A DNA stretch of 64,000 nucleotides, taken from positions 62,001 to 126,000 of the forward strand of contig JAIMBD010000003.1 of assembly GCA_023511625.1 (NCBI GenBank). Direction: 5' to 3'. The notes under the pieces are model-generated. The model was not told the DNA's origin. It worked only from the letters and a program-made list of their open reading frames with translations, and searched no databases. This DNA is from Bacillota bacterium (GTDB lineage Bacteria; Bacillota; Sulfobacillia; Sulfobacillales; Sulfobacillaceae). The translations under genes were made by a program, and so were the position numbers. Shown piece by piece: positions 1-64,000 of this stretch (position 1 is its first letter; every line of letters starts with the position of its first letter).

Positions 1-1173
1 AGCTACCTGCACATCCCCAACATCATCAACGCCGCCGTTCAGACCGGAGCCGAGGCCATTCATCCCGGATACGGTTTCCTGTCCGAGAACCACCACTTCG
101 CGGAAGTCTGCGCCACCTGGCACTTGACCTTCATCGGCCCGCCGCCGGCAGCCATCGAACAGATGGGCGTCAAGGCGCAGGCCCGCCAGCTGATGCAGCG
201 GGCGGGGGTGCCGGTGGTGCCGGGCACTGAGGGGCCTGTCACCAGCTTGGAGGAGGCGCGGGCCACGGCCGACGCCATCGGGTACCCGGTCATGGTCAAG
301 GCCTCCTTCGGCGGGGGTGGCCGCGGAATCCGAGTGGTGGAACGGCGCGAAGAGCTCGAGGAGGCGCTGGAGCGGGCCAGCCGCGAGGCCAAATCGGCCT
401 TTGGCCAGGGCGACGTCTATCTTGAAAAATACCTCCACAACCCGCGCCACATCGAGATTCAGGTCTTGGCCGACGCCCACGGCCGCATCGTGACGCTGGG
501 CGAGCGCGAGTCCTCCATCCAGCGGCGCCGGCAAAAGCTTTTGGAGGAGGCGCCTTCGGTGGCCGTCAACGAAGACCTGCGCCGGCGCATGAGCGAGGCG
601 GCGGTGCGCGCCGCCGCCGCCGTCGGTTACACCAGTGCCGGGACTCTGGAATTTCTGCTCGATCAGGACGGCTCGTTTTACTTTATGGAAATGAATACCC
701 GCATCCAGGTCGAGCACCCTGTAACCGAGATGGTCACCGGCATCGACATCGTCAAGGAGCAACTGTGCGTCGCCGCCGGCTATCCCCTCACGGTCCCGGA
801 AGGGCCGGTGGCGCTGCGGGGTTGGAGCATCGAGTGCCGCATCAACGCCGAAGACCCGGCGCAGGGGTTTCGCCCCAGTCCCGGCCGCATCAGCCGGTGG
901 CGGGAGCCCGGGGGGCCGTGGGTACGGGTCGATGCCGGCATGCGCGAGGGCTTGGCCGTGCAATCGTTCTACGACTCCCTGCTGGCCAAGGTCGTGACCT
1001 GGGGCCGGGACCGGGCCGAGGCCGTGGCCCGCATGCGCCGTGCGCTGGCGGAGTTTGAGGTGGAGGGGGTAAAGACCACGCTCGACCTGCACCGCCGCTT
1101 GATGGAGGACGAAGACTTTCAAGCCGGTCGCATCCACGTCAATTTCCTGGCCGAACGGGTGCCGGGAGCCTGA
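1..1173 (+). CDS. accC: Biotin carboxylase subunit of acetyl-CoA carboxylase (5' end outside window)
   Basis: The reading frame is open from base 1, so the first part of the gene lies left of the window; 390 codons are visible of a family usually near 450. AccC carboxylates biotin on the carrier protein AccB, using ATP and bicarbonate, in the first step of fatty-acid synthesis in the cytoplasm. Visible landmarks are the end of the N-terminal pre-ATP-grasp domain (HPGYGFLSEN), the ATP-grasp glycine-rich loop (FGGGGRGIRVV), the conserved catalytic stretch EMNTRIQVEHPVTE and the C-terminal biotin carboxylase domain. It heads a run of closely spaced + strand housekeeping genes; accB probably lies just upstream. 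Propionyl- or pyruvate-carboxylase subunits share these motifs, but the stop right after the C-terminal domain and the neighbours fit stand-alone AccC. Confidence 0.95.
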   Translation, partial: SYLHIPNIINAAVQTGAEAIHPGYGFLSENHHFAEVCATWHLTFIGPPPAAIEQMGVKAQARQLMQRAGVPVVPGTEGPVTSLEEARATADAIGYPVMVKASFGGGGRGIRVVERREELEEALERASREAKSAFGQGDVYLEKYLHNPRHIEIQVLADAHGRIVTLGERESSIQRRRQKLLEEAPSVAVNEDLRRRMSEAAVRAAAAVGYTSAGTLEFLLDQDGSFYFMEMNTRIQVEHPVTEMVTGIDIVKEQLCVAAGYPLTVPEGPVALRGWSIECRINAEDPAQGFRPSPGRISRWREPGGPWVRVDAGMREGLAVQSFYDSLLAKVVTWGRDRAEAVARMRRALAEFEVEGVKTTLDLHRRLMEDEDFQAGRIHVNFLAERVPGA

Positions 1174-1192
1174 ACCCGGGGGGAGGACAACC

Positions 1193-1588
1193 ATGCCGAG
1201 CCAGGTGCCGGCGTCGGGGACGCCGAGGCCCCAAGTGCGCGTTCAGATCGGACACGAGGTGATTGGCACCATTGCCGCCCTGGCCGCCTCGCAGGTGGAG
1301 GGGGTGGTGGGGTTGAGTCCGGGGCTGGTGGGCAACTTGAGCGAGCGCTTGGGCAAGCGCTCCCAAGGGCCGCACGGGGTGCGGGTGGATCTGGAGGGGC
1401 AGACGGTCGGCCTGTCCCTAAACCTGGTGGTGGCCTACGGCAGCCGGATCCCGGAGGTGGCGCAGCGGGTGCAAGAGCGCGTCAAGCGCATGGTCGAGGC
1501 CATGACCGGGCTTTGGGTGCGCGAGGTGTCGATCCACGTCCAGGGGGTTTCGTTCACCCCTGCCCGTTCCGGCCGGGGCCCGAGCTGA
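1193..1588 (+). CDS. Asp23/Gls24 family protein
   Basis: A 131-residue protein of the Asp23/Gls24 (DUF322) family. The family pattern is clear from about residue 12: a strand beginning VRVQIGHEVIG, the segment ASQVEGVVGLSP, a central basic region, then LSLNLVVAYGSRIPEVA and a last helix with VQERVKRMVEAMTG. Members are small cytoplasmic or membrane-attached proteins linked to envelope stress; many Bacillota have a copy between accC and nusB, exactly as here. The ATG at 1193 follows a GGGGGGAGG Shine-Dalgarno. It sits 19 bp after accC and is probably co-transcribed with it. The molecular role is not established. Confidence 0.88.
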   Translation: MPSQVPASGTPRPQVRVQIGHEVIGTIAALAASQVEGVVGLSPGLVGNLSERLGKRSQGPHGVRVDLEGQTVGLSLNLVVAYGSRIPEVAQRVQERVKRMVEAMTGLWVREVSIHVQGVSFTPARSGRGPS

Positions 1589-1646
1589 GGAGCGCTGGGC
1601 TCTGGTCAGACCCGAGGCCGCGAGAGGGAAGGGAGGCCCGCCGTTC

Positions 1647-2060
1647 ATGCCGCGACACCGGGGGCGCATCGCCGCGCTGAAGATGTTGTTCGAGGAGGAC
1701 CTGGCCCATCCGGCCGTCGAGGCGCTGTTAGAGCGGGGGCTCGCCGAGGTTAGGCGTTCCGACCGCGAATTTGTCATCGGCCTGGTCCAGGGGACCTTGG
1801 CTCACCGCGCGGAGATCGACGCCGCCATCGAATCGGTGGCCGTGGGCTGGCGCATCGGGCGCATGCCGGCGGTCGACCGCAACATCCTGCGCCTGGCCAC
1901 CTACGAGCTGGGGTGGACGCCGGAGGTCCCGGCGTCGGTGGTGATCGACGAGGCGGTGGAGTTGGCGGACACCTACAGTACACCCGAGGGCAAGCGGTTT
2001 ATCAACGGAGTCTTGGCCAGCTTGGCCCGGCGGTATCGGCCCCAGGAGGTCGCGCCATGA
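1647..2060 (+). CDS. nusB: Transcription antitermination factor NusB
   Basis: A 137-residue all-helical NusB protein. NusB pairs with NusE (S10) on boxA RNA and helps antitermination of rRNA operons. Family features are the basic N-terminus (MPRHRGRIAALKMLFEED), the central RSDREFVIGLVQGTLAHRAEID block and the C-terminal signature VDRNILRLATYEL, then VIDEAVELADTYSTPEGKRFINGVL. The ATG at 1647 follows GGGAGG. Its stop overlaps the next ATG as ATGA (2057-2060), which implies translational coupling with the TsaD-like gene, an arrangement seen in several high-GC Bacillota. Confidence 0.95.
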   Translation: MPRHRGRIAALKMLFEEDLAHPAVEALLERGLAEVRRSDREFVIGLVQGTLAHRAEIDAAIESVAVGWRIGRMPAVDRNILRLATYELGWTPEVPASVVIDEAVELADTYSTPEGKRFINGVLASLARRYRPQEVAP

Positions 2061-3028
2061 TCCGGGGGGCGGTCCTCGGCGTGGACACCAGCGCCTACAC
2101 CACCTCCCTGGCGGTGGTGACGGCCGACGGCGTGCGGGCCGACCTGCGCCGAACCTTGCCGGTGGCGCCGGGGGCGCGCGGGTTGCGCCCCAGCGAGGCG
2201 GTCTTCCACCATCTGCAACAGCTGCCGGAGCTGTTTGCCACGTTGACGGAGACGGTGCCGGCCGAGGAGTTCGTGGCAGTGGCGGTCTCCGCGCGCCCGC
2301 GTCCCATGCCCGAGGCCTACCTCCCCCAGTTCGCGGTGGGGGTGGGCTATGCGCGGGTGCTGGCGCGGGCACTCGGGATCCCGTGTTACGCCACCAGCCA
2401 CCAGGAGGGCCACATCCGCGCCGCCGTAGGGTTCGGGGAGGAGCCTCCGCCGCACTTTTTCGCCCTGCACCTGTCCGGGGGCACCACAGAGCTGTTGGAC
2501 GTGCGGCGCCGTGCCGCTTACGGCTTTGCGGTGGAAGCGGTGGGAGTCACGGCCGACCTGTATGCCGGGCAGCTGGTGGACCGGGTAGGGGTGGCCTTGG
2601 GGCTGCCCTTTCCCGCCGGTCCTGCGCTGGAGCGCCTCGCCGCCGAGCGTCCGTGGCCCCCGCCGGCTTCGTTCGCGGCGCCTCGTCGGGAAGGGCATCG
2701 CTGGCGGATCAGTCTTTCGGGACCCGAGGCGGAGATTTTGCGGCGAAAGGAGCAGGGATGGGAGCCGGCGGCTGTGGCGGCCTTGGTCGAGGCTACGTTG
2801 GCGGAGGCGATCGGGCGCTGGGTGGAGGTGGCGGTGCCCCCGGGGCCGCTGTGGGTGGTGGGTGGCGTCGCGGCCAACCGCCGCCTGCGCGCGGCCTGGG
2901 AGGCGCGGTGGACGGCGCGAGGATTCTCGGTGCGGTATGCGCCGGTGGAATTGAGCCGAGACAACGCCGTGGGGGTTGCGGCCTTGGGCTGGGATGCCGT
3001 CCGGGCCGGCGCGCCGCCCACGATGTGA
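2057..3028 (+). CDS. TsaD/Kae1-like (O-sialoglycoprotein endopeptidase family) ATPase paralogue
   Basis: A 323-residue member of the ASKHA-fold Kae1/TsaD family. It has the N-terminal phosphate loop GVDTSAYTTSLAVV, the metal-binding His motif HQEGH (about residue 115, where TsaD has HxEGH), the second nucleotide-binding segment HLSGGTTELL and the C-terminal VVGGVAANRRLR. True TsaD makes the t6A modification of tRNA with TsaB and TsaE; this shorter divergent form, placed beside nusB and folD, looks like the Bacillota paralogue usually annotated as an O-sialoglycoprotein endopeptidase. No tsaB or tsaE is nearby, so tRNA modification should not be assumed. The start is the ATG overlapping the nusB stop; a longer in-frame extension to 1913 lies inside nusB and is rejected. 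Confidence 0.8.
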   Translation: MIRGAVLGVDTSAYTTSLAVVTADGVRADLRRTLPVAPGARGLRPSEAVFHHLQQLPELFATLTETVPAEEFVAVAVSARPRPMPEAYLPQFAVGVGYARVLARALGIPCYATSHQEGHIRAAVGFGEEPPPHFFALHLSGGTTELLDVRRRAAYGFAVEAVGVTADLYAGQLVDRVGVALGLPFPAGPALERLAAERPWPPPASFAAPRREGHRWRISLSGPEAEILRRKEQGWEPAAVAALVEATLAEAIGRWVEVAVPPGPLWVVGGVAANRRLRAAWEARWTARGFSVRYAPVELSRDNAVGVAALGWDAVRAGAPPTM

Positions 3029-3062
3029 ATGCTCGGCTACTGAAAATAGGAGGGTTAAGGAT

Positions 3063-3941
3063 TTGGGCGAAGCGGTAGTACTGGACGGTCGCAAGGTGGC
3101 AGAGTCGGTGCGCCAGCGCCTGACGCAGCGGATCGCGGCCCGGCGGGAGGCTGGGGCTCGGGTTCCCGGGCTGGTGGTCATCCGGGTGGGCGATGATCCC
3201 GCCTCCGAGGTGTATGTCAACAACAAGCGTCGCGCCGCGGCCGCAGTGGGCATGGCCGCCCGGGAGATCCACCTGGCGGCGGACACGCCCGAGGCCGAGG
3301 TGGTGGCGACGGTCCAGGCGCTGAATCAAGATCCGGCCGTCGACGGCATCTTGGTGCAACTGCCACTGCCGGCTGGCATCTCCTCCGAAGCGGTGCTGGA
3401 GGTACTCGACCCGGCCAAGGACGCCGATGGGCTGACGGCGGACAACCTCGGCCGACTTGCGGCCGGAAAGCCGCGACTGGTGCCGTGTACGCCGCGCGGC
3501 ATCCTGGAGCTTCTGGACCAGTACGCCATCCCCTTGCGCGGCCGGCGGGCCGTGGTGGTGGGGCGCAGCCGACTGGTGGGCATGCCCATGGCGCTGTTGC
3601 TGGTGCAGCGGGATGCCACCGTCACCATCGTGCACTCCCGAACTCCGGACGCCCAAGCCATCGCCCGCGAGGCCGATGTGCTGGTGGTGGCGGCGGGGCG
3701 GCGGGGTCTGGTCGGCCCTGAGTGGGTCAAGCCGGGGGCGGCCGTGGTGGACGTCGGGATTCATCGCACGGCGGAAGGGATTGAAGGGGATGTGGACTTT
3801 GCCGCTGTGCGCACCTGCGCCGGGTGGCTCACACCGGTCCCGGGCGGCGTGGGCCCGCTGACGGTGGCCATGCTGTTGGCCAACACCTGGACGGCCTATG
3901 CGGCGCGCGAGGGCCTCGCGGCCAGCGAGGCGGCCATCTGA
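3063..3941 (+). CDS. folD: Bifunctional methylenetetrahydrofolate dehydrogenase / methenyltetrahydrofolate cyclohydrolase
   Basis: FolD (292 aa) interconverts 5,10-methylene- and 10-formyl-tetrahydrofolate with NADP, feeding purine and formyl-Met synthesis. The sequence shows the catalytic-lysine region YVNNKRRAAAAVG, the folate-site motif DGILVQLPLP, the Rossmann segment VVVGRSRLVGMPMALLL (GRSxxVGxP) and the family end PGGVGPLTVAMLLANT. The start is the TTG at 3063: AGGAGGG at 3048-3054 stands 8 nt upstream and no better codon fits. It lies 34 bp after the TsaD-like gene and 2 bp before xseA, so the three probably share a transcript. Confidence 0.95.
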   Translation: MGEAVVLDGRKVAESVRQRLTQRIAARREAGARVPGLVVIRVGDDPASEVYVNNKRRAAAAVGMAAREIHLAADTPEAEVVATVQALNQDPAVDGILVQLPLPAGISSEAVLEVLDPAKDADGLTADNLGRLAAGKPRLVPCTPRGILELLDQYAIPLRGRRAVVVGRSRLVGMPMALLLVQRDATVTIVHSRTPDAQAIAREADVLVVAAGRRGLVGPEWVKPGAAVVDVGIHRTAEGIEGDVDFAAVRTCAGWLTPVPGGVGPLTVAMLLANTWTAYAAREGLAASEAAI

Positions 3942-3943
3942 AC

Positions 3944-5179
3944 GTGCGCTGGACCGTCAGCGGCTTGGTGGCCGCCCTCCGCCAGCTGGTGGAAGGGGTG
4001 CCGGAGTGGCGCGCGCTGTGGGTAGAGGGGGAGCTGTCGGGGGTCAAACAGCACGCCTCGGGCCATTGGTACTTCCTGCTGAAGGATGCCACGGCCCAGC
4101 TGCGCTGCGTGATGTTCCGGCGCGACGCCAGGGGCCTTACCTTTCGCCCCCAGGATGGACAGGCCGTGTTGGCCTACGGGCGGCTTGGGGTGTTTGAGCG
4201 CGACGGGCAGACGCAGCTGTACGTCAGTGCCCTGGAGGTCTTGGGCACCGGGAGCGCGTGGCAGGAGCTCGAGGCCCTGCGCCAGCGCCTTGAGGCGGAA
4301 GGGCTCTTCCAACGCCCTAAGCGCCGCCTGCCGCTCTTGCCCCGGGCCGTTGGGCTGATCACCTCGCCTTCTGGAGCCGCCCGGCATGACGTGGAGACGG
4401 TCATTCGCCGCCGATTCCCGGGCATGCCCTTGGTCTTCTACCCGGTCCTGGTGCAGGGGGAACAGGCCGCCGAGGCCATCGTGGCGGCCTTGGCCCGGGT
4501 CTCGCCGGCTGCGGTGGACGTCGTCATCCTCGGCCGCGGCGGCGGTTCGCGGGAGGACCTGATGGTGTTCAACGACGAGCGGGTGGTCCGGGCCGCGGCG
4601 GCCTGCCCGGTCCCCCTGATTTCCGCTGTGGGCCACCAGATCGACGTCACCTTGACGGATTTGGTGGCGGATCTCCGCGCCGAAACCCCGTCGGCGGCGG
4701 CCGAGCTGGCCGTGCCCGAGGCCGCCCGGCTTTGGGCGTGGCAGCGCGAGCTCGGCCAGCGGGCCGTGGCGGCCATGCGGCAGCGGCTGGCCCTGGCCCG
4801 GCAGCGCTGGGCGCAGTGGACCGGACGAGGAGTGCTGGCGCATCCAGAGGAGCTCTGGCGGCCTCAGCGGCTTTTGCTCGACCGCCTGGAAGAGCGGGCC
4901 GAGCGCGCCTTGGAGCGGTTGTTGACCGAGCGGCGGGTGGAACTGGAACGGCTTCGGGGATGGCTCGGAGGGCTCGACCCGGAGGGGCCGCTTCGCCGGG
5001 GCTACACCTACGTCACCGACAGGGAGGGCCGCCCAGTGGGCTACGAGGCCATCGCCCCTGGCCTGCAGTATCAGGTTCATTGGTATAATGGATTTCGGTG
5101 GATGCAGGCCCTGGAAGAGGAGAGGAGCGATGGACAACCCGGAGCTGGACTTCAGCCAATACGAGACGGTGATCGCTAG
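3944..5179 (+). CDS. xseA: Exodeoxyribonuclease VII large subunit
   Basis: A 411-residue XseA, the catalytic subunit of the bidirectional single-strand DNA exonuclease ExoVII. An N-terminal OB-fold domain (WVEGELSGVKQHASGHWYF, residues about 25-43) is followed by the catalytic region with GRGGGSREDLMVFNDE and ISAVGHQIDVTLTDLVADL, and by a long Ala/Arg-rich helical tail that holds XseB. GTG at 3944 starts 2 bp after the folD stop and gives the usual N-terminus; an in-frame extension to 3824 runs inside folD and is rejected. The 3' end overlaps xseB by 50 bp, which ties the two subunits translationally. Confidence 0.94.
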   Translation: MRWTVSGLVAALRQLVEGVPEWRALWVEGELSGVKQHASGHWYFLLKDATAQLRCVMFRRDARGLTFRPQDGQAVLAYGRLGVFERDGQTQLYVSALEVLGTGSAWQELEALRQRLEAEGLFQRPKRRLPLLPRAVGLITSPSGAARHDVETVIRRRFPGMPLVFYPVLVQGEQAAEAIVAALARVSPAAVDVVILGRGGGSREDLMVFNDERVVRAAAACPVPLISAVGHQIDVTLTDLVADLRAETPSAAAELAVPEAARLWAWQRELGQRAVAAMRQRLALARQRWAQWTGRGVLAHPEELWRPQRLLLDRLEERAERALERLLTERRVELERLRGWLGGLDPEGPLRRGYTYVTDREGRPVGYEAIAPGLQYQVHWYNGFRWMQALEEERSDGQPGAGLQPIRDGDR

Positions 5180-5339
5180 GTTGGAGGAGATCGTGCGGCG
5201 GCTGGAAACCGGGCAGGTGACGCTGGCAGAGGGCATGGCCCTGTTCCGCGAGGCCCAACGCTTAAGTCAAGCCGCCGACCGGCTGTTGAGCCGCGCCGAG
5301 GCGGAACTGGCCGCTACTCCTATGGCAGGAGAGGGTTAA
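5130..5339 (+). CDS. xseB: Exodeoxyribonuclease VII small subunit
   Basis: A 69-residue helical protein with the XseB pattern: FSQYETVIARLEEIVRRLE, then GQVTLAEGMALFREAQRL. Several XseB copies wrap the XseA tail to form ExoVII. ATG at 5130 follows GAGAGGAGC. Initiation is inside the last 50 bp of xseA in another frame, more overlap than the usual few bases. The stop TAA at 5337-5339 is immediately followed by the GTG start of the prenyl synthase gene. Confidence 0.92.
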   Translation: MDNPELDFSQYETVIARLEEIVRRLETGQVTLAEGMALFREAQRLSQAADRLLSRAEAELAATPMAGEG

Positions 5340-6224
5340 GTGGACGCGGCAGCACGGTGGTTGGCCGAGAGCCAAGCCCTGGTGGAGAGCTGGATCCGGA
5401 CCGACATGGAGCGCGAGGAGGTGCCCGGCGGCCGGATCCACGAGGCCATGCGGTACTCCTTGCTGGCAGGGGGAAAGCGCCTGCGCCCGCTGCTCGTGTT
5501 GGCGGCGGGCCGATACCTCGGGATCCGGCGGGGGGCGCTTCGAGCCTGGGCGTTGGCCGTGGAATACCTTCATACGTATTCATTGATTCACGACGACCTG
5601 CCGGCGATGGACGACGACGACTTCCGCCGGGGCGTGCCGACCTCGCACCGCGTCTTCGGCGAGGCGTTGGCCATCTTAGCCGGCGATGCCCTCTTGACGG
5701 AGGCGTTTTTGTGTTTGGCCCGGGAGGGCGCGGTCGAATTCGCCCCCGAACGGGTGTTGGCGGCCATGCGGGTGCTGGCTGAGGCCGCCGGTAGCCGGGG
5801 ACTCATCGCCGGGCAGGTGGCCGACCTGGGCGCGGACCTGCACACGGCGGACCTTGGGCTCTTGGAGTCGATCCACCGGCGCAAGACTGCCACCCTCATC
5901 ACGGCGGCCGTGGCCATGCCGGCGGTGCTGGTGGGAGAGACCCAGGCGCAGGAGCGGCTGGAGCAGTTCGGCGAACACTTCGGATTGGCTTTTCAGATCG
6001 TCGATGATATTTTGAATGTGGTCGGCGACCCCCGCCAGATGGGCAAGGCCCAAGGCACCGATGCCGCCCGCGGCAAGGTGACCTATCCGGCCTTGATCGG
6101 ATTGGACGAATCTCGCCGGTGGGTGCAGTACCATCGCGATCGGGCGCTTCAAGCGCTGCAGGGCCATCCGCGTGCGGATGCCCTGGCGTTGCTGCTGGAA
6201 CAGGCCGTAGAGCGCGAGCGCTGA
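5340..6224 (+). CDS. ispA: Polyprenyl synthetase, probably farnesyl diphosphate synthase
   Basis: A 294-residue trans-prenyl synthase that condenses isopentenyl diphosphate with allylic diphosphates. The first aspartate-rich motif is DDLPAMDDDD (residues 85-94) and the second is in FQIVDDILN near residue 219; the fifth position there is Asn rather than the usual Asp. GGKRLRP (about 44-50) binds isopentenyl diphosphate. The length, and the position between xseB and dxs, match the Bacillota IspA/FPPS. Product chain length cannot be read with certainty. GTG at 5340 directly abuts the xseB stop, so translation is probably coupled. Confidence 0.92.
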   Translation: MDAAARWLAESQALVESWIRTDMEREEVPGGRIHEAMRYSLLAGGKRLRPLLVLAAGRYLGIRRGALRAWALAVEYLHTYSLIHDDLPAMDDDDFRRGVPTSHRVFGEALAILAGDALLTEAFLCLAREGAVEFAPERVLAAMRVLAEAAGSRGLIAGQVADLGADLHTADLGLLESIHRRKTATLITAAVAMPAVLVGETQAQERLEQFGEHFGLAFQIVDDILNVVGDPRQMGKAQGTDAARGKVTYPALIGLDESRRWVQYHRDRALQALQGHPRADALALLLEQAVERER

Positions 6225-6244
6225 CGCGAGAAGGGAGGCAGGCC

Positions 6245-8128
6245 ATGCTGGAGCGGATCGATGCGCCCCAGGACCTAAAGGCGCTCAGCCTGGAGCAACT
6301 GGAAGCCTTGGCCCAAGAAATTCGGGCGTCCATCATCGAGACCACAGCCAAGAGCGGGGGCCACGTCGGAGCCAGCTTGGGCACGGTGGAACTGACGCTG
6401 GCCCTGCACCGCGTCTTCGACTCGCCGCAAGATAAGCTGGTGTGGGATATCGGCCACCAGGCCTACGCCCACAAGCTCGTCACCGGCCGCCGCGACCGGT
6501 TCGGCACCTTGCGCCAGCTGGGGGGACTGTCGGGCTTTCTCAAGCGCGCCGAGAGTCCCCACGACGTGTGGGAGGCAGGCCATGCCGCCACGTCGCTCTC
6601 GGCCGCGCTGGGGATGGCCGTGGCCCGCGACCTCCAAGGGCAGCACCACCACGTGGTGGCGATCATCGGGGACGGGGCGCTGACTGCGGGGATGGCCTGG
6701 GAGGCGCTGAACCAGGCCGGCCACCTCAAGACCCGGCTCCTGGTGGTGGTCAACGACAACTCCATGTCCATCGCCCCCAACGTGGGGGCCTTCTCGCGTT
6801 ACCTCACCGACCTGCGGTCGGCGCCAGCCTACGCGCGCCTCAAACAAGAAGTGGAACAGCTTTTGGAGTCGGTGCCGGTGGTGGGGGGCCGTCTCGCCCG
6901 CACGGTGGAGCGGCTCAAAGACTTGGTGCGCTACGCCTTGGTCTCGGGCAACGTCTTCGAAGACCTGGGCTTCCGGTATTTCGGCCCCTTGGACGGGCAC
7001 AACCTCGCCGACCTCATCGCGGTCCTGAGCAACGCGCGCGCCGTCGATGGCCCGGTGGTGGTCCACGTGGTGACCCAAAAAGGGCGCGGCTATCCCCCCG
7101 CCGAGCGCCAACCTGACCGGTTTCACGGGCCCGGCCCCTTTGAGGTGCAGTCGGGGCGCATCTTGACCGACGCCGCCGCCCCGCCGAGCTATAGCCAGGT
7201 AGCGGCGGAGACGCTGGTGGAGTTGGCCCGAGAGCATCCCGAGATCGTGGCCATCACTGCGGCCATGCCCGACGGCACCAAGCTCGACCTCTTTGCCAAG
7301 GCCTTTCCCGACCGCTTCTTCGACGTCGGCATCGCCGAGCAGCACGCGGCCACCTTTGCCGCCGGCCTGGCCGCCAGCGGCCTTAGGCCCGTCTTCGCCG
7401 TCTACAGCACCTTCCTGCAGCGCGCCTACGACCAGGTGATCCACGACGTCTGCCACCAGAATCTCCCCGTGCTGTTTGCCATCGACCGCGCCGGTTTGGT
7501 GGGGGCCGATGGGGCGACGCACCAAGGCATCTTCGACTTGGCCTTTCTGCGTCCCATCCCGCATCTCGAGATCGCCATGGGGAAGGATGAGAACGAGCTG
7601 CGCGGCCTTTTGGCGGCGGCCATCACCCGGCCGGGTCCCGTGGCCATTCGCTATCCCCGCGGCAACGGGCGGGGACTGGCCTGGGACGGCCGCCTCGAAC
7701 CCATTCCCTGGGGCAAGGCGGAATGGATCCGGCGCGGAGAGGACGTCACCCTGATCGGCTTTGGGCCTATCGTCTACCAGGCGCTCAAGGCGGCGGACCT
7801 GTTGGCGGCGGCCGGCTGGCGGGTGGGGGTGATCAATGCCCGATTCCTCAAACCGCTCGACACCGAGGCCTTGGCTGAGGCCGCCCGGACGAGTCGCCTG
7901 TTGGTGACGGTCGAGGAGCACGTGGCGGCGGGCGGATTCGGCAGCGCCGTGCTGGAATGGGCCGCGCAGCGCGGCGATACCCCGCCAGTGGTGGTGTTGG
8001 GATTGCCAGAGGCGTTTATCGACCACGGTCCGGTGGATCACTACCTGGCCCTGTACGGGCTGTCGGGCGAGCGCATCGCCGAGCGGGTGGAGGCGTGGCT
8101 CGGCCGGATGTCGTCGGCGGCGCGGTGA
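6245..8128 (+). CDS. dxs: 1-deoxy-D-xylulose-5-phosphate synthase
   Basis: Dxs (627 aa) is the thiamine-diphosphate transketolase-like enzyme that condenses pyruvate and glyceraldehyde 3-phosphate, the entry to the MEP isoprenoid pathway. Visible blocks are the substrate-binding [30 protein letters not shown], the ThDP-binding [17 protein letters not shown], and [14 protein letters not shown]; the pyrimidine domain has [17 protein letters not shown] and the C-terminal domain has [17 protein letters not shown] at 6245 follows GGGAGGC. It is placed beside ispA, as in many Bacillota, and overlaps tlyA by the GTGA quartet. Confidence 0.96.
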
Positions 8129-8946
8129 AGCGGGGGGAACGGCTGGACGTGCGGCTGGTGCGGGAGGGCTTGGCGGCCACCCGCAGCCAGGCGCAAGCGT
8201 TGATCTTGGCGGGGCAGGTTAGGGTCAACCAGAAGCCGGTGACCAAGGCGGGGACCTGGGTGGACGAGGCGGATCGCGTCGCGGTCGACGACCGCGGGTG
8301 GCGGTATGTCAGCCGGGGCGGGGTGAAACTCGAGTACGCCCTGCGCCGGTTCGGCTTGTCGCCCCAAGGCTGGGAGGTGGTGGACATCGGGGCCTCGACC
8401 GGGGGATTCACCGACTGTTGGCTTCAACACGGCGCCCGCGCGGTGTGGGCTGTCGACGTGGGGCGCGGGCAGCTGCACTGGCGGTTGCGTCAAGACCCCC
8501 GGGTGACGGTCCGGGAAGGGCTGAACGCCCGCTACCTGACTCTCGAGCAGCTCGGGCGCTGCCGGCCGTTTGCCGCGGCTTCGATCGATGTCTCGTTCAT
8601 CGGCGTGGGACGGTTGTTCGCCGCGCTTCAGCGGGTGGTGGCGACGGGGGGCGCCGTGGTGGCGCTCATCAAGCCGCAGTTCGAGGCGGGGCCACGGGCC
8701 GTGGGGAAGGGAGGCGTGGTGCGCGATCCCCACGTCCATCGGGAGGTGTTGGAGGCGGTGGTGCGGGAAGCCGACGGGGCCGGCCTGGGCGCCCAAGCCG
8801 TGGCTCCGTCGCCGATCCGGGGCGGGTCGGGCAATCGGGAGTTCCTGATCCTGTGGCGGCTCGGCCAGCCTTCTCGGCTCGGGCCCGACGATCTCGACGG
8901 CGCCGTGCGCGAGGCCTGGAGCGAGGAGGGCGACGGTGACGCGTGA
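8125..8946 (+). CDS. tlyA: TlyA family rRNA (cytidine-2'-O)-methyltransferase
   Basis: A 273-residue protein with an N-terminal S4 RNA-binding domain (RLDVRLVREGLAATRSQAQ, LILAGQVRVN) and a C-terminal FtsJ-like SAM methyltransferase domain starting near VVDIGASTGGFTDCWLQHGA. TlyA methylates ribose of cytidines in 16S and 23S rRNA and was first described as hemolysin A; in Bacillota it sits between dxs and recN or argR, as here. GTG at 8125 overlaps the dxs stop. The last 11 bp overlap nadK. Confidence 0.9.
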   Translation: MKRGERLDVRLVREGLAATRSQAQALILAGQVRVNQKPVTKAGTWVDEADRVAVDDRGWRYVSRGGVKLEYALRRFGLSPQGWEVVDIGASTGGFTDCWLQHGARAVWAVDVGRGQLHWRLRQDPRVTVREGLNARYLTLEQLGRCRPFAAASIDVSFIGVGRLFAALQRVVATGGAVVALIKPQFEAGPRAVGKGGVVRDPHVHREVLEAVVREADGAGLGAQAVAPSPIRGGSGNREFLILWRLGQPSRLGPDDLDGAVREAWSEEGDGDA

Positions 8947-9805
8947 GGCGGCAGGGCCGGTGTTGATCTGGCCCAATCCGGAAAAGGAACAGGTCCGGGG
9001 CCTCATCGCCCAGCTTCTGCCCTGGTTCGCCCGCCACGGCGTGGGTACCTTCCTGCCCCAAGAGGCAGCCCGCACCTTGGGCTACCCGGAGCTGGGAGTC
9101 GAGGCCTGGGAGGATGCCGTGACAGGGGCGGCGTGGGCCTTGGTGCTGGGCGGCGATGGGACGCTGCTCAACGCCGCCAAGCGGGTGGCGCCCTACCAGG
9201 TGCCGCTCCTGGGGGTTAACCTCGGCCATGTGGGATTTCTCACCGAGGTCGAGGTGCCCGAACTGTTTCCCGCCTTGGCCGCCGTGCTGCGGGGGGAGTT
9301 TCAGCTCGACGAGCGCAACCTCTTGAGCGCTCGGCTGGTGCGGGGCGGGCAGGAGATCCGCCGCTATGAGGCGCTCAACGACGTGGTGGTGGCCAAAGGG
9401 CCCTTTGCTCGCCTCGTCCACCTGGAGACTTTTGTCGACGACGCCTTTGTCACCAGCTATCCCGCCGACGGCGTGATCGTGGCCAGCCCCACCGGGTCGA
9501 CGGCCTACTCGCTGTCGGCCGGGGGGCCCATCTTGACGCCGGACCTGGAGGTGATGGTGGTCACCCCGATCTGTCCCCACTCCTTTTTCGACCGGTCTAT
9601 CGTCATCCCGGCCCAGAGGACGGTGCGGATTCGCGTGCGCACCGAACACCGCGAGACCCTGGTGACGGTGGATGGCCAGGAGGCGCACCCGGTGGAAGAC
9701 GGGGACGAGGTGGTGGTGCGCACCAGCGCCCAGAAGGTGCGGCTGATTCGGCGCTTTGGCTGGAACTTTTTCCAAGTGCTGCGCGGTTGGAGAAAGGGGC
9801 ATTGA
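8936..9805 (+). CDS. nadK: NAD kinase
   Basis: A 289-residue ATP-NAD kinase producing NADP. The diagnostic motif GGDGTLLNAAK (about residues 70-80) holds the catalytic Asp. GVNLGHVGFLTEV, the NE/D substrate region YEALNDVVVAKGPFARLV and SPTGSTAYSLSAGGPIL follow in the expected order. The GTG start at 8936 lies inside the tlyA end. It is 3 bp upstream of argR and almost certainly in the same operon. Confidence 0.95.
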   Translation: MTREAAGPVLIWPNPEKEQVRGLIAQLLPWFARHGVGTFLPQEAARTLGYPELGVEAWEDAVTGAAWALVLGGDGTLLNAAKRVAPYQVPLLGVNLGHVGFLTEVEVPELFPALAAVLRGEFQLDERNLLSARLVRGGQEIRRYEALNDVVVAKGPFARLVHLETFVDDAFVTSYPADGVIVASPTGSTAYSLSAGGPILTPDLEVMVVTPICPHSFFDRSIVIPAQRTVRIRVRTEHRETLVTVDGQEAHPVEDGDEVVVRTSAQKVRLIRRFGWNFFQVLRGWRKGH

Positions 9806-9808
9806 GGC

Positions 9809-10261
9809 ATGCGGCACGACAAGCGCGCCCGGCAGGCGCTGATCCAGGCCATGGTGCAGACCTACGCCATCGAGACCCAAGAGGAGCTGGCCGAGCTCTT
9901 GGCCGAGCGCGGGATCCCCGCCACGCAGGCTACCGTCTCCCGCGACATCAAGGAGCTCGGGCTTTTGAAGGTGCCGTACCAGGACCGCCATCGGTACGCG
10001 TTGCCTTCCCAGCAGGTCTCGGCTGCCCACGAGAAATTTCGCCGCATTCTCAGCGAGGTGATGGTGGACGTGGTGGTGAGCGAAAACCTGGTCGTGGTCA
10101 AGACCCTGCCGGCGGGGGCCAACGTGGCCTCGGAGGCCATCGACGGCATGCACTGGGAGGATGTCGCGGGAACGTTGGCGGGAGACAACACCGTGCTGGT
10201 GGTGGCGCGTTCGCGCCAGGAGGCCCCGCTGATTGCCGACCGGCTCCGCTCCCTGCGGTAA
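9809..10261 (+). CDS. argR: Arginine repressor ArgR
   Basis: A 150-residue ArgR/AhrC. The N-terminal winged helix includes QEELAELLAERGIPATQATVSRDIKELG, listed here only by landmarks, and the C-terminal oligomerisation and arginine-binding domain ends GDNTVLVVARS. ArgR represses arginine biosynthesis and can activate its catabolism. The location before recN is conserved in Bacillota. ATG at 9809 lies 3 bp after nadK. No ARG box was looked for at neighbouring promoters. Confidence 0.94.
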   Translation: MRHDKRARQALIQAMVQTYAIETQEELAELLAERGIPATQATVSRDIKELGLLKVPYQDRHRYALPSQQVSAAHEKFRRILSEVMVDVVVSENLVVVKTLPAGANVASEAIDGMHWEDVAGTLAGDNTVLVVARSRQEAPLIADRLRSLR

Positions 10262-10266
10262 GGCGT

Positions 10267-11940
10267 ATGCTGAAGACTTTGCAGGTGGAAAACTTCGGCC
10301 TCATCCAGCATCTCGACCTGGATTGGGGCCCGGGCTTTACCGTCATCACGGGGGAGTCCGGCAGCGGAAAGAGCCAAATCCTCGAGGCCATCTTGGCGGG
10401 ATTGGGCCTGCGGTGGGAGAGCCAGTGGCTGGGGCGGTTTGGCTCGCGCTGTCGCATCGCCCAGGCCTGGGCCGTGCCGCCCGACCACCCCGCCTGGCTG
10501 GCGTTGGACGAGGCGGGGATTGCGGTGGACCCCGGCGAGGAGTTGGTCGTGACCCGCGACGTGGTGCAAGACCGGTCGGGGTTTCGCATCCAAGGGCAGC
10601 CGGTACCGGGACGGGTGGCCCGCCAAGTGGGCGAGACGCTGGTGGAGTACGCCGGCCAACACGCCGCCACCCGGCTCAACGCGGCCGCCGTCTTAGATTG
10701 GCTCGACCGCGCGGCCGGCCTTTTGACCCTGCGCCAAGCCGTCGAGGACGCATGGCGGGCGTGGCAGGCGCAAGAGCGCGCCTTGCGGACCTGGGCGGAG
10801 GGCCTTCCGGACCCCGCCGAACGCGCGCGCCGGGAGGAGGCGTTGGCGGAGCTCGAAACTTTGGCCCCAAAACCAGGGGAAGACGCGGCCATTGCCGCAC
10901 AGCTGGACCGCCTGCGCCATGGCCAACGCCTGGCGGAAGGCTATGCCCGCATCCGGGCGGGACTCGAGGGAGACGGCGAGGGCGGTGTGGAGGCGCTCCT
11001 TGCCGCCATCGGGCGCGAGCTTTCGGCCATGGCCCAACTCGACCCCCGGCTTCATCCCCAGGCCGAGCAGTGGGAGGCAGCGCGCCAGCTGGTGCGGGAG
11101 GTCAGCTGGGAGCTCGCCCGCTGGCAGGCCGACCTCGAGTGGGAGCCGGACCGCGCCGAGCGGTTGGCGGCACGCCTCGACCAACTGGCGCGAGCCAAAC
11201 GCCGGTTCGGGCCCGACCTCGACGCCGTCATCGCCACCTGGGAGCGGCTGGCCCAAGAGGTGGCGGCGTGGCGCGACCAGGCCGGCGAGGAGGCCCGGCT
11301 TTCGGCCAAGGTGGCCGCCGAGCAGGCTAAGTGGCAGGCGGCGGCCGAAGCCTTGTCCCAGGCCCGGCGGCGGGCCTGCGAGGGGGTGGTCCGAGACCTG
11401 GTGGCGGTACTCGAGGGGATGGAGATGCCGGGGGCGGCCTTTGCCCTGGAGTTTTTCCCCGACGCGCCCTCGCCGCAGGGGATGGACCGCGTGGTGGCCA
11501 CCTTCTCACCGGCGCCGGGCCAGGTGCAAAAGCCGCTCCACAAGGTGGCATCGGGAGGAGAGATGGCGCGGGTGGCCTTGGCCATGACCCTCTCCTTAAG
11601 GGAGGGGCGCGCGGCTACCTTCCTTTTCGATGAAGCCGACAGTGGGCTTGGGGGGGTGGCAGCGGCGCGGGTGGGCCGGCTCTTGCGGCAGTTTGCCGAG
11701 CGCCACCAGGTGGTCCTGGTGACCCACCAGCCGGCCATTGCAGCCTTAGCCGAGCACCACCTGTGGGTGGAGAAGGTGGTCAGCGCCGAGGGTAGCCTCA
11801 CCCGGGCCCGGTGGGTGGCGGGTGCCGAGCGGACCCGCGAGGTGGCGCGGATGCTCAGCGGCAGTCAGGATCCGGTGGCCTTAGAACACGCCGCGGCGCT
11901 GTTAGACGAGGGGGCAGCGGGTGGACAACGCGTGGGGTAG
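10267..11940 (+). CDS. recN: DNA repair protein RecN
   Basis: A 557-residue SMC-like ATPase that acts early in double-strand-break repair. The Walker A loop is GESGSGKSQILEA (near residue 30), followed by a long coiled-coil-rich centre, the signature VASGGEMARVALAM and the Walker B region LFDEADSGLGG. ATG at 10267 gives the standard N-terminus MLKTLQVENFGLI. The order argR-recN is typical. The last 20 bp overlap the DUF212 membrane protein gene. Confidence 0.94.
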   Translation: MLKTLQVENFGLIQHLDLDWGPGFTVITGESGSGKSQILEAILAGLGLRWESQWLGRFGSRCRIAQAWAVPPDHPAWLALDEAGIAVDPGEELVVTRDVVQDRSGFRIQGQPVPGRVARQVGETLVEYAGQHAATRLNAAAVLDWLDRAAGLLTLRQAVEDAWRAWQAQERALRTWAEGLPDPAERARREEALAELETLAPKPGEDAAIAAQLDRLRHGQRLAEGYARIRAGLEGDGEGGVEALLAAIGRELSAMAQLDPRLHPQAEQWEAARQLVREVSWELARWQADLEWEPDRAERLAARLDQLARAKRRFGPDLDAVIATWERLAQEVAAWRDQAGEEARLSAKVAAEQAKWQAAAEALSQARRRACEGVVRDLVAVLEGMEMPGAAFALEFFPDAPSPQGMDRVVATFSPAPGQVQKPLHKVASGGEMARVALAMTLSLREGRAATFLFDEADSGLGGVAAARVGRLLRQFAERHQVVLVTHQPAIAALAEHHLWVEKVVSAEGSLTRARWVAGAERTREVARMLSGSQDPVALEHAAALLDEGAAGGQRVG

Positions 11941-12358
11941 CGCTGCGGGCCAAGCCGTGGCCGCCAATCCGGTGTTGACGGCAGCGGTCGGCGCGGCCTT
12001 GTCCGCGCAGGTCCTTAAATTTTTGCTATTTTATTGGCGGCGCCGGCGGGCGCGCTGGGAACGGCTGGTAGGGCCGGGAGGGATGCCCAGTGCCCATGCC
12101 GCCATGGTGTCGGCTTTGGCTGCGGGCACGGCGCGGCGTTATGGCCCCCAGTCGGCGGCGTTTGCAGTGGCGGCGGTGGTGGCGCTGATCGTCCTCTACG
12201 ACGCTGTGGGGGTGCGGCGGGCGGTGGGGATCCACGCCCAGGCGCTGAACCGCCTGGCCCGAGACGGGGAGCGACGACTTTCGGAATCGGTGGGACACAC
12301 GCCGTACGAGGTCTTGGTGGGCACGCTCTGGGGCATCGCCTGGGCGTTGTGGCTGTAA
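11921..12358 (+). CDS. Divergent PAP2 family (DUF212) membrane protein
   Basis: A 145-residue membrane protein of the DUF212/YuiD family, related to PAP2 phosphatases. The sequence has three or four hydrophobic segments, the signature GGMPSAHAAMVSALA (PSxHxA-like), VLYDAVGVRRAVGIHAQ and the terminal GHTPYEVLVGTLWGIA. The GTG at 11921 lies within the end of recN. Family members are widespread in Bacillota and cyanobacteria; the substrate is not known. Confidence 0.85.
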   Translation: MDNAWGSAAGQAVAANPVLTAAVGAALSAQVLKFLLFYWRRRRARWERLVGPGGMPSAHAAMVSALAAGTARRYGPQSAAFAVAAVVALIVLYDAVGVRRAVGIHAQALNRLARDGERRLSESVGHTPYEVLVGTLWGIAWALWL

Positions 12359-12403
12359 AATCCAGGCCCCGAAATTGGGGGCGCGCGAGAAAGGGTGGAG
12401 GAG

Positions 12404-13474
12404 ATGGCCGTGGAACCGTACACTGCCGTGGGCTTGATTCCCACCGTGCGGGGGATTCGCAAGCGCGCCGAGATCCGGCGCAATCTCGAGCATCTGGCCG
12501 ACCTGATGGCGGCGGCCAATTGGCTGTCCAGCCTGGACCTGCCGGTACGCCTGGTGGCTATCCCCGAAGGCGCCCTGCAGGGCTTTACCGATGAGGTCTT
12601 CGACCTCGACCACGCCCGCTACGCCGAGGAGTGCGCCATCGACATCCCGGGCGAAGAGACGGCGTTTCTCGGGGAGCTGGCCCGCCACTGGCAGGTGTAC
12701 ATCATGGCCCAGGCCAAGGCCCGCCATCCGGAGTTTCCCGGCCGGTTCTTTAACGTAGGGTTCATCCTCGACCCAGAGGGCACGGTCATCCTGCGCCACC
12801 ACAAGGTGGCTCCGCTCTGGCCGGTCGAGCACTCCGTGACCCCCTTCGACGTCTGGGACCGTTGGGTGGCGCTGTACGGCGAGCGGCTGGAGGCGTTCTA
12901 CCCGGTGGTAGACACCCCCATCGGTCGCCTGGGCATCATGATGGCCAACGAAGGCTCCTATCCCGAAAACGCGCGCGGTCTGGCCATGAACGGGGCCGAG
13001 GTGGTCTATCGGGGATCCTATCCCCATCCGCATACCGGCAACGAGTTCTTCGCCATTCAAAACCGCGCCCGTGCCCTAGACAACAATTTTTACGTCGTGG
13101 CCCCCAATCTCGGCACCTACTACTTGGAACAGGACTCCCCGGTACCCGTCGACACCTTCGGCGGTCAGTCGATGATCGTGGACTTCAAGGGCCGTATCGT
13201 CGGCCAGCAGGGGTACGGGAACGGGTCTACCTATGTGGCCGGGACCATCGACATCGAAGCCTTGCGCCAACATCGGACGCGGGCCGCGTGGGACAACTGG
13301 CTGAAAGACCTCCAAGTCGAACAATACCGGCTGATCTACGCCGAGCCCATCTACCCGAAGAACCTCTACCTGGAGGAGGCCCCGAAGGGACACGCGGCGT
13401 ACCGCCGCGCGGTGCTGGAGCCCCAAGTGGAAAAGCTCATCGCCCGCGGCATCTGGCGCCGGCCCGGCTCCTGA
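12404..13474 (+). CDS. Nitrilase-superfamily protein lacking the catalytic cysteine
   Basis: A 356-residue carbon-nitrogen hydrolase fold protein, most like aliphatic amidase or nitrilase branches. Two members of the Glu-Lys-Cys triad are recognisable: Glu55 in IPEGALQGF and Lys134 in RHHKVAPL. At the cysteine position (ICxDGNYPE in amidases) the protein reads MANEGSYPE, with Ala181 (codon GCC at 12944-12946) instead of Cys. The surrounding fold, including RGSYPHPH and NRARALDNNFYVVAPN, is intact, so this looks like a maintained non-canonical or non-catalytic member rather than a broken gene. ATG 12404 or GTG 12410 could initiate: GGAGG at 12397-12401 suits the GTG better. It stands alone between DUF212 and a terminator. 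Confidence 0.75.
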   Translation: MAVEPYTAVGLIPTVRGIRKRAEIRRNLEHLADLMAAANWLSSLDLPVRLVAIPEGALQGFTDEVFDLDHARYAEECAIDIPGEETAFLGELARHWQVYIMAQAKARHPEFPGRFFNVGFILDPEGTVILRHHKVAPLWPVEHSVTPFDVWDRWVALYGERLEAFYPVVDTPIGRLGIMMANEGSYPENARGLAMNGAEVVYRGSYPHPHTGNEFFAIQNRARALDNNFYVVAPNLGTYYLEQDSPVPVDTFGGQSMIVDFKGRIVGQQGYGNGSTYVAGTIDIEALRQHRTRAAWDNWLKDLQVEQYRLIYAEPIYPKNLYLEEAPKGHAAYRRAVLEPQVEKLIARGIWRRPGS

Positions 13475-13491
13475 AGGGCGCTGGGTCCCAA

Positions 13492-13533
13492 GGCCGCCGC
13501 CGGCTTGTTTAAGGGCGGCGGCCGGGCGTTTTT
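13492..13533 (+). terminator. Rho-independent terminator after the nitrilase-fold gene
   Basis: A perfect 10-bp stem (GGCCGCCGCC at 13492-13501 with GGCGGCGGCC at 13514-13523), a 12-nt loop, then GGGCG and five T residues. It ends the transcription unit that closes with the nitrilase-fold gene. Confidence 0.85.
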
Positions 13534-13660
13534 GCGGGGCTTGCAGGGTTTGGAAGCTTGGGATGCGGTTGCCGGGCGAGCTGTGTTCGGCGCCATGCTC
13601 GTCCTAATGCTGGGGAGGGCCGGCCTTGGGGCCGTGAGCGGATCTGACAGATGGGCCAAA

Positions 13661-13806
13661 GTGCCCTATCCTGAAACACGCCGAATCGTGGCCGTCGGCC
13701 ACGACCGGGGGACCCACGTCTTGGGGTGAATTCGGTTCGCCGATAGGGTGTCTCGCGCATCCGAACCCGTCAGCTAACCCCGGAGGCAATACACGCGAGG
13801 AGGATC
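13661..13806 (+). ncRNA. Cyclic di-AMP riboswitch (ydaO/yuaA class) in the leader of the 3D-domain gene
   Basis: The leader contains the conserved blocks of the ydaO/yuaA aptamer in order: CGCCGAATC (13679-13687), GGGGGACCCA (13707-13716), TTGGGGTGAAT (13721-13731), AGGGTG (13745-13750), then ATCCGAACCCGTCAGCTAAC (13759-13778) and CCGGAGGCAATA (13780-13791). These match the published motif closely by memory. The aptamer ends directly at the Shine-Dalgarno GAGGAGG (13797-13803), 9 nt before the ATG, with no terminator hairpin between. AGGAT at 13801-13805 could pair with ATCCT at 13668-13672. Control therefore looks translational. The class commonly precedes cell-wall hydrolases, which fits the gene downstream. 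Confidence 0.88.
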
Positions 13807-13812
13807 CGTTGC

Positions 13813-14448
13813 ATGGCACGACGATCCCGTTGGACCGCCGCGTGGGGCGGCTTGGCCCTAGGCGCGGGGATGTTGCTCACGGTTCCCGCTCCCACCTTTG
13901 CCGCCTCGGCGCCTCAAGGCGGGCGCACCCTGACCATGGTGGCTACGGCCTACGGCCCCAGTGCCCAGGACAACTATCCCTATGGGGCCACCGATTACTT
14001 CGGCCAGCCCCTGCGCGCCGGTGACGTGGCAGTCGACCCGCGGGTGATCCCGCTCGGCACCTGCCTTTACATCACCGGGTACCATTCGCCGAACCTGCCG
14101 GCCGGCGGGTTCATCGGCGAGGCCGACGACGAGGGTGACGCGATTCGGGGAAACCGCGTCGACCTCTTTATGAACACCTCAGAGTCCCAGGTCAACGCCT
14201 TTGGCATCCAGACGGTGCGGGTGACGATCCTGGGCAAGCCGACCAATCCCAACGCTTCCGGTACGGCGGCCTGCGCCGGCTACGCCGGCACGACCGGGTC
14301 TGGGTTGGCCGCATCAGGCGGCCGGACGGCCACGGCGTCGGCGCACTGGGCACGCGCCCGCACCGGCGCGCGGCACCGCATGGTTCGGGCCGCCTGGCAC
14401 CGGATGCCCCGGCGGTTTGCCCGCTGGGCGGACCGGCGCCGCGCCTGA
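13813..14448 (+). CDS. Secreted 3D-domain protein (cell-wall remodelling)
   Basis: A 211-residue exported protein. A basic N-terminus and a hydrophobic stretch (WGGLALGAGMLLTVPAPTFA) form a signal peptide with likely cleavage after AxA near residue 31. Residues about 40-150 are a 3D domain, the MltA-like double-psi barrel, with its three conserved Asp in VDPRVIPLG, EADDEGDAIRGNRVDLF and the preceding region. Homologues act as lytic transglycosylase-like or spore-cortex and wall proteins. The C-terminal 60 residues are Arg/Ala-rich and low complexity. Expression is probably controlled by the c-di-AMP riboswitch just upstream. It is monocistronic, with a terminator at 14480. Confidence 0.85.
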   Translation: MARRSRWTAAWGGLALGAGMLLTVPAPTFAASAPQGGRTLTMVATAYGPSAQDNYPYGATDYFGQPLRAGDVAVDPRVIPLGTCLYITGYHSPNLPAGGFIGEADDEGDAIRGNRVDLFMNTSESQVNAFGIQTVRVTILGKPTNPNASGTAACAGYAGTTGSGLAASGGRTATASAHWARARTGARHRMVRAAWHRMPRRFARWADRRRA

Positions 14449-14479
14449 CCTGACGACGGCCTCGGTTCGGATCGGCCAG

Positions 14480-14512
14480 GTCCCGCCCCCGGTTGGGGCG
14501 GGACTTCGCTTT
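14480..14512 (+). terminator. Terminator-like hairpin after the 3D-domain gene
   Basis: A perfect 10-bp stem, GTCCCGCCCC (14480-14489) with GGGGCGGGAC (14495-14504), 5-nt loop, followed by the weakly T-rich TTCGCTTTC. The stem is strong and the T tract poor. The remaining bases up to spoIVB hold no gene that I can support. Confidence 0.65.
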
Positions 14513-14744
14513 CATGCTGCCCAGTTTTCCGGTCGCCTATCCCGCGCCTGGCCGGGGGTTGGTGTGACCGCCGCTTTCTGCCCCCCGCGCCAGGGGTGGC
14601 GGCGCAAAGCGCCCGGCCGTCGGCTATCTTGCCGACGCCCTTGCCTGGTTTGACAGCGAGCTCCTGACTGGGCCGGGAATGAAGCCGAACCGGGCCGGGG
14701 GAGGTTAGGGGTACGCGTCGCGGCAACGGCAAGGAGGGAGTCCA

Positions 14745-16043
14745 ATGGCGGAGGGTGGCCTCAAACGGTGGGTGGCGCTGGGGATGGGCGCTGTGGTACT
14801 CGGGTTGGCCGCGACGCCTCCCGTCGAAGGGTTGGCCACCTGGCCGCGCCACTTGGAACTGACGGTGGGCAGCGAGTGGCAGGCCTCTTGGTGGCCGGGC
14901 CTGCCTGTCGCGGTGGCCGTCGCGGGACCACCGGTGGTGGCCGTCGACGGCCACAGGCCCGGAGGGCGTCCGACGTGGGTGGCCGGGCCGCGGCTGACCT
15001 TGAAGGCCGAGGCCCAAGGTCGCGAGCGCCTGGCCTTCAACCTCTGGGGATGGTTGCCGGGACCGCGCACGGAGGTCGATACGCAGCCCGCCGTGCGGGT
15101 GGTCCCTGGCGGCGAGGCCATCGGAGTGGTGGTCCACGTACAAGGGCTTCTCGTCACCGGCTGGTCGCCCATTGTCACGGCCCGCGGCCCGGTCGACCCC
15201 GCGCGTGCGGCCGGGATTCGCCCTGGGGACATCTTGTCTACGGCAGACGGCCAGGCCCTGGATGGGGCGCGCGCGCTCAGTGCCGTGGTCCAAAAGGCCG
15301 GCGCCGCCCAGCGCCCGGTGGTGCTGACGGTGCTGGGAGCGCGCGGCCGGCGCCAGCTTGCCGTTGTTCCCACCTGGTCGCCCCAAAGCCACCGGTACCG
15401 CCTTGGAGTCCTCACTCAGGACCGGGTGGGGGGCGTGGGCACCTTGACCTTCGTCCTCCCCTCGGGGCGATTTGCCGCCCTTGGCCATAGTGTCACCGAT
15501 GGGATGAGCGCCATACCGGCTCCGGTGCGCGAAGGCCGAGTGCTGAGCGCCCGCATCGTGGGTATCCGCCCCCAGGCAGGGGATCGGCCCGGGGAGAAGA
15601 TCGGGGTGTTGGAACGACACCCGCAACTTTGGGGGATCGTGACGGCCAACGGGCGGTTGGGGGTCACCGGACGCCTGAAGGCCTGGTCGGCGGCATTGCG
15701 CCAAGCGCCTCCGATGCCGGTGGCCCTGCCGGACCAGGTGCATCCCGGGCCGGCGACGGTGTGGACGGTGGTGCGGGGCGACCGCGTGGCGACCTTCCAG
15801 ATCCAGATCCTGCGGGCTTATCCTCAAGCCCACCCCGATCCCAAAGGGATTGCCTTTCGCGTCACCGATCCCCGGCTTTTGGCGGCGGCCGGCGGCGTGG
15901 TCCAGGGTATGAGCGGAAGCCCCATCGTCCAGGACGGGATGTTGGTCGGCGCCGTGACCCACGTGGTAGAGGGCGATCCGGCCGTGGGATACGGGTGCTA
16001 CGCGTGGTGGATGGTGCAGGCGGCCGAGCGCGGCGGGCCCTGA
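14745..16043 (+). CDS. spoIVB: SpoIVB peptidase (stage IV sporulation protein B)
   Basis: A 432-residue serine peptidase of family S55, secreted from the forespore, where it triggers SpoIVFB-dependent processing of pro-sigma-K. An N-terminal membrane anchor (residues 10-30) is followed by a PDZ domain (about 140-215, with AGIRPGDILSTADGQAL) and the peptidase domain with GHSVTD (catalytic His), GMSGSPI (catalytic Ser, near residue 388) and the closing HVVEGDPAVGYGCYAWWM. ATG at 14745 follows AAGGAGGGAG. It stands immediately before spo0A, the arrangement found across Bacillota spore formers. Confidence 0.95.
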   Translation: MAEGGLKRWVALGMGAVVLGLAATPPVEGLATWPRHLELTVGSEWQASWWPGLPVAVAVAGPPVVAVDGHRPGGRPTWVAGPRLTLKAEAQGRERLAFNLWGWLPGPRTEVDTQPAVRVVPGGEAIGVVVHVQGLLVTGWSPIVTARGPVDPARAAGIRPGDILSTADGQALDGARALSAVVQKAGAAQRPVVLTVLGARGRRQLAVVPTWSPQSHRYRLGVLTQDRVGGVGTLTFVLPSGRFAALGHSVTDGMSAIPAPVREGRVLSARIVGIRPQAGDRPGEKIGVLERHPQLWGIVTANGRLGVTGRLKAWSAALRQAPPMPVALPDQVHPGPATVWTVVRGDRVATFQIQILRAYPQAHPDPKGIAFRVTDPRLLAAAGGVVQGMSGSPIVQDGMLVGAVTHVVEGDPAVGYGCYAWWMVQAAERGGP

Positions 16044-16109
16044 AAACCGGCCGACGGCGCTCGACCGCGGCCCGGCAGGGTGGCTACGATGCGCGCCGAG
16101 ACCCGGCCG

Positions 16110-16134
16110 GCGCCGGAAAACCGGCGCGTTTTTT
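16110..16134 (+). terminator. Rho-independent terminator between spoIVB and spo0A
   Basis: Stem GCGCCGG (16110-16116) with CCGGCGC (16121-16127), AAAA tetraloop, then G and six T. It separates spoIVB from spo0A. Its T tract overlaps the 0A-box-like heptamer. Confidence 0.9.
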
Positions 16135-16140
16135 GTCGAA
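16134..16140 (+). promoter_or_regulatory. Candidate 0A box upstream of spo0A
   Basis: TGTCGAA, a perfect match to the Spo0A-binding consensus TGNCGAA, 114 bp before the spo0A start codon. In Bacillus subtilis, Spo0A binds such boxes at its own promoter. A heptamer occurs often by chance, so position is the main support. Confidence 0.45.
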
Positions 16141-16253
16141 AAGCTGAGAAAGGTTCGCCCCTTGGAGTCTTAGCCTGAGGCAGGATATTCCCAAATGCCG
16201 GAGAAGAAAGGGAAGGGAAGAGACTATGCTGGCAAGATTGCGGAGGCGAAAGC

Positions 16254-17045
16254 ATGGCCATCAACGTGTTGGTTGCGGATGACAATCGGGAGTTTCGGGA
16301 ACTTTTGCGAGAGGCGGTGGCGGCGGAAGAGGGGCTCGAGGTGGTGGGCGTGGCCGCCCACGGCTTGGAGGTCTTGGAATTTTTACAGAATCACCCGGTT
16401 GATGTCGTCATCCTTGATATCATCATGCCCCATCTGGACGGGATCGGGGTCTTAGAGCGGCTGGCCCAACAGGAAGGGGAGAAGCGTCCCAAGGTCATCG
16501 TGCTCACGGCGTTCGGTCAGGAGACCATGACCCAAAAGGCCTTGGAACTCGGCGCCGACTACTATATCTTGAAGCCGTTCAACCTCAAGGTGCTGGCGGC
16601 GCGCATCAAGCAACTGGCCCAGCGCCCGCAGCCGGCCCGGCGCCCTGCCGAGGTGGCGGCTTCGGCCAACAAGTTGGCCTTGGTGCCGGTGCGCCATTTA
16701 GACGTGGAAGTCACCAACATCATCCACGAGATCGGCATCCCTGCCCACATCAAGGGCTATCTCTATCTCCGCGAGGCCATCCTGATGGTGGTCAATCGCG
16801 TCGACCTTTTGAGCGGAGTGACCAAGGAGCTGTATCCCTCTATCGCGCAGAAGTTTAAGACCACCCCGAGCCGGGTGGAGCGTGCCATCCGGCACGCCAT
16901 CGAGGTGGCGTGGGCGCGCGGCAACGTGGAGGTGATTAATTCGATCTTCGGCCACACCGTCAACCGCGAGCGCGGGAAACCCACCAACTCGGAGTTCATC
17001 GCCATGGTGGCCGACCGGCTGCGCATGCAGATGAAAGCCAGCTAA
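16254..17045 (+). CDS. spo0A: Sporulation master regulator Spo0A
   Basis: A 263-residue response regulator. The receiver domain (1-120) has the acidic pair DD in [10 protein letters not shown], the phosphoacceptor Asp in [13 protein letters not shown] (about residue 55), a conserved Thr in VIVLTAFGQ and Lys in YYILKPFN. The C-terminal DNA-binding domain (about 150-263) carries the characteristic [19 protein letters not shown] and [17 protein letters not shown], and ends [25 protein letters not shown] 16254 is preceded by GGAGG at 16242. The presence of Spo0A is the clearest evidence of endospore formation. Autoregulation is possible through the upstream 0A box. Confidence 0.97.
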
Positions 17046-17124
17046 TCGATGGCCGAATGCAACAGGAATTTGCGCGGGCCATCGCGAAATCCCCCGGGAC
17101 AGACCTGACACGGGGGATCGAAGC

Positions 17125-17808
17125 ATGGGGGATGCGACGCGGGTTGAGGTCGCGGAAATGGAGGCCCTGGTAACCCGACTGCCAGGGGTGGAGCGGTGTT
17201 ACATCGCCGTCAACGATTGGGGGGCGATCGAGGAAATTCACATCCTGGCCACCGTCGAACGGTCCCCGAAGCAAATCGTGCGCGATGTGGAGAGCGCGCT
17301 CTTGGCACAGTGGGGGATTCGGGTCGATCGCCGGGTCATCTCGGTGGCCCAGGTGGCGGACGGTCCCCAAGTGCGGCCGGGCGGGCGGTTGACCATCGCC
17401 GAGTTTCGCCTCGACCTCGATGCCATCGGCGGAACGGCCACGGCCAGAGTGGTCCTGCAACCGGCCGACGACGACACGGTGCAATACGTCGGGGAATGGA
17501 GGGGGCGGTACCTTCCGAGCCATCACCTGCGGCCGGTGGCGGCGGCCACCGTCGAGGCCCTCAACCAGATTCCCACCGTACGCGAGGCGCTGGCCCTGGC
17601 CGACTTGCAGCAGGTGCAGCTGGCCAACCGCCCGGTGGTGGTGGCGGCAGTCAGCTACCTCAATCCGCGGCGGCGCGAGGAGGTCCTGGTGGGGGCTGTG
17701 GCCGAACGCGGCGATGGCCTCGGGGCAGCCGTGCGAGCCGTGCTGGATGCGGTCAACCGCCGACTGGGAGCCGGGTTTGGCGCCGAGCCGGCGCCGGCCC
17801 GCGGGTGA
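17125..17808 (+). CDS. Conserved-looking protein of unknown function between spo0A and hfq
   Basis: A 227-residue soluble protein that I do not recognise. The first half (about 8-75) looks like a small alpha/beta domain: LVTRLPGVERCYIAVNDWGAIEEIHILA, quoted only as landmarks LPGVERCYIAV and GAIEEIHILA, then an amphipathic helix RDVESALLAQWGI. The second half (about 95-215) alternates strands and helices, with FRLDLDAIGGTATARVVLQ and VEALNQIPTVREALALADL. No Cys cluster, P-loop, signal peptide or membrane segment is visible. It lies 79 bp after spo0A and 18 bp before the Hfq-like gene, with which it probably forms an operon. Confidence 0.6.
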   Translation: MGDATRVEVAEMEALVTRLPGVERCYIAVNDWGAIEEIHILATVERSPKQIVRDVESALLAQWGIRVDRRVISVAQVADGPQVRPGGRLTIAEFRLDLDAIGGTATARVVLQPADDDTVQYVGEWRGRYLPSHHLRPVAAATVEALNQIPTVREALALADLQQVQLANRPVVVAAVSYLNPRRREEVLVGAVAERGDGLGAAVRAVLDAVNRRLGAGFGAEPAPARG

Positions 17809-17826
17809 GGAGAGAGGAGAGCGGAG

Positions 17827-18117
17827 ATGGCCGGCAAATGGGTAGAAGTAGTCCCGCGGCCGCGGGGCGAAGGGGTGGTGGTGCGCCCTTTGGCGGAGCC
17901 CACGGGGGCGCGCCACAGCCGAGCCCAAGAGGGGCTGTTCCAGCGCTGGATGCAAGAGAAGACGCCGGTGGAATGCGTCATCGCTGGCGGCGGCAGCGTG
18001 GTCGGACGCTTGGCCGGTTTCGACAGCTACGCCGTGGTGGTGGTAGACCGGGAAGGGGTGGAGCGATTGGTGTTCAAGCACGCCCTGGTCGAGATACGCC
18101 CGGCCGCCAAGCCGTGA
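17827..18117 (+). CDS. hfq: Hfq-family RNA chaperone (Sm-like)
   Basis: A 96-residue protein whose last 70 residues fit Hfq. The helix AQEGLFQRWMQEK leads into Sm1 (VECVIAGGGSVVGRLAGFDSYAVVVV) and Sm2 ends VFKHALVEIRP, equivalent to the YKHAISTI signature of Hfq, keeping the Lys-His pair of the RNA-binding pore. About 25 extra N-terminal residues precede the fold. ATG 17827 follows GAGGAGAGCGGAG. Hfq assists small RNA-mRNA pairing; in spore formers its role is less central. The usual miaA or mutL neighbours are absent. ATGA overlap with the Nudix gene. Confidence 0.75.
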   Translation: MAGKWVEVVPRPRGEGVVVRPLAEPTGARHSRAQEGLFQRWMQEKTPVECVIAGGGSVVGRLAGFDSYAVVVVDREGVERLVFKHALVEIRPAAKP

Positions 18118-18674
18118 TGGGCGAACCCGAGCGGGAAGAGGCGGCCGGGCCGGGTACCGTGGTGTTCGCGGGGCGGACCTTGGCGGTGCGGGTCGACCCG
18201 GTGCAGATCGGGGGGCGGGCCACCACCCGGGAGGTGGTGGTCCGAGTCCCGGCAGTGGCCGTGGTGGCCGAAAACGCCAACGGAGCCGTCTTGGTCATTC
18301 GGCAATTTCGGTGGGCCGTGGGACAGTGGCTGTGGGAGTTGCCGGCCGGCAAGGTGGAAGCCGGGGAGAGCCCGGAGGCCACCGCCCGGCGGGAACTAGA
18401 AGAGGAGACGGGGTGGCGCGCCCGAATCTGGGAGGCCGTCGGGCGTTTCTTCCCCTCTCCGGGCTACACGCAAGAGCAGGTGCACCTGTTCTACGCCACC
18501 GACCTCCATCCGGGCCAGGCCGGCGGTGACGCCGACGAACGGGTCACGGTGGCCTTTTGGGACGCTCAGGCGGTGGACGCCGCACTGGCGGCGGGGGCCG
18601 TGGAAAACGGGATCGCCTGGCTCGGTTTACTGTGGTGGCGGTGCCGGCGCACGGCGAGGCGGCCATGTTGGTAA
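18117..18674 (+). CDS. Nudix hydrolase, ADP-ribose pyrophosphatase type
   Basis: A 185-residue Nudix protein. The Nudix box GX5EX7REUXEEXGU is complete: it starts GKVEAGE, has RRELEEETG, and lies around residues 78-100. An upstream beta-region VVVRVPAVAVVAENANGAVLVI and the motif QWLWELPAGK are typical of the ADP-ribose pyrophosphatase NudF, which hydrolyses ADP-ribose to AMP and ribose 5-phosphate. Substrate specificity cannot be fixed from sequence alone. ATG at 18117 overlaps the hfq stop; the end overlaps the EndoQ-like gene by 10 bp. Confidence 0.85.
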   Translation: MGEPEREEAAGPGTVVFAGRTLAVRVDPVQIGGRATTREVVVRVPAVAVVAENANGAVLVIRQFRWAVGQWLWELPAGKVEAGESPEATARRELEEETGWRARIWEAVGRFFPSPGYTQEQVHLFYATDLHPGQAGGDADERVTVAFWDAQAVDAALAAGAVENGIAWLGLLWWRCRRTARRPCW

Positions 18675-19810
18675 CGGCTGACCTGCACGTACACCTCGGG
18701 CAGGATCCGGCAGGACATCCGGTCAAGATCCCGTCGAGCCGCGCGATGACCCTAGAGGCAGTGGTGGCGCGGGCTCGCGCCTTCGGGCTTGACGCGGTGG
18801 GATTGGTGGATGGGCTCAATCCCTGTCTCGGTGCGGCCCTGGAGTCTTGGGTGGCAGAGGGCCGGGCGGTCCCGTTCGAAGCCGGCTACCATCTGCCGGA
18901 GAGCGGGCTTGCGCTGCTCGTGGGGGTGGAGTGCGAACTGCCGTTGCCGGGAGCGGGCCAGTGGGCACATTATGTCTGGTTTCCAGCCCGGCGGGCAGAT
19001 CTCGCGCGGCGCCTCGGCAAGGCCCTGGAGCGGCTCCGCAACCCTTGCCTCAGCACGCCGCGCCTTCCGGTTGACCCCCAAGAGGTGGCCAGCTGGGGCG
19101 GGGTCTTTTTCCCCGCCCACGCCTTTACCCCCTTTCGCGGGGCACTGGCCTTGTGGCCTTCCCTCTATCCTCCGAAGGTGCGGTGGCTTGAGCTCGGGCT
19201 TTCGGCCAACACCGCCATGGCTGCCGCCATTCCCGCATTGGCCGAGGTGACCTTCTTGACCCATTCCGACGCCCACTCTTTGGAGATGGTGGGCCGAGAG
19301 TTCACCTGCTACGACGCAGGAGATCTGACACCCGACGGGGTGTGGGAGGCGGTCTTCCAGGGGCGGGTGGTGGCCAACGTGGGTGTGCCGCCGGCGCTTG
19401 GCAAGTACCACCGGGCGCGATGCCGTAACGGCCACTTCGTCGAGCCGCCCGACCTCGCCCAGTGCCCCGAGTGCGGCGCCGAGGTGGTGCGGGGCGTGGC
19501 GCCTCGGATTTTGGCCCTGGGTGGGGCCGAGACGGGGAGCCTCCCTCGCCCGCCGTATCGGGAACGGGTGCCATGGGCCTGGGTGCCGGGCTTTGGGCCG
19601 GGTCGATTAAGCCGGGTGCGCCGTGCCTTTTCCGACTTGGCCGCACGCGAGGTGGTGGATCCGGCTTGGTTCGAGGCCGAGGTCGGCCGGGGCGCCGGCT
19701 TGGCCGTTCATCGCCTGCGCCGAGGCGAGCTGCAACTTTTCGGCGGCGGAGGCGGTCGGTGGGGCCGGGTGGTCTTGGACGAGGCACCGAGCGGTCGCGG
19801 TCAGGTATAA
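18665..19810 (+). CDS. PHP-domain protein, endonuclease Q family
   Basis: A 381-residue protein with an N-terminal PHP phosphoesterase domain: TADLHVHLG binds metal, with further His/Asp in FFPAHAFTPF, LTHSDAHS and the region between. A zinc-ribbon follows (RCRNGH then CPECG, about residues 260-280) and a C-terminal alpha/beta part. This order is that of endonuclease Q, which nicks DNA 5' of deaminated bases; bacterial homologues are often labelled DNA helicase or hypothetical. ATG 18665 sits in the Nudix gene tail. Pairing with a Nudix enzyme fits a nucleic-acid or nucleotide damage role, which is my inference. Confidence 0.72.
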   Translation: MLVTADLHVHLGQDPAGHPVKIPSSRAMTLEAVVARARAFGLDAVGLVDGLNPCLGAALESWVAEGRAVPFEAGYHLPESGLALLVGVECELPLPGAGQWAHYVWFPARRADLARRLGKALERLRNPCLSTPRLPVDPQEVASWGGVFFPAHAFTPFRGALALWPSLYPPKVRWLELGLSANTAMAAAIPALAEVTFLTHSDAHSLEMVGREFTCYDAGDLTPDGVWEAVFQGRVVANVGVPPALGKYHRARCRNGHFVEPPDLAQCPECGAEVVRGVAPRILALGGAETGSLPRPPYRERVPWAWVPGFGPGRLSRVRRAFSDLAAREVVDPAWFEAEVGRGAGLAVHRLRRGELQLFGGGGGRWGRVVLDEAPSGRGQV

Positions 19811-19850
19811 AGCGCACCGCCGCAACATACCGTGCGGGGGAGGGAACGGT

Positions 19851-20483
19851 ATGCGCGGTGGGCGATGGGGGTTTGTGGTCGAACGCGAGTGCCGCCGGTA
19901 CCTCGGGTTCGGACTCGCCAGCTTGGGGGGCGTCACCTTAGGCGGCGTGTTTGGCCTTTTGGCCTTTTCCGTCTTGACGCCGGCCGAACGGTCGGGGCTG
20001 GCGGCGGCGCTCCGGGCCCTTTTGGCCGGATTGGCCCGCGGGGTTATGCCGGCAGGGGCGTTCGCCGCGGCTCTAGTCGCCAACCTCAAGAGTCTCGGGC
20101 TGGTCTACCTCCTCGGCCTGTCGGTGGTCGGGGTGCCGCTGGTGTTGGCGGCCCTCTTCTTGCGGGGCTTCGTGGTCGGGTTTAGCTTGGGCGTCTTGTG
20201 GGGAGACCGCACCGAAGCGGGCATCGGTTGGCTTCTCGGGGCGGTGGCTGTTCAGAACCTCTTATGGGTGCCGGCCTTGGTGGTCACAGGGGCGCTGGCC
20301 CTGGCCTTTTCCTGGTGGCTGGTCAAAGGGCGCCAGCTTTCGAGCCAGGGGGGGCTTTTCGCCGAGTTTGCCCGGTACACCACCGGCGCCCTGGTCATGG
20401 CGCTGGTGGCCGTCGCCGCCACGGGATGGGAGGTGTTCTTGGCACCGACTGTGCTGCACTGGGTCTTGCGGGCTACGCCATAA
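19851..20483 (+). CDS. spoIIM: Stage II sporulation protein M
   Basis: A 210-residue integral membrane protein of the SpoIIM/DUF95 family, with five or six hydrophobic segments, the conserved NLKSLGLVYLLG and FLRGFVVGFSLGVLW. With SpoIID and SpoIIP it drives septal peptidoglycan degradation and engulfment in the mother cell. ATG 19851 follows GGGGGAGGGAACGGT. About 20 bp upstream, CATAC (19826-19830) with TATAA (19806-19810) weakly resembles a sigma-E -10/-35 pair; not strong enough to list separately. It stands between the EndoQ-type gene and ald. Confidence 0.85.
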   Translation: MRGGRWGFVVERECRRYLGFGLASLGGVTLGGVFGLLAFSVLTPAERSGLAAALRALLAGLARGVMPAGAFAAALVANLKSLGLVYLLGLSVVGVPLVLAALFLRGFVVGFSLGVLWGDRTEAGIGWLLGAVAVQNLLWVPALVVTGALALAFSWWLVKGRQLSSQGGLFAEFARYTTGALVMALVAVAATGWEVFLAPTVLHWVLRATP

Positions 20484-20561
20484 AGGGCGAGGGGACAAGC
20501 ATCCCGGGGCTTCGACATGGTACACTACTGCCAAGACGAGCCGGGGAAGAGGGAGGCGCTT

Positions 20562-21683
20562 ATGCGGATCGGAGTGCCCAAAGAGCGGAAGCCCGACGAG
20601 TACCGGGTAGCCCTGACGCCCGGTGGAGTAGCCAGCCTGGTGCGTGACGGCCATCAGGTGCAGGTGGAGGCCGGGGCCGGGGAGGGCAGTGGGTTCGGCG
20701 ACGACCAATATCGGGCGGTGGGCGCCGAGGTGGTGCCTTCGGCCGAGGCGGTGTGGAGCACGGCGGAGATGGTGGTGAAGGTCAAGGAGCCGTTGCCGGA
20801 GGAGTACCGCTTCTTTCGGCCTGACCTCGTCCTCGTCGGCTACCTGCACCTGGCACCGGAACCGGAACTGACCCGGGCCTTGATCGATTCGGGCATGGCG
20901 GCCATCGGCTACGAGACCATCCAACTCGACGACGGGAGTCTGCCCCTGCTCGAACCGATGAGCGAGGTGGCCGGGCGCATGGCGGCCCAGGTCGGGGCGC
21001 AGTTCTTGGAACGCGCCTGGGGCGGTCGGGGAGTGTTGTTGGGCGGCGTTCCGGGCGTCCTTCCCGGGCGGGTGGTGGTGGTCGGCGGGGGGATCGTCGG
21101 CACCAACGCCGCCCGCGTCGCCTTGGGCCTGGGGGCCGAGGTGACGGTGTTGGACGTGGACCCGCGCCGCTTGCGTTGGTTGGACGATTACTTCCGCGGC
21201 CAGGTGCGCACGCTGTTTTCCACTCCGTACAATCTGGCCCAGGTCGTGGAGGGGGCCGACCTGGTGGTCGGAGCCGTGCTTATCCCCGGCGCCAAGGCGC
21301 CGCATCTCGTCACCGAGGCGATGGTCCGGAGCATGGGGCCGGGAGCAGTGGTGGTGGATGTCGCCGTCGACCAAGGGGGATCGGTGGAGACCGTAGACCA
21401 TCCCACCACGCACTCCCATCCCACCTATGTCCGCCACGGGGTCATCCATTACGCCGTCGCCAACATGCCCGGTGCCGTGCCCCGCACGGCTACCTACGCG
21501 CTGACCCACGCCAGCCTCGACTGGATCCGGGAGCTGGCCGCGTCCCCATTGGAGGCGGCGTTGCGGCGCCGCCCGGCCCTGGCGCGGGGCCTCAACGTGT
21601 ATCGGGGGCGGGTGACCCATCCGCGCGTGGCCGAAGCCCACCGACTACCGTGGGCCGACTGGACGGAGGTGGCGGCGCGGTGA
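20562..21683 (+). CDS. ald: Alanine dehydrogenase
   Basis: A 373-residue NAD-dependent L-alanine dehydrogenase. The sequence opens with the family N-terminus MRIGVPKERKPDEYRVALTP; the lysine in VVKVKEPLP (about residue 73) and the His in YLHLAPEP (about 95) belong to the active site. The Rossmann nucleotide fold shows VVVVGGGIVGTNAARVALGLG. The C-terminus has VDVAVDQGGSVET and the alanine-binding NMPGAVPRTATYAL. In spore formers Ald supports alanine use during sporulation. ATG 20562 follows AAGAGGGAGG; the stop overlaps xerD as GTGA. Confidence 0.95.
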   Translation: MRIGVPKERKPDEYRVALTPGGVASLVRDGHQVQVEAGAGEGSGFGDDQYRAVGAEVVPSAEAVWSTAEMVVKVKEPLPEEYRFFRPDLVLVGYLHLAPEPELTRALIDSGMAAIGYETIQLDDGSLPLLEPMSEVAGRMAAQVGAQFLERAWGGRGVLLGGVPGVLPGRVVVVGGGIVGTNAARVALGLGAEVTVLDVDPRRLRWLDDYFRGQVRTLFSTPYNLAQVVEGADLVVGAVLIPGAKAPHLVTEAMVRSMGPGAVVVDVAVDQGGSVETVDHPTTHSHPTYVRHGVIHYAVANMPGAVPRTATYALTHASLDWIRELAASPLEAALRRRPALARGLNVYRGRVTHPRVAEAHRLPWADWTEVAAR

Positions 21684-22555
21684 CGCCGATGCCCGGCCTC
21701 GGTGAATTTTTGGCCCACCTCGGCTTGGAACGACACCTGTCGCGGGCCACTCTGGCCGCCTACGAAGCCGACCTGTTGGCCTTCTGGGAGTTCTGCGGCG
21801 AGGACCCGGCAGCCGTGCACGACCCTGGGTGGGGGAACCGGTTTCTGGCCGCCGAGCGCGAACGGGGCCGCAGTGCCGCCACCGTGGCGCGCCGGCGGGC
21901 GGCGCTCGCGCGGTGGTACCGGTATTGGAACCCGCCGACATCGGAGGACGGCGCTCCCGTTCTGGCGCCCGTGCGCGTGGAGCGACCCTTGCCGACGGTG
22001 TTGTCGTCCAAGGCCGTAGACGCGCTCTTGGCAGCCCCCGATGTCGGACGGCCACAGGGTCTTCGCGACCGCGCCTTGTTGGAGGTGCTCTATGCCACGG
22101 GGCTGAGGGTGAGCGAGGTCATTGCCGTGGAGCTGGAAGACCTGTGGTGGGATCCTCCGCGGGTGCGCTGCCGGGGCAAGGGCGGCCGGGAGCGGGTGGT
22201 GCCGATGGGTCGCCATGCCCGCTTTTGGCTCAGCCGGTACCTCGATGAGGTGCGCCCGAAGTGGGCCCTCCGCCGCGGAGAGGCGGCCGTCTTCCTCACC
22301 CGGCAGGGTCGGCGGTTTACCCGGCAAGGCGTTTTTAAACTGGTGCGGCGATACGCCGAGCGTGCTGGGTTGGCTCCGGTCTCGCCCCACCAGTGGCGCC
22401 ACACCTTCGCCACCCACCTTTTGGAAGGCGGAGCCGACTTGCGGGCCGTGCAGGCGCTTTTAGGCCACGAGGACATCACCACCACCCAGATCTACACCCA
22501 CGTGGAGCGACACCGCATCGGGCCGGCCTATCGCGCCCATCATCCCCGAGCCTGA
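21680..22555 (+). CDS. xerD: Tyrosine recombinase XerD (XerC/D family)
   Basis: A 291-residue site-specific recombinase. An N-terminal SAM-like core-binding domain (residues 1-90) is followed by the catalytic domain with the full set: Arg in YATGLRVSEV, Lys in the beta-hairpin CRGKGGRERVVP, HxxR in HQWRHTFATHLLEGG, His in LLGHEDITTT and the nucleophile Tyr in TQIYTHV. XerCD resolves chromosome dimers at dif. GTG 21680 is favoured because GGAGGT at 21665-21670 lies 9 nt upstream; an ATG at 21689 is possible. The order ald-xerD-deoB-dacF matches the xerD-deoB-dacF-spoIIA block of Bacilli and Clostridia. Confidence 0.9.
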   Translation: MTPMPGLGEFLAHLGLERHLSRATLAAYEADLLAFWEFCGEDPAAVHDPGWGNRFLAAERERGRSAATVARRRAALARWYRYWNPPTSEDGAPVLAPVRVERPLPTVLSSKAVDALLAAPDVGRPQGLRDRALLEVLYATGLRVSEVIAVELEDLWWDPPRVRCRGKGGRERVVPMGRHARFWLSRYLDEVRPKWALRRGEAAVFLTRQGRRFTRQGVFKLVRRYAERAGLAPVSPHQWRHTFATHLLEGGADLRAVQALLGHEDITTTQIYTHVERHRIGPAYRAHHPRA

Positions 22556-22598
22556 GGGCGACAGCGGCCGACGCGTCGGTCATGGGGGAGGATCTGCG

Positions 22599-23762
22599 AT
22601 GCGGTTGGTGTGGGTGGTCCTGGACTCGGTCGGGATCGGGGCGGCACCAGATGCCGACGCCTTCGGCGACGCCGGAGCCAACACCGTGGCCCACGTGCTC
22701 GAGGCGACCGGCGTGGCCTTGCCCCATCTTGAGGCCATGGGCTTAGGCGCGCTGGTTCGCATGTCGGAAAACGCGAGGGGACCCGTTTTAGGCCGCGCCT
22801 TTCGCGTGCATCCGGAGGGCCGCGGGAAGGACAGCCTGGCCGGGCATTGGGAGATGGCGGGCCTCTCCGTGGACCGGCCGTTCCCCGTCTATCCCCACGG
22901 GTTTCCGCCGGAGGTGGTCGCGGCCCTGGAACAGGCGTTGGGCGTTCCTATCCTGGCCAATGCCGTCGGCTCGGGGACGGCGCTCCTCGAAGCCTTCGGC
23001 CCCGAACACCTTGCCACCGGCCGCCCCATCGTCTACACGTCCGCCGACAGCGTGTTGCAGATCGCGGCCCACGAAGCGGTGGTGCCGCGCGAGCAGCTTT
23101 ACGCGTGGTGCGAGTCAGCGCGCCGGGTCATGGACGGGCCACACCGCGTAGGCCGCGTCATCGCCCGACCCTTCACGGGGTCGCCGGGACGGTTTGTGCG
23201 CACGGCAGGGCGTCACGACTGGGTGGCAGAGCCACCGGGGCGGCTGTTGCCCGAACACTTGCAGGCGATGGGGGTCTTTACGCTGGCCATCGGCAAGATC
23301 GCCGACCTTTACGCCCACCGCGGCTTTTCCCACACCGTGGCCACGGCCGACAACGCCGAGGGCATCGCGGCCGTGACCCAGGCCCTAAAGTGCGTGGCCG
23401 GACCCGCACTGATCCAAGCCAACTTGGTCGATTTCGACAGCCGCTACGGCCACCGCCGCGACTCCGCGGGCTACGCCCGGGCCTTGGCAGAGCTGGACCA
23501 GGCGCTCCCCACCTGGTGGGATCTCTTGTCGGACGACGACCAGCTCTGGATTACCGCCGATCATGGGTGCGACCCTACCTTTCGTGGAACCGATCACACC
23601 CGGGAGGACGTCCCGTGGCTGGTCTTCGGCCGCGGCGTCAAACCCGGCCGCGGGGGCATCCGCTACAGCCTGCGCGACCTTGGGGCGACGGCCGCCGCCT
23701 TGTTCGGCGCCGGACCGTGGCCCGGCCAGGCCGCCAACCTCGACGCCGACGTCGGGGTATGA
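22599..23762 (+). CDS. deoB: Phosphopentomutase
   Basis: A 387-residue alkaline-phosphatase-superfamily mutase that interconverts ribose (or deoxyribose) 1- and 5-phosphates in nucleoside salvage. Metal and catalytic segments: VLDSVGIGAAPDA at the N-terminus, GKDSLAGHWEMAG, the catalytic-Thr region, VDFDSRYGHRRDSAGYA and ITADHGCDPTFRGTDHTRE. ATG 22599 follows GGGGGAGGATCTGCG. It stands 43 bp after xerD and 63 bp before the D,D-carboxypeptidase gene. Confidence 0.95.
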   Translation: MRLVWVVLDSVGIGAAPDADAFGDAGANTVAHVLEATGVALPHLEAMGLGALVRMSENARGPVLGRAFRVHPEGRGKDSLAGHWEMAGLSVDRPFPVYPHGFPPEVVAALEQALGVPILANAVGSGTALLEAFGPEHLATGRPIVYTSADSVLQIAAHEAVVPREQLYAWCESARRVMDGPHRVGRVIARPFTGSPGRFVRTAGRHDWVAEPPGRLLPEHLQAMGVFTLAIGKIADLYAHRGFSHTVATADNAEGIAAVTQALKCVAGPALIQANLVDFDSRYGHRRDSAGYARALAELDQALPTWWDLLSDDDQLWITADHGCDPTFRGTDHTREDVPWLVFGRGVKPGRGGIRYSLRDLGATAAALFGAGPWPGQAANLDADVGV

Positions 23763-23825
23763 TTCCGGTCCCGCCCGCCTACACTAGCCCCGAATTCCCG
23801 GCAGACGGGCAAGGGGGGGTTGACG

Positions 23826-25022
23826 ATGTGGCGGTGGTGGAGCATCGGCTTGGCCTGGGCACTGGCGGGCGCCTTCGGCGGCGTCGCGCAGGCCTTCGCG
23901 CCGCCCCCGAGCCCGCCGCCTCCCATCACGGCCAAGGCGGCGCTCCTGGAGAGCGCCGACGGCCAGGTGTTGTTCGCCCACAACGCGCACACCCCGTTGC
24001 CGATCGCCAGCGTGACGAAGCTCATGACCTTGTACCTGGTGGTGCGGGCCGTGGAACGCGGGCGCATCCACCTTCAGGACCGGGTGCCGGTCTCGGAAGG
24101 GGCGTGGCGGGTCGGGGGGTCGCAGATCTGGCTCGAGCCGGGCGAACGGTTGACGGTGGACGAACTTTTGCGCGCCGTAGCCGTGGGGTCGGCCAACGAC
24201 GCCGCCTACGCCCTCGGCGAGTATCTGGCCGGGTCCGAGGAGGCCTTCGTCGCCGCCATGAACCGCACCGCGGCACGGCTCGGCATGCGCCAGACCCACT
24301 TCCAAAACCCCCACGGCCTCCACCATCCTCAGCACTACGCTACGGCCTACGACCTCGGGCTTTTGGCGCGCCACGCCGTGCGGCATCCGCTGCTCTTGCG
24401 CTATACCCGGCAGTGGCAGGACCGCACCCTGCGCAACGGCAAAGGGGGCACCTTGTGGCTCATCAACCAGAACCGGCTCCTCCGCACCTATCCCGGAACC
24501 GATGGGTTGAAGACCGGCTACACCAGGGAAGCCGGGTTTTGCCTGGTGGCCACAGCCGTGCGCGACCACACCCGGCTCATCGCCGTGGTGCTGGGCGAGC
24601 CCACCAGCCAGGCGCGCTTTGCCGATGCCGCTGCGCTCTTGACGTGGGGATTTGACCACTACCAAACCGTGCCGGTGGCAAAGGCCGGGATGGCGTGGGG
24701 CCGGGTGCGCGTAGACCGCGGTGCGGCGGAGGCCGTAACGGCCGTCGCGCCGCACCCTGTAGCCGTCACGGTTCCCAAGGGGGAGGCGCCTATGGTCCAG
24801 GTACGAGCCAGTCTGCCTGAACGGGTGACGGCGCCGGTTGCGGTGGGCCAGCGGCTGGGGACTTTGACGGTGTCGGTGGGGGACCGGGTGGTGCGCGAGG
24901 TGCCCTTGGTGGCCCAGGCGGCAGTGCGGCGGGTGTCGTGGCCGGAACTCTTCTGGCGGACGTGGTGGCAGGTGGTGGGAACGGCTGTGGCTCCAGGTGC
25001 GAAGGGAGGAGCGATCCCATGA
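23826..25022 (+). CDS. dacF: D-alanyl-D-alanine carboxypeptidase (DacF/PBP5 type)
   Basis: A 398-residue exported low-molecular-weight penicillin-binding protein. Signal peptide: WWSIGLAWALAGAFGGVAQAFA. The S11 peptidase domain has SxxK in ASVTKLM, SxN in GSANDAAYA and KTG in GLKTGYT, in the expected order. A C-terminal beta-rich PBP5-C domain (about 285-370) and an amphipathic anchor end the protein. It trims pentapeptide stems of peptidoglycan. Placed just before the spoIIA operon, it matches B. subtilis dacF, which is forespore-expressed. ATG 23826 is preferred over TTG 23820, which lies within the Shine-Dalgarno. Confidence 0.92.
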   Translation: MWRWWSIGLAWALAGAFGGVAQAFAPPPSPPPPITAKAALLESADGQVLFAHNAHTPLPIASVTKLMTLYLVVRAVERGRIHLQDRVPVSEGAWRVGGSQIWLEPGERLTVDELLRAVAVGSANDAAYALGEYLAGSEEAFVAAMNRTAARLGMRQTHFQNPHGLHHPQHYATAYDLGLLARHAVRHPLLLRYTRQWQDRTLRNGKGGTLWLINQNRLLRTYPGTDGLKTGYTREAGFCLVATAVRDHTRLIAVVLGEPTSQARFADAAALLTWGFDHYQTVPVAKAGMAWGRVRVDRGAAEAVTAVAPHPVAVTVPKGEAPMVQVRASLPERVTAPVAVGQRLGTLTVSVGDRVVREVPLVAQAAVRRVSWPELFWRTWWQVVGTAVAPGAKGGAIP

Positions 25023-25630
25023 CGCCATCGTTGGAGGCGGTCCGGCGCCGCTTGCTTCAAGAGGTGGAGCGCCTGCGCCGCCGCTTGGCGGCCAGCGAGA
25101 CCGAGACCGTGGGAGAGCTGTCGAGTTACGACAACCACCCGGCAGACCTTGGGGCCGAGACGGCGGCCCGGTCGTTAGACCTCGGACTGCAGCGCGGTTT
25201 AAGCCGACGGTTGCGCGAAGCCGAGCGCGCCCTGGACAAGGTGGCAGCCGGCACCTATGGGCAGTGCGACCGGTGCGGCGGGCCCATCGAGGCGGCGCGG
25301 CTTGAGGCAATGCCTTGGGCAGTCTACTGCCGCAGTTGCCAAGCGGCATCGGACGAAGAGGTCGACGCCCGACGGCGCAGTGCCGGGCGGCCGGCGCCCT
25401 GGGAGGAAGTGGGCGCACTGTGGAGCTACGGGACCTCCGACTCTCCCCAGGATGAACCGGGCCAAGTGGACTACCACGAAGGGCCGCCCTTGGCGTTTCG
25501 GGAACCGTCGGGGACGGTGGAACCGGTCGAGGGGTGGGTGGACCAGCACGGCGCGGTGTTGTGGGACGCCGTCCGCCAACAGCCCCATCGTTCTGGGCGC
25601 GACACGGCTTTGGAATCTGACGAATATTGA
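25019..25630 (+). CDS. TraR/DksA C4-type zinc-finger protein (YteA-like)
   Basis: A 203-residue protein. An N-terminal coiled coil (residues 1-75, with EVERLRRRLAASETETVGEL and SYDNHPADLGAE) leads to the C4 zinc finger GQCDRCGGPIEAARLEAMP, then YCRSCQ. This is the DksA/TraR arrangement; the YteA subfamily of spore formers keeps the DNHPAD-type motif seen here. The last 70 residues are acidic and without recognised fold. DksA-type proteins bind the secondary channel of RNA polymerase; the function of the YteA branch is not established. ATG 25019 overlaps the dacF stop; SD GAAGGGAGGAG. Confidence 0.8.
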   Translation: MTPSLEAVRRRLLQEVERLRRRLAASETETVGELSSYDNHPADLGAETAARSLDLGLQRGLSRRLREAERALDKVAAGTYGQCDRCGGPIEAARLEAMPWAVYCRSCQAASDEEVDARRRSAGRPAPWEEVGALWSYGTSDSPQDEPGQVDYHEGPPLAFREPSGTVEPVEGWVDQHGAVLWDAVRQQPHRSGRDTALESDEY

Positions 25631-25645
25631 GGGGCATTTTTTCCG

Positions 25646-25670
25646 ACGGCGGCCACAAGCCGCCGTTTTT
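25646..25670 (+). terminator. Rho-independent terminator before the spoIIA operon
   Basis: Stem ACGGCGGC (25646-25653) with GCCGCCGT (25659-25666), CACAA loop, then a run of five T. It closes the deoB-dacF-yteA-like unit. Confidence 0.9.
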
Positions 25671-25745
25671 CGCGCCGTGGACGGGCTATGATTAAGCGCG
25701 AAGGCAACGTTGCTCACCCTGCATCGAGCGGCGGAAGGAGCGACC

Positions 25746-26078
25746 ATGACCATCGTCCACTTGTTGCACGGCCCACGGCTGGTGGTGGCCCTGAAAGGAG
25801 ACCTCGATCTGAAGTCGGCGGGTGAACTCCGGCAGGCCTTGGACCAGCTCATCGACCGGTTTCCGGACCGCGACCTCATCATCGATTTGACGGAAGTGGA
25901 ATTTGTCGACAGTTCTGGCCTCGGGGTGATTTTGGGCCGTTACAAACGGCTTTCGGCTCGTGGGCGAAGCCTGCAGCTGACCGGTGTCCGCCCTCCAGTG
26001 CGGACGGTCTTGGATTTGGCCGGCATCGCCAAGTTGGTGACCATCAGCGACCATCTGCCCAAAAGCCCGGTGCGCTGA
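25746..26078 (+). CDS. spoIIAA: Anti-sigma-F factor antagonist SpoIIAA
   Basis: A 110-residue STAS-domain protein. The phosphorylated serine lies in EVEFVDSSGLGVILGRY (about residue 58). In its unphosphorylated form, SpoIIAA binds SpoIIAB and frees sigma-F in the forespore. ATG 25746 follows GAAGGAG; an in-frame upstream start at 25710 has no such site. It is the first gene of the classical three-gene operon. No clear sigma-H promoter could be recognised between the terminator at 25670 and the start. Confidence 0.95.
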   Translation: MTIVHLLHGPRLVVALKGDLDLKSAGELRQALDQLIDRFPDRDLIIDLTEVEFVDSSGLGVILGRYKRLSARGRSLQLTGVRPPVRTVLDLAGIAKLVTISDHLPKSPVR

Positions 26079-26111
26079 TGCCCCGGGCGAAGGGAGCAGG
26101 AGGATGAGGCG

Positions 26112-26552
26112 ATGACCAACCGCATGATACTCCGATTTTTGTCATTGGCCGATAACGTGGGCCTGGCGCGGGTGGCCGTGGCCCAGATGGCAGGGCAGAT
26201 CGGGTTTTCGCTGAGCGACGTGGAGGAAATCAAGGTGGCGGTGTCCGAGGCGGTGTCCAACGCCATCATCCACGGCTATCAAGGGCGTGAAGACGGCTGG
26301 GTCGAGGTCGCCTGCAGCGTGGCGGGCGACGAGCTGGTGGTGACCGTCGAGGACTGGGGCGTCGGCATCGCCGATATCGCCAAGGCCCGCGAGCCGGCCT
26401 ATTCCACCGATCCCGAGCGCATGGGGCTGGGATTCGTCTTCATGGAATCGCTGATGCACGCCGTGGTGGTGGAGTCGGCTCCCGGGCGGGGCACGCGCGT
26501 GGAGATGCGGCGCCGGGCACGGGTGGGGGCGCTATCCCGCGATGTCCAGTGA
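26112..26552 (+). CDS. spoIIAB: Anti-sigma-F factor SpoIIAB
   Basis: A 146-residue GHKL serine kinase that binds sigma-F and phosphorylates SpoIIAA. The N box is in VSEAVSNAIIHGYQG, the G1 box in VEDWGVGI and the G2 segment in ERMGLGFVFMESL. ATG 26112; the gene is 33 bp after spoIIAA and its end overlaps sigF by 11 bp, giving coupled synthesis of antagonist and sigma factor, as in other spore formers. Confidence 0.95.
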   Translation: MTNRMILRFLSLADNVGLARVAVAQMAGQIGFSLSDVEEIKVAVSEAVSNAIIHGYQGREDGWVEVACSVAGDELVVTVEDWGVGIADIAKAREPAYSTDPERMGLGFVFMESLMHAVVVESAPGRGTRVEMRRRARVGALSRDVQ

Positions 26553-27294
26553 AACCCACCACCCCGAGGAAACCCCCGAGGACGCCGACCTTTTCCGCCG
26601 CGCGCGTTCCGGCGACGCCGCCGCCCGCGAAGCGCTGGTCCAACGCCATTGGAACCTGGTCTGGCACATCGTGCACCGCTTTGCCGGCCGCGGTTACGAG
26701 GCGGAGGACCTCTTTCAGGTGGGAGCCATCGGGTTGCTCAAGGCCATCGACCGCTTCGAGGTCGACCGGGGTCTGCGTTTTTCCACCTACGCCGTTCCGC
26801 TCATCATGGGCGAAATTCGGCGCTACCTGCGCGACGACCAGCCGATTCGGGTAGCGCGGTCGCTGCGCGAACTGGCCGCGAAGGTGGAACAGACGCGGGC
26901 CGACCTGACCCAAAAACTCGGGCGCGAACCGTCGGCGGCAGAGATCGCAGAGGACTTGAAGGTGGCGCTGGACGAAGTGACCGAGGCCTTGGAGGCCGCG
27001 CGCCCGGTGACCAGCCTCAACCAGGTGCTGGAGACGCCTAGCGGATCGGAGACGGAGCTGGCCGACAGCGTAGCCGAGGCCTCTCGCGAAGCCGACTGGT
27101 TGGACCAATTGGCCTTGAGCGAGGCGTTTCGCCACCTTGACGCCCGCGAACGCTACATCCTGCGCGCGCGCTTCATTGAAGGGCGCACCCAGATGGACAT
27201 TTCCAAACGCCTGCACATCTCCCAGGTGCAGGTCTCGCGCCTGGAGCGCCGGGCCCTGGATCGGTTGAAAATGGCCCTACAGGATTCGGATTGA
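26542..27294 (+). CDS. sigF: RNA polymerase sigma-F factor
   Basis: A 250-residue sigma-70 family factor active first in the forespore. Region 2 has AEDLFQVGAIGLLKAIDRF and RFSTYAVPLIMGEIRRYLRD; region 3 has REPSAAEIAEDLKV; region 4 has DARERYILRARFIEGRTQ and the helix-turn-helix ISQVQVSRLERRALDRL. Position after spoIIAB identifies it as SigF rather than SigG. The start at 26542 overlaps spoIIAB. Confidence 0.94.
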   Translation: MSSETHHPEETPEDADLFRRARSGDAAAREALVQRHWNLVWHIVHRFAGRGYEAEDLFQVGAIGLLKAIDRFEVDRGLRFSTYAVPLIMGEIRRYLRDDQPIRVARSLRELAAKVEQTRADLTQKLGREPSAAEIAEDLKVALDEVTEALEAARPVTSLNQVLETPSGSETELADSVAEASREADWLDQLALSEAFRHLDARERYILRARFIEGRTQMDISKRLHISQVQVSRLERRALDRLKMALQDSD

Positions 27295-27308
27295 GGGCAG
27301 CGCGAGGA

Positions 27309-27335
27309 GTAAAAGCCAAGGCCCCGTTCATACTA
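27309..27335 (+). promoter_or_regulatory. Candidate forespore (sigma-G/sigma-F type) promoter of the dodecin-spoVA unit
   Basis: A -10-like CATACTA (27329-27335), the exact sigma-G core, follows a -35-like GTAAA (27309-27313, compare GTATA) by 15 nt. It lies between sigF and the dodecin gene, 39 bp before the ATG. In B. subtilis the spoVA operon is read by sigma-G. The -35 has one mismatch. Confidence 0.55.
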
Positions 27336-27374
27336 CTCCCGGACCCTGAAGCAAGGGGAAGGGAGGATTTTACT

Positions 27375-27590
27375 ATGGCCAACGTCGCGAAAGTCATCGA
27401 ACTGGTTGGCGAATCCCCCACCAGTTGGCAGGACGCCGTCGACAACGCCGTCCGCGAGGCTGCCCGCACGGTGGACAACATCACCGGCGTGGAAGTGACC
27501 AACTGGACGGCTTCGGTCCAAAACGGCCGGGTGACCGAGTACAAAGTCGACGTCAAGTTGGCCTTCGGCGTCGACAACTCTCGCCGTTAA
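27375..27590 (+). CDS. Dodecin family flavin-binding protein
   Basis: A 71-residue protein with the dodecin fold pattern: VAKVIELVGESPTSWQDAVDN, a helix, then ITGVEVTNWTASVQNGRVTEY and VDVKLAFGVD. Dodecins are 12-mers that store or buffer flavins (or CoA in some bacteria); the Trp in TNWTAS is the usual isoalloxazine-stacking residue. ATG 27375 follows GGGAGGATTT. It stands between sigF and spoVAC behind a sigma-G-like promoter, which suggests packaging into the spore; that is inference. Confidence 0.88.
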   Translation: MANVAKVIELVGESPTSWQDAVDNAVREAARTVDNITGVEVTNWTASVQNGRVTEYKVDVKLAFGVDNSRR

Positions 27591-27652
27591 CTTCCCTTCG
27601 GGAGGCAGGGGGACGGCCCCTGACTTCCCTCCCCTCCCGAACGGCTGGTCGC

Positions 27653-27681
27653 GGCCCCGTTCCCTTGCTGGACACGGGGCC
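27653..27681 (+). repeat. Inverted repeat in the dodecin-spoVAC spacer
   Basis: GGCCCCGT (27653-27660) pairs with ACGGGGCC (27674-27681) across a 13-nt loop. No T tract follows, so it is more likely an mRNA-stabilising or attenuating hairpin than a full terminator. A second GC-rich repeat, CGTCCCGGGAGGCGTCCCGACG, approximately 27686-27707, adjoins it. Confidence 0.45.
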
Positions 27682-27728
27682 TCGCCGTCCCGGGAGGCGT
27701 CCCGACGGTGCAGGAAAGGAGTCGGAGC

Positions 27729-28193
27729 ATGCAGGCACAAGGTGCCGACGAGGCCCTGCGCGCCCGTTACCGGTATTGGGTCGAGGCCATGCGCCCGAAA
27801 AAACCCCTCGCGCGCAACCTGGCCTGGGCCTTTGGCGTCGGTGGGGCCATCAGCGAAGTGGGCCAGTGGGTGCAATGGTTTTTCCAACGACAGGGGATGT
27901 CCCCGGACCAGGCGGGCACACCGACGGCCATCGTCCTGGTGGGGTTGGGCGCCTTGGCCACCGGGCTGGGCTGGTACGACCGGCTCACCAAAGTCGCCGG
28001 GATGGGGGCCAGCCTGCCCATCACCGGCTTCGCCAACGCCATGGTGGCGCCGGCCATGGAGTTTCGCAGCGAGGGCCTGGTGCTGGGAGTGGGGGCCAAA
28101 CTCTTCACGGTGGCCGGCCCGGTGTTGGGCTGGGGCATGGCGGCGGCGTTTGTAGTGGGCTTGGCCCGGCTGGTGCTCGGGGTGAGGATATGA
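27729..28193 (+). CDS. spoVAC: Stage V sporulation protein AC
   Basis: A 154-residue membrane protein with three or four hydrophobic segments and the SpoVAC/AEb signature TKVAGMGASLPITGFANAMVAPAMEF. SpoVAC forms a mechanosensitive channel used for dipicolinic acid passage across the inner spore membrane. ATG 27729 follows AAAGGAGTCGGAGC. Overlaps spoVAD by ATGA. Confidence 0.92.
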   Translation: MQAQGADEALRARYRYWVEAMRPKKPLARNLAWAFGVGGAISEVGQWVQWFFQRQGMSPDQAGTPTAIVLVGLGALATGLGWYDRLTKVAGMGASLPITGFANAMVAPAMEFRSEGLVLGVGAKLFTVAGPVLGWGMAAAFVVGLARLVLGVRI

Positions 28194-29212
28194 CGGTGGG
28201 CGTCAAACGGGTCGGTGCCGCCACGTTTCGTCTCGATGGGGTCTACGTGGCCGCAAGCGGCACGGCAGTCGGCGACAAGGAGTGGCAGGGCCCCTTGGGC
28301 CAGTACTTTGACCTGCACTGGACCCCTCCGCCTGACTCCAAAAGTTTTGAGCAGGAGGAGCGGGATCTCCTGCGGCGTTCCCAGGACGTGGCCCTGGCCA
28401 AGGCCGGGCTGGACTGGGAGGCGGTGGACGTGGTATTGGGCGGCGACCTGCTCGACCAACTGGTGACCACCTCGTTTGCCGGCCGCGAGCACGGCCGTCC
28501 TTTGTTGGGCTTGTTTGCCGCCTGCGCCACCTTCACGGCGGGACTCGCCACCGGCAGCCTGCTCGTGGCCGGGGCCGGAGCCCAGACGGTCGTGGTCTCG
28601 GCCGTCAGCCACCATTTTGCCGCCGAACGCCAGTTCCGCTACCCCGTGGAACTGGGCAATCAACGCTACCCCACGGCGTCGTGGACCGCCACTGCTGCCG
28701 GCAGCACCATCTTGGACCACAAGCCGCATCCCCTTCGGGTCGAGGCGGTGACCATCGGCCGCGTGGTGGACTGGGGGCAGAAAGACCCCAACGACTACGG
28801 ATCGGCTATGGCGCCGGCGGCAGTGGACACCATCCTGCGCCACCTTCAGGCCACCGGCCAGACCCCAGCGGCGTTTGACGCCATCTTTACCGGCGACCTT
28901 GGGGAGTTCGGGCGCCGGCTGGCGCTGCGGCTCCTCAACGAGCAGACGGGGGAAGACTGGAGCCAGCGCCTGGATGACTGCGGGCGCATCTTGTACGACC
29001 GGAAGCGCCAAGACGTCCACAACGGCGCCTCGGGAGCCGGCTGCTCGGCGGCGGTGTTCGGTGGGTACCTGTCGGCGCGGCTTGACGCCGGGGCGTGGCA
29101 CCGCCTGTTGCTGGTGGCCACCGGAGCGTTGCTCTCGCCCACCAGTAGCCAGCAGGGCGAGAGCATCCCCGGCATCGCACACGCGGTGGCGGTGGTGGCC
29201 GAGGGGGGATGA
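28190..29212 (+). CDS. spoVAD: Stage V sporulation protein AD
   Basis: A 340-residue thiolase-fold protein that binds dipicolinic acid during uptake into the forespore. Family segments include KSFEQEERDLLRRSQDVALAKAG (landmarks only), GLFAACATFTAGLATGSLL, the SHHFAAERQFRYPVELGNQR block and GASGAGCSAAVFGGYL near the C-terminus. It is soluble, on the outer face of the inner forespore membrane. The ATG overlaps the spoVAC stop. Confidence 0.95.
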   Translation: MTVGVKRVGAATFRLDGVYVAASGTAVGDKEWQGPLGQYFDLHWTPPPDSKSFEQEERDLLRRSQDVALAKAGLDWEAVDVVLGGDLLDQLVTTSFAGREHGRPLLGLFAACATFTAGLATGSLLVAGAGAQTVVVSAVSHHFAAERQFRYPVELGNQRYPTASWTATAAGSTILDHKPHPLRVEAVTIGRVVDWGQKDPNDYGSAMAPAAVDTILRHLQATGQTPAAFDAIFTGDLGEFGRRLALRLLNEQTGEDWSQRLDDCGRILYDRKRQDVHNGASGAGCSAAVFGGYLSARLDAGAWHRLLLVATGALLSPTSSQQGESIPGIAHAVAVVAEGG

Positions 29213-29216
29213 GGCA

Positions 29217-29567
29217 GTGACCTTCGTGTGGGCGTTTGTGGTGGGGGGGCTTCTCTGTGCCTTGGCTCAGCTCCTTTTGGACACCAGCAATCTCACGCCG
29301 GCCCACGTCTTGGTGCTGTTCGTGGTGGCGGGGGCCTTGGCTGGTGGCACGGGGTGGTATCACGCGTTGGTAAAGGTGGCCGGTGCCGGCGCCAGCGTGC
29401 CGCTTCCTGGTTTTGGATACACGCTGGTCAAAGGCATCGGGGAGGCGGTGCAGGAAAAGGGGGCGTGGGGCCTCTTTACGGGGGGGCTAGAGGCCGCCGG
29501 AGGCGGAATCAAGGCGGCGGTGTTGTTCGGATTGGCGGCGGCCTTGGTGTTCCGGCCGCGGGCCTAA
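29217..29567 (+). CDS. spoVAE: Stage V sporulation protein AE (SpoVAEb)
   Basis: A 116-residue membrane protein homologous to SpoVAC, with three hydrophobic helices and the shared motif KVAGAGASVPLPGFGYTLVKG. GTG 29217 is 5 nt after the spoVAD stop, with a GAGGGGGGATGAGG Shine-Dalgarno inside the end of spoVAD. It is needed with SpoVAC and SpoVAD for dipicolinate uptake. Confidence 0.9.
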   Translation: MTFVWAFVVGGLLCALAQLLLDTSNLTPAHVLVLFVVAGALAGGTGWYHALVKVAGAGASVPLPGFGYTLVKGIGEAVQEKGAWGLFTGGLEAAGGGIKAAVLFGLAAALVFRPRA

Positions 29568-29617
29568 CCGCCTAGGGGATGGCTCGACGTGCGTAGGAGG
29601 GGGGAGGAGGAGCCGGC

Positions 29618-30217
29618 GTGGCAAAACGGGTGATTGTGCTCACCGACGGCGACCACACCGCCTATCGAGCGGCGGAGGTGGCCTGCCGCCGGCTCGGGAT
29701 CGGGTTGGTGCGGGCCTCTGCCGGCAACCCCACGCCGCTCCGAGGCCAGGCGCTGGTGGAGGCCATTCGCAAGACCCCGGGGGACCCGGTGCTGGCCATG
29801 GTCGACGACCGCGGAGACCCTGCGCGCGGGCGCGGAGAGCGGGCGCTAGAGGACATCTTGCGGGCGCCGGAACTGGACGTCGTCGGGGTGGTGGCCGTTG
29901 CTGCCCATACCCGGGGCGTAGCGGGGGTGCGGCCTGATGCCTCCGTCACGGCCGAGGCCGAAACGGTGTCGGGGGCCGTGGACAAGGAGGGGGATCCGGC
30001 CGGACCGGTGTTGCACGGGGATACCGTGGACGTGTTGGCGCGCTATCCTTCGGTGCCGGTGGTGGGGCTGGGCGACCCGGGCAAGATGGACGGCGAGGAC
30101 CGACCAGAACGAGGAGCCCCCGCCACCACCGAGGCCCTGCGGGCGCTCTTGCGAGGCAAGTTCGATGAGGAAGGGAGGGAAGTCGGCCATGGAGGTGCAG
30201 TATCACGTCCGGGGTAA
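29618..30217 (+). CDS. Stage V sporulation protein AEa family
   Basis: A 199-residue soluble protein of the SpoVAEa family. Landmarks are VIVLTDGDHTAYRAAEVACR, SAGNPTPLRGQALVEAI, VLAMVDDRGDPARGRGE, VDKEGDP, GDTVDVLARYPSVPVVGLGDPGKMDGED and GAPATTEAL. Its function in the SpoVA complex is not defined. GTG 29618 follows AGGAGGGGGGAGGAGG. The 3' end overlaps the start of spoVAF by 29 bp, so its last residues share DNA with the spoVAF leader. Confidence 0.85.
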   Translation: MAKRVIVLTDGDHTAYRAAEVACRRLGIGLVRASAGNPTPLRGQALVEAIRKTPGDPVLAMVDDRGDPARGRGERALEDILRAPELDVVGVVAVAAHTRGVAGVRPDASVTAEAETVSGAVDKEGDPAGPVLHGDTVDVLARYPSVPVVGLGDPGKMDGEDRPERGAPATTEALRALLRGKFDEEGREVGHGGAVSRPG

Positions 30218-31715
30218 GGCGCGGGCGGCGCGCGAGGCCGTCAGCGCCGACCTGGAGGAAAACCTGCACTGGTTGAAAGACTATCTGGGGTACAAGGAAA
30301 CGTTCGACCTCATCGTCCGCGAATTTCGGCTGGGCGCGCGGCGCGCGGCCCTGGTCTACCTCGACTCCTTCGTCGACCAGACGGTGTTGACGCTGGTCTT
30401 AGAGCAGCTGTTTCGCGCGCCCGACCGTGCCTTGGACCCGCCCTCGCTGCGGGAATTGTTGAGCGAACGGGTTCCGTACATCGAGGTGACGCCGGAGGAC
30501 GAGTTGAAGACCACCGCCGACCAGATCCTGGCCGGTCCGGTGGCTCTGTTGGTGGATGGCGTGCGGCACGCCATCGTTCTGGACGTCCGGCAGTATCCCG
30601 ACCGCAACCCCTCGGAGCCCTCCATCGAACGGGTGTTGCGGGGCCCACACGACGGGTTTGTAGAGACGCTCATCTTCAACACGGTGCTCATCCGCCGCCG
30701 CCTGCGCGACCCCAACCTGCGTATCGAGATGTTCGAGGTGGGGCGCCGCTCCAAGAGCGACCTCGCCTTGATCTACCTCAAAGACGTGGCCAACCCGTTC
30801 TTCGTGCGCGAAGTCCGGCGCCGCATCGAAGCCATCGACGTCGATGCCTTGACCATGTCGGAGAAGGCCTTGGAAGAGTGGCTGATCAAAAAGCCGTGGT
30901 GGAACCCCTTTCCGGTGTCGCGGTTTACCGAGCGGCCCGATGTGGCTGCAGAACACCTGACCGAGGGACACGTCTTGGTGATGATAGACACCTCGCCCAA
31001 CGCCCTTATCTTTCCGGTCTCATTCTTCAGCTTCTTGCAATCGGTGGAAGAGTACCACGAAGGGATCGTCGTCGGCACCTACTTGAAGTGGGTGCGCTTC
31101 CTTGGGCTCATCTTCTCCTGGATCGGGCCGCCGTTGTGGCTGGCCCTCTTGGCGGCGGGGGTGCACTTCGGCGACGGCTGGGCCGTCCTCACGCGCCCCC
31201 AGGTTCATCAGATCCCGCTCTTCTGGCAGGTGGCAGGCCTGGAGTTCGGAGTCGACCTCTTGCGATTGGCCCTGACCTTCAGCCCGGACCCTTTGACGCA
31301 GGCCATGGGCTTTTTCGGAGCCATCCTTTTGGGCGACATCGCCGTCAAGGCGGGACTGATCGACGCCGAGGCCATGGTCTACGTCACGGTGGCGGCTGTG
31401 GGGACGTTTGCCGCGCCGGACATCGACTTTGGGATGGCGGTCCGGGTCATGCGGCTGGTGCTGCTGGGGTTTACCGGCTTGGGCATCGCCGCCCACGCCG
31501 TTTGGGCGGGATTTGCGGCCGGACTGCTCTTGCCCTTCATCATGCTGGTCCGCACCACCTCTTTCGAGATCCCCTACCTCTGGCCGCTGTTGCCGCTGCA
31601 CCTGTCGGAATTGGCGGCGGCGTTGGTGCGAAAACCCTTGAACTGGAAGTACATGCGCCCCTCGTTGACGCTGCCGCAAGACCGCACTCATCGCTGGCCG
31701 GGACCTCGGGAATAG
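30189..31715 (+). CDS. spoVAF: Spore germination protein SpoVAF (GerA A-subunit family)
   Basis: A 508-residue protein of the GerA/SpoVAF family: a soluble N-terminal half (1-290; LGYKETFDLIVREFRLG, YLDSFVDQTVLTLVLEQL, LILDVRQYPDR-like LDVRQYPDRNPSEPSIERV) and a C-terminal half with about five transmembrane helices. The QSVEEYHEGIVVGTYLKWVR and RPSLTLPQDRTHRWPG ends mark SpoVAF rather than a receptor A subunit. ATG 30189 follows AAGGGAGGGA by 8 nt. The protein is thought to assist germinant receptors and dipicolinate release. Last gene of the unit. Confidence 0.92.
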   Translation: MEVQYHVRGKARAAREAVSADLEENLHWLKDYLGYKETFDLIVREFRLGARRAALVYLDSFVDQTVLTLVLEQLFRAPDRALDPPSLRELLSERVPYIEVTPEDELKTTADQILAGPVALLVDGVRHAIVLDVRQYPDRNPSEPSIERVLRGPHDGFVETLIFNTVLIRRRLRDPNLRIEMFEVGRRSKSDLALIYLKDVANPFFVREVRRRIEAIDVDALTMSEKALEEWLIKKPWWNPFPVSRFTERPDVAAEHLTEGHVLVMIDTSPNALIFPVSFFSFLQSVEEYHEGIVVGTYLKWVRFLGLIFSWIGPPLWLALLAAGVHFGDGWAVLTRPQVHQIPLFWQVAGLEFGVDLLRLALTFSPDPLTQAMGFFGAILLGDIAVKAGLIDAEAMVYVTVAAVGTFAAPDIDFGMAVRVMRLVLLGFTGLGIAAHAVWAGFAAGLLLPFIMLVRTTSFEIPYLWPLLPLHLSELAAALVRKPLNWKYMRPSLTLPQDRTHRWPGPRE

Positions 31716-31721
31716 GACGTC

Positions 31722-31756
31722 CTGCGCCCGCCCCCAACACGGGGCGGGCGCAGTTT
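31722..31756 (+). terminator. Terminator closing the spoVA operon
   Basis: A perfect 13-bp stem, CTGCGCCCGCCCC (31722-31734) with GGGGCGGGCGCAG (31741-31753), 6-nt loop, followed only by TTT. The stem is very strong; the T tract is short. Confidence 0.8.
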
Positions 31757-31876
31757 GCCAAACCCGCTCCCAAGTGGTCCCCTTAGCCCCATTCCGCGCG
31801 GTACAATAGGCGGCAGAGGTCGGGGCGGGGCGCCCGAGCTCCGCCGGATGCGACCTCGACCGAAGGAGGGTGTGGA

Positions 31877-32698
31877 TTGGCTGAGGTAGAGGCTCGTTGG
31901 GTGACGTTGAGCCATGGGCGGACGCGGTACTTCGCAGGCGGAGAGGGGCCCCCCTGCATTTTGCTGCACGGCGTGGGGTACACCGCAGGTGGCGATGCGT
32001 GGTGGCTCAATTGGGGAGCTTTGTCGGAACGGCTGACGGTCTTGGCGCCGGACTTCATGGGGTGGGGGCTCGGCGATCGCTTCCCGCGCGAATACTCGTT
32101 TGCCTACTTGGTCGATTTTGTGCGCGAATTTCAAGACGCGTTGGGCATCGAACGCGCGCACGTGGTGGGGCACTCGATGGGGGGCTGGGTGGCGGCGCTT
32201 TTGGCTTACGAATCGCCCACGCGGGTCGACCGCCTGGTGTTGGTCGCGCCCGGCGGACTCGCGACCCGCACCTTGCGGTCAATGACCGAGTTCGAGCCGC
32301 CTACGCTGGAGGCCATTCGCGCCCAGTGGGCCGAGCACACACCGCCTGGGCTGGTCGACCTCGACGCCGTCGCCCACCGCGACTTTGCCAAAACCACCGT
32401 ACCTGGCGCCCTCGAGGCGTATCGCCTGATCCTCCGCCACATGAACGACCCCCTGCACCGCCAGCGGTATCACCTTTTGCGCCGCCTGCCCCACATCGCG
32501 GCCCCTACGCTGCTGATCTGGGGCAGAAAGGACCGCGTCAACGCCTTCGAATTGGCAGAGGAGGCCTTGCGACGGCTGCCGCGCGCGCAGTTGGTGGCGC
32601 TCGACGCCGATCACTTTGTGCCCACAGAGGTGCCCGAGGCGTTCAACCGCGCCGTACTCGAGTTCTTGACGGCGGAGTCCGGTCCCACTTCGGCCTAG
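31877..32698 (+). CDS. Alpha/beta-hydrolase
   Basis: A 273-residue alpha/beta-hydrolase. The oxyanion-region HG dipeptide is in ILLHGVGYTAGG, the nucleophile elbow is GHSMGGW (Ser near residue 97), the acid is probably Asp in LIWGRKDRVNAFELA, and the His in ALDADHFVPTEVPEAF. It resembles meta-cleavage-product hydrolases and related C-C or ester hydrolases, but no aromatic pathway gene adjoins, so the substrate is open. TTG 31877 with GAAGGAGGG 7 nt upstream is the only well-placed start. It begins a small accessory group between the spoVA operon and lysA. Confidence 0.8.
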   Translation: MAEVEARWVTLSHGRTRYFAGGEGPPCILLHGVGYTAGGDAWWLNWGALSERLTVLAPDFMGWGLGDRFPREYSFAYLVDFVREFQDALGIERAHVVGHSMGGWVAALLAYESPTRVDRLVLVAPGGLATRTLRSMTEFEPPTLEAIRAQWAEHTPPGLVDLDAVAHRDFAKTTVPGALEAYRLILRHMNDPLHRQRYHLLRRLPHIAAPTLLIWGRKDRVNAFELAEEALRRLPRAQLVALDADHFVPTEVPEAFNRAVLEFLTAESGPTSA

Positions 32699-32843
32699 AC
32701 CCCCGAGATCGCGCTTTTCACCCCGGAGGAACCGGAGAGCGGCAGGAATTGAATGAGGACGCTTCGTGGTTGAAGTGATTGGCGCGCGTTGATGGTTGTG
32801 AACATCTCGATTGGAGGCGGATTGAAGGAGGCGAACCATCTCC

Positions 32844-33746
32844 ATGATCGATCTGGATCCCGCGCTGCGTCCCTGCTTCGAAGGGGCCGTCGACCTCCAC
32901 GTCCACAGCGGGCCTGACGTGTTGCCTCGAAAGATGGATGACCTCGCGCTTGCGCGACGGGTGGCCGAAGAAGGGATGGGCGGATTCGTGTTGAAGTCGC
33001 ACCACGTGCCGACGGCTGACCGCGCGACCTTGGTGCGCCAGCTTCATCCGGGGGTGCTGGCTGTGGGCAGCCTGACCTTGAACAACTTCGTGGGCGGGAT
33101 CAATCCTCAGGCGGTGGAGGTAGCGGCCTTGCTAGGCGCGCGGGTGGTGTGGTTTCCCACCGTCGACGCCCAAAACGAGGCCGACCACCTCGGCCAGGTG
33201 CCCCCCGAAAAGAAGCCCTACTGGGCGTCGCTGCAGGAGCAGTGGTTGGCGGAAGGACGCCTGCGGCCCCCCATCCAGGTCCTCGACGAGGCCGGGCAGG
33301 TGCGACCGGAAGTGCGCACGGTGCTTGAGGTCCTGCGCGACCGGGACTTGGTGTTGGCCACCGGGCACCTCAACCCGCGCGAGATCCTGGCGGTCGTGCG
33401 CGAAGCTGTGGCCCTACGGGTCCGGCGCATCGTGATCACCCATGTCGACTTTCCCACCGTCAACCTGCCCTTGGACCTGCAGCGAGAGCTTGCCCAAATG
33501 GGCGCCTTCCTCGAACACTGCTTCACGACGCCCGAGACCGGCAAGGTGACCTGGGAGTCGGTCTTCCACGCCGTGCGGCAGACTGGACCCGAGCGCAACG
33601 TGCTGTCCACCGACCTCGGCCAACCGCGGGCCTTGCACCCGGTGGATGGGATGGCGGCCTTCATCCGGCGCTTTGCCGAGGCGGGGTTTGCCGTCCACGA
33701 GATCCGGCGCATGACCGTCGAAAATCCGCGCAGCTTGGTGGAGTAG
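32844..33746 (+). CDS. Amidohydrolase-like metal-dependent protein (DUF6282-type)
   Basis: A 300-residue TIM-barrel-like protein. The N-terminal metal motif VDLHVHSGPDVLPRKM, a central lysine in VLKSHHVPT, His in LATGHLNPREI, IVITHVDFPTV and a late Asp in VLSTDLGQPRALHP are what one expects of an amidohydrolase/PHP-like active site. I recall this arrangement in proteins annotated DUF6282; their reaction is not known. ATG 32844 follows GGAGGCGAACCATCTCC. It is separated from the alpha/beta-hydrolase by 145 bp in which I see no gene. Confidence 0.65.
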   Translation: MIDLDPALRPCFEGAVDLHVHSGPDVLPRKMDDLALARRVAEEGMGGFVLKSHHVPTADRATLVRQLHPGVLAVGSLTLNNFVGGINPQAVEVAALLGARVVWFPTVDAQNEADHLGQVPPEKKPYWASLQEQWLAEGRLRPPIQVLDEAGQVRPEVRTVLEVLRDRDLVLATGHLNPREILAVVREAVALRVRRIVITHVDFPTVNLPLDLQRELAQMGAFLEHCFTTPETGKVTWESVFHAVRQTGPERNVLSTDLGQPRALHPVDGMAAFIRRFAEAGFAVHEIRRMTVENPRSLVE

Positions 33747-33809
33747 CGAAAGAATCGGCCCTCCCAATTGACCGCAACCTTTCATCAATGGTAGGCTGAA
33801 AGGGTTAAG

Positions 33810-33830
33810 GCGCCCGCTGGCGGGCGCTTT
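33810..33830 (+). terminator. Terminator before lysA
   Basis: Stem GCGCCCG (33810-33816) with CGGGCGC (33821-33827), CTGG loop, followed by TTT. It lies between the amidohydrolase-like gene and lysA. Confidence 0.65.
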
Positions 33831-33874
33831 CGCCCATCGGGGGCGTGTCAAGGGAGGGCGGAGGATTGTACCCC

Positions 33875-35167
33875 ATGACCTGGCGTCGGGACGACGCGCA
33901 TCGCATCTGGATTGGCGGGGTGTCCGTAGCGGAGCTGGTCGAAACCTTCGGCACGCCGCTCTACGTCATGGACTACGCCACGGTGGTCGACCGTCTCGGG
34001 CGGTACCAAGCGGCGCTGGCCGCCTGCGATCCCCCCGGTCTACCGTATTATGCGGGGAAGGCCTTCCTCTGCCGGGCCCTGGCGGGGTTGCTGGAAGAGC
34101 GGGGCGTGGGGCTGGATGTGGTCTCGGGCGGAGAACTGGCTACAGCCTTGGCGGGTGGCTTTGACCCCCGTCGCATCTTGTTTCACGGCAACGTCAAGAC
34201 GCGGGACGAAATCGCCTACGGCTTGGCTCAGGGCGTGGGGCTGTGGGCCGTGGACAGCCTGGACGAATTGGCGCTGTTGGACCAGATGGCTGGTGCTGCG
34301 GGAGTCAAGGCCGCCATCGTGTTGCGCTTGACGCCCGGGATCGAGGCCCACACCCACGCCTTTATCCGCACCGGACAGTTTGACACCAAATTCGGGCTCG
34401 CCATGGCGGCCGGTATCGCCGAGGGCGCCGTCGATGCGGCGCTGGCTGCGCCACACCTCGACCTCGTAGGCTACCACGCCCACATCGGCTCACAGATCTT
34501 GGAAGTGGAGCCGTTTTTGGCCAATCTCGAGCGCCTGTTGGGATTCGCCCGCGACCAGTACCAGCGGCTCGGGTTTTGGCCCGAGGTGCTAGACGTGGGC
34601 GGCGGGCTCGGCGTCCGCTACACCCCCGAGGACGACCCGCCTCCGCTCGAGGTCGTCGTCGAGGGCATGCGCGAGCTCCTCCGCCAGTGGACGCCGCCCG
34701 ATCGGTCGCCGCCGCGGTTGTACATGGAGCCGGGGCGGTCGGTGGTGGCCGAGGCCGGGGTGACGCTCTATCGCGTTGGAGCCATCAAGACGGTGCCGTC
34801 CGGCCGGCGTTACCTAGCCGTCGATGGCGGGATGGGGGATAACATCCGCCCGGCCCTGTACCAGGCGCCGTACCGCGCAGAGGTGGACGGCAAGGTGGGC
34901 GAGGCGGTGGCGGCGACCCTCGCCGGCCGCTACTGCGAGAGTGGCGACATCCTTATCGCCGAGCAACAGTGGCCGGCCGATGTGGCCGTGGGCGACGTGG
35001 TGGCCGTGTTGGGCACCGGCGCCTACAACTATACCATGGCCTCCAACTACAACCGGGTCCCGCGACCGCCGGTGGTGGCTGTCCGGGAGGGGCAGGCCCG
35101 CGTGTGGGTAGAGGGCGAGCGGTGGGAAGACTTGTATCGGTTGGATCGCCCGTGGGAACCGTGGTGA
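33875..35167 (+). CDS. lysA: Diaminopimelate decarboxylase
   Basis: A 430-residue fold-III PLP enzyme making L-lysine from meso-diaminopimelate. The PLP lysine is in PYYAGKAFLCRALA (about residue 60), with HGNVKTRDEI, the substrate His in YHAHIGSQI, the PLP-phosphate glycine loop VGGGLGVRY and the partner-subunit cysteine in CESGDIL. ATG 33875 has GGAGG 10 nt upstream; TTG 33866 and a longer start at 33845 are less likely. It is preceded by a terminator and has no lysine-riboswitch features that I could see. Confidence 0.94.
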   Translation: MTWRRDDAHRIWIGGVSVAELVETFGTPLYVMDYATVVDRLGRYQAALAACDPPGLPYYAGKAFLCRALAGLLEERGVGLDVVSGGELATALAGGFDPRRILFHGNVKTRDEIAYGLAQGVGLWAVDSLDELALLDQMAGAAGVKAAIVLRLTPGIEAHTHAFIRTGQFDTKFGLAMAAGIAEGAVDAALAAPHLDLVGYHAHIGSQILEVEPFLANLERLLGFARDQYQRLGFWPEVLDVGGGLGVRYTPEDDPPPLEVVVEGMRELLRQWTPPDRSPPRLYMEPGRSVVAEAGVTLYRVGAIKTVPSGRRYLAVDGGMGDNIRPALYQAPYRAEVDGKVGEAVAATLAGRYCESGDILIAEQQWPADVAVGDVVAVLGTGAYNYTMASNYNRVPRPPVVAVREGQARVWVEGERWEDLYRLDRPWEPW

Positions 35168-35206
35168 GGTAAGACAGGCGGAGCGGGGCGAAAGGGGCCG
35201 GAAGCG

Positions 35207-35842
35207 ATGATTTTGGGAGCGTCCTGGCAAGAGGTGCTGCTGGCGATTCCGGCCGTCTTGGTGGCCATCAGCTTTCACGAATACGCTCACGGATGGATGG
35301 CCAACCGGTTGGGGGATCCCAGCCCGGCACGGGCCGGGCGCCTGTCTCCCGAGCCGTGGGCCCACATCGATTGGATTGGGCTGTTGGCTCTTTTGATTTT
35401 CGGATTTGGATGGGCCAAGCCGATGCCGGTGGACGTCCGCTACTTCCGGCATCCCCGGCGCGACCTGATGTTGACCGGGGCCGCAGGGCCCCTCGCCAAC
35501 TTCGTGGTGGCGTGGATCGCGGCCTTGGTCGTGGCGGGCCTCAGCCACGTGCCGGGATTTCTGGCCGGCGGCGGGATCGGGCCGTGGGTGCTGAGGGTAG
35601 TGGGGGACATGGTGCTACTCAACGTAGCCTTCGGCCTCTTCAACCTGATTCCCATTCCGCCCTTGGATGGTTCGCGAGTGGTCTCGGGGGCGTTGCCGCC
35701 GCGTTGGGCCGACCGCTACAATCGCCTCGAACCTTACGGGATTTGGATTTTGCTGGGCCTTTTGCTGTTCACGCCGGTGCTGCAGTGGATCATGGTGCCG
35801 GTGCGGCAGACGGTGGTCAATTGGTTGGTCAGCTTGACCTGA
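35207..35842 (+). CDS. Site-2-protease family (M50) membrane metallopeptidase
   Basis: A 211-residue multi-pass protein of the short M50 group (YwhC-like). The zinc motif HEYAH lies in VAISFHEYAHGWMANRLGDP (first helix) and the second metal ligand in NLIPIPPLDGSRV. Also typical is the LTGAAGPLANF segment. Family members cleave substrates within the membrane; the target is unknown. Located before trpS and scpA/scpB, as the ypuL/ywhC-type gene often is in Bacillota and Clostridia. ATG 35207. Confidence 0.88.
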   Translation: MILGASWQEVLLAIPAVLVAISFHEYAHGWMANRLGDPSPARAGRLSPEPWAHIDWIGLLALLIFGFGWAKPMPVDVRYFRHPRRDLMLTGAAGPLANFVVAWIAALVVAGLSHVPGFLAGGGIGPWVLRVVGDMVLLNVAFGLFNLIPIPPLDGSRVVSGALPPRWADRYNRLEPYGIWILLGLLLFTPVLQWIMVPVRQTVVNWLVSLT

Positions 35843-35871
35843 ACGAGGACGGGACAGGCGGGAGAAGGAAC

Positions 35872-36897
35872 GTGCAGACAGTAGGGGAACGGGTGCTGTC
35901 GGGGATGCAGCCCTCGGGGGCCTTGCACCTCGGCAACTGGCAAGGGGCTTTAGCCAATTGGGTGCGCCTGCAGGATCAATACCGGTGCTTCTTTATGGTG
36001 GCGGACTGGCACGCCTTGACCACGCGCTACCAAAACACCGAGACGCTGCCGGAGCTGACCCGAGAGATGGTCATCGACTGGCTGGCGGCGGGATTGGACC
36101 CGGAGCGGGCGGTCATTTTCTGCCAATCCTGGGTGCCGGCGCATGCCGAGTTGGCGTTGTTGTTGGGGATGATCACCCCCCTGGGGTGGTTGGAGCGGGT
36201 GCCCAGCTATAAGGAGAAGTTGCGCGAGTTGGCCCACCGGGAGGTTCACAGCTACGGATTTTTAGGCTATCCGGTGCTGCAGACGGCCGACATCGCGCTC
36301 TACCGGGCGCGGTGGGTCCCGGTGGGACAAGACCAGGTCCCGCACGTGGAGTTAAGCCGAGAGGTGGTGCGGCGCTTTCACGCCCTGTACGGCGAGGGGG
36401 TGTTGGTCGAGCCGGAACCGCTGTTGACCGAGGCCAACGTGTTGCCGGGGTTAGACGGCCGCAAGATGAGCAAAAGCTACCAGAACACCCTGACGCTCCG
36501 GGAGTCCCCGGAGGCCGTGCGGAGCAAGGTCGCTACCATGGTCACCGATCCTGCCCGCGTCCGCCGGTCGGACCCCGGCCATCCGGAGGTCTGTCCCGTC
36601 TTTCAGTTGCACCGGGTGTTTTCGGCGCCGGATCAGGTGGCGGAGATCGACCAGGCGTGCCGCACTGCCGCCATCGGGTGCGTCGAGTGCAAGGGGCGGC
36701 TTGCGGCCGCCATCAACCGGGCGCTCGACCCGCTGCGCGAACGCCGGGCATATTGGGAGGCGCACGGGCGCTCGGTGGGCGACATCCTGAAGGCCGGATC
36801 TGCGGCGGCCCAGGCCGAGGCCGCCAAGACCATGGAGGCGGTGCGCGAAGCCATGTCGCTGTCTCCGCAGCGGCTGATGGGCGGCGATGGCGGCTGA
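35872..36897 (+). CDS. trpS: Tryptophanyl-tRNA synthetase
   Basis: A 341-residue class I aminoacyl-tRNA synthetase. The HIGH-like motif is ALHLGNW (about residues 20-26), and KMSKS is intact in DGRKMSKSYQNTL. QTADIALYRARWVPVGQDQ is the tryptophan/ATP site. GTG 35872 gives the standard start MQTVGERVLSGMQPSG; the frame is open further upstream inside the M50 gene and that extension is rejected. It overlaps the scpA-like gene by 11 bp. Confidence 0.95.
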   Translation: MQTVGERVLSGMQPSGALHLGNWQGALANWVRLQDQYRCFFMVADWHALTTRYQNTETLPELTREMVIDWLAAGLDPERAVIFCQSWVPAHAELALLLGMITPLGWLERVPSYKEKLRELAHREVHSYGFLGYPVLQTADIALYRARWVPVGQDQVPHVELSREVVRRFHALYGEGVLVEPEPLLTEANVLPGLDGRKMSKSYQNTLTLRESPEAVRSKVATMVTDPARVRRSDPGHPEVCPVFQLHRVFSAPDQVAEIDQACRTAAIGCVECKGRLAAAINRALDPLRERRAYWEAHGRSVGDILKAGSAAAQAEAAKTMEAVREAMSLSPQRLMGGDGG

Positions 36898-37525
36898 CGT
36901 CGAGCTCGAGGCCTTGGCCGACCAGGTGCGGCGAGCGCCGGAGTCGGTGCGGGCCATGGCGCTGCATCCGGTGGTGGCGGCGCGGGCTCGGCACTGGCGG
37001 GTCGCCGAGGACCTTTTGAATCCTGGCGCCGAAATGGCCTTGGCGGCATGGCTGGTGCGGCGCAAGGCCCAGTGGGTGCTCCCGCCGCCACAGCCGCCGC
37101 CCCCCGAACCGAAGCCGGAACCGGACCGCTCCTGGGTCCCTGTGGCCGTGGCGGCCTTGGCTCGCTTGAGGGCAGCGGCAGTCACCCGGTGGGGCCGACC
37201 GGCGCCGGCCTTTTCCCCGGGGGTGGACCCGCCGCCGGTGGCCGGAGCCGATCCTGTGCGCCTTTCCCGGGCCTGGCCACCGCGACCGCGCGTGCGGCCT
37301 TCCCGGCCTGGAGTGGTGGTGCGGCAGGACCGGACCCTCGAAAGGGCCGTGACGGCCCTGCGCCAGCGGCTGGCAGCAGGACCGGTGGTGTTTCCCTGGC
37401 CGGGAATCGGCGGGATCCGGGCCCAGGTAGACTGGTTTGCGGCGTTGTTGTGGTTGTGGGGCGAAGGCGAGGTGGAGTTAGTCCAGACTCGTCCGTTCGC
37501 GCCGGTGGAGGTGCGACGCCGGTGA
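36887..37525 (+). CDS. scpA: Short, divergent ScpA-like segregation and condensation protein
   Basis: A 212-residue protein directly before scpB, where scpA belongs. ScpA of about 250 residues bridges the SMC heads. Two family regions remain: NPGAEMALAAWLVRRKAQWVL, cut here to AEMALAAWLVRRKAQ, equivalent to the conserved MAAxLLxxKSxxLLP, and the C-terminal winged helix DWFAALLWLWGEGEVELVQ. The N-terminal helices that bind the SMC neck (FEGPLDLLLHLI) are shortened beyond recognition, and the centre is Pro/Ala/Arg-rich. Start ATG lies inside the trpS end; stop overlaps scpB as TGATG. Gene order and end motifs carry the call. Confidence 0.6.
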   Translation: MAADVELEALADQVRRAPESVRAMALHPVVAARARHWRVAEDLLNPGAEMALAAWLVRRKAQWVLPPPQPPPPEPKPEPDRSWVPVAVAALARLRAAAVTRWGRPAPAFSPGVDPPPVAGADPVRLSRAWPPRPRVRPSRPGVVVRQDRTLERAVTALRQRLAAGPVVFPWPGIGGIRAQVDWFAALLWLWGEGEVELVQTRPFAPVEVRRR

Positions 37526-38052
37526 TGGCCGAGGACCGGGTGGCGGCTCTGGAGGCGCTGTTGTTCAGTGCCGCAGAGCCTGTGGCCGTCGATGACCTAG
37601 CGGCTTGGTTGCGGTGTACGCCGGAAGAGGTGGAGGCGCTGGCGGCGGCCCTGGCGGAGCGGCTTAAGGAACACGCCCTCGCGGTGGAACGCGTGGCGGG
37701 CGGCTTTACCTTGAAGACGCGGCCCGAATGGCACGAGTGGCTCTCCCAGACGCTGGGCGGGCGCCGGCCGGAACCGCTGTCTGCCGCTGCCTGGGAGACG
37801 CTGGCCGTGGTGGCCTACCGTCAGCCGGTGACGCGCCTTGAGGTGGAGACCATCCGCGGGGTGAAGAGCGAGCGGGCCTTGGAGACCTTGTTGGCCCGGG
37901 GACTCATCGAAGAGGTGGGGCGCAAAGAGGTTCCCGGACGCCCGATCCTCTATGCCACCACCCCGCGCTTTCTCCAGGAGTTTGGGTTGAACCGGATCGA
38001 AGACCTCCCGCCGCTTTCCGACCCTCAAGCCGATTCTGGCCCCGGGCTGTAA
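37525..38052 (+). CDS. scpB: Segregation and condensation protein B
   Basis: A 175-residue ScpB with two winged-helix domains: ALEALLFSAAEPVAVDDLA at the N-terminus, and the strongly conserved AAWETLAVVAYRQPVTRLEVETIRGVKSE, cited by the landmarks AVVAYRQPVTRLEVE and IRGVKSERALETLLARGLI, then GRPILYATTPRFLQEFGL. ScpB dimers bind ScpA in the SMC condensin. The 3' end overlaps the convergent GGDEF gene by 28 bp. Confidence 0.92.
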   Translation: MAEDRVAALEALLFSAAEPVAVDDLAAWLRCTPEEVEALAAALAERLKEHALAVERVAGGFTLKTRPEWHEWLSQTLGGRRPEPLSAAAWETLAVVAYRQPVTRLEVETIRGVKSERALETLLARGLIEEVGRKEVPGRPILYATTPRFLQEFGLNRIEDLPPLSDPQADSGPGL

Positions 38053-40547
38053 ACGGCCCAGAACCGGCGCCGGTCCCGCTTGTGCGCTTTGACTCGGTAC
38101 AAGGCTTGGTCGGCGTGGCGATAGAGGTCTTGGGCACGGCGTCCGTGGTCGGGAAACACCGCCACGCCGACGCTGACATTGAGCCGCAGGCCCGGCAGCT
38201 CGGGGTACGGACCCAACACGGCCTCCGCCACGGCATTGAGCGTCCGCGGCAGGTCGACGGCGTGGTCGGCGCGGCACAGGAGGACAAACTCATCGCCGCC
38301 CAAACGGGCCACGAAATCTTCGGCGCTCACGGCCTGCCGCAGGCGGTCGGCCACGGCCTTAAGGACGGCATCGCCCGTCTCGTGCCCCCAACGGTCGTTG
38401 ACGGGTTTGAAGTCGTCGAGGTCTACGAGGCAGACGGCCAGGCGCCGGTCGTTGGCCGCGGCCTCGGTCAAGGCGGCTTCTAGGTAAAGGTCGAGGGCGC
38501 GGCGGTTGGGCAGGCCTGTCAAGGGATCGCGCTCGGCCCAGTGGGCCATCTCTTGTCGGGCTTTGAGCTGCACCAAAGCCAGGCGCAGGCTCTCCACCAG
38601 TTGGGCCATGAGTTGAAGCAGGGCCGGCGTGAAGTAGTCGCGGTCGTCGGAGAGAATGGTCAACACTGCCACCGGCTCCTGGTCTTGGGCCAGTTGGACC
38701 GGCCACGCCGCCACCGCTTCTACCAACACCTCCAATGGGGCGCCGGAGGTCCACTCCGGCGTGGGCACGGGGGAGATCGGACCATAGGGCGCGCGCCGAC
38801 GGAAGGCCAGACTCGGCGCCACGTGGCCCAAGGGGCCGGCATCTTCCTTCAGGATGGGCGCGAACTCTTCCAGGCGTTGGGCCAGACGCGGATCGCGGGT
38901 GCTGAAGGCGGCGACCTTCAACTGGTCGCCGGCGGGCGTAGCCACGTACGCGCCGAGACAGTCGGTTTCCTGGACCAGCAGGGAGACGACGTGTTGGTAG
39001 AGCGCGGCCGCGTCGGGCAGCTGCAAGAACCGGTACTGCGCCTTTAAGGCCGCGTGCTGATACCGCTGCAGGCGGTCGAGTTGGCGTCGATGGGCGGCCT
39101 TGTCGAGGGCCAGCGCGGCCGAACGCACCATCTCGGCGATGAGGGCTTGTAGGGCCGGCGTGAAGGCGTCGGCGTCGCGGGCGGCAATGGATACCACGGC
39201 CGCCGGCGGCCCTTGGTGAGGGCGCGGGATCGGCCACCCAGCCACCACCCCGATCTCCCGCAACGGGGGCTCCTGCCAGCGGCGAGGCAGCGTGGGGTCT
39301 TTCTGGGGGTTTGGGATCACTACGGGTGCGCGGCTGCGCCAGACTCGGAGCGGCAACGGAATGGGGTCGGTTTCGGACGCGGGTTCCAGGGCTACCGGGG
39401 GAAAGCCGGCGATGGCCCAAGCCAGCGGTCCGGCCACGCAGATCCGCTCCAACACCCCTCGATGGGGACGGGGCACCAAGACGTCGGCAAACGCGGCGTC
39501 GGTGGAGCGGGCCAAGGTCTCGGTCAGAAGGCGCAGGATCTCCTCCGGCTCTTCGGCCTCCAAGAGCTGGGTTTGAATCTCCTGATAGGCCGTGCGGTAC
39601 CGCTCGTAGCGCGCCAATTCTCGCGCCTGGGCGCGCCGGACGAGAAAGGCAGCGGCCTCTTCCACCATCTCTCCCATCAGCCCTTCCAGTTCTGGGGGAT
39701 GGGGGGGTCCCGGCGGGCGGTACAGCCCCAGCAACAGGCGGGTGCCGTCGCCGAGGCGCGTCGCGGCGGCTAGGCTGTAACCGATGCCGTGGGCTTCCGC
39801 CTTGGCCCGCCAGGGCGCAAAGGCCGAATCCTGGCTCGCCATGGCCACGGTGCCCAAGGAGCGCAGTGCCCGCCCGCCGGGGCCTTGTCCCTCGGGCAAC
39901 AGTGGGTCCTCGTGGATGGCGAGTTCCTGGAGATACCCCAGGGCCGGGCCGGCGGCGGCTATGATCTCCAAGTGGAAGGGGCCGGGTGGAACCCGGGCCA
40001 AGAACACCAACCGCGCCTCGCCCCACTCGGCCAGGCGCTGGCACCAGCGAACCAGAACCCCTTCCGGGGCCTCTTCCAGCGCCCGGGCGGCCAAAAGGCG
40101 TCGGGTCTCGGCCAGCGCCTGGTAAAACCGGGCCAGGATCTTCAGTTGGGCCTGGTCCTGCTGGTGTTGCGCCAAGGCGGCATGGACGGCGCTCACGTCC
40201 CGGTGCACGCTGATCCATCCCCGCAGCCGACCCTGATCATCGCGCCAGGGGCTCAAGGAGCAGTGGTCCCAGAATGGTCGGCCGTCGCGCCGGCGTCGGG
40301 GTACCTCCACCGCCACGCCGCGGACCTCGTGAAGCGCCCGCACCACCTCCCGGCGCACCGCCGGGGGGATTTCGGGGCCCCACAAAAAGCGCGCCGAACG
40401 CCCCTTCAAGGCCTGGGCAGCCCAGCCGCTTAAGGCTTCGAAGGCAGGGTTGGCGTACTGAATGCGGCCTTCGGCGTCGGTGACCAGCACCGGATCCTGC
40501 AATTCTCCCAGGAGGTGCTCGACCTCGGCCCGAATTTGGTCTTCCAT
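38025..40547 (-). CDS. PAS/GAF-domain diguanylate cyclase
   Basis: An 840-residue soluble signalling protein on the opposite strand. A PAS domain (about 5-125: DPVLVTDAEGRIQYANPAFE, then a PAC segment with WRDDQGRLRGWISVHRDVS) is followed by three GAF-like regions (about 160-330, 350-500, 530-680) and a C-terminal GGDEF domain (about 690-840) with DPLTGLPNRRALD, an intact RLGGDEFVLL active site, and no EAL domain. It should make cyclic di-GMP. I see no RxxD inhibitory site with certainty. ATG 40547 was chosen because the PAS domain starts right after it; the frame is open to 40733. It is monocistronic. Confidence 0.88.
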   Translation of the reverse strand: MEDQIRAEVEHLLGELQDPVLVTDAEGRIQYANPAFEALSGWAAQALKGRSARFLWGPEIPPAVRREVVRALHEVRGVAVEVPRRRRDGRPFWDHCSLSPWRDDQGRLRGWISVHRDVSAVHAALAQHQQDQAQLKILARFYQALAETRRLLAARALEEAPEGVLVRWCQRLAEWGEARLVFLARVPPGPFHLEIIAAAGPALGYLQELAIHEDPLLPEGQGPGGRALRSLGTVAMASQDSAFAPWRAKAEAHGIGYSLAAATRLGDGTRLLLGLYRPPGPPHPPELEGLMGEMVEEAAAFLVRRAQARELARYERYRTAYQEIQTQLLEAEEPEEILRLLTETLARSTDAAFADVLVPRPHRGVLERICVAGPLAWAIAGFPPVALEPASETDPIPLPLRVWRSRAPVVIPNPQKDPTLPRRWQEPPLREIGVVAGWPIPRPHQGPPAAVVSIAARDADAFTPALQALIAEMVRSAALALDKAAHRRQLDRLQRYQHAALKAQYRFLQLPDAAALYQHVVSLLVQETDCLGAYVATPAGDQLKVAAFSTRDPRLAQRLEEFAPILKEDAGPLGHVAPSLAFRRRAPYGPISPVPTPEWTSGAPLEVLVEAVAAWPVQLAQDQEPVAVLTILSDDRDYFTPALLQLMAQLVESLRLALVQLKARQEMAHWAERDPLTGLPNRRALDLYLEAALTEAAANDRRLAVCLVDLDDFKPVNDRWGHETGDAVLKAVADRLRQAVSAEDFVARLGGDEFVLLCRADHAVDLPRTLNAVAEAVLGPYPELPGLRLNVSVGVAVFPDHGRRAQDLYRHADQALYRVKAHKRDRRRFWAVYSPGPESA

Positions 40548-40722
40548 CGCCCCCGCCGCCTCTCGAATCCCCACGCGGTTTGTGGAAATTGTCTTCTGGT
40601 TTTCAAGATAGGGCGCGGGCCTGCCTAGGTCAAACCTATGGCGCCCTATGTCTGCGGGCGGGAAAGGCGCCGACTGGGCCCTGGCCATACTGGAGGAAAA
40701 GGGGAGCAGGAGGTGGCCCACC

Positions 40723-41292
40723 GTGAACGCCATCGTCTGGGGGGCTTCGGCGGCGGTGGTCGCAATCGTCGCGGGGATGGCGACCTGGCCGGTTCGGGTC
40801 TCGCTGGAACTCGGGGTCGATGGAGTAGAAGGGACTCTGGGACTGCGCCTCGAGTGGCCGCCTGGGCTTTACTCCCGGCGATGGCAGTGGCAGTGGCCGA
40901 CCCGAGGCCCGGCCACTTCTCCACAGCGGCGCCGGCACCCAAGGGCGACGCCGTCTTGGGGTCGGCCCATCGCGGCGCTTTGGCGAATCGGGCAGTGGGA
41001 ACACCTTCGCGTGCGGGGACGTTTGGGGTTGGGCGATGCCGCCGCCACCGCCTGGGTCCTCGGGGTGGGATGGGCGTCCGTGGCCGCAGCAGTCGGCGCC
41101 ATGTCCCCGGGCAGGCGGCCCGAGGTGGCGTGGGAACTGGTACCGCAGTGGGGTGCAGTGGGCTGGCATGGCCAGGTCGAGATCGGCGTGCGGTTTTCTG
41201 GGTGGGCGACGGCCCGGGCCTGGGGGGTGGTGTTGTGGTGGTTGGCTGGGACGGCGTGGCAGGGGCACCGGTCCCCGGCGACTCGGCCTTGA
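40723..41292 (+). CDS. DUF2953 (YtfI-like) membrane protein
   Basis: A 189-residue protein with one N-terminal membrane helix (AIVWGASAAVVAIVAGMATW) and a DUF2953-like outer part: WEHLRVRGRLGLGDAAATAWV and VLGVGWASVAAAVGAM match the conserved GxGDAAxTA region. In spore formers ytfI follows scpAB and precedes gerW (ytfJ), a spore germination gene. Here scpB and this gene are separated by the GGDEF gene and gerW is missing. GTG 40723 follows AGGAGGT by 8 nt; in-frame TTG/ATG upstream codons lack such a site. Confidence 0.68.
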   Translation: MNAIVWGASAAVVAIVAGMATWPVRVSLELGVDGVEGTLGLRLEWPPGLYSRRWQWQWPTRGPATSPQRRRHPRATPSWGRPIAALWRIGQWEHLRVRGRLGLGDAAATAWVLGVGWASVAAAVGAMSPGRRPEVAWELVPQWGAVGWHGQVEIGVRFSGWATARAWGVVLWWLAGTAWQGHRSPATRP

Positions 41293-41407
41293 ACCGGACT
41301 GACTGCGTACCGTCGCGGCACTAATGATGCTCCAATACCCTGCGAGAGGCTGGTGGCAACAAGACAGCGTCGGGGATGGGCGGAGTTAGCCGCGGGGGAG
41401 GGACTCG

Positions 41408-42232
41408 ATGGACGCGCAGGAGGAGGTGGTCGGCGGAGGACCCGTCGGCTTAGGCTGGGCCATCGACCGTGGCCAGCCGGGCGTCCGCAAGGCGGTGGTG
41501 GAACGGCGACGGTGTTCGGCCCCAATCCCGTAGGGTCAGAACCTTACCCAGCGTTCGGGGGAACCTTTCGACTTTGGGGGCCGTGACCAAGCGGTGCGGG
41601 CCGCGCGGCGCTTCCACCCGGCTATCCCGTCGGGGGCATCACGGCCTCTGGCAACCTCTTAAGCCCCTTGCGGGTACGCCTTCCCGGGTCGGGCCGTGGT
41701 CAACGTTTGGGGCTGGTCGGCCAAGTCCGTGGCGCTGGCCGCAGAGGGGGCGATCGTGCGGCTTGAACCGGAAGAGGAGGCCAGACCGACCACGGACTTC
41801 CTCGCGCGGTACGTGGTGGGCTGCGACGGCGCCCACGTCCTGGGGCGCGAAAGCGTGGGCATCGGGCGGCGGGGGGCACGTTGCGACCAGCGCATGGTCC
41901 TGGCCGTCTTTCGGTCTTGCGCCGTACCCGAGGCCTTGCAGCGGTTTCCCCCGCGCACCACGTATCGGGTGCTAAAACCCGAGCTTCGCGACTACTGGCC
42001 GTTTTTCGGCCGGATGGATGTCGGTGAAGGCCGGGTCTTTCATGCCCCAGTGGGCGAGCGGGTCCGGGATGAAGCCGACGTGGCCGAAGTGCTGTACCAT
42101 GCGGCCGGATTTCCGTTTCCGGTGGCCTTTGACGACGTCGGATTAGGGGGACCTGGGCGTGGGGGTGGCCGAGGTCTACCAATCCGGGCGGCCCCGAACG
42201 GGAGAATCCGAACGATGATCCAGCGGGCGTGA
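41408..42232 (+). pseudogene. Decayed FAD-dependent aromatic-ring monooxygenase (PheA/UbiH type)
   Basis: Three pieces of one flavin monooxygenase can be read in different frames. From ATG 41408 comes the FAD-binding start VVGGGPVGLGWAIDRG, with VRKAVVERR, stopping at about 41532. From about 41696, in another frame, come YVVGCDGAHVLGRESVGI (the GD motif that contacts FAD), GRVFHAPVGERV and AAGFPFPVAFDDVGLG, corresponding to the middle of a protein of about 500 residues. The C-terminal substrate and thioredoxin-like part is absent. Frameshifts, an internal stop and truncation mark a pseudogene. It sits exactly where the core gene order breaks. Confidence 0.7.
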
Positions 42233-42599
42233 CGGGCGGGGTCTGGCGTGTCCGGGTCGACATCCCAAAAGGCCGGAGAGCGCCGCAGGATGTCCCAGGT
42301 GTCGGCGGCTGCGGCAACGGGGGGTTCGCCCATGGCCTTTCGGTTCCTTCCCCGGGGGGTGGCGGTCTATCTCCATTATCTCCGGTGCCGCGTCTGCCAT
42401 CAGAAGGCCTAGGAGCCGTCCGCCGGACGTGCACTGCCGCGGCGGGCCGGGAGGGGGGCGGCAGGCAGAGCCGGACATTAGGGCAGTCTGCCAAAGCGGC
42501 CTCGAGCCATGCACGCACCAGCGCCGGGCCTCGCCCGCCAGGCCCGCGCCGGCGGTGGGGGTAGGACGGCATGCGCAAAACACCTTTTCCGGGGAGTTA
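42233..42599. other. Spacer between two pseudogenes, no gene seen
   Basis: Very GC-rich sequence in which every open frame gives a low-complexity Arg/Pro/Ala translation without recognisable motif. Probably further remains of the two flanking decayed genes. Confidence 0.5.
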
Positions 42600-43979
42600 C
42601 CGCCCGCGCCCGGGGGCGTTGCGGCTCGGCGAGTGCGGGGAGAGCCCCGGCCACAAGTCCGCAACGTCCCGGTACACGTCGGCGGCGACGCGGCGCGGGT
42701 CGCGGGCATCCCACAGCACGGTCAGTCCGTAGGGCATGAGGTCGGCCGCGGCTGCTTCGTAGGACGGCCAGCAGCGGAGCCGGCCCTGGGGGCCCCGCGC
42801 GTCCTGGGCCAGGAGCCACGGCCGGACCCGTTGGTGGTCGCGGGGGTCGAGGCCCTCCAGTTGCGCCATCCACTGATCGGGAGCCAGGGCGGCCACCAGC
42901 ACGGTGGCGGTCCACTCCGGCCACCGGAACCGCGGGGGTCCTGCGGCGGGTGGGGGCGCTGGAAGTGGGTCCGCAGGTCCGTGCCCGCGGCGTCCGTGAC
43001 CAGCTGGTACCCCTAATGCTGGGCTTGCGCCTCCGGCGTCGCCCGGGAGAACACGGCCAATTCCAGCCGGAACCGGACGTCCGGATCGCAGGTCACCCAC
43101 AGGGAGTCGGCGCCGGGGCACCCCCGGACCGGCACCGCGGTCATCGTGGTCTGCGGCGCCTGGTCGATCGGCACGGTGCGCGGGGCGGCGATGCGGGTTA
43201 CGTCGGGGCCATGGGTGATCCACCGCTCTCGCACTGGGCGTTCCAGCGGCATCTCCAGCCAGGTGCCGAACCGGTCGGCTCCCATCGGCACCGCGTGCAA
43301 GGTCGGTCGCAGTCCCCCGGGCTCGCGCCGGGAGGCGGGGGGCGCGGCCGCCTCGGACGGCGGCACGACCAGGGTCAGCCGGTAGGGCGACTCGCCCAGT
43401 GGCCCGACGGCGGCGGCCGGGGCCGGTCCGTGCGTGGTGGCAGGGCGTGCCAGAGCGACGCCTGCCGGCAGCACCGGGCGATGGCGGCGCGCCAGCGCGG
43501 CGCGTCGGCGACGGGGTCGAGGCCCGGCAGCGCGAACCAGGCTTTCAGCGCGGTCGGCTCCGGCCCGTTTCCACACGCCGGGCCTCGGCGGCGCCTCCCA
43601 GACCGGCCGCGGGTCGGCGATGCGGACGCCGGAGGACGGCTCGTCGATGGCGGCTTCGCGGATCAGCGGGTGCCCGGCAATGGGTACCCCCACGTCGAAC
43701 CCGCGGTCGATGGTGCGCGGATCGCGCGGCGCGGAGGGCTCGGGCGCGTGCAGCCGGGCGGCCAGCCAGCCGAGGTGGACGCGGCCGACCTGGTCCAGTG
43801 CGAGACGGTCTGGGCACGCTCCCACAGCGGCGCCCCGTCGCCGAAGCGCTGGTCACCCGCGGCCTTCGTGCGGTACAGCCGGTGTGCACGCGCAGGCTGC
43901 CGTCGGGCTGGCGCTCGGTGCCCGTCCACAGCACCACCGCCTGGTCGCTGTCGGGCAAATAGCTGAAAAAGGTGGGCAT
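42600..43979 (-). pseudogene. Decayed gene of unknown family
   Basis: A - strand coding region broken many times. It starts plausibly at ATG 43979 (MPTFFSYLPDSDQAVVLWTG) after the Shine-Dalgarno AAGGAGG, then moves between frames near 43870, 43560 and 43440, has an in-frame TAG at 43013-43015 between sensible sequence on both sides (FSRATPEAQAQH and GYQLVTDAAGTDLRTHFQ), and shifts again near 42930 before ending with PEWTATVLVAALAPDQWMAQ and YGLTVLWDARDPRRVAADVY. The original product was about 450 residues. I do not recognise the family. Neighbouring genes are intact, so sequencing error is unlikely to explain all lesions. Confidence 0.6.
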
Positions 43980-44125
43980 GCGAGGCCTCCTTCAGGAAAT
44001 GCGGGGGGGCGGACGGGGCAGGCGCCGGGGCCGCGCGCAGCGCGCTACGGCACATACCGTCCCACCACACGTCACTCGGGGTATAGGGGCCAATCGACGC
44101 GCCGTCTGCGCCCAGCGTCCGGGCC

Positions 44126-44365
44126 TTGTGGCGGTGGGCCGGGACCCAGGTGGTCTGGGCTGCGGACGCCGCCGGCCGGATGGCCTGCTGGCCGTCCGAG
44201 GCGGCGCTGCGGGCGCACGCCACTCCGCGCGGCTGGACCGTGTGCTACTACACGCCCTGGGCCGCCCAGCAGGCTGCGGGTCCCCCCGACCCAGAACCGG
44301 TGCCGCTGCGGGCCGTCGGGTATCCGGTCTTGGCGCCAAGGGGGACCCGCTTCGACGGGGGTTAG
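44126..44365 (+). CDS. Possible small protein of unknown function
   Basis: A 79-residue frame from TTG 44126 (open back to a TAG near 44090) encoding a Trp/Ala-rich peptide with GRMACWPSEAALRAHATPRG and TVCYYTPWAAQQAAG. The composition is more protein-like than the surrounding shadow frames, but no Shine-Dalgarno or relative is evident. Its stop overlaps the stop of the convergent demethylase-like gene by 4 bp. It could equally be a fragment. Confidence 0.3.
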   Translation: MWRWAGTQVVWAADAAGRMACWPSEAALRAHATPRGWTVCYYTPWAAQQAAGPPDPEPVPLRAVGYPVLAPRGTRFDGG

Positions 44366-45771
44366 TGCCCGCGCGCGGCTTGGAGGTAGCGGCGAGCGGC
44401 CTCGGCGTAGGGGACCGGCGCCACCGTGGCTCGGATGTCAAACGGCACGTGACGTTCTACGGTGGGCTTTTGGGAGCCGCCATGGGGCTCGCCCCAATGG
44501 ACCACGACTTCGGTGCCGGGCCGACTGAAGTCCGGGTCGACCACGGCCAACGACAAGATGGCTGAGGCGTTGGACACGTAGCCGCAGGTGGTGGACACGC
44601 CCACCGGGTCGCCGCGTAGACTCGAGACGGCGTCGTACTGCCACAAGGCGTAGCGAGGTAGCGGCCAGTCGATGAATTTGGCGCGGCGGCCGGGCGGCTC
44701 ATGGAGCATGGTGGCCACGGCCCGAGCCACATCGTCGCCGTTCCACACCAGCGTGACCTTTTGGCGGTGGCGATCGCCTGCCCGCTGCTCCAGGGCTTGA
44801 CGGCCGATGAAGTCGTGATCGAAGTGGATAAGGTGGCCGTACCCGAGCTCCCAGGGCGTAAAGTAGTACGCGGTGATGTCGGGATGGTAGAAGCTGCCTC
44901 CGAGTGACCCCGTGGCCTCTTCCGAGGTGGGTACTAGCCACTCGCGATACGCCCGCAACGCAGGACTGGTGTAAATCGCCGGGACGGGTGACGGAATCCA
45001 TCCCACCCCTTCGATGCCGCTCGTGACGTAAGCCTTGGCGCCGACGCGGACGAGGCCAAACCGGCTGCCGATTTCGAGGATGGCCGCCTTGACCGCGGCC
45101 GCGTCCTCCCAGGGTCCGAACAGCTCGGCTCCCGGTACCCCTGCCATGCCATGGCGGAGAAACCACACCCGGCGCCCTGCTACGTCGAGGGTGCCGATGC
45201 GAAAGTACCCGACGGCAGGCAACGGGCCGCCGTGGAGCGCCTCCAAGAGGTCTGGAGCCCGGGGCCCCTGAAGCTCGTACCGGTAGACGGTGCGCGGGCG
45301 CCCGGGGTCTTGGACTGACCATTGGTCCACGGCGACCGCGACGTCGTAGCCGCCGGTTTCCGCCTGAAAGCGCACGTAGTTGGTGATGCCGGGGCGAGAG
45401 ACCAGTTTTAGGCGCCCGTCGGGAAGGTAAAAGAGGATGCCGTCGCCGATGACGTAACCCTCGGGGCTCACTGCCACCAACTGTTTGGCTTGGCCCGGCA
45501 AAAAACCGCGGAAGCGGTTGACGCCCACGCGTTCGAGCAGTCGCAGGGCATCCGGGCCCGAAAGATAGAGGTTGGTCATGTGATACGTCTGGTCCAAGAG
45601 TGCCACCGTCTCGCGCCAGGCGTGCTGCTCGTCCCGCCAGTTGGTAAATTCGGGCGGCACCTCGGGGAAGGTGCCGAGGAGCGTCAAGGGCTGGTTATAA
45701 AGGTGGTCGACGAGGTTGGGAATGTGGTCGAGGAGCTCCTGCAGGCTTCGGGGTTGCGGGGTGTCCGGCAC
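44362..45771 (-). CDS. Aminomethyltransferase-fold protein, LigM/DesA-like tetrahydrofolate-dependent O-demethylase
   Basis: A 469-residue GcvT-family protein. Its N-terminus (SLQELLDHIPNLVDHLYN, then PPEFTNWRDEQHAWRETVAL and LLDQTYHMTNLYLSGPDALRLLERVGVN) is the arrangement of the vanillate and syringate O-demethylases LigM and DesA (about 470 residues), which move an aryl methyl group to tetrahydrofolate. Further family blocks are GYVIGDGILFYL, GIEGVGWIPSPVP, FYHPDITAYYFTPWELGYG and FIGRQALEQ. GTG 45771 has AGGAGG 9 nt upstream; a TTG at 45792 lies in that Shine-Dalgarno. A choline/DMSP-type demethylase is an alternative. No aromatic dioxygenase is nearby; a decayed flavin monooxygenase is. 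Confidence 0.65.
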   Translation of the reverse strand: MPDTPQPRSLQELLDHIPNLVDHLYNQPLTLLGTFPEVPPEFTNWRDEQHAWRETVALLDQTYHMTNLYLSGPDALRLLERVGVNRFRGFLPGQAKQLVAVSPEGYVIGDGILFYLPDGRLKLVSRPGITNYVRFQAETGGYDVAVAVDQWSVQDPGRPRTVYRYELQGPRAPDLLEALHGGPLPAVGYFRIGTLDVAGRRVWFLRHGMAGVPGAELFGPWEDAAAVKAAILEIGSRFGLVRVGAKAYVTSGIEGVGWIPSPVPAIYTSPALRAYREWLVPTSEEATGSLGGSFYHPDITAYYFTPWELGYGHLIHFDHDFIGRQALEQRAGDRHRQKVTLVWNGDDVARAVATMLHEPPGRRAKFIDWPLPRYALWQYDAVSSLRGDPVGVSTTCGYVSNASAILSLAVVDPDFSRPGTEVVVHWGEPHGGSQKPTVERHVPFDIRATVAPVPYAEAARRYLQAARGH

Positions 45772-45894
45772 CGAGCGACGCCTCCTCTCCAAATCATTGG
45801 GAGTTTTCTCAATACCTCAAAGTAGCACATGTGCCAAGACCTGGAAAGGGGCGGCCCAGGATCGCAGGCGCCTCGTGGTCGTCCGCCGGCGAAT

Positions 45895-46587
45895 TCAAAG
45901 GGCGAGCCACCGACCGAACACCGATCGACCGATGTGCGAGAGATCCCCCTCGATAGCGGCCAATGCTTGCCCGAGAGCGTGTTCTTCGCCGTCGCTAAGG
46001 TCGCGCCGGTACTCGGGCGTGGCGACAAGCGCCCGCAACCAGGCCCTATGGGCTTCGAGGTGAAACTGGAGCCCGACGCGGTGAGGACCGCAGGCCACGG
46101 CCTGGACGGGATAGCGGCCGGAGGCGGCCAGAACTGTACACCCCGGGGGCACCGTGACGGTCTCGCCGTGCCAGCTGAACACCGGGAAGGGATCCGCGAG
46201 GTCGGAAAACAAGGGATGGCGTCTGCCGGCATCCGTCCGGCGCACGGCGATGACGCCGATTTCAGGGCAGGGACCGCGGTATACCGTCCCGCCGAGACCA
46301 TGGATCATGAGCTGCAGGCCGAGGCAGATCCCGAAGTAGGGGAGCCCCTGGGCCAAGACCTCGCCGAGCCAAGCCATTTCCGCCTGTAGCCAAGGGAGGC
46401 GGCCGGCATCGTGGACGCTCATCCAGCCTCCCAGCACCACGACACCGTCTCCCTCGGCGGGGTCAGGCCAGGGCGGGTTCTCCCACGCGTACAAGAACTT
46501 TGGGACGACGCCCTTGGCCTCCAAGACGGCGCCGAACGTGCCAAGGTCTTCGCCTGGCACCTGCTGCACCACCCACACCCGTTCCAT
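45895..46587 (-). CDS. Class-I glutamine amidotransferase-like protein
   Basis: A 230-residue GATase1 domain protein. The nucleophile elbow is GICLGLQL (Cys88) and the triad His and Glu are in VGLQFHLEAH. It has the stand-alone GMP-synthase-like organisation (VVVLGGWMSVHDAGRLPWL, EIGVIAVRRTD, PVFSWHGETVTVP), as used for amide transfer or for gamma-glutamyl hydrolysis; no synthetase partner is adjacent. It may be co-transcribed with the demethylase-like gene 123 bp downstream. The Shine-Dalgarno is unusually far from the ATG, with a hairpin between (46595-46633). Confidence 0.8.
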   Translation of the reverse strand: MERVWVVQQVPGEDLGTFGAVLEAKGVVPKFLYAWENPPWPDPAEGDGVVVLGGWMSVHDAGRLPWLQAEMAWLGEVLAQGLPYFGICLGLQLMIHGLGGTVYRGPCPEIGVIAVRRTDAGRRHPLFSDLADPFPVFSWHGETVTVPPGCTVLAASGRYPVQAVACGPHRVGLQFHLEAHRAWLRALVATPEYRRDLSDGEEHALGQALAAIEGDLSHIGRSVFGRWLAL

Positions 46588-46594
46588 CGTCGGT

Positions 46595-46633
46595 GCGGCA
46601 CCGTTTTCCGAAGCCGGTGCCGCTCCCTCCTTT
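46595..46633 (-). promoter_or_regulatory. Hairpin between Shine-Dalgarno and start codon of the amidotransferase gene
   Basis: On the - strand, AAAGGAGGGA (46633-46624) is followed by GCGGCACCG (46623-46615), an 11-nt loop and the complementary CGGTGCCGC (46603-46595), then ACCGACG and the ATG at 46587. The linear gap between Shine-Dalgarno and start is far too long; with the 9-bp stem formed it shrinks to about 8-9 nt. No other start codon or ribosome site fits the frame. Confidence 0.55.
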
Positions 46634-46985
46634 CGTTCCTTCAGGCCATGGGAGACGGCTTGAGGGTTGCGCCGCCGATCCTGCCGGTCGGACGGTGGGC
46701 CTCCCCTGCGGCCGTTCGACCTTGCGGCAGGCGTTGTGCCTGCCTTCGAACTTGCCTACTTGCGACCGTCGGGCGGCGGGCGCCCGCACCTCCGATGGGT
46801 TTCAGGATAGCAGATCGCAGGAGGCGCCGTCGGCCTCCGAGGCGTTCTCCCAAGTCTGTGCGCCCGTTGTCGGCGATAGAAGGCCAAAAGGCCGCCCGCT
46901 TTAGGCCTCGGTTGTCTGCCGTTCACCGGGGGCAGGCCGAGGGCGCCGCAGCGAAGGCCGGACGGCCGGGGCGCCCCCTGGAGGC
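46634..46985. other. Intergenic region, no gene seen
   Basis: About 350 bp between the amidotransferase gene and the end of the Mrp gene. Open frames here have biased Arg/Ala composition and no motifs. It presumably holds the promoter of the amidotransferase-demethylase unit, which I cannot define. Confidence 0.5.
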
Positions 46986-48086
46986 CTAGTCGGGGTCGGG
47001 TGCAGTCGTAGGGGGGTCCACTCCTGGCTCGGCGGTTTTTGCCACCACCCAGGCAGCTAGCGCATCGTAAACCGCTTCGACCGGGTGCCCGACCGGCACG
47101 AGACCCCCCCATCCCCGGTCGTGAACCGTCACCCACGGAATCCGCACCAAGACTGGCACCCCCAGGGCCTCGGCCACTGGGTCGGCGCCGCCTTGGCCCA
47201 GAAGATGGAGGGCGTGGCCGCAGTGGGGGCAGGAGACCGCCGCGAGGTTCTCCACCACTCCGAGCAGGCGGCGCTTGAGGGCCAAGGCCATCTGGCCGGC
47301 GCGCTCGGCTACCGCTGCGGCGGCGGGATCGGGGGTGGTGACCACCAGCGCGGCGGCTTGCGGAAAGTGGTGATGCACGTCGAGGGCCACGTCGCCGGTA
47401 CCAGGGGGAAGGTCGAGGACCATGTAGTCTGGTCGGTTCCACTCCGTCTCTTCCATCATTTGGCGCAGGGCCTTGCCCAAGAGAGGGCCGCGCCACATGA
47501 CTGGGGTGTGGGCGGGGACAAAGTAGCGCATCGACATCACGGCCACCCCTCGCGCGACAGGGGGGAGGAGGCGGCGGCCGCGTCGGCGCGGCAGCTCGGT
47601 GATGCCCATCAGATCCGGGGCGCTGAACCCGTAAAGGTCGCAGTCCAACAGGGCTACGTTCCATCCTCCCCGGGCCAGCGCGGCGGCCAGGTTGACGGAT
47701 ACCGTGGTCTTCCCGACTCCGCCCTTGCCGCTCAAGACCGCCAGGAGCACGACTCCGGGAGGGGTCTGGATGTGCTGCAGTGCGCGGGCCCTGGGTCCTG
47801 CGGCCTTCGGTGCCTCAGGCGAGCGGGGGCGGATCTCGACAGTGGACACCTCGGGCCAGGTTGTCCGCACGAAGTCGGCTAAGGCTTTCCGGTCGGTTTC
47901 GGATAAGGGCACGCCACGCCAGCGGTCGTCGACCTCGATCGTCACCGCGGTCGAACCGTCGCGGGCTGCACGCGCTATCGCCACGTTGCGAATGTGTCCG
48001 GCGGGCAGGGGTTTGATGCCGGAGGGGGCAGTAAAGCGGGCAAGGCCGGCCAAAAGCGTCGAACGCGTCAGCGGCATGTCACGCAT
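46986..48086 (-). CDS. Mrp/ApbC/NBP35 family ATP-binding iron-sulfur carrier
   Basis: A 366-residue P-loop ATPase of the Mrp family, which carries or inserts Fe-S clusters. The deviant Walker A is in LAVLSGKGGVGKTTVSVNLA (about residue 105), with LLDCDLYGFSAPDLMG, MWRGPLLGKALRQMMEE and YMVLDLPPGTGDVALDVHH following; the cluster-binding CxxC is SCPHCGHALHLLG. The N-terminal 95 residues take the place of the usual MIP18/DUF59 domain but are divergent. Start ATG 48086 (GGAGG close by) or ATG 48077 is possible. It overlaps the upstream membrane protein gene and belongs to its operon, so a role in maturing metalloproteins of this redox region is plausible. Confidence 0.85.
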   Translation of the reverse strand: MRDMPLTRSTLLAGLARFTAPSGIKPLPAGHIRNVAIARAARDGSTAVTIEVDDRWRGVPLSETDRKALADFVRTTWPEVSTVEIRPRSPEAPKAAGPRARALQHIQTPPGVVLLAVLSGKGGVGKTTVSVNLAAALARGGWNVALLDCDLYGFSAPDLMGITELPRRRGRRLLPPVARGVAVMSMRYFVPAHTPVMWRGPLLGKALRQMMEETEWNRPDYMVLDLPPGTGDVALDVHHHFPQAAALVVTTPDPAAAAVAERAGQMALALKRRLLGVVENLAAVSCPHCGHALHLLGQGGADPVAEALGVPVLVRIPWVTVHDRGWGGLVPVGHPVEAVYDALAAWVVAKTAEPGVDPPTTAPDPD

Positions 48087-49491
48087 CCCCCTCCTTCGCG
48101 GCCCGGTCCGGAAGGCGCGGACGGGGTTCCCGGTCTCCCGGGCTAACGGCTGGCGCGCCGGCGTTCGGCCAGGCCACCGACCCTGGCCTGCGGGCGGTGG
48201 GTAACGACGGCGACGCATAGCGCGCGCGCCACAAAGCGCGCGCGATGTCGAGGGTGCAGAGCCATCCTACGCCCATGGCGATGCGAAAAGCCGCCTCGGA
48301 TCCTAGTGCCAAACCGGCGGCGGCGGCCAGGATGGCGGCGTGATAGACCATAAACGCCCACCGGTCGCGGGATTCGACCACCAAGTCTTGGACGCGGGGC
48401 GTGCGCGTGCGGCCCATGGCGTGGCCCCACCGCTCAATCCAGGTCAAAAACGGCACGATCTTGTAGAGCTGCGACCATCCCAGTCCGCCGAGCCATCCGT
48501 AGAGCCCATAAAAGCCCAGGGCAAGGCTCGCGCGGGGGTCAGATGGGGCCAGGTGGACCACCAGGGCCGCGACCAGCAGGGCAGCCAGGGCCCGCACGGC
48601 CCCCCGTCCTGCCCGGGCGTTGAGTTCGAGATGCCGGCGCTTGCGCTGGCGAAAGAGGCGCTCCATCTCCACCACGAACGCGGCCAGCCCGAGCCACCCG
48701 AAGGCCCAACCGACGTCTGCCATCGCGGCCCCTAGTTGGTCGCGCGGCCAAAAGGCGCCGGCCCAGACCAAGGCCACGCCGGCGGTAGTCAGCCCGTAAC
48801 TCGCTTTCGCCCACCCGCTCCGGTGCTCAGGAGCCAAAGCGAACATGGCCAAGAGCTTGTAGGATACGCCCATGGCGGTCAAGGTCAACCACCCGACGAG
48901 TCCTCCGGCGATATGGGCGGGAAGCCCGCGAGCCAAGACGTAGTCGGCGAAGGTGCCGACCGTCGGGGAACTTGCCGTCAAGGCGAGGGCAAAGGTCAGA
49001 CCGAGGCCCACCGTCAGCCACAAAAACCCCATCCCGGTGGCAATAAACCAGACCGAGAGCGTCCACGGGCGCGAGCGGGCAAGGCTTCCCCCGAGGTTGA
49101 AGCCAGCCAAAAGCACGGCCGCCATCACGCACGCTCCGCCCCAGGGCAACAGTGCGGCCAGTGGCGATCCGACGCCGCCGGCCAGGCCGATAAACCCTCC
49201 CACCAAACCAGCCAGTCCGACTCCTAAAAAGCCCAAGGTCACGCCGGCCAGGCGCTGGCTGGTCAACTCGGTGACGGTCAGCACCGGCACGAACTGCTGC
49301 AGGGCCCCGAGGATCAGGATGGTGAGCCACCCCACTGTGGTCAGGTGCAGCGCCGCCAGCGACCAGCCACTCTGCACCGTCGCGACCGGATCGGCCAATC
49401 CCGTCGCCAGGAGGATCTCGGCCAAGAGCACCGAGCCCACTGCTACGGCAAAGTATGCCATGCTCCACCGCGAAACCTTCACCCCATGCAC
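48079..49491 (-). CDS. Haem-copper-oxidase-like multi-pass membrane protein
   Basis: A 470-residue protein with about 11-12 hydrophobic helices. It resembles NnrS- or cytochrome-oxidase-I-like relatives: helix LHLTTVGWLTILILGALQQF has a conserved His and later helices contain GLPAHIAGGLVGWLTLTAMG, RDRWAFMVYHAAILAAAAG and the loop YKIVPFLTWIERWGHAMGR. The full CuB His set of true oxidases is not apparent, so catalysis of oxygen reduction should not be assumed. GTG 49491 has GGGGAGGGG 8 nt upstream. Preceded by a Crp/Fnr-like palindrome; a role in NO or haem metabolism is my inference. Confidence 0.6.
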   Translation of the reverse strand: MHGVKVSRWSMAYFAVAVGSVLLAEILLATGLADPVATVQSGWSLAALHLTTVGWLTILILGALQQFVPVLTVTELTSQRLAGVTLGFLGVGLAGLVGGFIGLAGGVGSPLAALLPWGGACVMAAVLLAGFNLGGSLARSRPWTLSVWFIATGMGFLWLTVGLGLTFALALTASSPTVGTFADYVLARGLPAHIAGGLVGWLTLTAMGVSYKLLAMFALAPEHRSGWAKASYGLTTAGVALVWAGAFWPRDQLGAAMADVGWAFGWLGLAAFVVEMERLFRQRKRRHLELNARAGRGAVRALAALLVAALVVHLAPSDPRASLALGFYGLYGWLGGLGWSQLYKIVPFLTWIERWGHAMGRTRTPRVQDLVVESRDRWAFMVYHAAILAAAAGLALGSEAAFRIAMGVGWLCTLDIARALWRARYASPSLPTARRPGSVAWPNAGAPAVSPGDREPRPRLPDRAAKEGDA

Positions 49492-49567
49492 GCCCAACAC
49501 CCCTCCCCTTATCGCATAGGTCCGTCTGACTGCCGTCTGGCCAGCGGACGCCCGCTCTTCCAGGCCC

Positions 49568-49609
49568 ATCGTAGGCGGCTGAAGGCAGTCCCACCGTGAT
49601 CCCGGTCAC
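49568..49609 (-). promoter_or_regulatory. Crp/Fnr-like operator and promoter of the haem-copper-like gene
   Basis: Palindrome GTGATCCCGGTCAC (49596-49609). On the - strand the hexamer TACGAT (49573-49568, four of six matches to TATAAT) begins 29.5 nt from the dyad centre, as expected for an activator centred at -41.5. The start codon is at 49491. Confidence 0.6.
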
Positions 49610-49988
49610 CCTCTGGGCTCACGGCCCGCCGACCCAAAAGGCCCCGCTTCTTCCAGGCGCCAGCTGGCGTTCCCGCTTCGGCAGAAGGCCAAAGCGAGAT
49701 CTTAGCCGGGGTCCCGGTCTTAAAAGCCCGAGCGCCGGATGGCCTACGCTCAAGAACTGGCTGCTGTCCTTGCGGTCTTGTCCCGGGGGGCCTTGCCCGT
49801 TTTGCGGACCGAGACTGCCCCACCAGCGGCCCTTGGGGGGGAAGCCATGCAAACCCCGCGCCGGAGGGGTATGCTGTAGCTGACGCAAGGCCTATGCGGG
49901 GGCGCTTTGCGGCCGAAGGGGGATAAAGGGGCCAACGGCCCGAGGGTTTTGGGCTTCGTTCGGGCCAAGGCAAGGAGGAGGACGTACC
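49610..49988. other. Leader region upstream of the hemerythrin gene, no gene seen
   Basis: About 380 bp of GC-rich DNA with short direct and inverted repeats (for example GGGGCCAACGGCCC at about 49929). No reading frame has recognisable content and no copy of the GTGATC palindrome lies close to the hemerythrin start. Confidence 0.45.
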
Positions 49989-50411
49989 ATGACCCACGAA
50001 AACCCGGCGTTGGGCGATCGGATCTGGCATCGATTGGTCCACGACAGCTTCCTCAACGCGCTGGCCAACCTCAACGGAATTGCGGCGAGTGTCTCTGCCG
50101 CCGATGTGTCCACCTTGGTGGCCGTCGCCGAGGCCGCCATCGACCTTTGGCGCCGCGACGGGGCGCCCCACGCCCGGGCCGAGGAGGAGCAATGGTTTCC
50201 CGCCTTGGCCGGAGCAGGCGGAGCCGAAGACCGCACGGCCTTAAGTGCTGAACATGCCGCTATCGCGGCCTTGATCGCCGACCTTGACCAAGCGGTGCAG
50301 CGCCAGGATGGACCGAACCTGGCTGGACTCCTGGCGCGTCTTTTGCATGCCGTGGAAGACCACTTCCAACACGAGGACGCGGTGTTGGCGGCCGGGTTCC
50401 AGGGTCCGTGA
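49989..50411 (+). CDS. Hemerythrin HHE-domain protein
   Basis: A 140-residue four-helix protein. The iron ligands are suggested by HDSFLN near the N-terminus, HARAEEEQWFPAL, SAEHAAIAALI and HAVEDHFQHEDAVL: the H...HxxxE/EH...HxxxxED pattern of HHE hemerythrins. Such proteins bind a di-iron centre for oxygen or NO sensing or protection. ATG 49989 follows AAGGAGGAGG. Its neighbours, the haem-copper-like protein, cytochrome oxidase and DUF2249 genes, fit a role with oxygen or nitrogen oxides. Confidence 0.85.
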   Translation: MTHENPALGDRIWHRLVHDSFLNALANLNGIAASVSAADVSTLVAVAEAAIDLWRRDGAPHARAEEEQWFPALAGAGGAEDRTALSAEHAAIAALIADLDQAVQRQDGPNLAGLLARLLHAVEDHFQHEDAVLAAGFQGP

Positions 50412-50419
50412 TTTTGCTT

Positions 50420-50454
50420 CCCCCGGCCGCACAAGGTTCGCGGCCGGGGGCTTT
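50420..50454 (+). terminator. Terminator of the hemerythrin gene
   Basis: A perfect 11-bp stem, CCCCCGGCCGC (50420-50430) with GCGGCCGGGGG (50440-50450), 9-nt loop, followed by CTTTC. It separates hemerythrin from the convergent oxidase gene. Confidence 0.8.
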
Positions 50455-50524
50455 CTGCAGGTCTCCCTCGACTTGGGCGCCCTCTTGGGCCTAAGCCCTC
50501 CCGCCGACGGATCGTGGTGGAGGA

Positions 50525-52396
50525 TCAGAGCGGTACCGTGTGGGTTGGGGCTTCTTGCACCGTCACCATCGTGCCTGGATCCCGGATGAACATGGCCCGA
50601 TGGAGCGCGAACCCGAGGGCAGCCAGGCCCGCTGCGATCAGAGCCGGCGTGGCGAAAACCAAGCTGTAGCCGACCAGCACAATGGCACCGGCTAAGAGCA
50701 GAGGGACCAGGGTAGGTTGGGGCAGGTGGACGTGGCGCGGCGGGGTCTCGGCGGGCACCATACGGCCATGGCCCCACCGTTTTTCTAGCCAGAAGGGGTC
50801 GCGCCCGCGCACTTCGGGGATAGCGGCGAAGTTGTAGACCGGTGGGGGCGAGGAGGTAGACCACTCGAGGGTTCGCCCGTCCCAGGGGTCGTCGCCCGCC
50901 CACGCGCCGTGGTTCCACGACCAGACCAGATTGGCGACCAAGACCAGGACGCCGGCCGCCAGGATGAAGACGCCGGCTGTGGATACCGCATTCCAGAAGC
51001 TCCACCCCAGGTGGGGGGCGTAGGTGTAGATCCGGCGCGGCATCCCTTCGAGGCCGAGAAAGTGCTGCGGGAAGAAGGTAACGTTGAAGCCGATGAAAGT
51101 CAGCCAGAAGTTCCACCGTCCCCAGCGCTCGTTGAGCAGGCGCCCGGTGAACTTGGGATACCAGTAGTAGAAGCCGGCGAACAGCCCGAACAGCGTGCCG
51201 CCGATGAGCACGTAGTGAAAATGGGCCACCACAAAGTAGGAGTTGTTGTACTGCAAGTCGGCTGGAGCCATGGCCAGCATCACGCCGCTCATGCCCCCGA
51301 CGACGAAGCAGATCAAAAAGCCGAACACCCACAACATGGCGGTGGTCATGCGCACCTGACCGCCCCACATGGTGGCCAGCCAGTTGAAGATCTTGATCCC
51401 GGTGGGCACGGCGATGGTCATGGTGGTCAAGGCAAAGATAGAGTTGATCCAGGGGCCGAGGCCCAGGTCGAACATGTGGTGGACCCACACCATGAAGGAC
51501 AGAAAGCAGATGGCCAACAGGGCCCCGACCATGCTCGTATAGCCGAAGAGCGGCTTTCGGGAGAAGACCGGAACCACTTCAGAGAGGATGCCGAAGATGG
51601 GGAGAATGACGATGTAGACCTCGGGATGTCCGAACACCCAAAAGAGGTTGATCCACAAAAGCGGGTTGCCGCCGGCGCCGGGGACGAAGAATTGGGCGCC
51701 GAAGAGCCGTTCGAAAGTCTGCAAGAACAGGTCGACCGACAGCGGAGGCAGGGCCACCAAGATCAGCACCATGGTGGCGAAATTCGCCCACACAAAGAGG
51801 GGAAGGCGCATCCAGGTCATGCCCGGCGCGCGGAGGTTGACGATGGTGACCACGAAGTTGATGGCTGTCAGGATGGTGCCGAGCCCGGAAATCTGCAGGG
51901 CGACATCGTAGAATTGGATGCCGATCCCAGGGTCGTATGGCGGGCTGGAGATCGGCACGTAGTTGAACCATCCGGCGTTGGGGGCACCGAAAAACCAGCT
52001 GGTGTAAAAGAGTATCCCGGCGCCCAAAAACAGCCAGACGCTGAGGGCGTTCAGCCGCGGGAAGGCCACGTCCCGGGCTCCGATCTGCATGGGGATGACC
52101 AGATTGGCGAGACCGAAGATGAGGGGCATGGCAGCGAAGAAGATCATGGTCACGCCATGCATGGTAAAGAGCTGGTTGAACAGCGCCGCGCTGACCACGT
52201 GGTTGTCGGGGCGCGCGAGCTGAAGGCGCATGACGAAGGCTTCGACGCCGCCCAAGATGAAGAATCCGAGACCGCCTGCCAGATAGATCAAGCCGATGCG
52301 CTTGTGGTCGACCACTGTAAGCCAGGCGAAAAGCCGCTGCCACCTGGTATGGGGCGGGCTGTCCGAACGCGGGGGCGTTTCCCTGACCGAGATCAC
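50525..52396 (-). CDS. ctaD: Cytochrome c oxidase subunit I (haem-copper oxidase, A family)
   Basis: A 623-residue subunit I with about 13-14 membrane helices. All metal ligands are visible: His in LFTMHGVTMIFF (low-spin haem), the CuB His and cross-linked Tyr in VFGHPEVYIVILP, the His pair in MVWVHHMFDLG, and two His in VVAHFHYVLIGG. It reduces oxygen to water and pumps protons in the cytoplasmic membrane. GTG 52396 with GAGGAGGG is preferred; the frame is open to 52681. No subunit II or III gene lies within the window near it, which is unusual for aa3 oxidases. A Crp/Fnr-like palindrome lies 92 bp upstream. Confidence 0.93.
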   Translation of the reverse strand: MISVRETPPRSDSPPHTRWQRLFAWLTVVDHKRIGLIYLAGGLGFFILGGVEAFVMRLQLARPDNHVVSAALFNQLFTMHGVTMIFFAAMPLIFGLANLVIPMQIGARDVAFPRLNALSVWLFLGAGILFYTSWFFGAPNAGWFNYVPISSPPYDPGIGIQFYDVALQISGLGTILTAINFVVTIVNLRAPGMTWMRLPLFVWANFATMVLILVALPPLSVDLFLQTFERLFGAQFFVPGAGGNPLLWINLFWVFGHPEVYIVILPIFGILSEVVPVFSRKPLFGYTSMVGALLAICFLSFMVWVHHMFDLGLGPWINSIFALTTMTIAVPTGIKIFNWLATMWGGQVRMTTAMLWVFGFLICFVVGGMSGVMLAMAPADLQYNNSYFVVAHFHYVLIGGTLFGLFAGFYYWYPKFTGRLLNERWGRWNFWLTFIGFNVTFFPQHFLGLEGMPRRIYTYAPHLGWSFWNAVSTAGVFILAAGVLVLVANLVWSWNHGAWAGDDPWDGRTLEWSTSSPPPVYNFAAIPEVRGRDPFWLEKRWGHGRMVPAETPPRHVHLPQPTLVPLLLAGAIVLVGYSLVFATPALIAAGLAALGFALHRAMFIRDPGTMVTVQEAPTHTVPL

Positions 52397-52459
52397 CAAG
52401 GTCCCTCCTCTTCCTGGCACGAGGGGCCAAAGGGGCCCTTGCGTTACCTGTCTTACGCG

Positions 52460-52501
52460 AAGGTACCGGGACGCCCGCGGCCACACCGTGATCCCGATCA
52501 C
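52460..52501 (-). promoter_or_regulatory. Crp/Fnr-like operator and promoter of ctaD
   Basis: Palindrome GTGATCCCGATCAC (52488-52501). The - strand hexamer TACCTT (52465-52460, three of six matches) begins 29.5 nt from the dyad centre. The start codon is at 52396. Confidence 0.55.
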
Positions 52502-52753
52502 CAACGGCGGCCCGCGCTGTCTTCCCCGCCACACAGCTGGGCAGGAGCCGTGCGGCCCGGCGGCTCCGAAGGGGCGGAAGCGGTGGCGTTGACTACCCGG
52601 TGCTTGAGCTCTGGGGACTTTGACGGGTTCCGGGAAGCCGGTGGGCCGCACCGGCGGTGAACACCGCCTGGCTTGCGCCATCTAGGGTCTCGGCCAAAGG
52701 CCGGAAGACGGCTCAGGGGATCTAGGGATCTGACCAGACGTGCCCCACTCCCG

Positions 52754-53176
52754 TCAGGAACTCCCGCGGTCATCCCCGCCTCGTTCGGGAGGTTCACTGC
52801 GATGGTCTTCGCTTCTTTCCGGGTCGGCATCCGCTGGTGCCGGCTTTAGGAGCGTGTGGCGATGCGGGTGGGGCACCAAGACCACCTGCAAGATCGACGG
52901 TTCCAGTGCGACGACCGAATGCGCCTCGTAGGGGTCGAGGGCTACTGCCTGACCGGGCTTCAGCGTGGTTCCCTCCCCGTCTCCTACCTCAAGGCGCACA
53001 CGGCCTTGCAGGGGCTGGATCCAGGCGTGGCTCGAGGTCTGATGTTCCCGAAGGCTTTGGCCGGATTGAAACCCGAACCAGATCACCAACCCCTCGGGCG
53101 ACTCGAAGGCCCGGTAGGTGGTGGCGTGGTCGGGATGAAAGGCAACGAGCTCGTGGGCGTTACACCATCGCGCCAT
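52754..53176 (-). CDS. Cupin-domain protein
   Basis: A 140-residue single-domain cupin. Motif 1 is represented by REHQTSSHAWIQPLQGRVRL and motif 2 by LDPYEAHSVVALEP, keeping two His and a Glu or Gln able to hold a metal. It also has the paired PHPHRH segment near the C-terminus and an acidic, charged tail. Function unknown; small cupins near hemerythrin and DUF2249 genes are plausible redox or NO-linked proteins. ATG 53176 has GGAGG 7 nt upstream; ATG 53182 is too close to it. A palindromic operator lies 84 bp upstream. Confidence 0.75.
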   Translation of the reverse strand: MARWCNAHELVAFHPDHATTYRAFESPEGLVIWFGFQSGQSLREHQTSSHAWIQPLQGRVRLEVGDGEGTTLKPGQAVALDPYEAHSVVALEPSILQVVLVPHPHRHTLLKPAPADADPERSEDHRSEPPERGGDDRGSS

Positions 53177-53231
53177 CCTCATTCCTCCGTTCTTGTGGGT
53201 TCCAAGGCGGCTGGTCGCGCACCTCGACTTG

Positions 53232-53273
53232 AGTAAAGCCGCGACCGTCCCCCACGACCGTGATCGGGCTCAC
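53232..53273 (-). promoter_or_regulatory. Crp/Fnr-like operator and promoter of the cupin gene
   Basis: Near-palindrome GTGATCGGGCTCAC (53260-53273). The - strand hexamer TTTACT (53237-53232, four of six matches) begins 29.5 nt from the dyad centre. The start codon is at 53176. Confidence 0.58.
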
Positions 53274-53292
53274 CAACGGGCCCCTGCGAATC

Positions 53293-53306
53293 GTGATCCC
53301 GGTCAC
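53293..53306 (+). promoter_or_regulatory. Crp/Fnr-like operator upstream of the DUF2249 operon
   Basis: Palindrome GTGATCCCGGTCAC, identical to the copy at 49596, 81 bp before the GTG start of the first DUF2249 gene and 20 bp from the divergent cupin operator. No -10 hexamer stands at the 29.5-nt position; TATCGG at 53323 is nearer. Confidence 0.5.
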
Positions 53307-53387
53307 AGAGCCCCCGGGGCGCTATCGGCCATGGTGGGATTCAGATACCGGTTGAATCCACGACAGGACCATAGAGAGGTGAGTGCC

Positions 53388-53633
53388 GTGACGGTTGCAT
53401 CCACCGACGCCATTATCATCAGCGCGCCCCTCATTGCCCCCCGGTTTCGCCACGAGACCATTTTTGGCGTGCTCAACGCCTTGCCTGAGGGGTACAGCGC
53501 GCTTTTGCTCAACGACCACGACCCCAAACCGCTGCTCTATCAATTGGAGGCCGAAAAACCCGGCACCTTTCGCTACGAGTACGTCGAACAGGGGCCGGAG
53601 CGATTTGCGGTCCGCTTTACGCGGACGGCCTAA
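53388..53633 (+). CDS. DUF2249-domain protein (first of operon)
   Basis: An 81-residue protein that is essentially one DUF2249 domain, with the diagnostic LLLNDHDPKPLLYQLEAEKPG and a terminal strand FAVRFTR. DUF2249 is a small alpha/beta TusA-like domain that often occurs near hemerythrins and genes for nitrogen-oxide metabolism; its reaction is not known. GTG 53388 follows GAGAGG by 8 nt. It begins a three-gene operon with four DUF2249 units, read from the operator at 53293. Confidence 0.8.
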   Translation: MTVASTDAIIISAPLIAPRFRHETIFGVLNALPEGYSALLLNDHDPKPLLYQLEAEKPGTFRYEYVEQGPERFAVRFTRTA

Positions 53634-53707
53634 GACCGACTGTGGGGTGCCGGCAGCGCGCCCTGCGGCTGCTCGGCGCCCCTGGGCGAGGGAAGGAGCG
53701 AGGACCG

Positions 53708-53992
53708 ATGGCTGATAGGGGGCCACAGTCGCCCCGCTTGCCAGAGGGGCTCAACAAGGAGCTCGACGTGCGGCCCCTTCTGCAGGCCGGGATCGAGCCG
53801 TTTGAAGAGATCATGCGATTTGTCGATCAACTTGGCCCGGGGGAAGGCTTTCGGCTGTGGGCGACCTTTCGGCCGGACCCCTTGCTGGCGGTAATGGCCC
53901 GGCGCGGGTTTCGCGCCGAACCTTGGGCATTGCCCGACGGCTCCTGGGCGGTGGATTTCCTGCCCGCCGAGGACGGCGCAGCCGGGAGGTGA
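53708..53992 (+). CDS. DUF2249-domain protein (second of operon)
   Basis: A 94-residue single DUF2249 domain: ELDVRPLLQAGIEPFEEIM, then LGPGEGFRLWATFRPDPLLAVMARRGF, here cut to GEGFRLWATFRPDPLLAVM, and GSWAVDFLPAE. It keeps the LDVRPL start typical of the family but has FRPDPL where the first protein has DHDPKPL. ATG 53708. It lies 74 bp after the first DUF2249 gene and 6 bp before the third. Confidence 0.8.
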   Translation: MADRGPQSPRLPEGLNKELDVRPLLQAGIEPFEEIMRFVDQLGPGEGFRLWATFRPDPLLAVMARRGFRAEPWALPDGSWAVDFLPAEDGAAGR

Positions 53993-53998
53993 TCCGGG

Positions 53999-54577
53999 AT
54001 GGAGCCGAAGGTGGTGGAGGTCAAGGGCATCCTGCGACAGGGGCTTTCCCTGTTTGGGACCATGATGCGCACCGTGGAGTCGCTCGCTCCTGGCCAGGCC
54101 TTGGTGGTCAAGAGCACGTTCCACCCCGCCCCCTTGATCGCCCACATGCGCCGGCGGGGATATCGCGTGGAACAGCGCCAAGAGGGCCGAACCCTCATCA
54201 CCACCTTTGTTCCGGAGGCCAAAGACGGACCGGACGCCGCAGGGGACCACGCGCCTTTTCCTGCGGCGGCCTTGCCCGTCGAAGGGCCGGAACATCGTCT
54301 AGACAACCGGGGGCTGGTGCCGCCCGAACCGATGCAGCGGACCTTGGCGTTGTTGGACGAGGTGCCGCCGGGTCACGTGGTGGTCATCCACAACGATCGG
54401 GTGCCGGTGTTTTTGTTGGCCGAGCTCGACCGGCTCGGCTATCCTTACGAAATCCAAGCCCAGCCAGACGAATCGGCCGTGGTGCGAATTTTAAAGCCGC
54501 CCGAGGATAGGGCTGGCGAAGCGGTGCCATGCCTTAAGCCATCAGGCCGCGACGTCCGAGAGCAGCAAGAGGGGTGA
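53999..54577 (+). CDS. Tandem DUF2249-domain protein (third of operon)
   Basis: A 192-residue protein with two DUF2249 units. The first (3-75) has ILRQGLSLFGTMMRTVESL, GQALVVKSTFHPAPLIAHM and GRTLITTFVP; the second (about 98-165) has LDNRGLVPPEPMQRTLALL, GHVVVIHNDRVPVFLLAEL and SAVVRILKP. Both match the fold of the preceding genes, so the operon encodes four related domains. ATG 53999 with GGGAGGTGATCCGG. The low-complexity C-terminal tail ends at 54577. A role in sulfur or nitrogen-oxide handling is conjecture. Confidence 0.78.
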   Translation: MEPKVVEVKGILRQGLSLFGTMMRTVESLAPGQALVVKSTFHPAPLIAHMRRRGYRVEQRQEGRTLITTFVPEAKDGPDAAGDHAPFPAAALPVEGPEHRLDNRGLVPPEPMQRTLALLDEVPPGHVVVIHNDRVPVFLLAELDRLGYPYEIQAQPDESAVVRILKPPEDRAGEAVPCLKPSGRDVREQQEG

Positions 54578-55145
54578 AAGGGCCAGGAGGGCGCGACAAC
54601 GTCGGGCCGACGGCCGGCGCTCTTCCCCCTGCAAGGAGGGGTGAGGCTGCCGCTGGCCTTAAAAACCCCCTCCGTTAAGACGGTGGGCGCTCGGTTGCCA
54701 CGTTTGCCGTCCATGGCGGCGTGTTTCGGCATCCCGACCGGCGCGTGGTGCTCCTTGGGGCCGATGGCAGCGACGATCCTGCCGTCCGTCAGGCCTTGGG
54801 GGAGCTTTTGGCGGGATTGGTTGAAACTCGCCTTCGGAGGGGGCCCTTCCGCCCCATGGGCTCTTGGTGCCGGCCGAGGTGTGGGCGCGGGCAAAGCGGG
54901 CCGAGACGGGTGCCGTAGGGCCAAGGCCGAGGCGGTCATGGACCGGCTGCCTGCGGTACGAACGCCGTTCGGGGCGGTCTAGGACCTGCTTCCCGGTCAA
55001 CGGGCACGGCGGTTGCGATATGCCGGAGCGCGGGCGGTCGGGGAGCGTTAAGCGAGCGCGTTGACGTTCTCCCCACGGCTAAGACGCTATGCATGACCCA
55101 TCACTGCATAATCCCATGACTGCGGCGTTTGTCCACCATGGCCGT
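54578..55145. other. Region with gene remains only
   Basis: About 570 bp downstream of the DUF2249 operon. A short + strand frame at 54679-54918 begins after a stop and reads like protein at first (RRVVLLGADGSDDPAVRQA, then LGELLAGLVETRLRRG), but loses sense and stops; a continuation seems to exist in another frame near 54864. I see a probable gene fragment, not an intact gene. GGAGGGG and CCCCTCC around 54634-54672 form an inverted repeat without a T tract. Confidence 0.4.
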
Positions 55146-56454
55146 TTGGCGAAAACTAGCAGACGATGAACACGAGAAAAACCGGAGACCACTCCGCTGA
55201 AGGATGGGGATCTCCGGCCGGTCTCGTTGTACTCGAACCGATGCCCCTGGGTGTCCAAACGCTTCCCGGTGCGAATCTGCAGGCAGAAGCAGATCTTTGG
55301 AACTAGCCCAAGGCTCCTCTGGCGCTTCTCCGTATCGTGGACGAGGCCCCCAAGGTCGATCGGCGGTCTTGGGATGACCGCTGAAAAGAGGAGTATGCGC
55401 GTTTTCTCTCGCTTCGGGCCGAGGCAAGGGAGGTCGAAGTCCGTAGAGGCATGGCAGGAAAGGCGGTCTGACCCGGGCAATCGATTGCGAGGGGTATCGC
55501 GCCCAATCGAGGATAGACATTCCAGGAGAAGGCAGCGGACGCGATGCTACGCCTGTAGGCAGTGCAAATACAGCTCGACGCGCGCGCCATGGAAGCCGAC
55601 GACGCACCGACAGAGTGGCGACAGGCCCGAGACGTTTCGACATGGAAACAGGCGGTTGACCGCACCATTCGGGAGTATGACAACCTCCTCCGGCGTTTGA
55701 AGGACGTAGAGGCAGCTTGCCCCATCGGCTTGGAAGAAATTCGTACAGCAACGCCAAACCCTGAGAGCAACTCAAAGAACTCGAACCCCGGCCAGCCGAA
55801 CTCGAGAAGGTGCACCGGCAGGCCGATGATAGCCTCGCGCAGTTGAAAGAACTGCGTGAGGGAAAAAATGCCATCCTCCAGGAGGACGGCCACCCTAGAA
55901 CCGCTGCGCCGGTGGCATACCGCCGACCCGGTCGACGGACTTGGGTCGCATGTCGACCTGGGCAACAGTTTGAAAAGGCCTGGGGGATGAGGCCGGTCAC
56001 TACCTCCGGCGCAGCGATGGACGGCGAGAGCCATACCGGCTTTACCGCCTGGATAAAGTCGAAGTTACTGAGGAAGCCGAGGGGTTCGCCGGCATGCCAT
56101 CTGGCGTACGGGCGCGTCGCGGTTCACACGCCCCTAGCTCTGGTTATACGCCTTCCGGATGATAGGACGCGGCAACGGTTGACCGGATACAGGTCAACGC
56201 CTCCGAAAGGAAACCGAAGGCCGATGCGCCGGCTCTGGTGGACCCGACGGCCACCTCCACGGACTGCCAGGCCTGGGTCCGAGGACTGCACCAACAGTCC
56301 CCGACCACGCCGCACGAGGTTCCGCCCGTTGTCTTGGCGCAGGCAGTGGCCCTGAAGCGGGCAGTGTCCGCCCGAGCGCCGAGAAAGACCTCTACCCAGG
56401 GGGCCTCCCTTTCCCTTGGCTGCCCATGGGTCCAATCGCCGCCGGTGTTGACCC
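55146..56454 (+). mobile_element. Remnant of an ISL3-like element: left end plus decayed sequence
   Basis: TTGGCGAAAACTAGCAGAC at 55146-55164 agrees at 16 of 19 bases with the left inverted repeat of the ISL3 element at 57073, and about 70 bp further in both copies share GATCTC, CCGGTCT and TTGTACT spacing. After that the two sequences diverge. No transposase can be read; short frames (for example 55562-55846, with WRQARDVSTWKQAVDRTIRE) look like worn coding DNA of unknown origin. No matching right end is found before 57 kb. Base composition here is visibly less GC-rich than the core. Confidence 0.45.
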
Positions 56455-57018
56455 CTACTTCCCGAGAGCCTGTCCCTGCGCGAGGAGCCCGGTGAGCCAG
56501 GAAGGCCGGGAGAGCCCGGGCGCGACGCTGGCTGCCGCGATTGCGGCCAACGTCAGACGCACGGCCCGCACCCGCGCATCCCTGGTGGTCCTCACCCACA
56601 CCGTATCGGTCGCGGGCACCACGCGGACAATTTCGGCCGCTCCGCTGGGCGGCCCGGGCACGGGGGTGACGATGGGGCCGAGCCAGGTCTGACAGGCGAC
56701 CGGTTCCCAACTCCGGTCAATGGTCAGCACGACGCCCTGCATGGGGTGGGATCGGAGGGAGCCGGCGACGACGTCAACCTCCGTCTGGCTACCGCCTATC
56801 CCCACTATGCCGTGCCAGACATTGGTGAGCCGATACGCCGCGCGAAGGGCAGCATACCGGGGCAGCGACGGGGTCGACGGGGTGATCGTGGGAGCGATCG
56901 GGGGCGGGCGTTGACCGCTGGAAAGGCAGGGGAAGGGACGGCGGGCCGTGCCGTCGTGGCCACAGGCCGTAGTCAGCAACAGGAGACTTATCCCGCAGGC
57001 CAAAATTGTCGACCGCAT
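56455..57018 (-). CDS. Putative lipoprotein of unknown function
   Basis: A 187-residue protein with a lipoprotein signal: MRSTILACGISLLLLTTAC, lipobox LTTAC at residues 15-19, so Cys19 would be lipid-modified. The rest is Pro/Thr/Val-rich, with WHGIVGIGGSQTEVDVVAGS, MQGVVLTIDRSWEPVACQTW and VVPATDTVWVRTTRDARVRA, suggesting a beta-rich extracytoplasmic domain. The family is not recognised. No strong Shine-Dalgarno precedes ATG 57018. It lies between two ISL3 remnants and could be cargo of a former mobile region. Confidence 0.55.
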   Translation of the reverse strand: MRSTILACGISLLLLTTACGHDGTARRPFPCLSSGQRPPPIAPTITPSTPSLPRYAALRAAYRLTNVWHGIVGIGGSQTEVDVVAGSLRSHPMQGVVLTIDRSWEPVACQTWLGPIVTPVPGPPSGAAEIVRVVPATDTVWVRTTRDARVRAVRLTLAAIAAASVAPGLSRPSWLTGLLAQGQALGK

Positions 57019-57072
57019 CTGTCGTCCCTACCTGCTCATCCCGGTGAAAGCGGCTCTTGTTCATAGTTGGGG

Positions 57073-58147
57073 CTTGGCGAAATCTGGGAGACGCTAGAAA
57101 TTAAGGACATGAGGTCACTCTGCCCCAAGATGACGATCTCGTGTCCGGTCTTATTTGTACTGGAAATTTAACCGCGAACAGACTCCCCGGCAAGTGCTCC
57201 AAGTTACGGGAGATCAGGCGCCCGTGGCAATTTGGGCGGCCACCACTGCACCGGCAGCGGTTTTGCCCGACGTGTGGGCAAGCCAGTGCGCGAGTGAAAG
57301 CCACTGCTGGTGGTCGCCCGGGAATTTGCTGTGGCGGCGCTGGCCGGTGCGGCGGTTTGTTGCACCAATTCGGCCAGTGCGCAAGGGATTTTTGGTGAAC
57401 GCCTGTCCAGCGTGGGGCCCTATCCACGCTGGACCGACGTGGCGCGCACGACCATGGCCCGCGGGATGTTGATCGCGTCGGCCGCGGAAGTCGCCCGGCG
57501 CTTGCGGGCGGAAGGACTGGCCATTAGCCGCCAGACGCGCCATCGGTGGCTTCAGGCGCTGCCCCTGCCGGATTGACCACCGCCGTGGGCCTCGACGAAT
57601 GGGCGCGCTGCAAGGGCCGCACCCAGGCCACCGTTCTGGTGGATCACGAACGCGGCGCCATCGGGGGGATTTCTGCCGGATGCGCGCGGGCAGACAGGGG
57701 CCGCCGGGTTGCGGGAGCATCCCCCCATCGCGAGCGGGACCCGGGACTGCGACCGCGCCTTCACCCGGGCCGTGGCGGACGGCGCGCCCAAGCCCAGCCA
57801 GGGGCCGATCGCTGGCACCGGCTACAAAATTTTGACAAGATGTTGGCACGGTTCTTTCAACGCCATCGCGAGACCCCGGCCGCGTCCTCTCCGGATCCGG
57901 CGCTCTCTACCGAATCCGCAACCGAGAGCGCGCCGGAGACAACGGTCCGCCCGACAGGGCCGAGGCGGCGAAGCCCGCGCGGCCGGAAGCCACCCGGAAA
58001 CAGCCATGGGGCAGGCCATGCACGAGCGCTGACCCCAGGGGAACCGGTCGCGGCCATCGCGGCCCTCCACCTGGACCGTCATACGGTCCAGCGCGAAGCC
58101 GCGTGGGAAGCGGGGCACCAAATCAGCGGTTTCCCCGATTTCGCCGT
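57073..58147 (+). mobile_element. Degenerate ISL3-family insertion sequence with frameshifted transposase
   Basis: Terminal inverted repeats TTGGCGAAATCTGGGAGAC (57073-57091) and the reverse complement of GTTTCCCCGATTTCGCCGT (58129-58147) agree at 15 of 19 bases. Between them a transposase reads in at least three frames: the zinc-binding start FCPTCGQASARV near 57265, YPRWTDVARTTMARG and GLAISRQTRHRWLQALPLP (57420-57575), VGLDEWARCKGRTQATVLVD (57590 on), LREHPPIASGTRDCDRAFTR (57712 on), and DRWHRLQNFDKMLARFFQRH (57810 on). These are ISL3/IS204-type transposase blocks, DDE domain included. About 1,075 bp against the usual 1.3-1.5 kb, so internal deletion and frameshifts; no target duplication remains. 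Inactive. Confidence 0.78.
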
Positions 58148-58401
58148 CAGAAATGCCCTAGTTTCACCGCGATCTTGACGGATCACGCAGCCTCCTAGGA
58201 CGATGGCCTCTGTACTTCCGCAGCCTCTGGTGGCTCTACTGGAGAGTACGGCGGGGGGCGTGGTCTCCCCATCAGACCACTCCCCGGCACGCCCCGCGGC
58301 GCTGCCCCCTGCCTGCCTCCCCGCCGTTGGGATGCGGGCGTCCGGGTTCACCTTCCGTGTCTAGTTCTTTCTTCACAGACCGTTATGGGGAATGCCCAGA
58401 C

Positions 58402-58908
58402 CTAACGGTCGGAGCTTGCGCCGCCGGGTGTTCGGTCAGGCCGGTAACTACCGGCCGGCAGGGCCATGCCGATGCTCCACCGGTTCCACCCGTTGATGGC
58501 CACCACAGCGGCCGTCAGGCCCACCAGTTCCCGCTCGGAAAAGTGCGCTCGCACCGCTTCGTACAAGGTGTCGGAGACACCCTCGCCGATGCGGGTGATG
58601 GCTTCGGCCCAGGCTAAGGCGGCCCGCTCCCGTGGGTCGAAGAACGGCGTCTCCCGCCACGCCACCAGAGCGTACAGGCGTTGCTCCGACTCCCCCAGGG
58701 CGCGAGCGTTTTTGGTGTGCATGTCTAGGCAATAGGCGCATCCATTAATCTGGGAGACGCGCACCTTGACGAGCTCGAGGAGCGTCGGCGCAAGCCCAGT
58801 GGAAGCCGCGGCGCGTTCCAACGCCAACATGGCCTCGCGCGCCTCGGGTACCACTTGGCCCCAGTCGAGGCGAGGCTTGGCCGATGGGCTTGGGTGTTGG
58901 AGATCCAT
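58402..58908 (-). CDS. Carboxymuconolactone decarboxylase / AhpD-like protein
   Basis: A 168-residue AhpD-superfamily protein. The redox-active CxxC with following His is in NGCAYCLDMHTKNARALGE, near residue 62, in the standard alkylhydroperoxidase core; FDPRERAALAWAEAIT and ELVGLTAAVVAINGWNRWSIGM complete the domain. It probably reduces peroxides with a thiol donor; a decarboxylase role is less likely. ATG 58908 follows GGGAGGAACGCCTA. Monocistronic and 253 bp right of the dead ISL3 copy. Confidence 0.85.
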   Translation of the reverse strand: MDLQHPSPSAKPRLDWGQVVPEAREAMLALERAAASTGLAPTLLELVKVRVSQINGCAYCLDMHTKNARALGESEQRLYALVAWRETPFFDPRERAALAWAEAITRIGEGVSDTLYEAVRAHFSERELVGLTAAVVAINGWNRWSIGMALPAGSYRPDRTPGGASSDR

Positions 58909-59149
58909 TAGGCGTTCCTCCCTAGGCAAAAAGCAGTAAAAAGCTTCATTGGAAAGAGAAAAGAAAAAGCCCGTATGACAGAACCTGGAGTTGCAGGCAC
59001 GCGCCCCGCCTTGGGGTCGGCCCGGGAGACCTTCGGGGAGGGAAGGCCGGCCCGCCGTGCCCTGCGCGCTCTCTTAATACCATACCGCACCGACGCCCGG
59101 CACGCCTTCCCTCAGCTTGGGCCGCTCTCCGGTCTGCCGCTGGAAACCT

Positions 59150-59622
59150 TCAGCCACGGTCGCTCAGGCGTTCGCTGAAGGCACGGCCAAGCCGGCGGGT
59201 GGCAATGGCGCGCGCCGTCTGTACGCCGTCGTGGACTACCAACGCCACGCGCTCGACGGACTTCGCCTGGTAAAGACAAGGCCAACCCGGCGCGACGAGC
59301 CGCCACAGGCCTCCGGTCTTGGCGCTCAAGGGCTGCCCGTTGCCCTGGTCGGCCAACAGGAAATCGTGGGCCTCCACGGCCTGAAGGGGAAGGACGGCCA
59401 CGTACCCGCCTTGGGCGACGGCGACAAACCGTGCGCCGGGTAACGGATCGGCCAACGCCAAAAGATCGCGCAGGCGGTACCCGCTCCAGGTCAGGGCGGC
59501 TTCGTCCACCCCTCAACGCAGATGAGGTCCATCGGACATTCCACCCGGGGAAGGGGTGGCAGCGGGTGGGAAAGGACCCAAGGCCGGCGAACCAACCCTT
59601 CGAAGTAGACTGCATCCGGCAT
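59150..59622 (-). pseudogene. Sulfite-oxidase-fold molybdopterin oxidoreductase domain, frameshifted
   Basis: A single-domain molybdopterin-binding oxidoreductase of about 157 residues. It starts at ATG 59622 (SD AAAGGAGG) with MPDAVYFEGLVRRPWVLSHP and continues to MDLICVEGW, which holds the family cysteine that binds molybdenum. There the frame changes: the original frame ends at 59491 (TGA), while the -1 neighbour frame carries on from about 59509 as DEAALTWSGYRLRDLLALAD, FVAVAQGGYVAVLPLQ and KTGGLWRLVAPGWPCLYQAK to 59150. One base missing near 59505-59512 explains it. It may be a recent mutation or a sequencing slip. Confidence 0.7.
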
Positions 59623-59624
59623 CG

Positions 59625-60605
59625 TTACTCCTCCTTTGCGGTTTCGCGGCTCTTCTGGTGGCTGCCAACCGGGGGCCCCTCGGGCGAAACCTCGCTCGAA
59701 GTTCGGACCTGGCTCCTCGTATCGGCCAGGGGCGGCGTCCAAAGGCCCTGGGCCTGACACCATTCCGCGAGCGCACCTTGCCACGCCTTACTTTCCATTG
59801 CCCGCGCATGCCGCCGACGGGCCCCCTCCATCACCGTCAGCCCCGGGGCGTGCAGCCAGGCGCGAGCGGCGGCGTCGGCCCACGCCTGGCTTAAAGTCGG
59901 GGGGAGGCTCTCCCACCACTGCTGAAAGTGCTCCCGGAGCGGGTCTTGGGCTCGGGGCAGCCGTAATGGCGGTGCCTCCTCCCCCTTGGGGCGCGGCGGG
60001 AGATGGCTCGGGGCAGTCCCGAACAGGTGGTCCAACACCCCTGCCCCGGGTGTGATGCCGAACCAGACGGCATCATTCCAGACATGGTGGGCGAGGTGGC
60101 GCCGCTTGATCCACCGGCCGACCGGCGTACGCGGCGCGATCGGGCGGTGGGCCACGAAATGGCACCATTCGAAGTACCCCAGTCCCAAGGCAAAACCAGC
60201 CAAAAGGCCGGGAACCCGCGGCAGGCCGGCCAGCATTCCGAAGACGACAGCCGCCCCGCCCAGTAACGCCGCCGTCCAGGCCAGGGGGATGGGCAGCCAG
60301 CGGTCGTCGCCCGGATGGCGGTGATGTAGCTGGTGCCGGGCCCAAAACGGGGACGGGCGGTGCAGGGCCACGCGGTGAAGCCCGTACTCGGCCCAAAACC
60401 ACGCCCCGAAACCGGCGGCCAAATCGAGGGCGGATGGGCGGAAGACGGCCACCATCGCCGCCACGACGAATGTCGCCAGGCGCGCAGATGGAAAGCGGTA
60501 AAACCGCACCAGAGCTGGGAGGAGGCGATGGCGGTGGCCCCGACGCGCATCGGGCGACAAAGGGCCCACAAGGCCGCCCCGGCGGTTGCCGGAAGCGAGC
60601 GGCAT
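59625..60605 (-). CDS. Fatty-acid-hydroxylase / sterol-desaturase superfamily membrane di-iron protein
   Basis: A 326-residue membrane protein. The His boxes of the superfamily are present in order: HRVALH, HQLHHRH, HFVAH and RRHLAHHVWND (about residues 80-190), among four hydrophobic segments, as in di-iron hydroxylases. The C-terminal 110 residues are an extra helical, Ala/Arg-rich part (QWWESLPPTLSQAWADAA) that I cannot assign. ATG 60605 has AGGAGG 5-6 nt upstream, within the end of the Rieske gene. A Rieske ferredoxin next door is a natural electron donor; the substrate (lipid, carotenoid) is unknown. Confidence 0.78.
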   Translation of the reverse strand: MPLASGNRRGGLVGPLSPDARRGHRHRLLPALVRFYRFPSARLATFVVAAMVAVFRPSALDLAAGFGAWFWAEYGLHRVALHRPSPFWARHQLHHRHPGDDRWLPIPLAWTAALLGGAAVVFGMLAGLPRVPGLLAGFALGLGYFEWCHFVAHRPIAPRTPVGRWIKRRHLAHHVWNDAVWFGITPGAGVLDHLFGTAPSHLPPRPKGEEAPPLRLPRAQDPLREHFQQWWESLPPTLSQAWADAAARAWLHAPGLTVMEGARRRHARAMESKAWQGALAEWCQAQGLWTPPLADTRSQVRTSSEVSPEGPPVGSHQKSRETAKEE

Positions 60606-60609
60606 CGGC

Positions 60610-60951
60610 TTACCTCCTCCCGCTGTCGGCATCGCCGGGCACGCCGATGAAGACGACGGCGTTTCGCACTGACGTGGGCCAGGTGGCGATGGGGGAGACG
60701 GCCGGCATGCGCACCGCCTGTCCGGTCCGAATGTCAAACTGGCCGCCGTGAGCCGGACAGGTGACCGTAAACCCCTCATACCAGCCCTCGGACAGGGAAG
60801 CACCCTGGTGTGAGCAGGTGTCGTCGGTGGCGTAGACCTGGTCGCCCACGCGGTAGAGCGCGATGGCCCACGGGCCCACGAACACCGCCAACGGCGACCG
60901 CTCGGGGATGTCTTCCAGGCGCGCCACCTGCACCCATTGGAGTTCCGCCAC
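60610..60951 (-). CDS. Rieske-type [2Fe-2S] ferredoxin
   Basis: A 113-residue Rieske domain protein. Cluster ligands are CSHQGASL (Cys, His) and CPAHGGQFD (Cys, His), in a NirD/BphF-like domain with a GPWAIALYRVGDQVYATDDT start. GTG 60951 has GGAGGT 8 nt upstream, favoured over the longer frame to 60999. It is the first gene of an operon with the di-iron membrane protein and the sulfite-oxidase-fold gene, and so is probably their electron carrier. The operator at 61027 precedes it. Confidence 0.88.
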   Translation of the reverse strand: MAELQWVQVARLEDIPERSPLAVFVGPWAIALYRVGDQVYATDDTCSHQGASLSEGWYEGFTVTCPAHGGQFDIRTGQAVRMPAVSPIATWPTSVRNAVVFIGVPGDADSGRR

Positions 60952-61026
60952 GAGACTGCACCTCCGTACCGGATTTTGCGGGTTGGAGCTTGTTGCCATG
61001 GTGCGGAAAGAGACCAGCGCGGCACC

Positions 61027-61040
61027 GTGATCGCCGTCAC
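61027..61040 (-). promoter_or_regulatory. Crp/Fnr-like operator of the Rieske operon
   Basis: Palindrome GTGATCGCCGTCAC, 76 bp before the GTG start at 60951. The nearest -10-like - strand hexamer, CACCAT at 61003-60998, begins 30.5 nt from the dyad centre and is weak. Confidence 0.5.
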
Positions 61041-61060
61041 ACTGGCCGACCCCAGTCGTG

Positions 61061-61111
61061 AAAAGGCCGGGGTAAGGGCCGCGGCGGCTGGAGCCGCGGC
61101 CCTTACCCCGG
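61061..61111 (-). terminator. Terminator of the ferredoxin gene
   Basis: A perfect 19-bp stem: CCGGGGTAAGGGCCGCGGC at 61067-61085 with its complement at 61093-61111, 7-nt loop, followed on the - strand by CCTTTTC. It ends the ferredoxin transcript before the Rieske operon's operator. Confidence 0.88.
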
Positions 61112-61125
61112 GTGACCCCAGCCGC

Positions 61126-61398
61126 TCACCGGCGCCGGTAGTAGCGGGCGTTTTCCTCGGCGGCCGCCTGGTACTCTTCGGGCAGGTCTTCCAGGGCAAA
61201 GATGGCCTCGACCGGACACTCCGGCACGCACGCCCCGCAGTCGATGCAGACCTCGGGGTCGATGTAGAGCTGGGGGGCGGCTTCAAAAGCCGCGTCGCCG
61301 TCGAGGTCTTGCGCTGGATGGATGCAATCCACGGGACAGACTTTGACGCAACTTTGGTCTTTGACGTCCACGCACCGTTCGGTGATGACGTGGGGCAT
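61126..61398 (-). CDS. Ferredoxin with two iron-sulfur cluster motifs
   Basis: A 90-residue ferredoxin. First cluster region: ERCVDVKDQSCVKVCPVDCI; second: VCIDCGACVPECPVEAI, a classic CxxCxxCxxxCP. The first has the spacing of 7Fe ferredoxins (a 3Fe-4S plus a 4Fe-4S cluster), as in FdxA. It carries electrons in the cytoplasm. Located between the Rieske operon and narI, with its own operator (61539) and terminator (61061). ATG 61398 follows AAAGGAGGGG. Confidence 0.92.
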   Translation of the reverse strand: MPHVITERCVDVKDQSCVKVCPVDCIHPAQDLDGDAAFEAAPQLYIDPEVCIDCGACVPECPVEAIFALEDLPEEYQAAAEENARYYRRR

Positions 61399-61510
61399 TG
61401 CCCCCCTCCTTTAGCGCCGGACGACATTGTTCCGCACGGCGCCGTCGGCACCCCGGCCCTGGAATTGGCCGGGGTCGGCTCCTCTGCCGTCGGTCCCCGG
61501 CGCTACCTCT

Positions 61511-61552
61511 ACGATACCGGCAGATGGCGCGCTCAACCGTGACCCGCGTCAC
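61511..61552 (-). promoter_or_regulatory. Crp/Fnr-like operator and promoter of the ferredoxin gene
   Basis: Palindrome GTGACCCGCGTCAC (61539-61552). The - strand hexamer TATCGT (61516-61511, four of six matches) begins 29.5 nt from the dyad centre. It lies between the narI stop and the ferredoxin start, so the ferredoxin has its own promoter. Confidence 0.58.
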
Positions 61553-61607
61553 CAAGAATGGCGGCCAAGTCGCCTTCGCCTGGCCAGGGCCACCTGTAGC
61601 GGAGGGT

Positions 61608-62354
61608 TTATCCCCGGGTCCCACCCGGTTGGCGATGCAAGTCCGAGGCGGCTGCCGTCGCGGCGTCTGGGCGCAATGCCCCGCGCCGACGGTACTGGAT
61701 GGGTGCCCGGCGCGGGTAGGCCACCGGCGCACTCCAGAGGTGCACCAGGCGCGAGAAAGGGGTTACGGCAAAAAGGCCGAACGCCAACAGGAGATGGACT
61801 TGGAAAGGCCACGGGAGTTGGCCAAGCAGGCCGGGGTCGGGCTTGAGGAGAAACAAGCTCCGGAACCACGGGCCGACGGTGTGGCGGTATGGAAAGGGAC
61901 CGGCGGTATGGTTGTACCACAGGGTGATGGCGTCCCCGCTTGTGACTACGAGCCACAGCCACCCAAGAGCCACCCAGTCGGAAAGGCTGGACGTGCGCCG
62001 AAGCCGGGGGTGTATCCCGCGGCGCAAGAGGAGGAGGTCTAACCCTACCCAGGCCACGAAGCCGGCAAGACCGCCGATAAGGTCTGCCCCTTGGTGGTAC
62101 AGGGCCGGAGTGATTCCGACCGCCTGCCACATGCCCACCGGGACCAGAAGGCCGAGCACATGGCCTGCCAGCACTGCCAAGATCCCCCAGTGGAAGAGGG
62201 GGCTGCCCCATTTGAGCCAACGGCTTTCCAGGATTTGGCTCGACCGGGACGTCCAGGAGAGCGGGCGGTAGGCGTAGCGGTACAAACAGCCTACGAGCAA
62301 AACGGCGAGACAGAGGTAGGGGTACACGGCGCCCCAAAAAATGCTGGCCAGCAT
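61608..62354 (-). CDS. narI: Respiratory nitrate reductase gamma subunit
   Basis: A 248-residue cytochrome b membrane subunit with five hydrophobic helices. Haem ligands are expected in FHWGILAVLAGHVLG and in QVHLLLAFGLFAVTPFSRLVH (family pattern). NarI takes electrons from menaquinol and passes them to NarH and NarG. ATG 62354 follows GAGGAGGTGCGCC; the longer frame to 62471 lies inside narJ. Last gene of the nar operon as seen here. Confidence 0.92.
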   Translation of the reverse strand: MLASIFWGAVYPYLCLAVLLVGCLYRYAYRPLSWTSRSSQILESRWLKWGSPLFHWGILAVLAGHVLGLLVPVGMWQAVGITPALYHQGADLIGGLAGFVAWVGLDLLLLRRGIHPRLRRTSSLSDWVALGWLWLVVTSGDAITLWYNHTAGPFPYRHTVGPWFRSLFLLKPDPGLLGQLPWPFQVHLLLAFGLFAVTPFSRLVHLWSAPVAYPRRAPIQYRRRGALRPDAATAAASDLHRQPGGTRG

Positions 62355-62373
62355 GGCGCACCTCCTCGTCCTG

Positions 62374-62940
62374 TCAGAAGAGCAGGGGATAGGGAACAGT
62401 CGCCGAGGGGTCTTGGAACTCGGAGAGGGCTCCGCCCGGCTGGGACACGGACCCAAACGTGCCGGCGGCACAGCCTACCAGCGGCCGGTACGGGTGGCCA
62501 GGGTCCAGGCAATCGACCAGATGGGCCAAGGCCTGCCCGACGAGTCGGGAGAGGACTGAGGGAGGATCGGGGGAGACGGCGAGGAACTCGAGCAACGTGG
62601 GGAGGTGGTCGACCCAGGCCGGATTTTTGACCGCATAGCCTGCAGTCCGAATTGCATCGAGGGCCAAGGCCAGCACTGGACCCGGCGGCAAGTCGGGAGG
62701 AAGATGCGCCGAAAGCTGCAAACTGGTCTTCCGGTCAAGATCGAAGGTAGCCACGTAAAGGCTTTCGAGTTCGACGGCGGCCAGGGGTAGGAGGGCCTCA
62801 AGGGCTCGGGCGGCGTCGGCGTCCCGACCAGCCAGGACAGGCAGCAGGCGGTGCGCGCGCCGGCGCCAGCGGGCATCGGGGTAGTCGAGCAGCGCCGCCA
62901 ACGCCTTGCGAAGCCAACGGGTGTGGACGGCGCGGGTCAT
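62374..62940 (-). CDS. narJ: Nitrate reductase assembly chaperone NarJ
   Basis: A 188-residue helical TorD/NarJ-family chaperone that holds NarG during molybdenum cofactor and Fe-S insertion. Typical segments are RWLRKALAALLDYPD, VELESLYVATFDLDRKTSLQLSAHL (landmarks), and PAWVDHLPTLLEFLA. Start ATG 62940 overlaps the narH stop as ATGA. The frame is open far upstream across narH but that is a shadow. Confidence 0.9.
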   Translation of the reverse strand: MTRAVHTRWLRKALAALLDYPDARWRRRAHRLLPVLAGRDADAARALEALLPLAAVELESLYVATFDLDRKTSLQLSAHLPPDLPPGPVLALALDAIRTAGYAVKNPAWVDHLPTLLEFLAVSPDPPSVLSRLVGQALAHLVDCLDPGHPYRPLVGCAAGTFGSVSQPGGALSEFQDPSATVPYPLLF

Positions 62941-64000
62941 GGCCGCACCTCCCCACCCAAGGCCTCGAGGCCGATGAGCCCTTGCTCGGCGCTTAAGTCC
63001 TGGATGCGGTTGCGGTCGGCGGGCGGAATGACAAACCGCTCCGCGTATTTGGCCACGCCGAGTAGGTGCGCCATGGCTCGGACCGCCTCGGGAGTCAATC
63101 CCGCGCGCTCTACCGCCTGGGCGGCCGAGGGCTCTTCGCCGGGTACGAGTTCTGCCCGCATCCAGGTCCGCATGGCCCAAAGGCGCTCGAGAGCCCGGTG
63201 GACCGGCTTCACGTCGCCGGCAGTGAAGAGGGCCGCGAGGTACTCCAGCGGGATGCGCAGGGCCTCGATGGCCGGGAAGGTGGCCTCGTCGACCGCGCCT
63301 GGCCAGTGGTGCAAGACGGGGCTCAAGGGCGGGATGTACCACACCATGGGCAGCGTCCGGTATTCGGGGTGCAAGGGGAGCGCCACCTGCCAGCGCACGG
63401 CCAGGTCGTACACGGGAGAGCGTTGGGCGGCCAGCAGCCACGCGTCGGAGATCCCGGCCGCTCTGGCCTGGTCGATCACCTGCGGGTCGGTGGGGTCGAG
63501 GAACAGGCCGAGCTGTTGTCCGTACAAGTCTTGGGGATCGGGAGAAGAGGCCGCCTCGAGCACCTGGTCGGCGTCGTAGAGGATGGGGCCGAGATAGCGG
63601 ATGCGACCCACGCAGGTCTCCGAGCAGACCGTGGGCAGGCCCGACTCGATGCGGGGATAGCAGAAGGTGCACTTCTCAGCCTTGTGGGTCTGCCAGTTGA
63701 AGTACACCTTCTTGTAGGGACAGGCGCTGATGCAAAAGCGCCACCCCCGGCAGGCCTCCTGGTCCACCAGCACGATGCCGTCCTCGTCCCGCTTGTATAT
63801 TGCCCCCGAAGGGCAGGCGGCGACACAGGCCGGATTGAGGCAGTGCTCACAGATCCGGGGGAGGTAGAAGAGAAAGGTGTGGTGGTACTCCCAGACGATC
63901 CGCTCGCCCATCTCGCTGAGATTGGGGTCTTGTTGGGCCACCGGCGGACCTCCGGCCAAGTCGTCGTCCCAGTTTGGACCCCAATGCGGCTTGTCGAGGG
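62937..64000 (-). CDS. narH: Respiratory nitrate reductase beta subunit (5' end outside window)
   Basis: At least 354 codons of NarH are in the window; the start lies to the right. Cluster motifs: CEHCLNPACVAACPSGAIY, EACRGWRFCISACPYKKVYFN, in which a Trp replaces one Cys, typical of NarH and giving a 3Fe-4S cluster, and KCTFCYPRIESGLPTVC. Also characteristic are HPEYRTLPMVWYIPPLSPV and ERFVIPP. NarH wires NarG to NarI. narG is expected just beyond the window edge. The presence of nar genes beside ctaD supports facultative nitrate respiration. Confidence 0.94.
   Translation of the reverse strand, partial: LDKPHWGPNWDDDLAGGPPVAQQDPNLSEMGERIVWEYHHTFLFYLPRICEHCLNPACVAACPSGAIYKRDEDGIVLVDQEACRGWRFCISACPYKKVYFNWQTHKAEKCTFCYPRIESGLPTVCSETCVGRIRYLGPILYDADQVLEAASSPDPQDLYGQQLGLFLDPTDPQVIDQARAAGISDAWLLAAQRSPVYDLAVRWQVALPLHPEYRTLPMVWYIPPLSPVLHHWPGAVDEATFPAIEALRIPLEYLAALFTAGDVKPVHRALERLWAMRTWMRAELVPGEEPSAAQAVERAGLTPEAVRAMAHLLGVAKYAERFVIPPADRNRIQDLSAEQGLIGLEALGGEVRP

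Follow-up and report, generated by a model that had tools for sequence, protein, structure and literature searches.

A DUF2249 gene cluster of the Sulfobacillus family, probably one version of a widespread module accessory to respiration on nitrogen oxides and at low oxygen

In 2005 DUF2249 (COG4309) proteins were proposed to be linked to NO reductase (PMC1274295), and in 2018 the DrpA and DrpB proteins of Thermus were studied genetically (PMC6282519). Deletion of drpAB rendered nar expression independent of nitrate, loss of drpB made it constitutive, and fusions to the nar and dnr promoters were affected too, which places the effects at the level of transcription; the NarG that was made aerobically in the drp mutants was inactive. 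Haloferax mediterranei possesses four DUF2249 proteins, all of which are induced in denitrification, and its nar operon encodes a P-loop Fe-S carrier fused to the domain (PMC11218638); the same paper cites a relation of DUF2249 to the oxidase superfamily. The association of DUF2249 with denitrification and nitrogen oxides is thus already known (PMC1274295, PMC6282519, PMC11218638), and the initial annotation of the locus described here, which proposed a candidate undescribed redox or nitrogen-oxide system, overstated its case with the word undescribed. The nitrogen-oxide context itself is supported.

The window that we analysed is a stretch of 64,000 nucleotides, positions 62,001-126,000 of contig C14 in a Bacillota genome of 2.59 Mb. 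Three tandem genes on its forward strand encode DUF2249 proteins: g1 (53388-53633; GTG start, 81 aa) carries a single, DrpA-like domain with the motif NDHDPKPL, g2 (53708-53992; 94 aa) a single domain with TFRPDPL, and g3 (53999-54577; 192 aa) two domains in tandem, at about 54041-54211 (STFNPRPL) and 54299-54493 (PPEPM and NDRVPVF). Profile searches with PF10006 gave 76 bits for g1, 52.5 bits for g2, and about 31 and 57 bits for the two halves of g3, so that all four domains lie above the Pfam cut-off of 29.5 bits, and no further match above it was found in the 2.59-Mb genome. The one-one-two arrangement proposed from the open reading frames is thereby borne out, and the four core motifs read at that time (DHDPKPL, FRPDPL, FHPAPL and NDRVPVF) are all present in the sequence. 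NCBIfam holds no family for g1, g2, g3, the neighbouring cupin or the 12-TM protein described below, and PHROGs none for g1 or g3. Downstream of g3, the region 54600-58400 is gene-poor, with short, low-scoring frames that are possibly decayed genes or remnants of mobile elements.

In a tree of 117 DUF2249 domains the four domains of the window grouped apart from one another, each with its positional orthologues. We designate them subtypes A (g1, RH...NDHDPKPLLYQ), B (g2, ATFRPDPL), C (first half of g3, STFNPRPL) and D (second half of g3, PPEPM...NDRVPVFLL). The orthologues of g3 in Sulfobacillus are 60-72% identical, the nearest named relatives being S. benefaciens, S. harzensis, S. acidophilus and S. 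thermotolerans. Taken together, the alignments and the tree indicate that the four subtypes are ancient and orthologous, and the suggested division of labour among the domains gains support, given that their distinct cores reflect old subtypes. Possession of four copies was also considered as an unusual expansion and rejected; among 151 genomes from the class, 85 carry the domain, often with 3-6 matches in each.

Subtypes A, B and D recur in other phyla. The g1 protein is 55% identical to Thermus DrpA over 65 aa, and g3 is 37% identical over 177 aa to a tandem DUF2249 protein of Shinella. Once Thermus and Shinella sequences were added to the tree, DrpA joined subtype A and the second domain of DrpB joined subtype D, with low support for both A and D; g2 clustered with domain 1 of DrpB (support 0.84) and with the corresponding domain of the Shinella tandem protein (0.89). 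Subtypes B and D are fused in both Thermus and Shinella, and are separate adjoining genes in a complete order-level relative (genome G079, locus L065); in the Sulfobacillus arrangement B stands alone and D is fused to C. Since B and D are fused in some lineages and split in another, a physical association between them is suggested, and for the same reason a hetero-oligomer of DUF2249 domains, raised in the initial annotation, is plausible.

Elsewhere in the genome, on contig C3, a sub-threshold DUF2249-like protein of 102 aa (L024:5042-5350; E 0.059) adjoins another 12-TM gene, with a DUF488 gene at L024:4538-4906. The 102-aa gene and its 12-TM neighbour are both found again close to g3 in locus L079, and DUF488 reappears in the vicinity of the DUF2249 cluster in several relatives and in Thermus.

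The AlphaFold models of g1 and g3, which are of moderate confidence (pLDDT 75 and 69, respectively), consist of beta-alpha-beta-alpha-beta-beta domains. The best solved match of the g3 model was the SirA-like structure 3hz7 (TM 0.83 by target length), with TusA (3lvj, 0.80) and YeeD also high among its matches, and 3hz7 was again the top match for g1, though weaker than for g3; searches of PDB sequences with g3 and with an 18-row g3 profile returned no match. The D domain in addition passes the Pfam cut-off for TusA (PF01206), with PPEP(M) at the position of TusA's CPEP. The likeness to the TusA/SirA family would therefore lie in predicted fold and in this motif, and the difference in the catalytic cysteine: a conserved cysteine of the TusA CPxP type is absent from all four DUF2249 domains in the alignments of the tree set. 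Given this absence, the models and alignments indicate domains that are TusA-like in fold but not sulfurtransferases. That they might nonetheless be cysteine-less relatives still serving a TusA-like sulfur relay, as the fold and the D-domain match could be taken to imply, we regard as very improbable indeed, for in addition to the missing cysteine the conserved features of subtype A are His and Asp (RH, NDHDP) and the genomic context is nitrogen-oxide respiration. The missing cysteine likewise makes a redox enzyme unlikely.

The hemerythrin, oxidase and cupin neighbourhood that had been read from the sequence was confirmed by profile matches. Reading leftward from g1, the divergent cupin gene (52754-53182, reverse strand) matches Cupin_2 just under the cut-off (E 8.5e-6), and in relatives it adjoins a 12-TM gene behind a palindrome. 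The reverse-strand gene at 50525-52396, with a likely GTG start at 52396, encodes a heme-copper oxidase subunit I of the CtaD/CoxA type (COX1 E 5.6e-157; CtaD_CoxA above the NCBIfam cut-off), and because it retains HPEVY and HH we take it to be an O2 reductase and not an NO reductase. Five COX1 matches, alike in length and all scoring very highly, occur in the genome; the copy in the window is CoxA-type, and no gene for an NO reductase was recognised. A hemerythrin-domain protein is encoded on the forward strand at 49989-50411 (PF01814 E 1e-14). Beyond it on the reverse strand lie the gene for a membrane protein of the 12-TM type (48079-49461, with a start possibly as far up as 49569) and, directly after it, that for an Mrp/NUBPL-type Fe-S carrier ATPase (46986-48077; PF10609 E 1.7e-69); the initial annotation named neither of these two genes. 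At the other end of the window, gene calls place narI, narJ and narH on the reverse strand (61608-63941), with narG and a SLAC1 channel gene just beyond the window, where a 91-aa protein without known family (L020:5060-5335) is encoded between the SLAC1 channel and NarG.

The 12-TM protein is matched by no Pfam family. It is 38% identical over 455 aa to a Shinella protein encoded between the DUF2249 A and B-D genes, and among 16 family members from three phyla only two histidines are invariant (H39 and H183); the six catalytic histidines of an oxidase or NO reductase are thus not conserved in these 16 proteins. A crude hydropathy count gave 8-12 segments for the family. Comparison with oxidase subunit I by hhalign, for which the alignments were shallow, gave a probability of 0.2, and COX1 was matched weakly by 3 of 11 members (best E 0.0027).

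Families were counted in 151 genomes of the class, 85 with DUF2249 and 66 without. The 12-TM family was found in 72 of the 85 and in 3 of the 66 (p 2e-25), and at the genus level in 36/44 versus 1/44 (p 2e-15). Among the 68 genomes with listed matches for both families, DUF2249 and 12-TM genes lay within 5 kb of one another in 50; in the remainder they were mostly on different contigs. A heme-copper oxidase of any type showed an equally strong link (83/85 versus 17/66), and part of the 12-TM link may therefore only mark respiring organisms; when the comparison was confined to oxidase-bearing genomes the DUF2249-12-TM link stayed (odds ratio 30, p 5e-8). Co-occurrence with nar and hemerythrin genes had been proposed as a check. 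DUF2249 was present in 30 of 33 narG-bearing genomes and in 55 of 118 that lack narG, an association weaker than that with the 12-TM family, and the cluster is thus far from absent among relatives with nar and ctaD. Hemerythrin, in 69 of the 85 versus 32 of the 66, gave the weakest association measured and was rejected as the main partner. By these counts the tightest partner of DUF2249 appears to be the 12-TM two-histidine protein rather than hemerythrin or nar. A nitrate-specific role as the sole function was rejected as well, nearly half of the narG-less genomes having kept the domain.

Another possibility is that DUF2249 proteins assist terminal oxidases or NO reductases in assembly or in the delivery of electrons, in favour of which almost every genome with the domain has an oxidase. 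We consider this improbable: the DUF2249 set is complete here even though the subunit I genes examined are CoxA-like and none for an NO reductase was recognised; the 12-TM protein lies nearer to DUF2249 and is linked to it more consistently; and no redox-active residue is conserved in the domain.

Two palindromic operators had been noted between the cupin gene and g1, and these proved robust, being far in excess of the expectation from composition and kept in relatives. Both are of the Crp/Fnr type: GTGATCGGGCTCAC, with one mismatch, at 53260-53273 and, 33 bp from it, GTGATCCCGGTCAC at 53293-53306. Three further sites, which the initial annotation did not name, lie in the window: GTGATCCCGGTCAC, with the same core, at 49596-49609 upstream of the 12-TM gene; GTGATCCCGATCAC at 52488-52501, where about 90 bp separate it from the oxidase gene and its likely GTG start further downstream; and GTGATCGCCGTCAC at 61027-61040, in the gap between a Rieske and a ferredoxin gene that lie downstream of narI. 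At 52383-52396 a second match near the oxidase gene, palindrome-like but weaker (CTGACCGAGATCAC), overlaps this likely start. The consensus is GTGAY-N4-RTCAC, i.e. GTGA-N6-TCAC. Searching the genome with CGTGATCNNNNTCAC (CGTGATC-N4-TCAC) gave about 12 sites, against 0 for the reversed control and about 0.8 expected from composition. These sites precede the 12-TM gene and the oxidase gene of the window, the SLAC1-narGHJI operon and a second 12-TM gene. Others lie between the cupin gene and g1 (two sites), between the Rieske and ferredoxin genes, between sufT and cydAB, and in the gap that separates a hemerythrin gene from a third 12-TM gene. The remaining three, at C14:39592, C14:210095 and C37:90864, are within coding sequence and were judged to be chance. 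Of 17 g3 orthologues in relatives, 16 have a perfect site no more than 160 bp upstream (background 3.1%), and in the seventeenth the site begins 165 bp upstream. Within the order a site lies within 350 bp upstream of 22 of 25 A-type genes (background 6.8%), and such sites are rarer before A-type genes elsewhere in the class (6/33). The genome counts and this enrichment led us to reject chance as the origin of the palindromes.

The genome has one clear Crp/Fnr regulator, a 220-aa protein (C17:3379-4041) with the recognition helix GTHRETVSR. A published rule pairs R180 and E181 of Crp/Fnr regulators with G3 and A6 of the site (PMC1274295), and given that the helix has R-E at the positions of the rule, the regulator is predicted to bind the GTGA-N6-TCAC sites. 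It contains no cysteine, and hence none of the cluster cysteines of the [4Fe-4S] type that distinguish the oxygen-sensing FNR. Orthologues, 50-56% identical, are encoded in or beside the g3 operon in many relatives, where the order is palindrome, g3, 12-TM gene, 12-TM gene, small gene, g2 and Crp/Fnr gene; in the Sulfobacillus operon a conserved 112-aa protein without Pfam family (L082:12158-12496 and orthologues) lies between the 12-TM genes and g2. From the sites, nar, cydAB, the A-type oxidase, the cupin, a hemerythrin, the three 12-TM genes and the DUF2249 genes make up one predicted Crp/Fnr-type regulon.

The layouts in other phyla hold the same homologues. The order on a Thermus plasmid is Crp/Fnr, DrpA, DrpB, a small membrane protein, a protoglobin, the 12-TM protein and SufT, and that on a Shinella plasmid is norCBQD, hemN, A, the 12-TM protein, tandem DUF2249 (B-D), SufT, NnrS and nirK; the window, Thermus and Shinella thus appear to share one gene set. 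Together these observations lead us to propose that the cluster is probably how the Sulfobacillus family represents a widespread module accessory to respiration on nitrogen oxides and at low oxygen, composed of DUF2249 proteins of the COG4309 (DrpA/DrpB) family as non-catalytic adaptors and the 12-TM two-histidine protein, often with the Fe-S factors SufT or Mrp. Under nitrogen-oxide or low-oxygen stress the Crp/Fnr regulator without Fe-S cysteines would be activated and would switch the set on through the GTGA-N6-TCAC sites. The 12-TM protein would bind heme and, in the membrane, encounter NO or ligands related to it. The DUF2249 proteins, A alone and B with C-D, would assemble into a soluble adaptor complex without catalytic activity, through which the state of the 12-TM protein would be coupled to respiratory gene expression via the co-encoded regulator, the signalling part being modelled on the genetics of DrpA/DrpB in Thermus (PMC6282519).

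In acidophiles such as Sulfobacillus, nitrite and ferrous iron can form NO chemically. In S. thermotolerans the DUF2249 cluster is present and a search for narG did not find that gene. Of the Sulfobacillus species compared, only one is reported to have narGHJI, and S. acidophilus is reported to have an NO-forming nitrite reductase (PMC4378227). Given that DUF2249 persists in narG-less Sulfobacillus, NO or general nitrogen-oxide stress is the more likely signal than nitrate.

The Fe-S factors of the set admit another explanation, in which DUF2249 proteins would not signal at all and would instead work alongside SufT, Mrp and hemerythrin to maintain or rebuild the Fe-S or heme centres of respiratory enzymes that NO has damaged. 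In its favour, the clusters of Thermus, Shinella and an order-level relative all include SufT, the Mrp gene directly follows the 12-TM gene of the window, H. mediterranei has the P-loop carrier fusion (PMC11218638), and the aerobic NarG of the Thermus drp mutants is inactive (PMC6282519). On the other hand, the effects of those mutations on transcription (PMC6282519), the lack of any conserved cysteine able to hold a cluster and the weakness of the hemerythrin association (69/85 versus 32/66) argue against it, and we hold this explanation to be possible, though doubtful. A bolder version of the module proposal, in which the 12-TM protein serves in the membrane as a heme-based receptor of NO or another nitrogen oxide akin to it, and the A, B and C-D domains are a dedicated relay to the Crp/Fnr activator, is rather unlikely as it stands. 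Were it true, signalling would run through three parts, in a manner distinct from both two-component systems and regulators that sense directly, and would be common to Bacillota, Deinococcota and Alphaproteobacteria.

As far as the literature consulted shows, the four-subtype scheme, the conserved Sulfobacillus regulon with its co-encoded Crp/Fnr protein, and the measured association with the 12-TM proteins are new. DUF2249 is a widespread domain, and its subtypes, membrane partner and regulator sites make its function directly testable.

Among known systems, the nitrate-respiration regulators DrpA and DrpB of Thermus thermophilus resemble the cluster in the likeness of g1 to DrpA and of subtypes B and D to the two domains of DrpB, and in the Crp/Fnr gene, the homologous 12-TM protein and SufT that adjoin them. 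The window differs in that the DUF1858 domain found at the N-terminus of DrpB was not detected by Pfam in g2 or g3, that B is split off as its own gene, that an extra C domain is present, that the regulator is itself a member of the set and has conserved sites of its own, and that the set also occurs without narG. The COG4309 genes of alphaproteobacterial nor-nir clusters, on plasmids of Shinella and Aminobacter, likewise combine A, the 12-TM gene, tandem DUF2249 and SufT, by norCBQD, NnrS and nirK; in contrast, the genome of the window has no recognised NO reductase, and its genes are divided among several transcription units that surround a regulator of bacillotal type. Haloferax mediterranei, finally, has four DUF2249 proteins where the window has four domains, and shares the setting of denitrification (PMC11218638), but there they are scattered single genes by nirK/nor and nar/nos, one of them fused to the P-loop Fe-S carrier, with a regulatory motif unlike that of the window.
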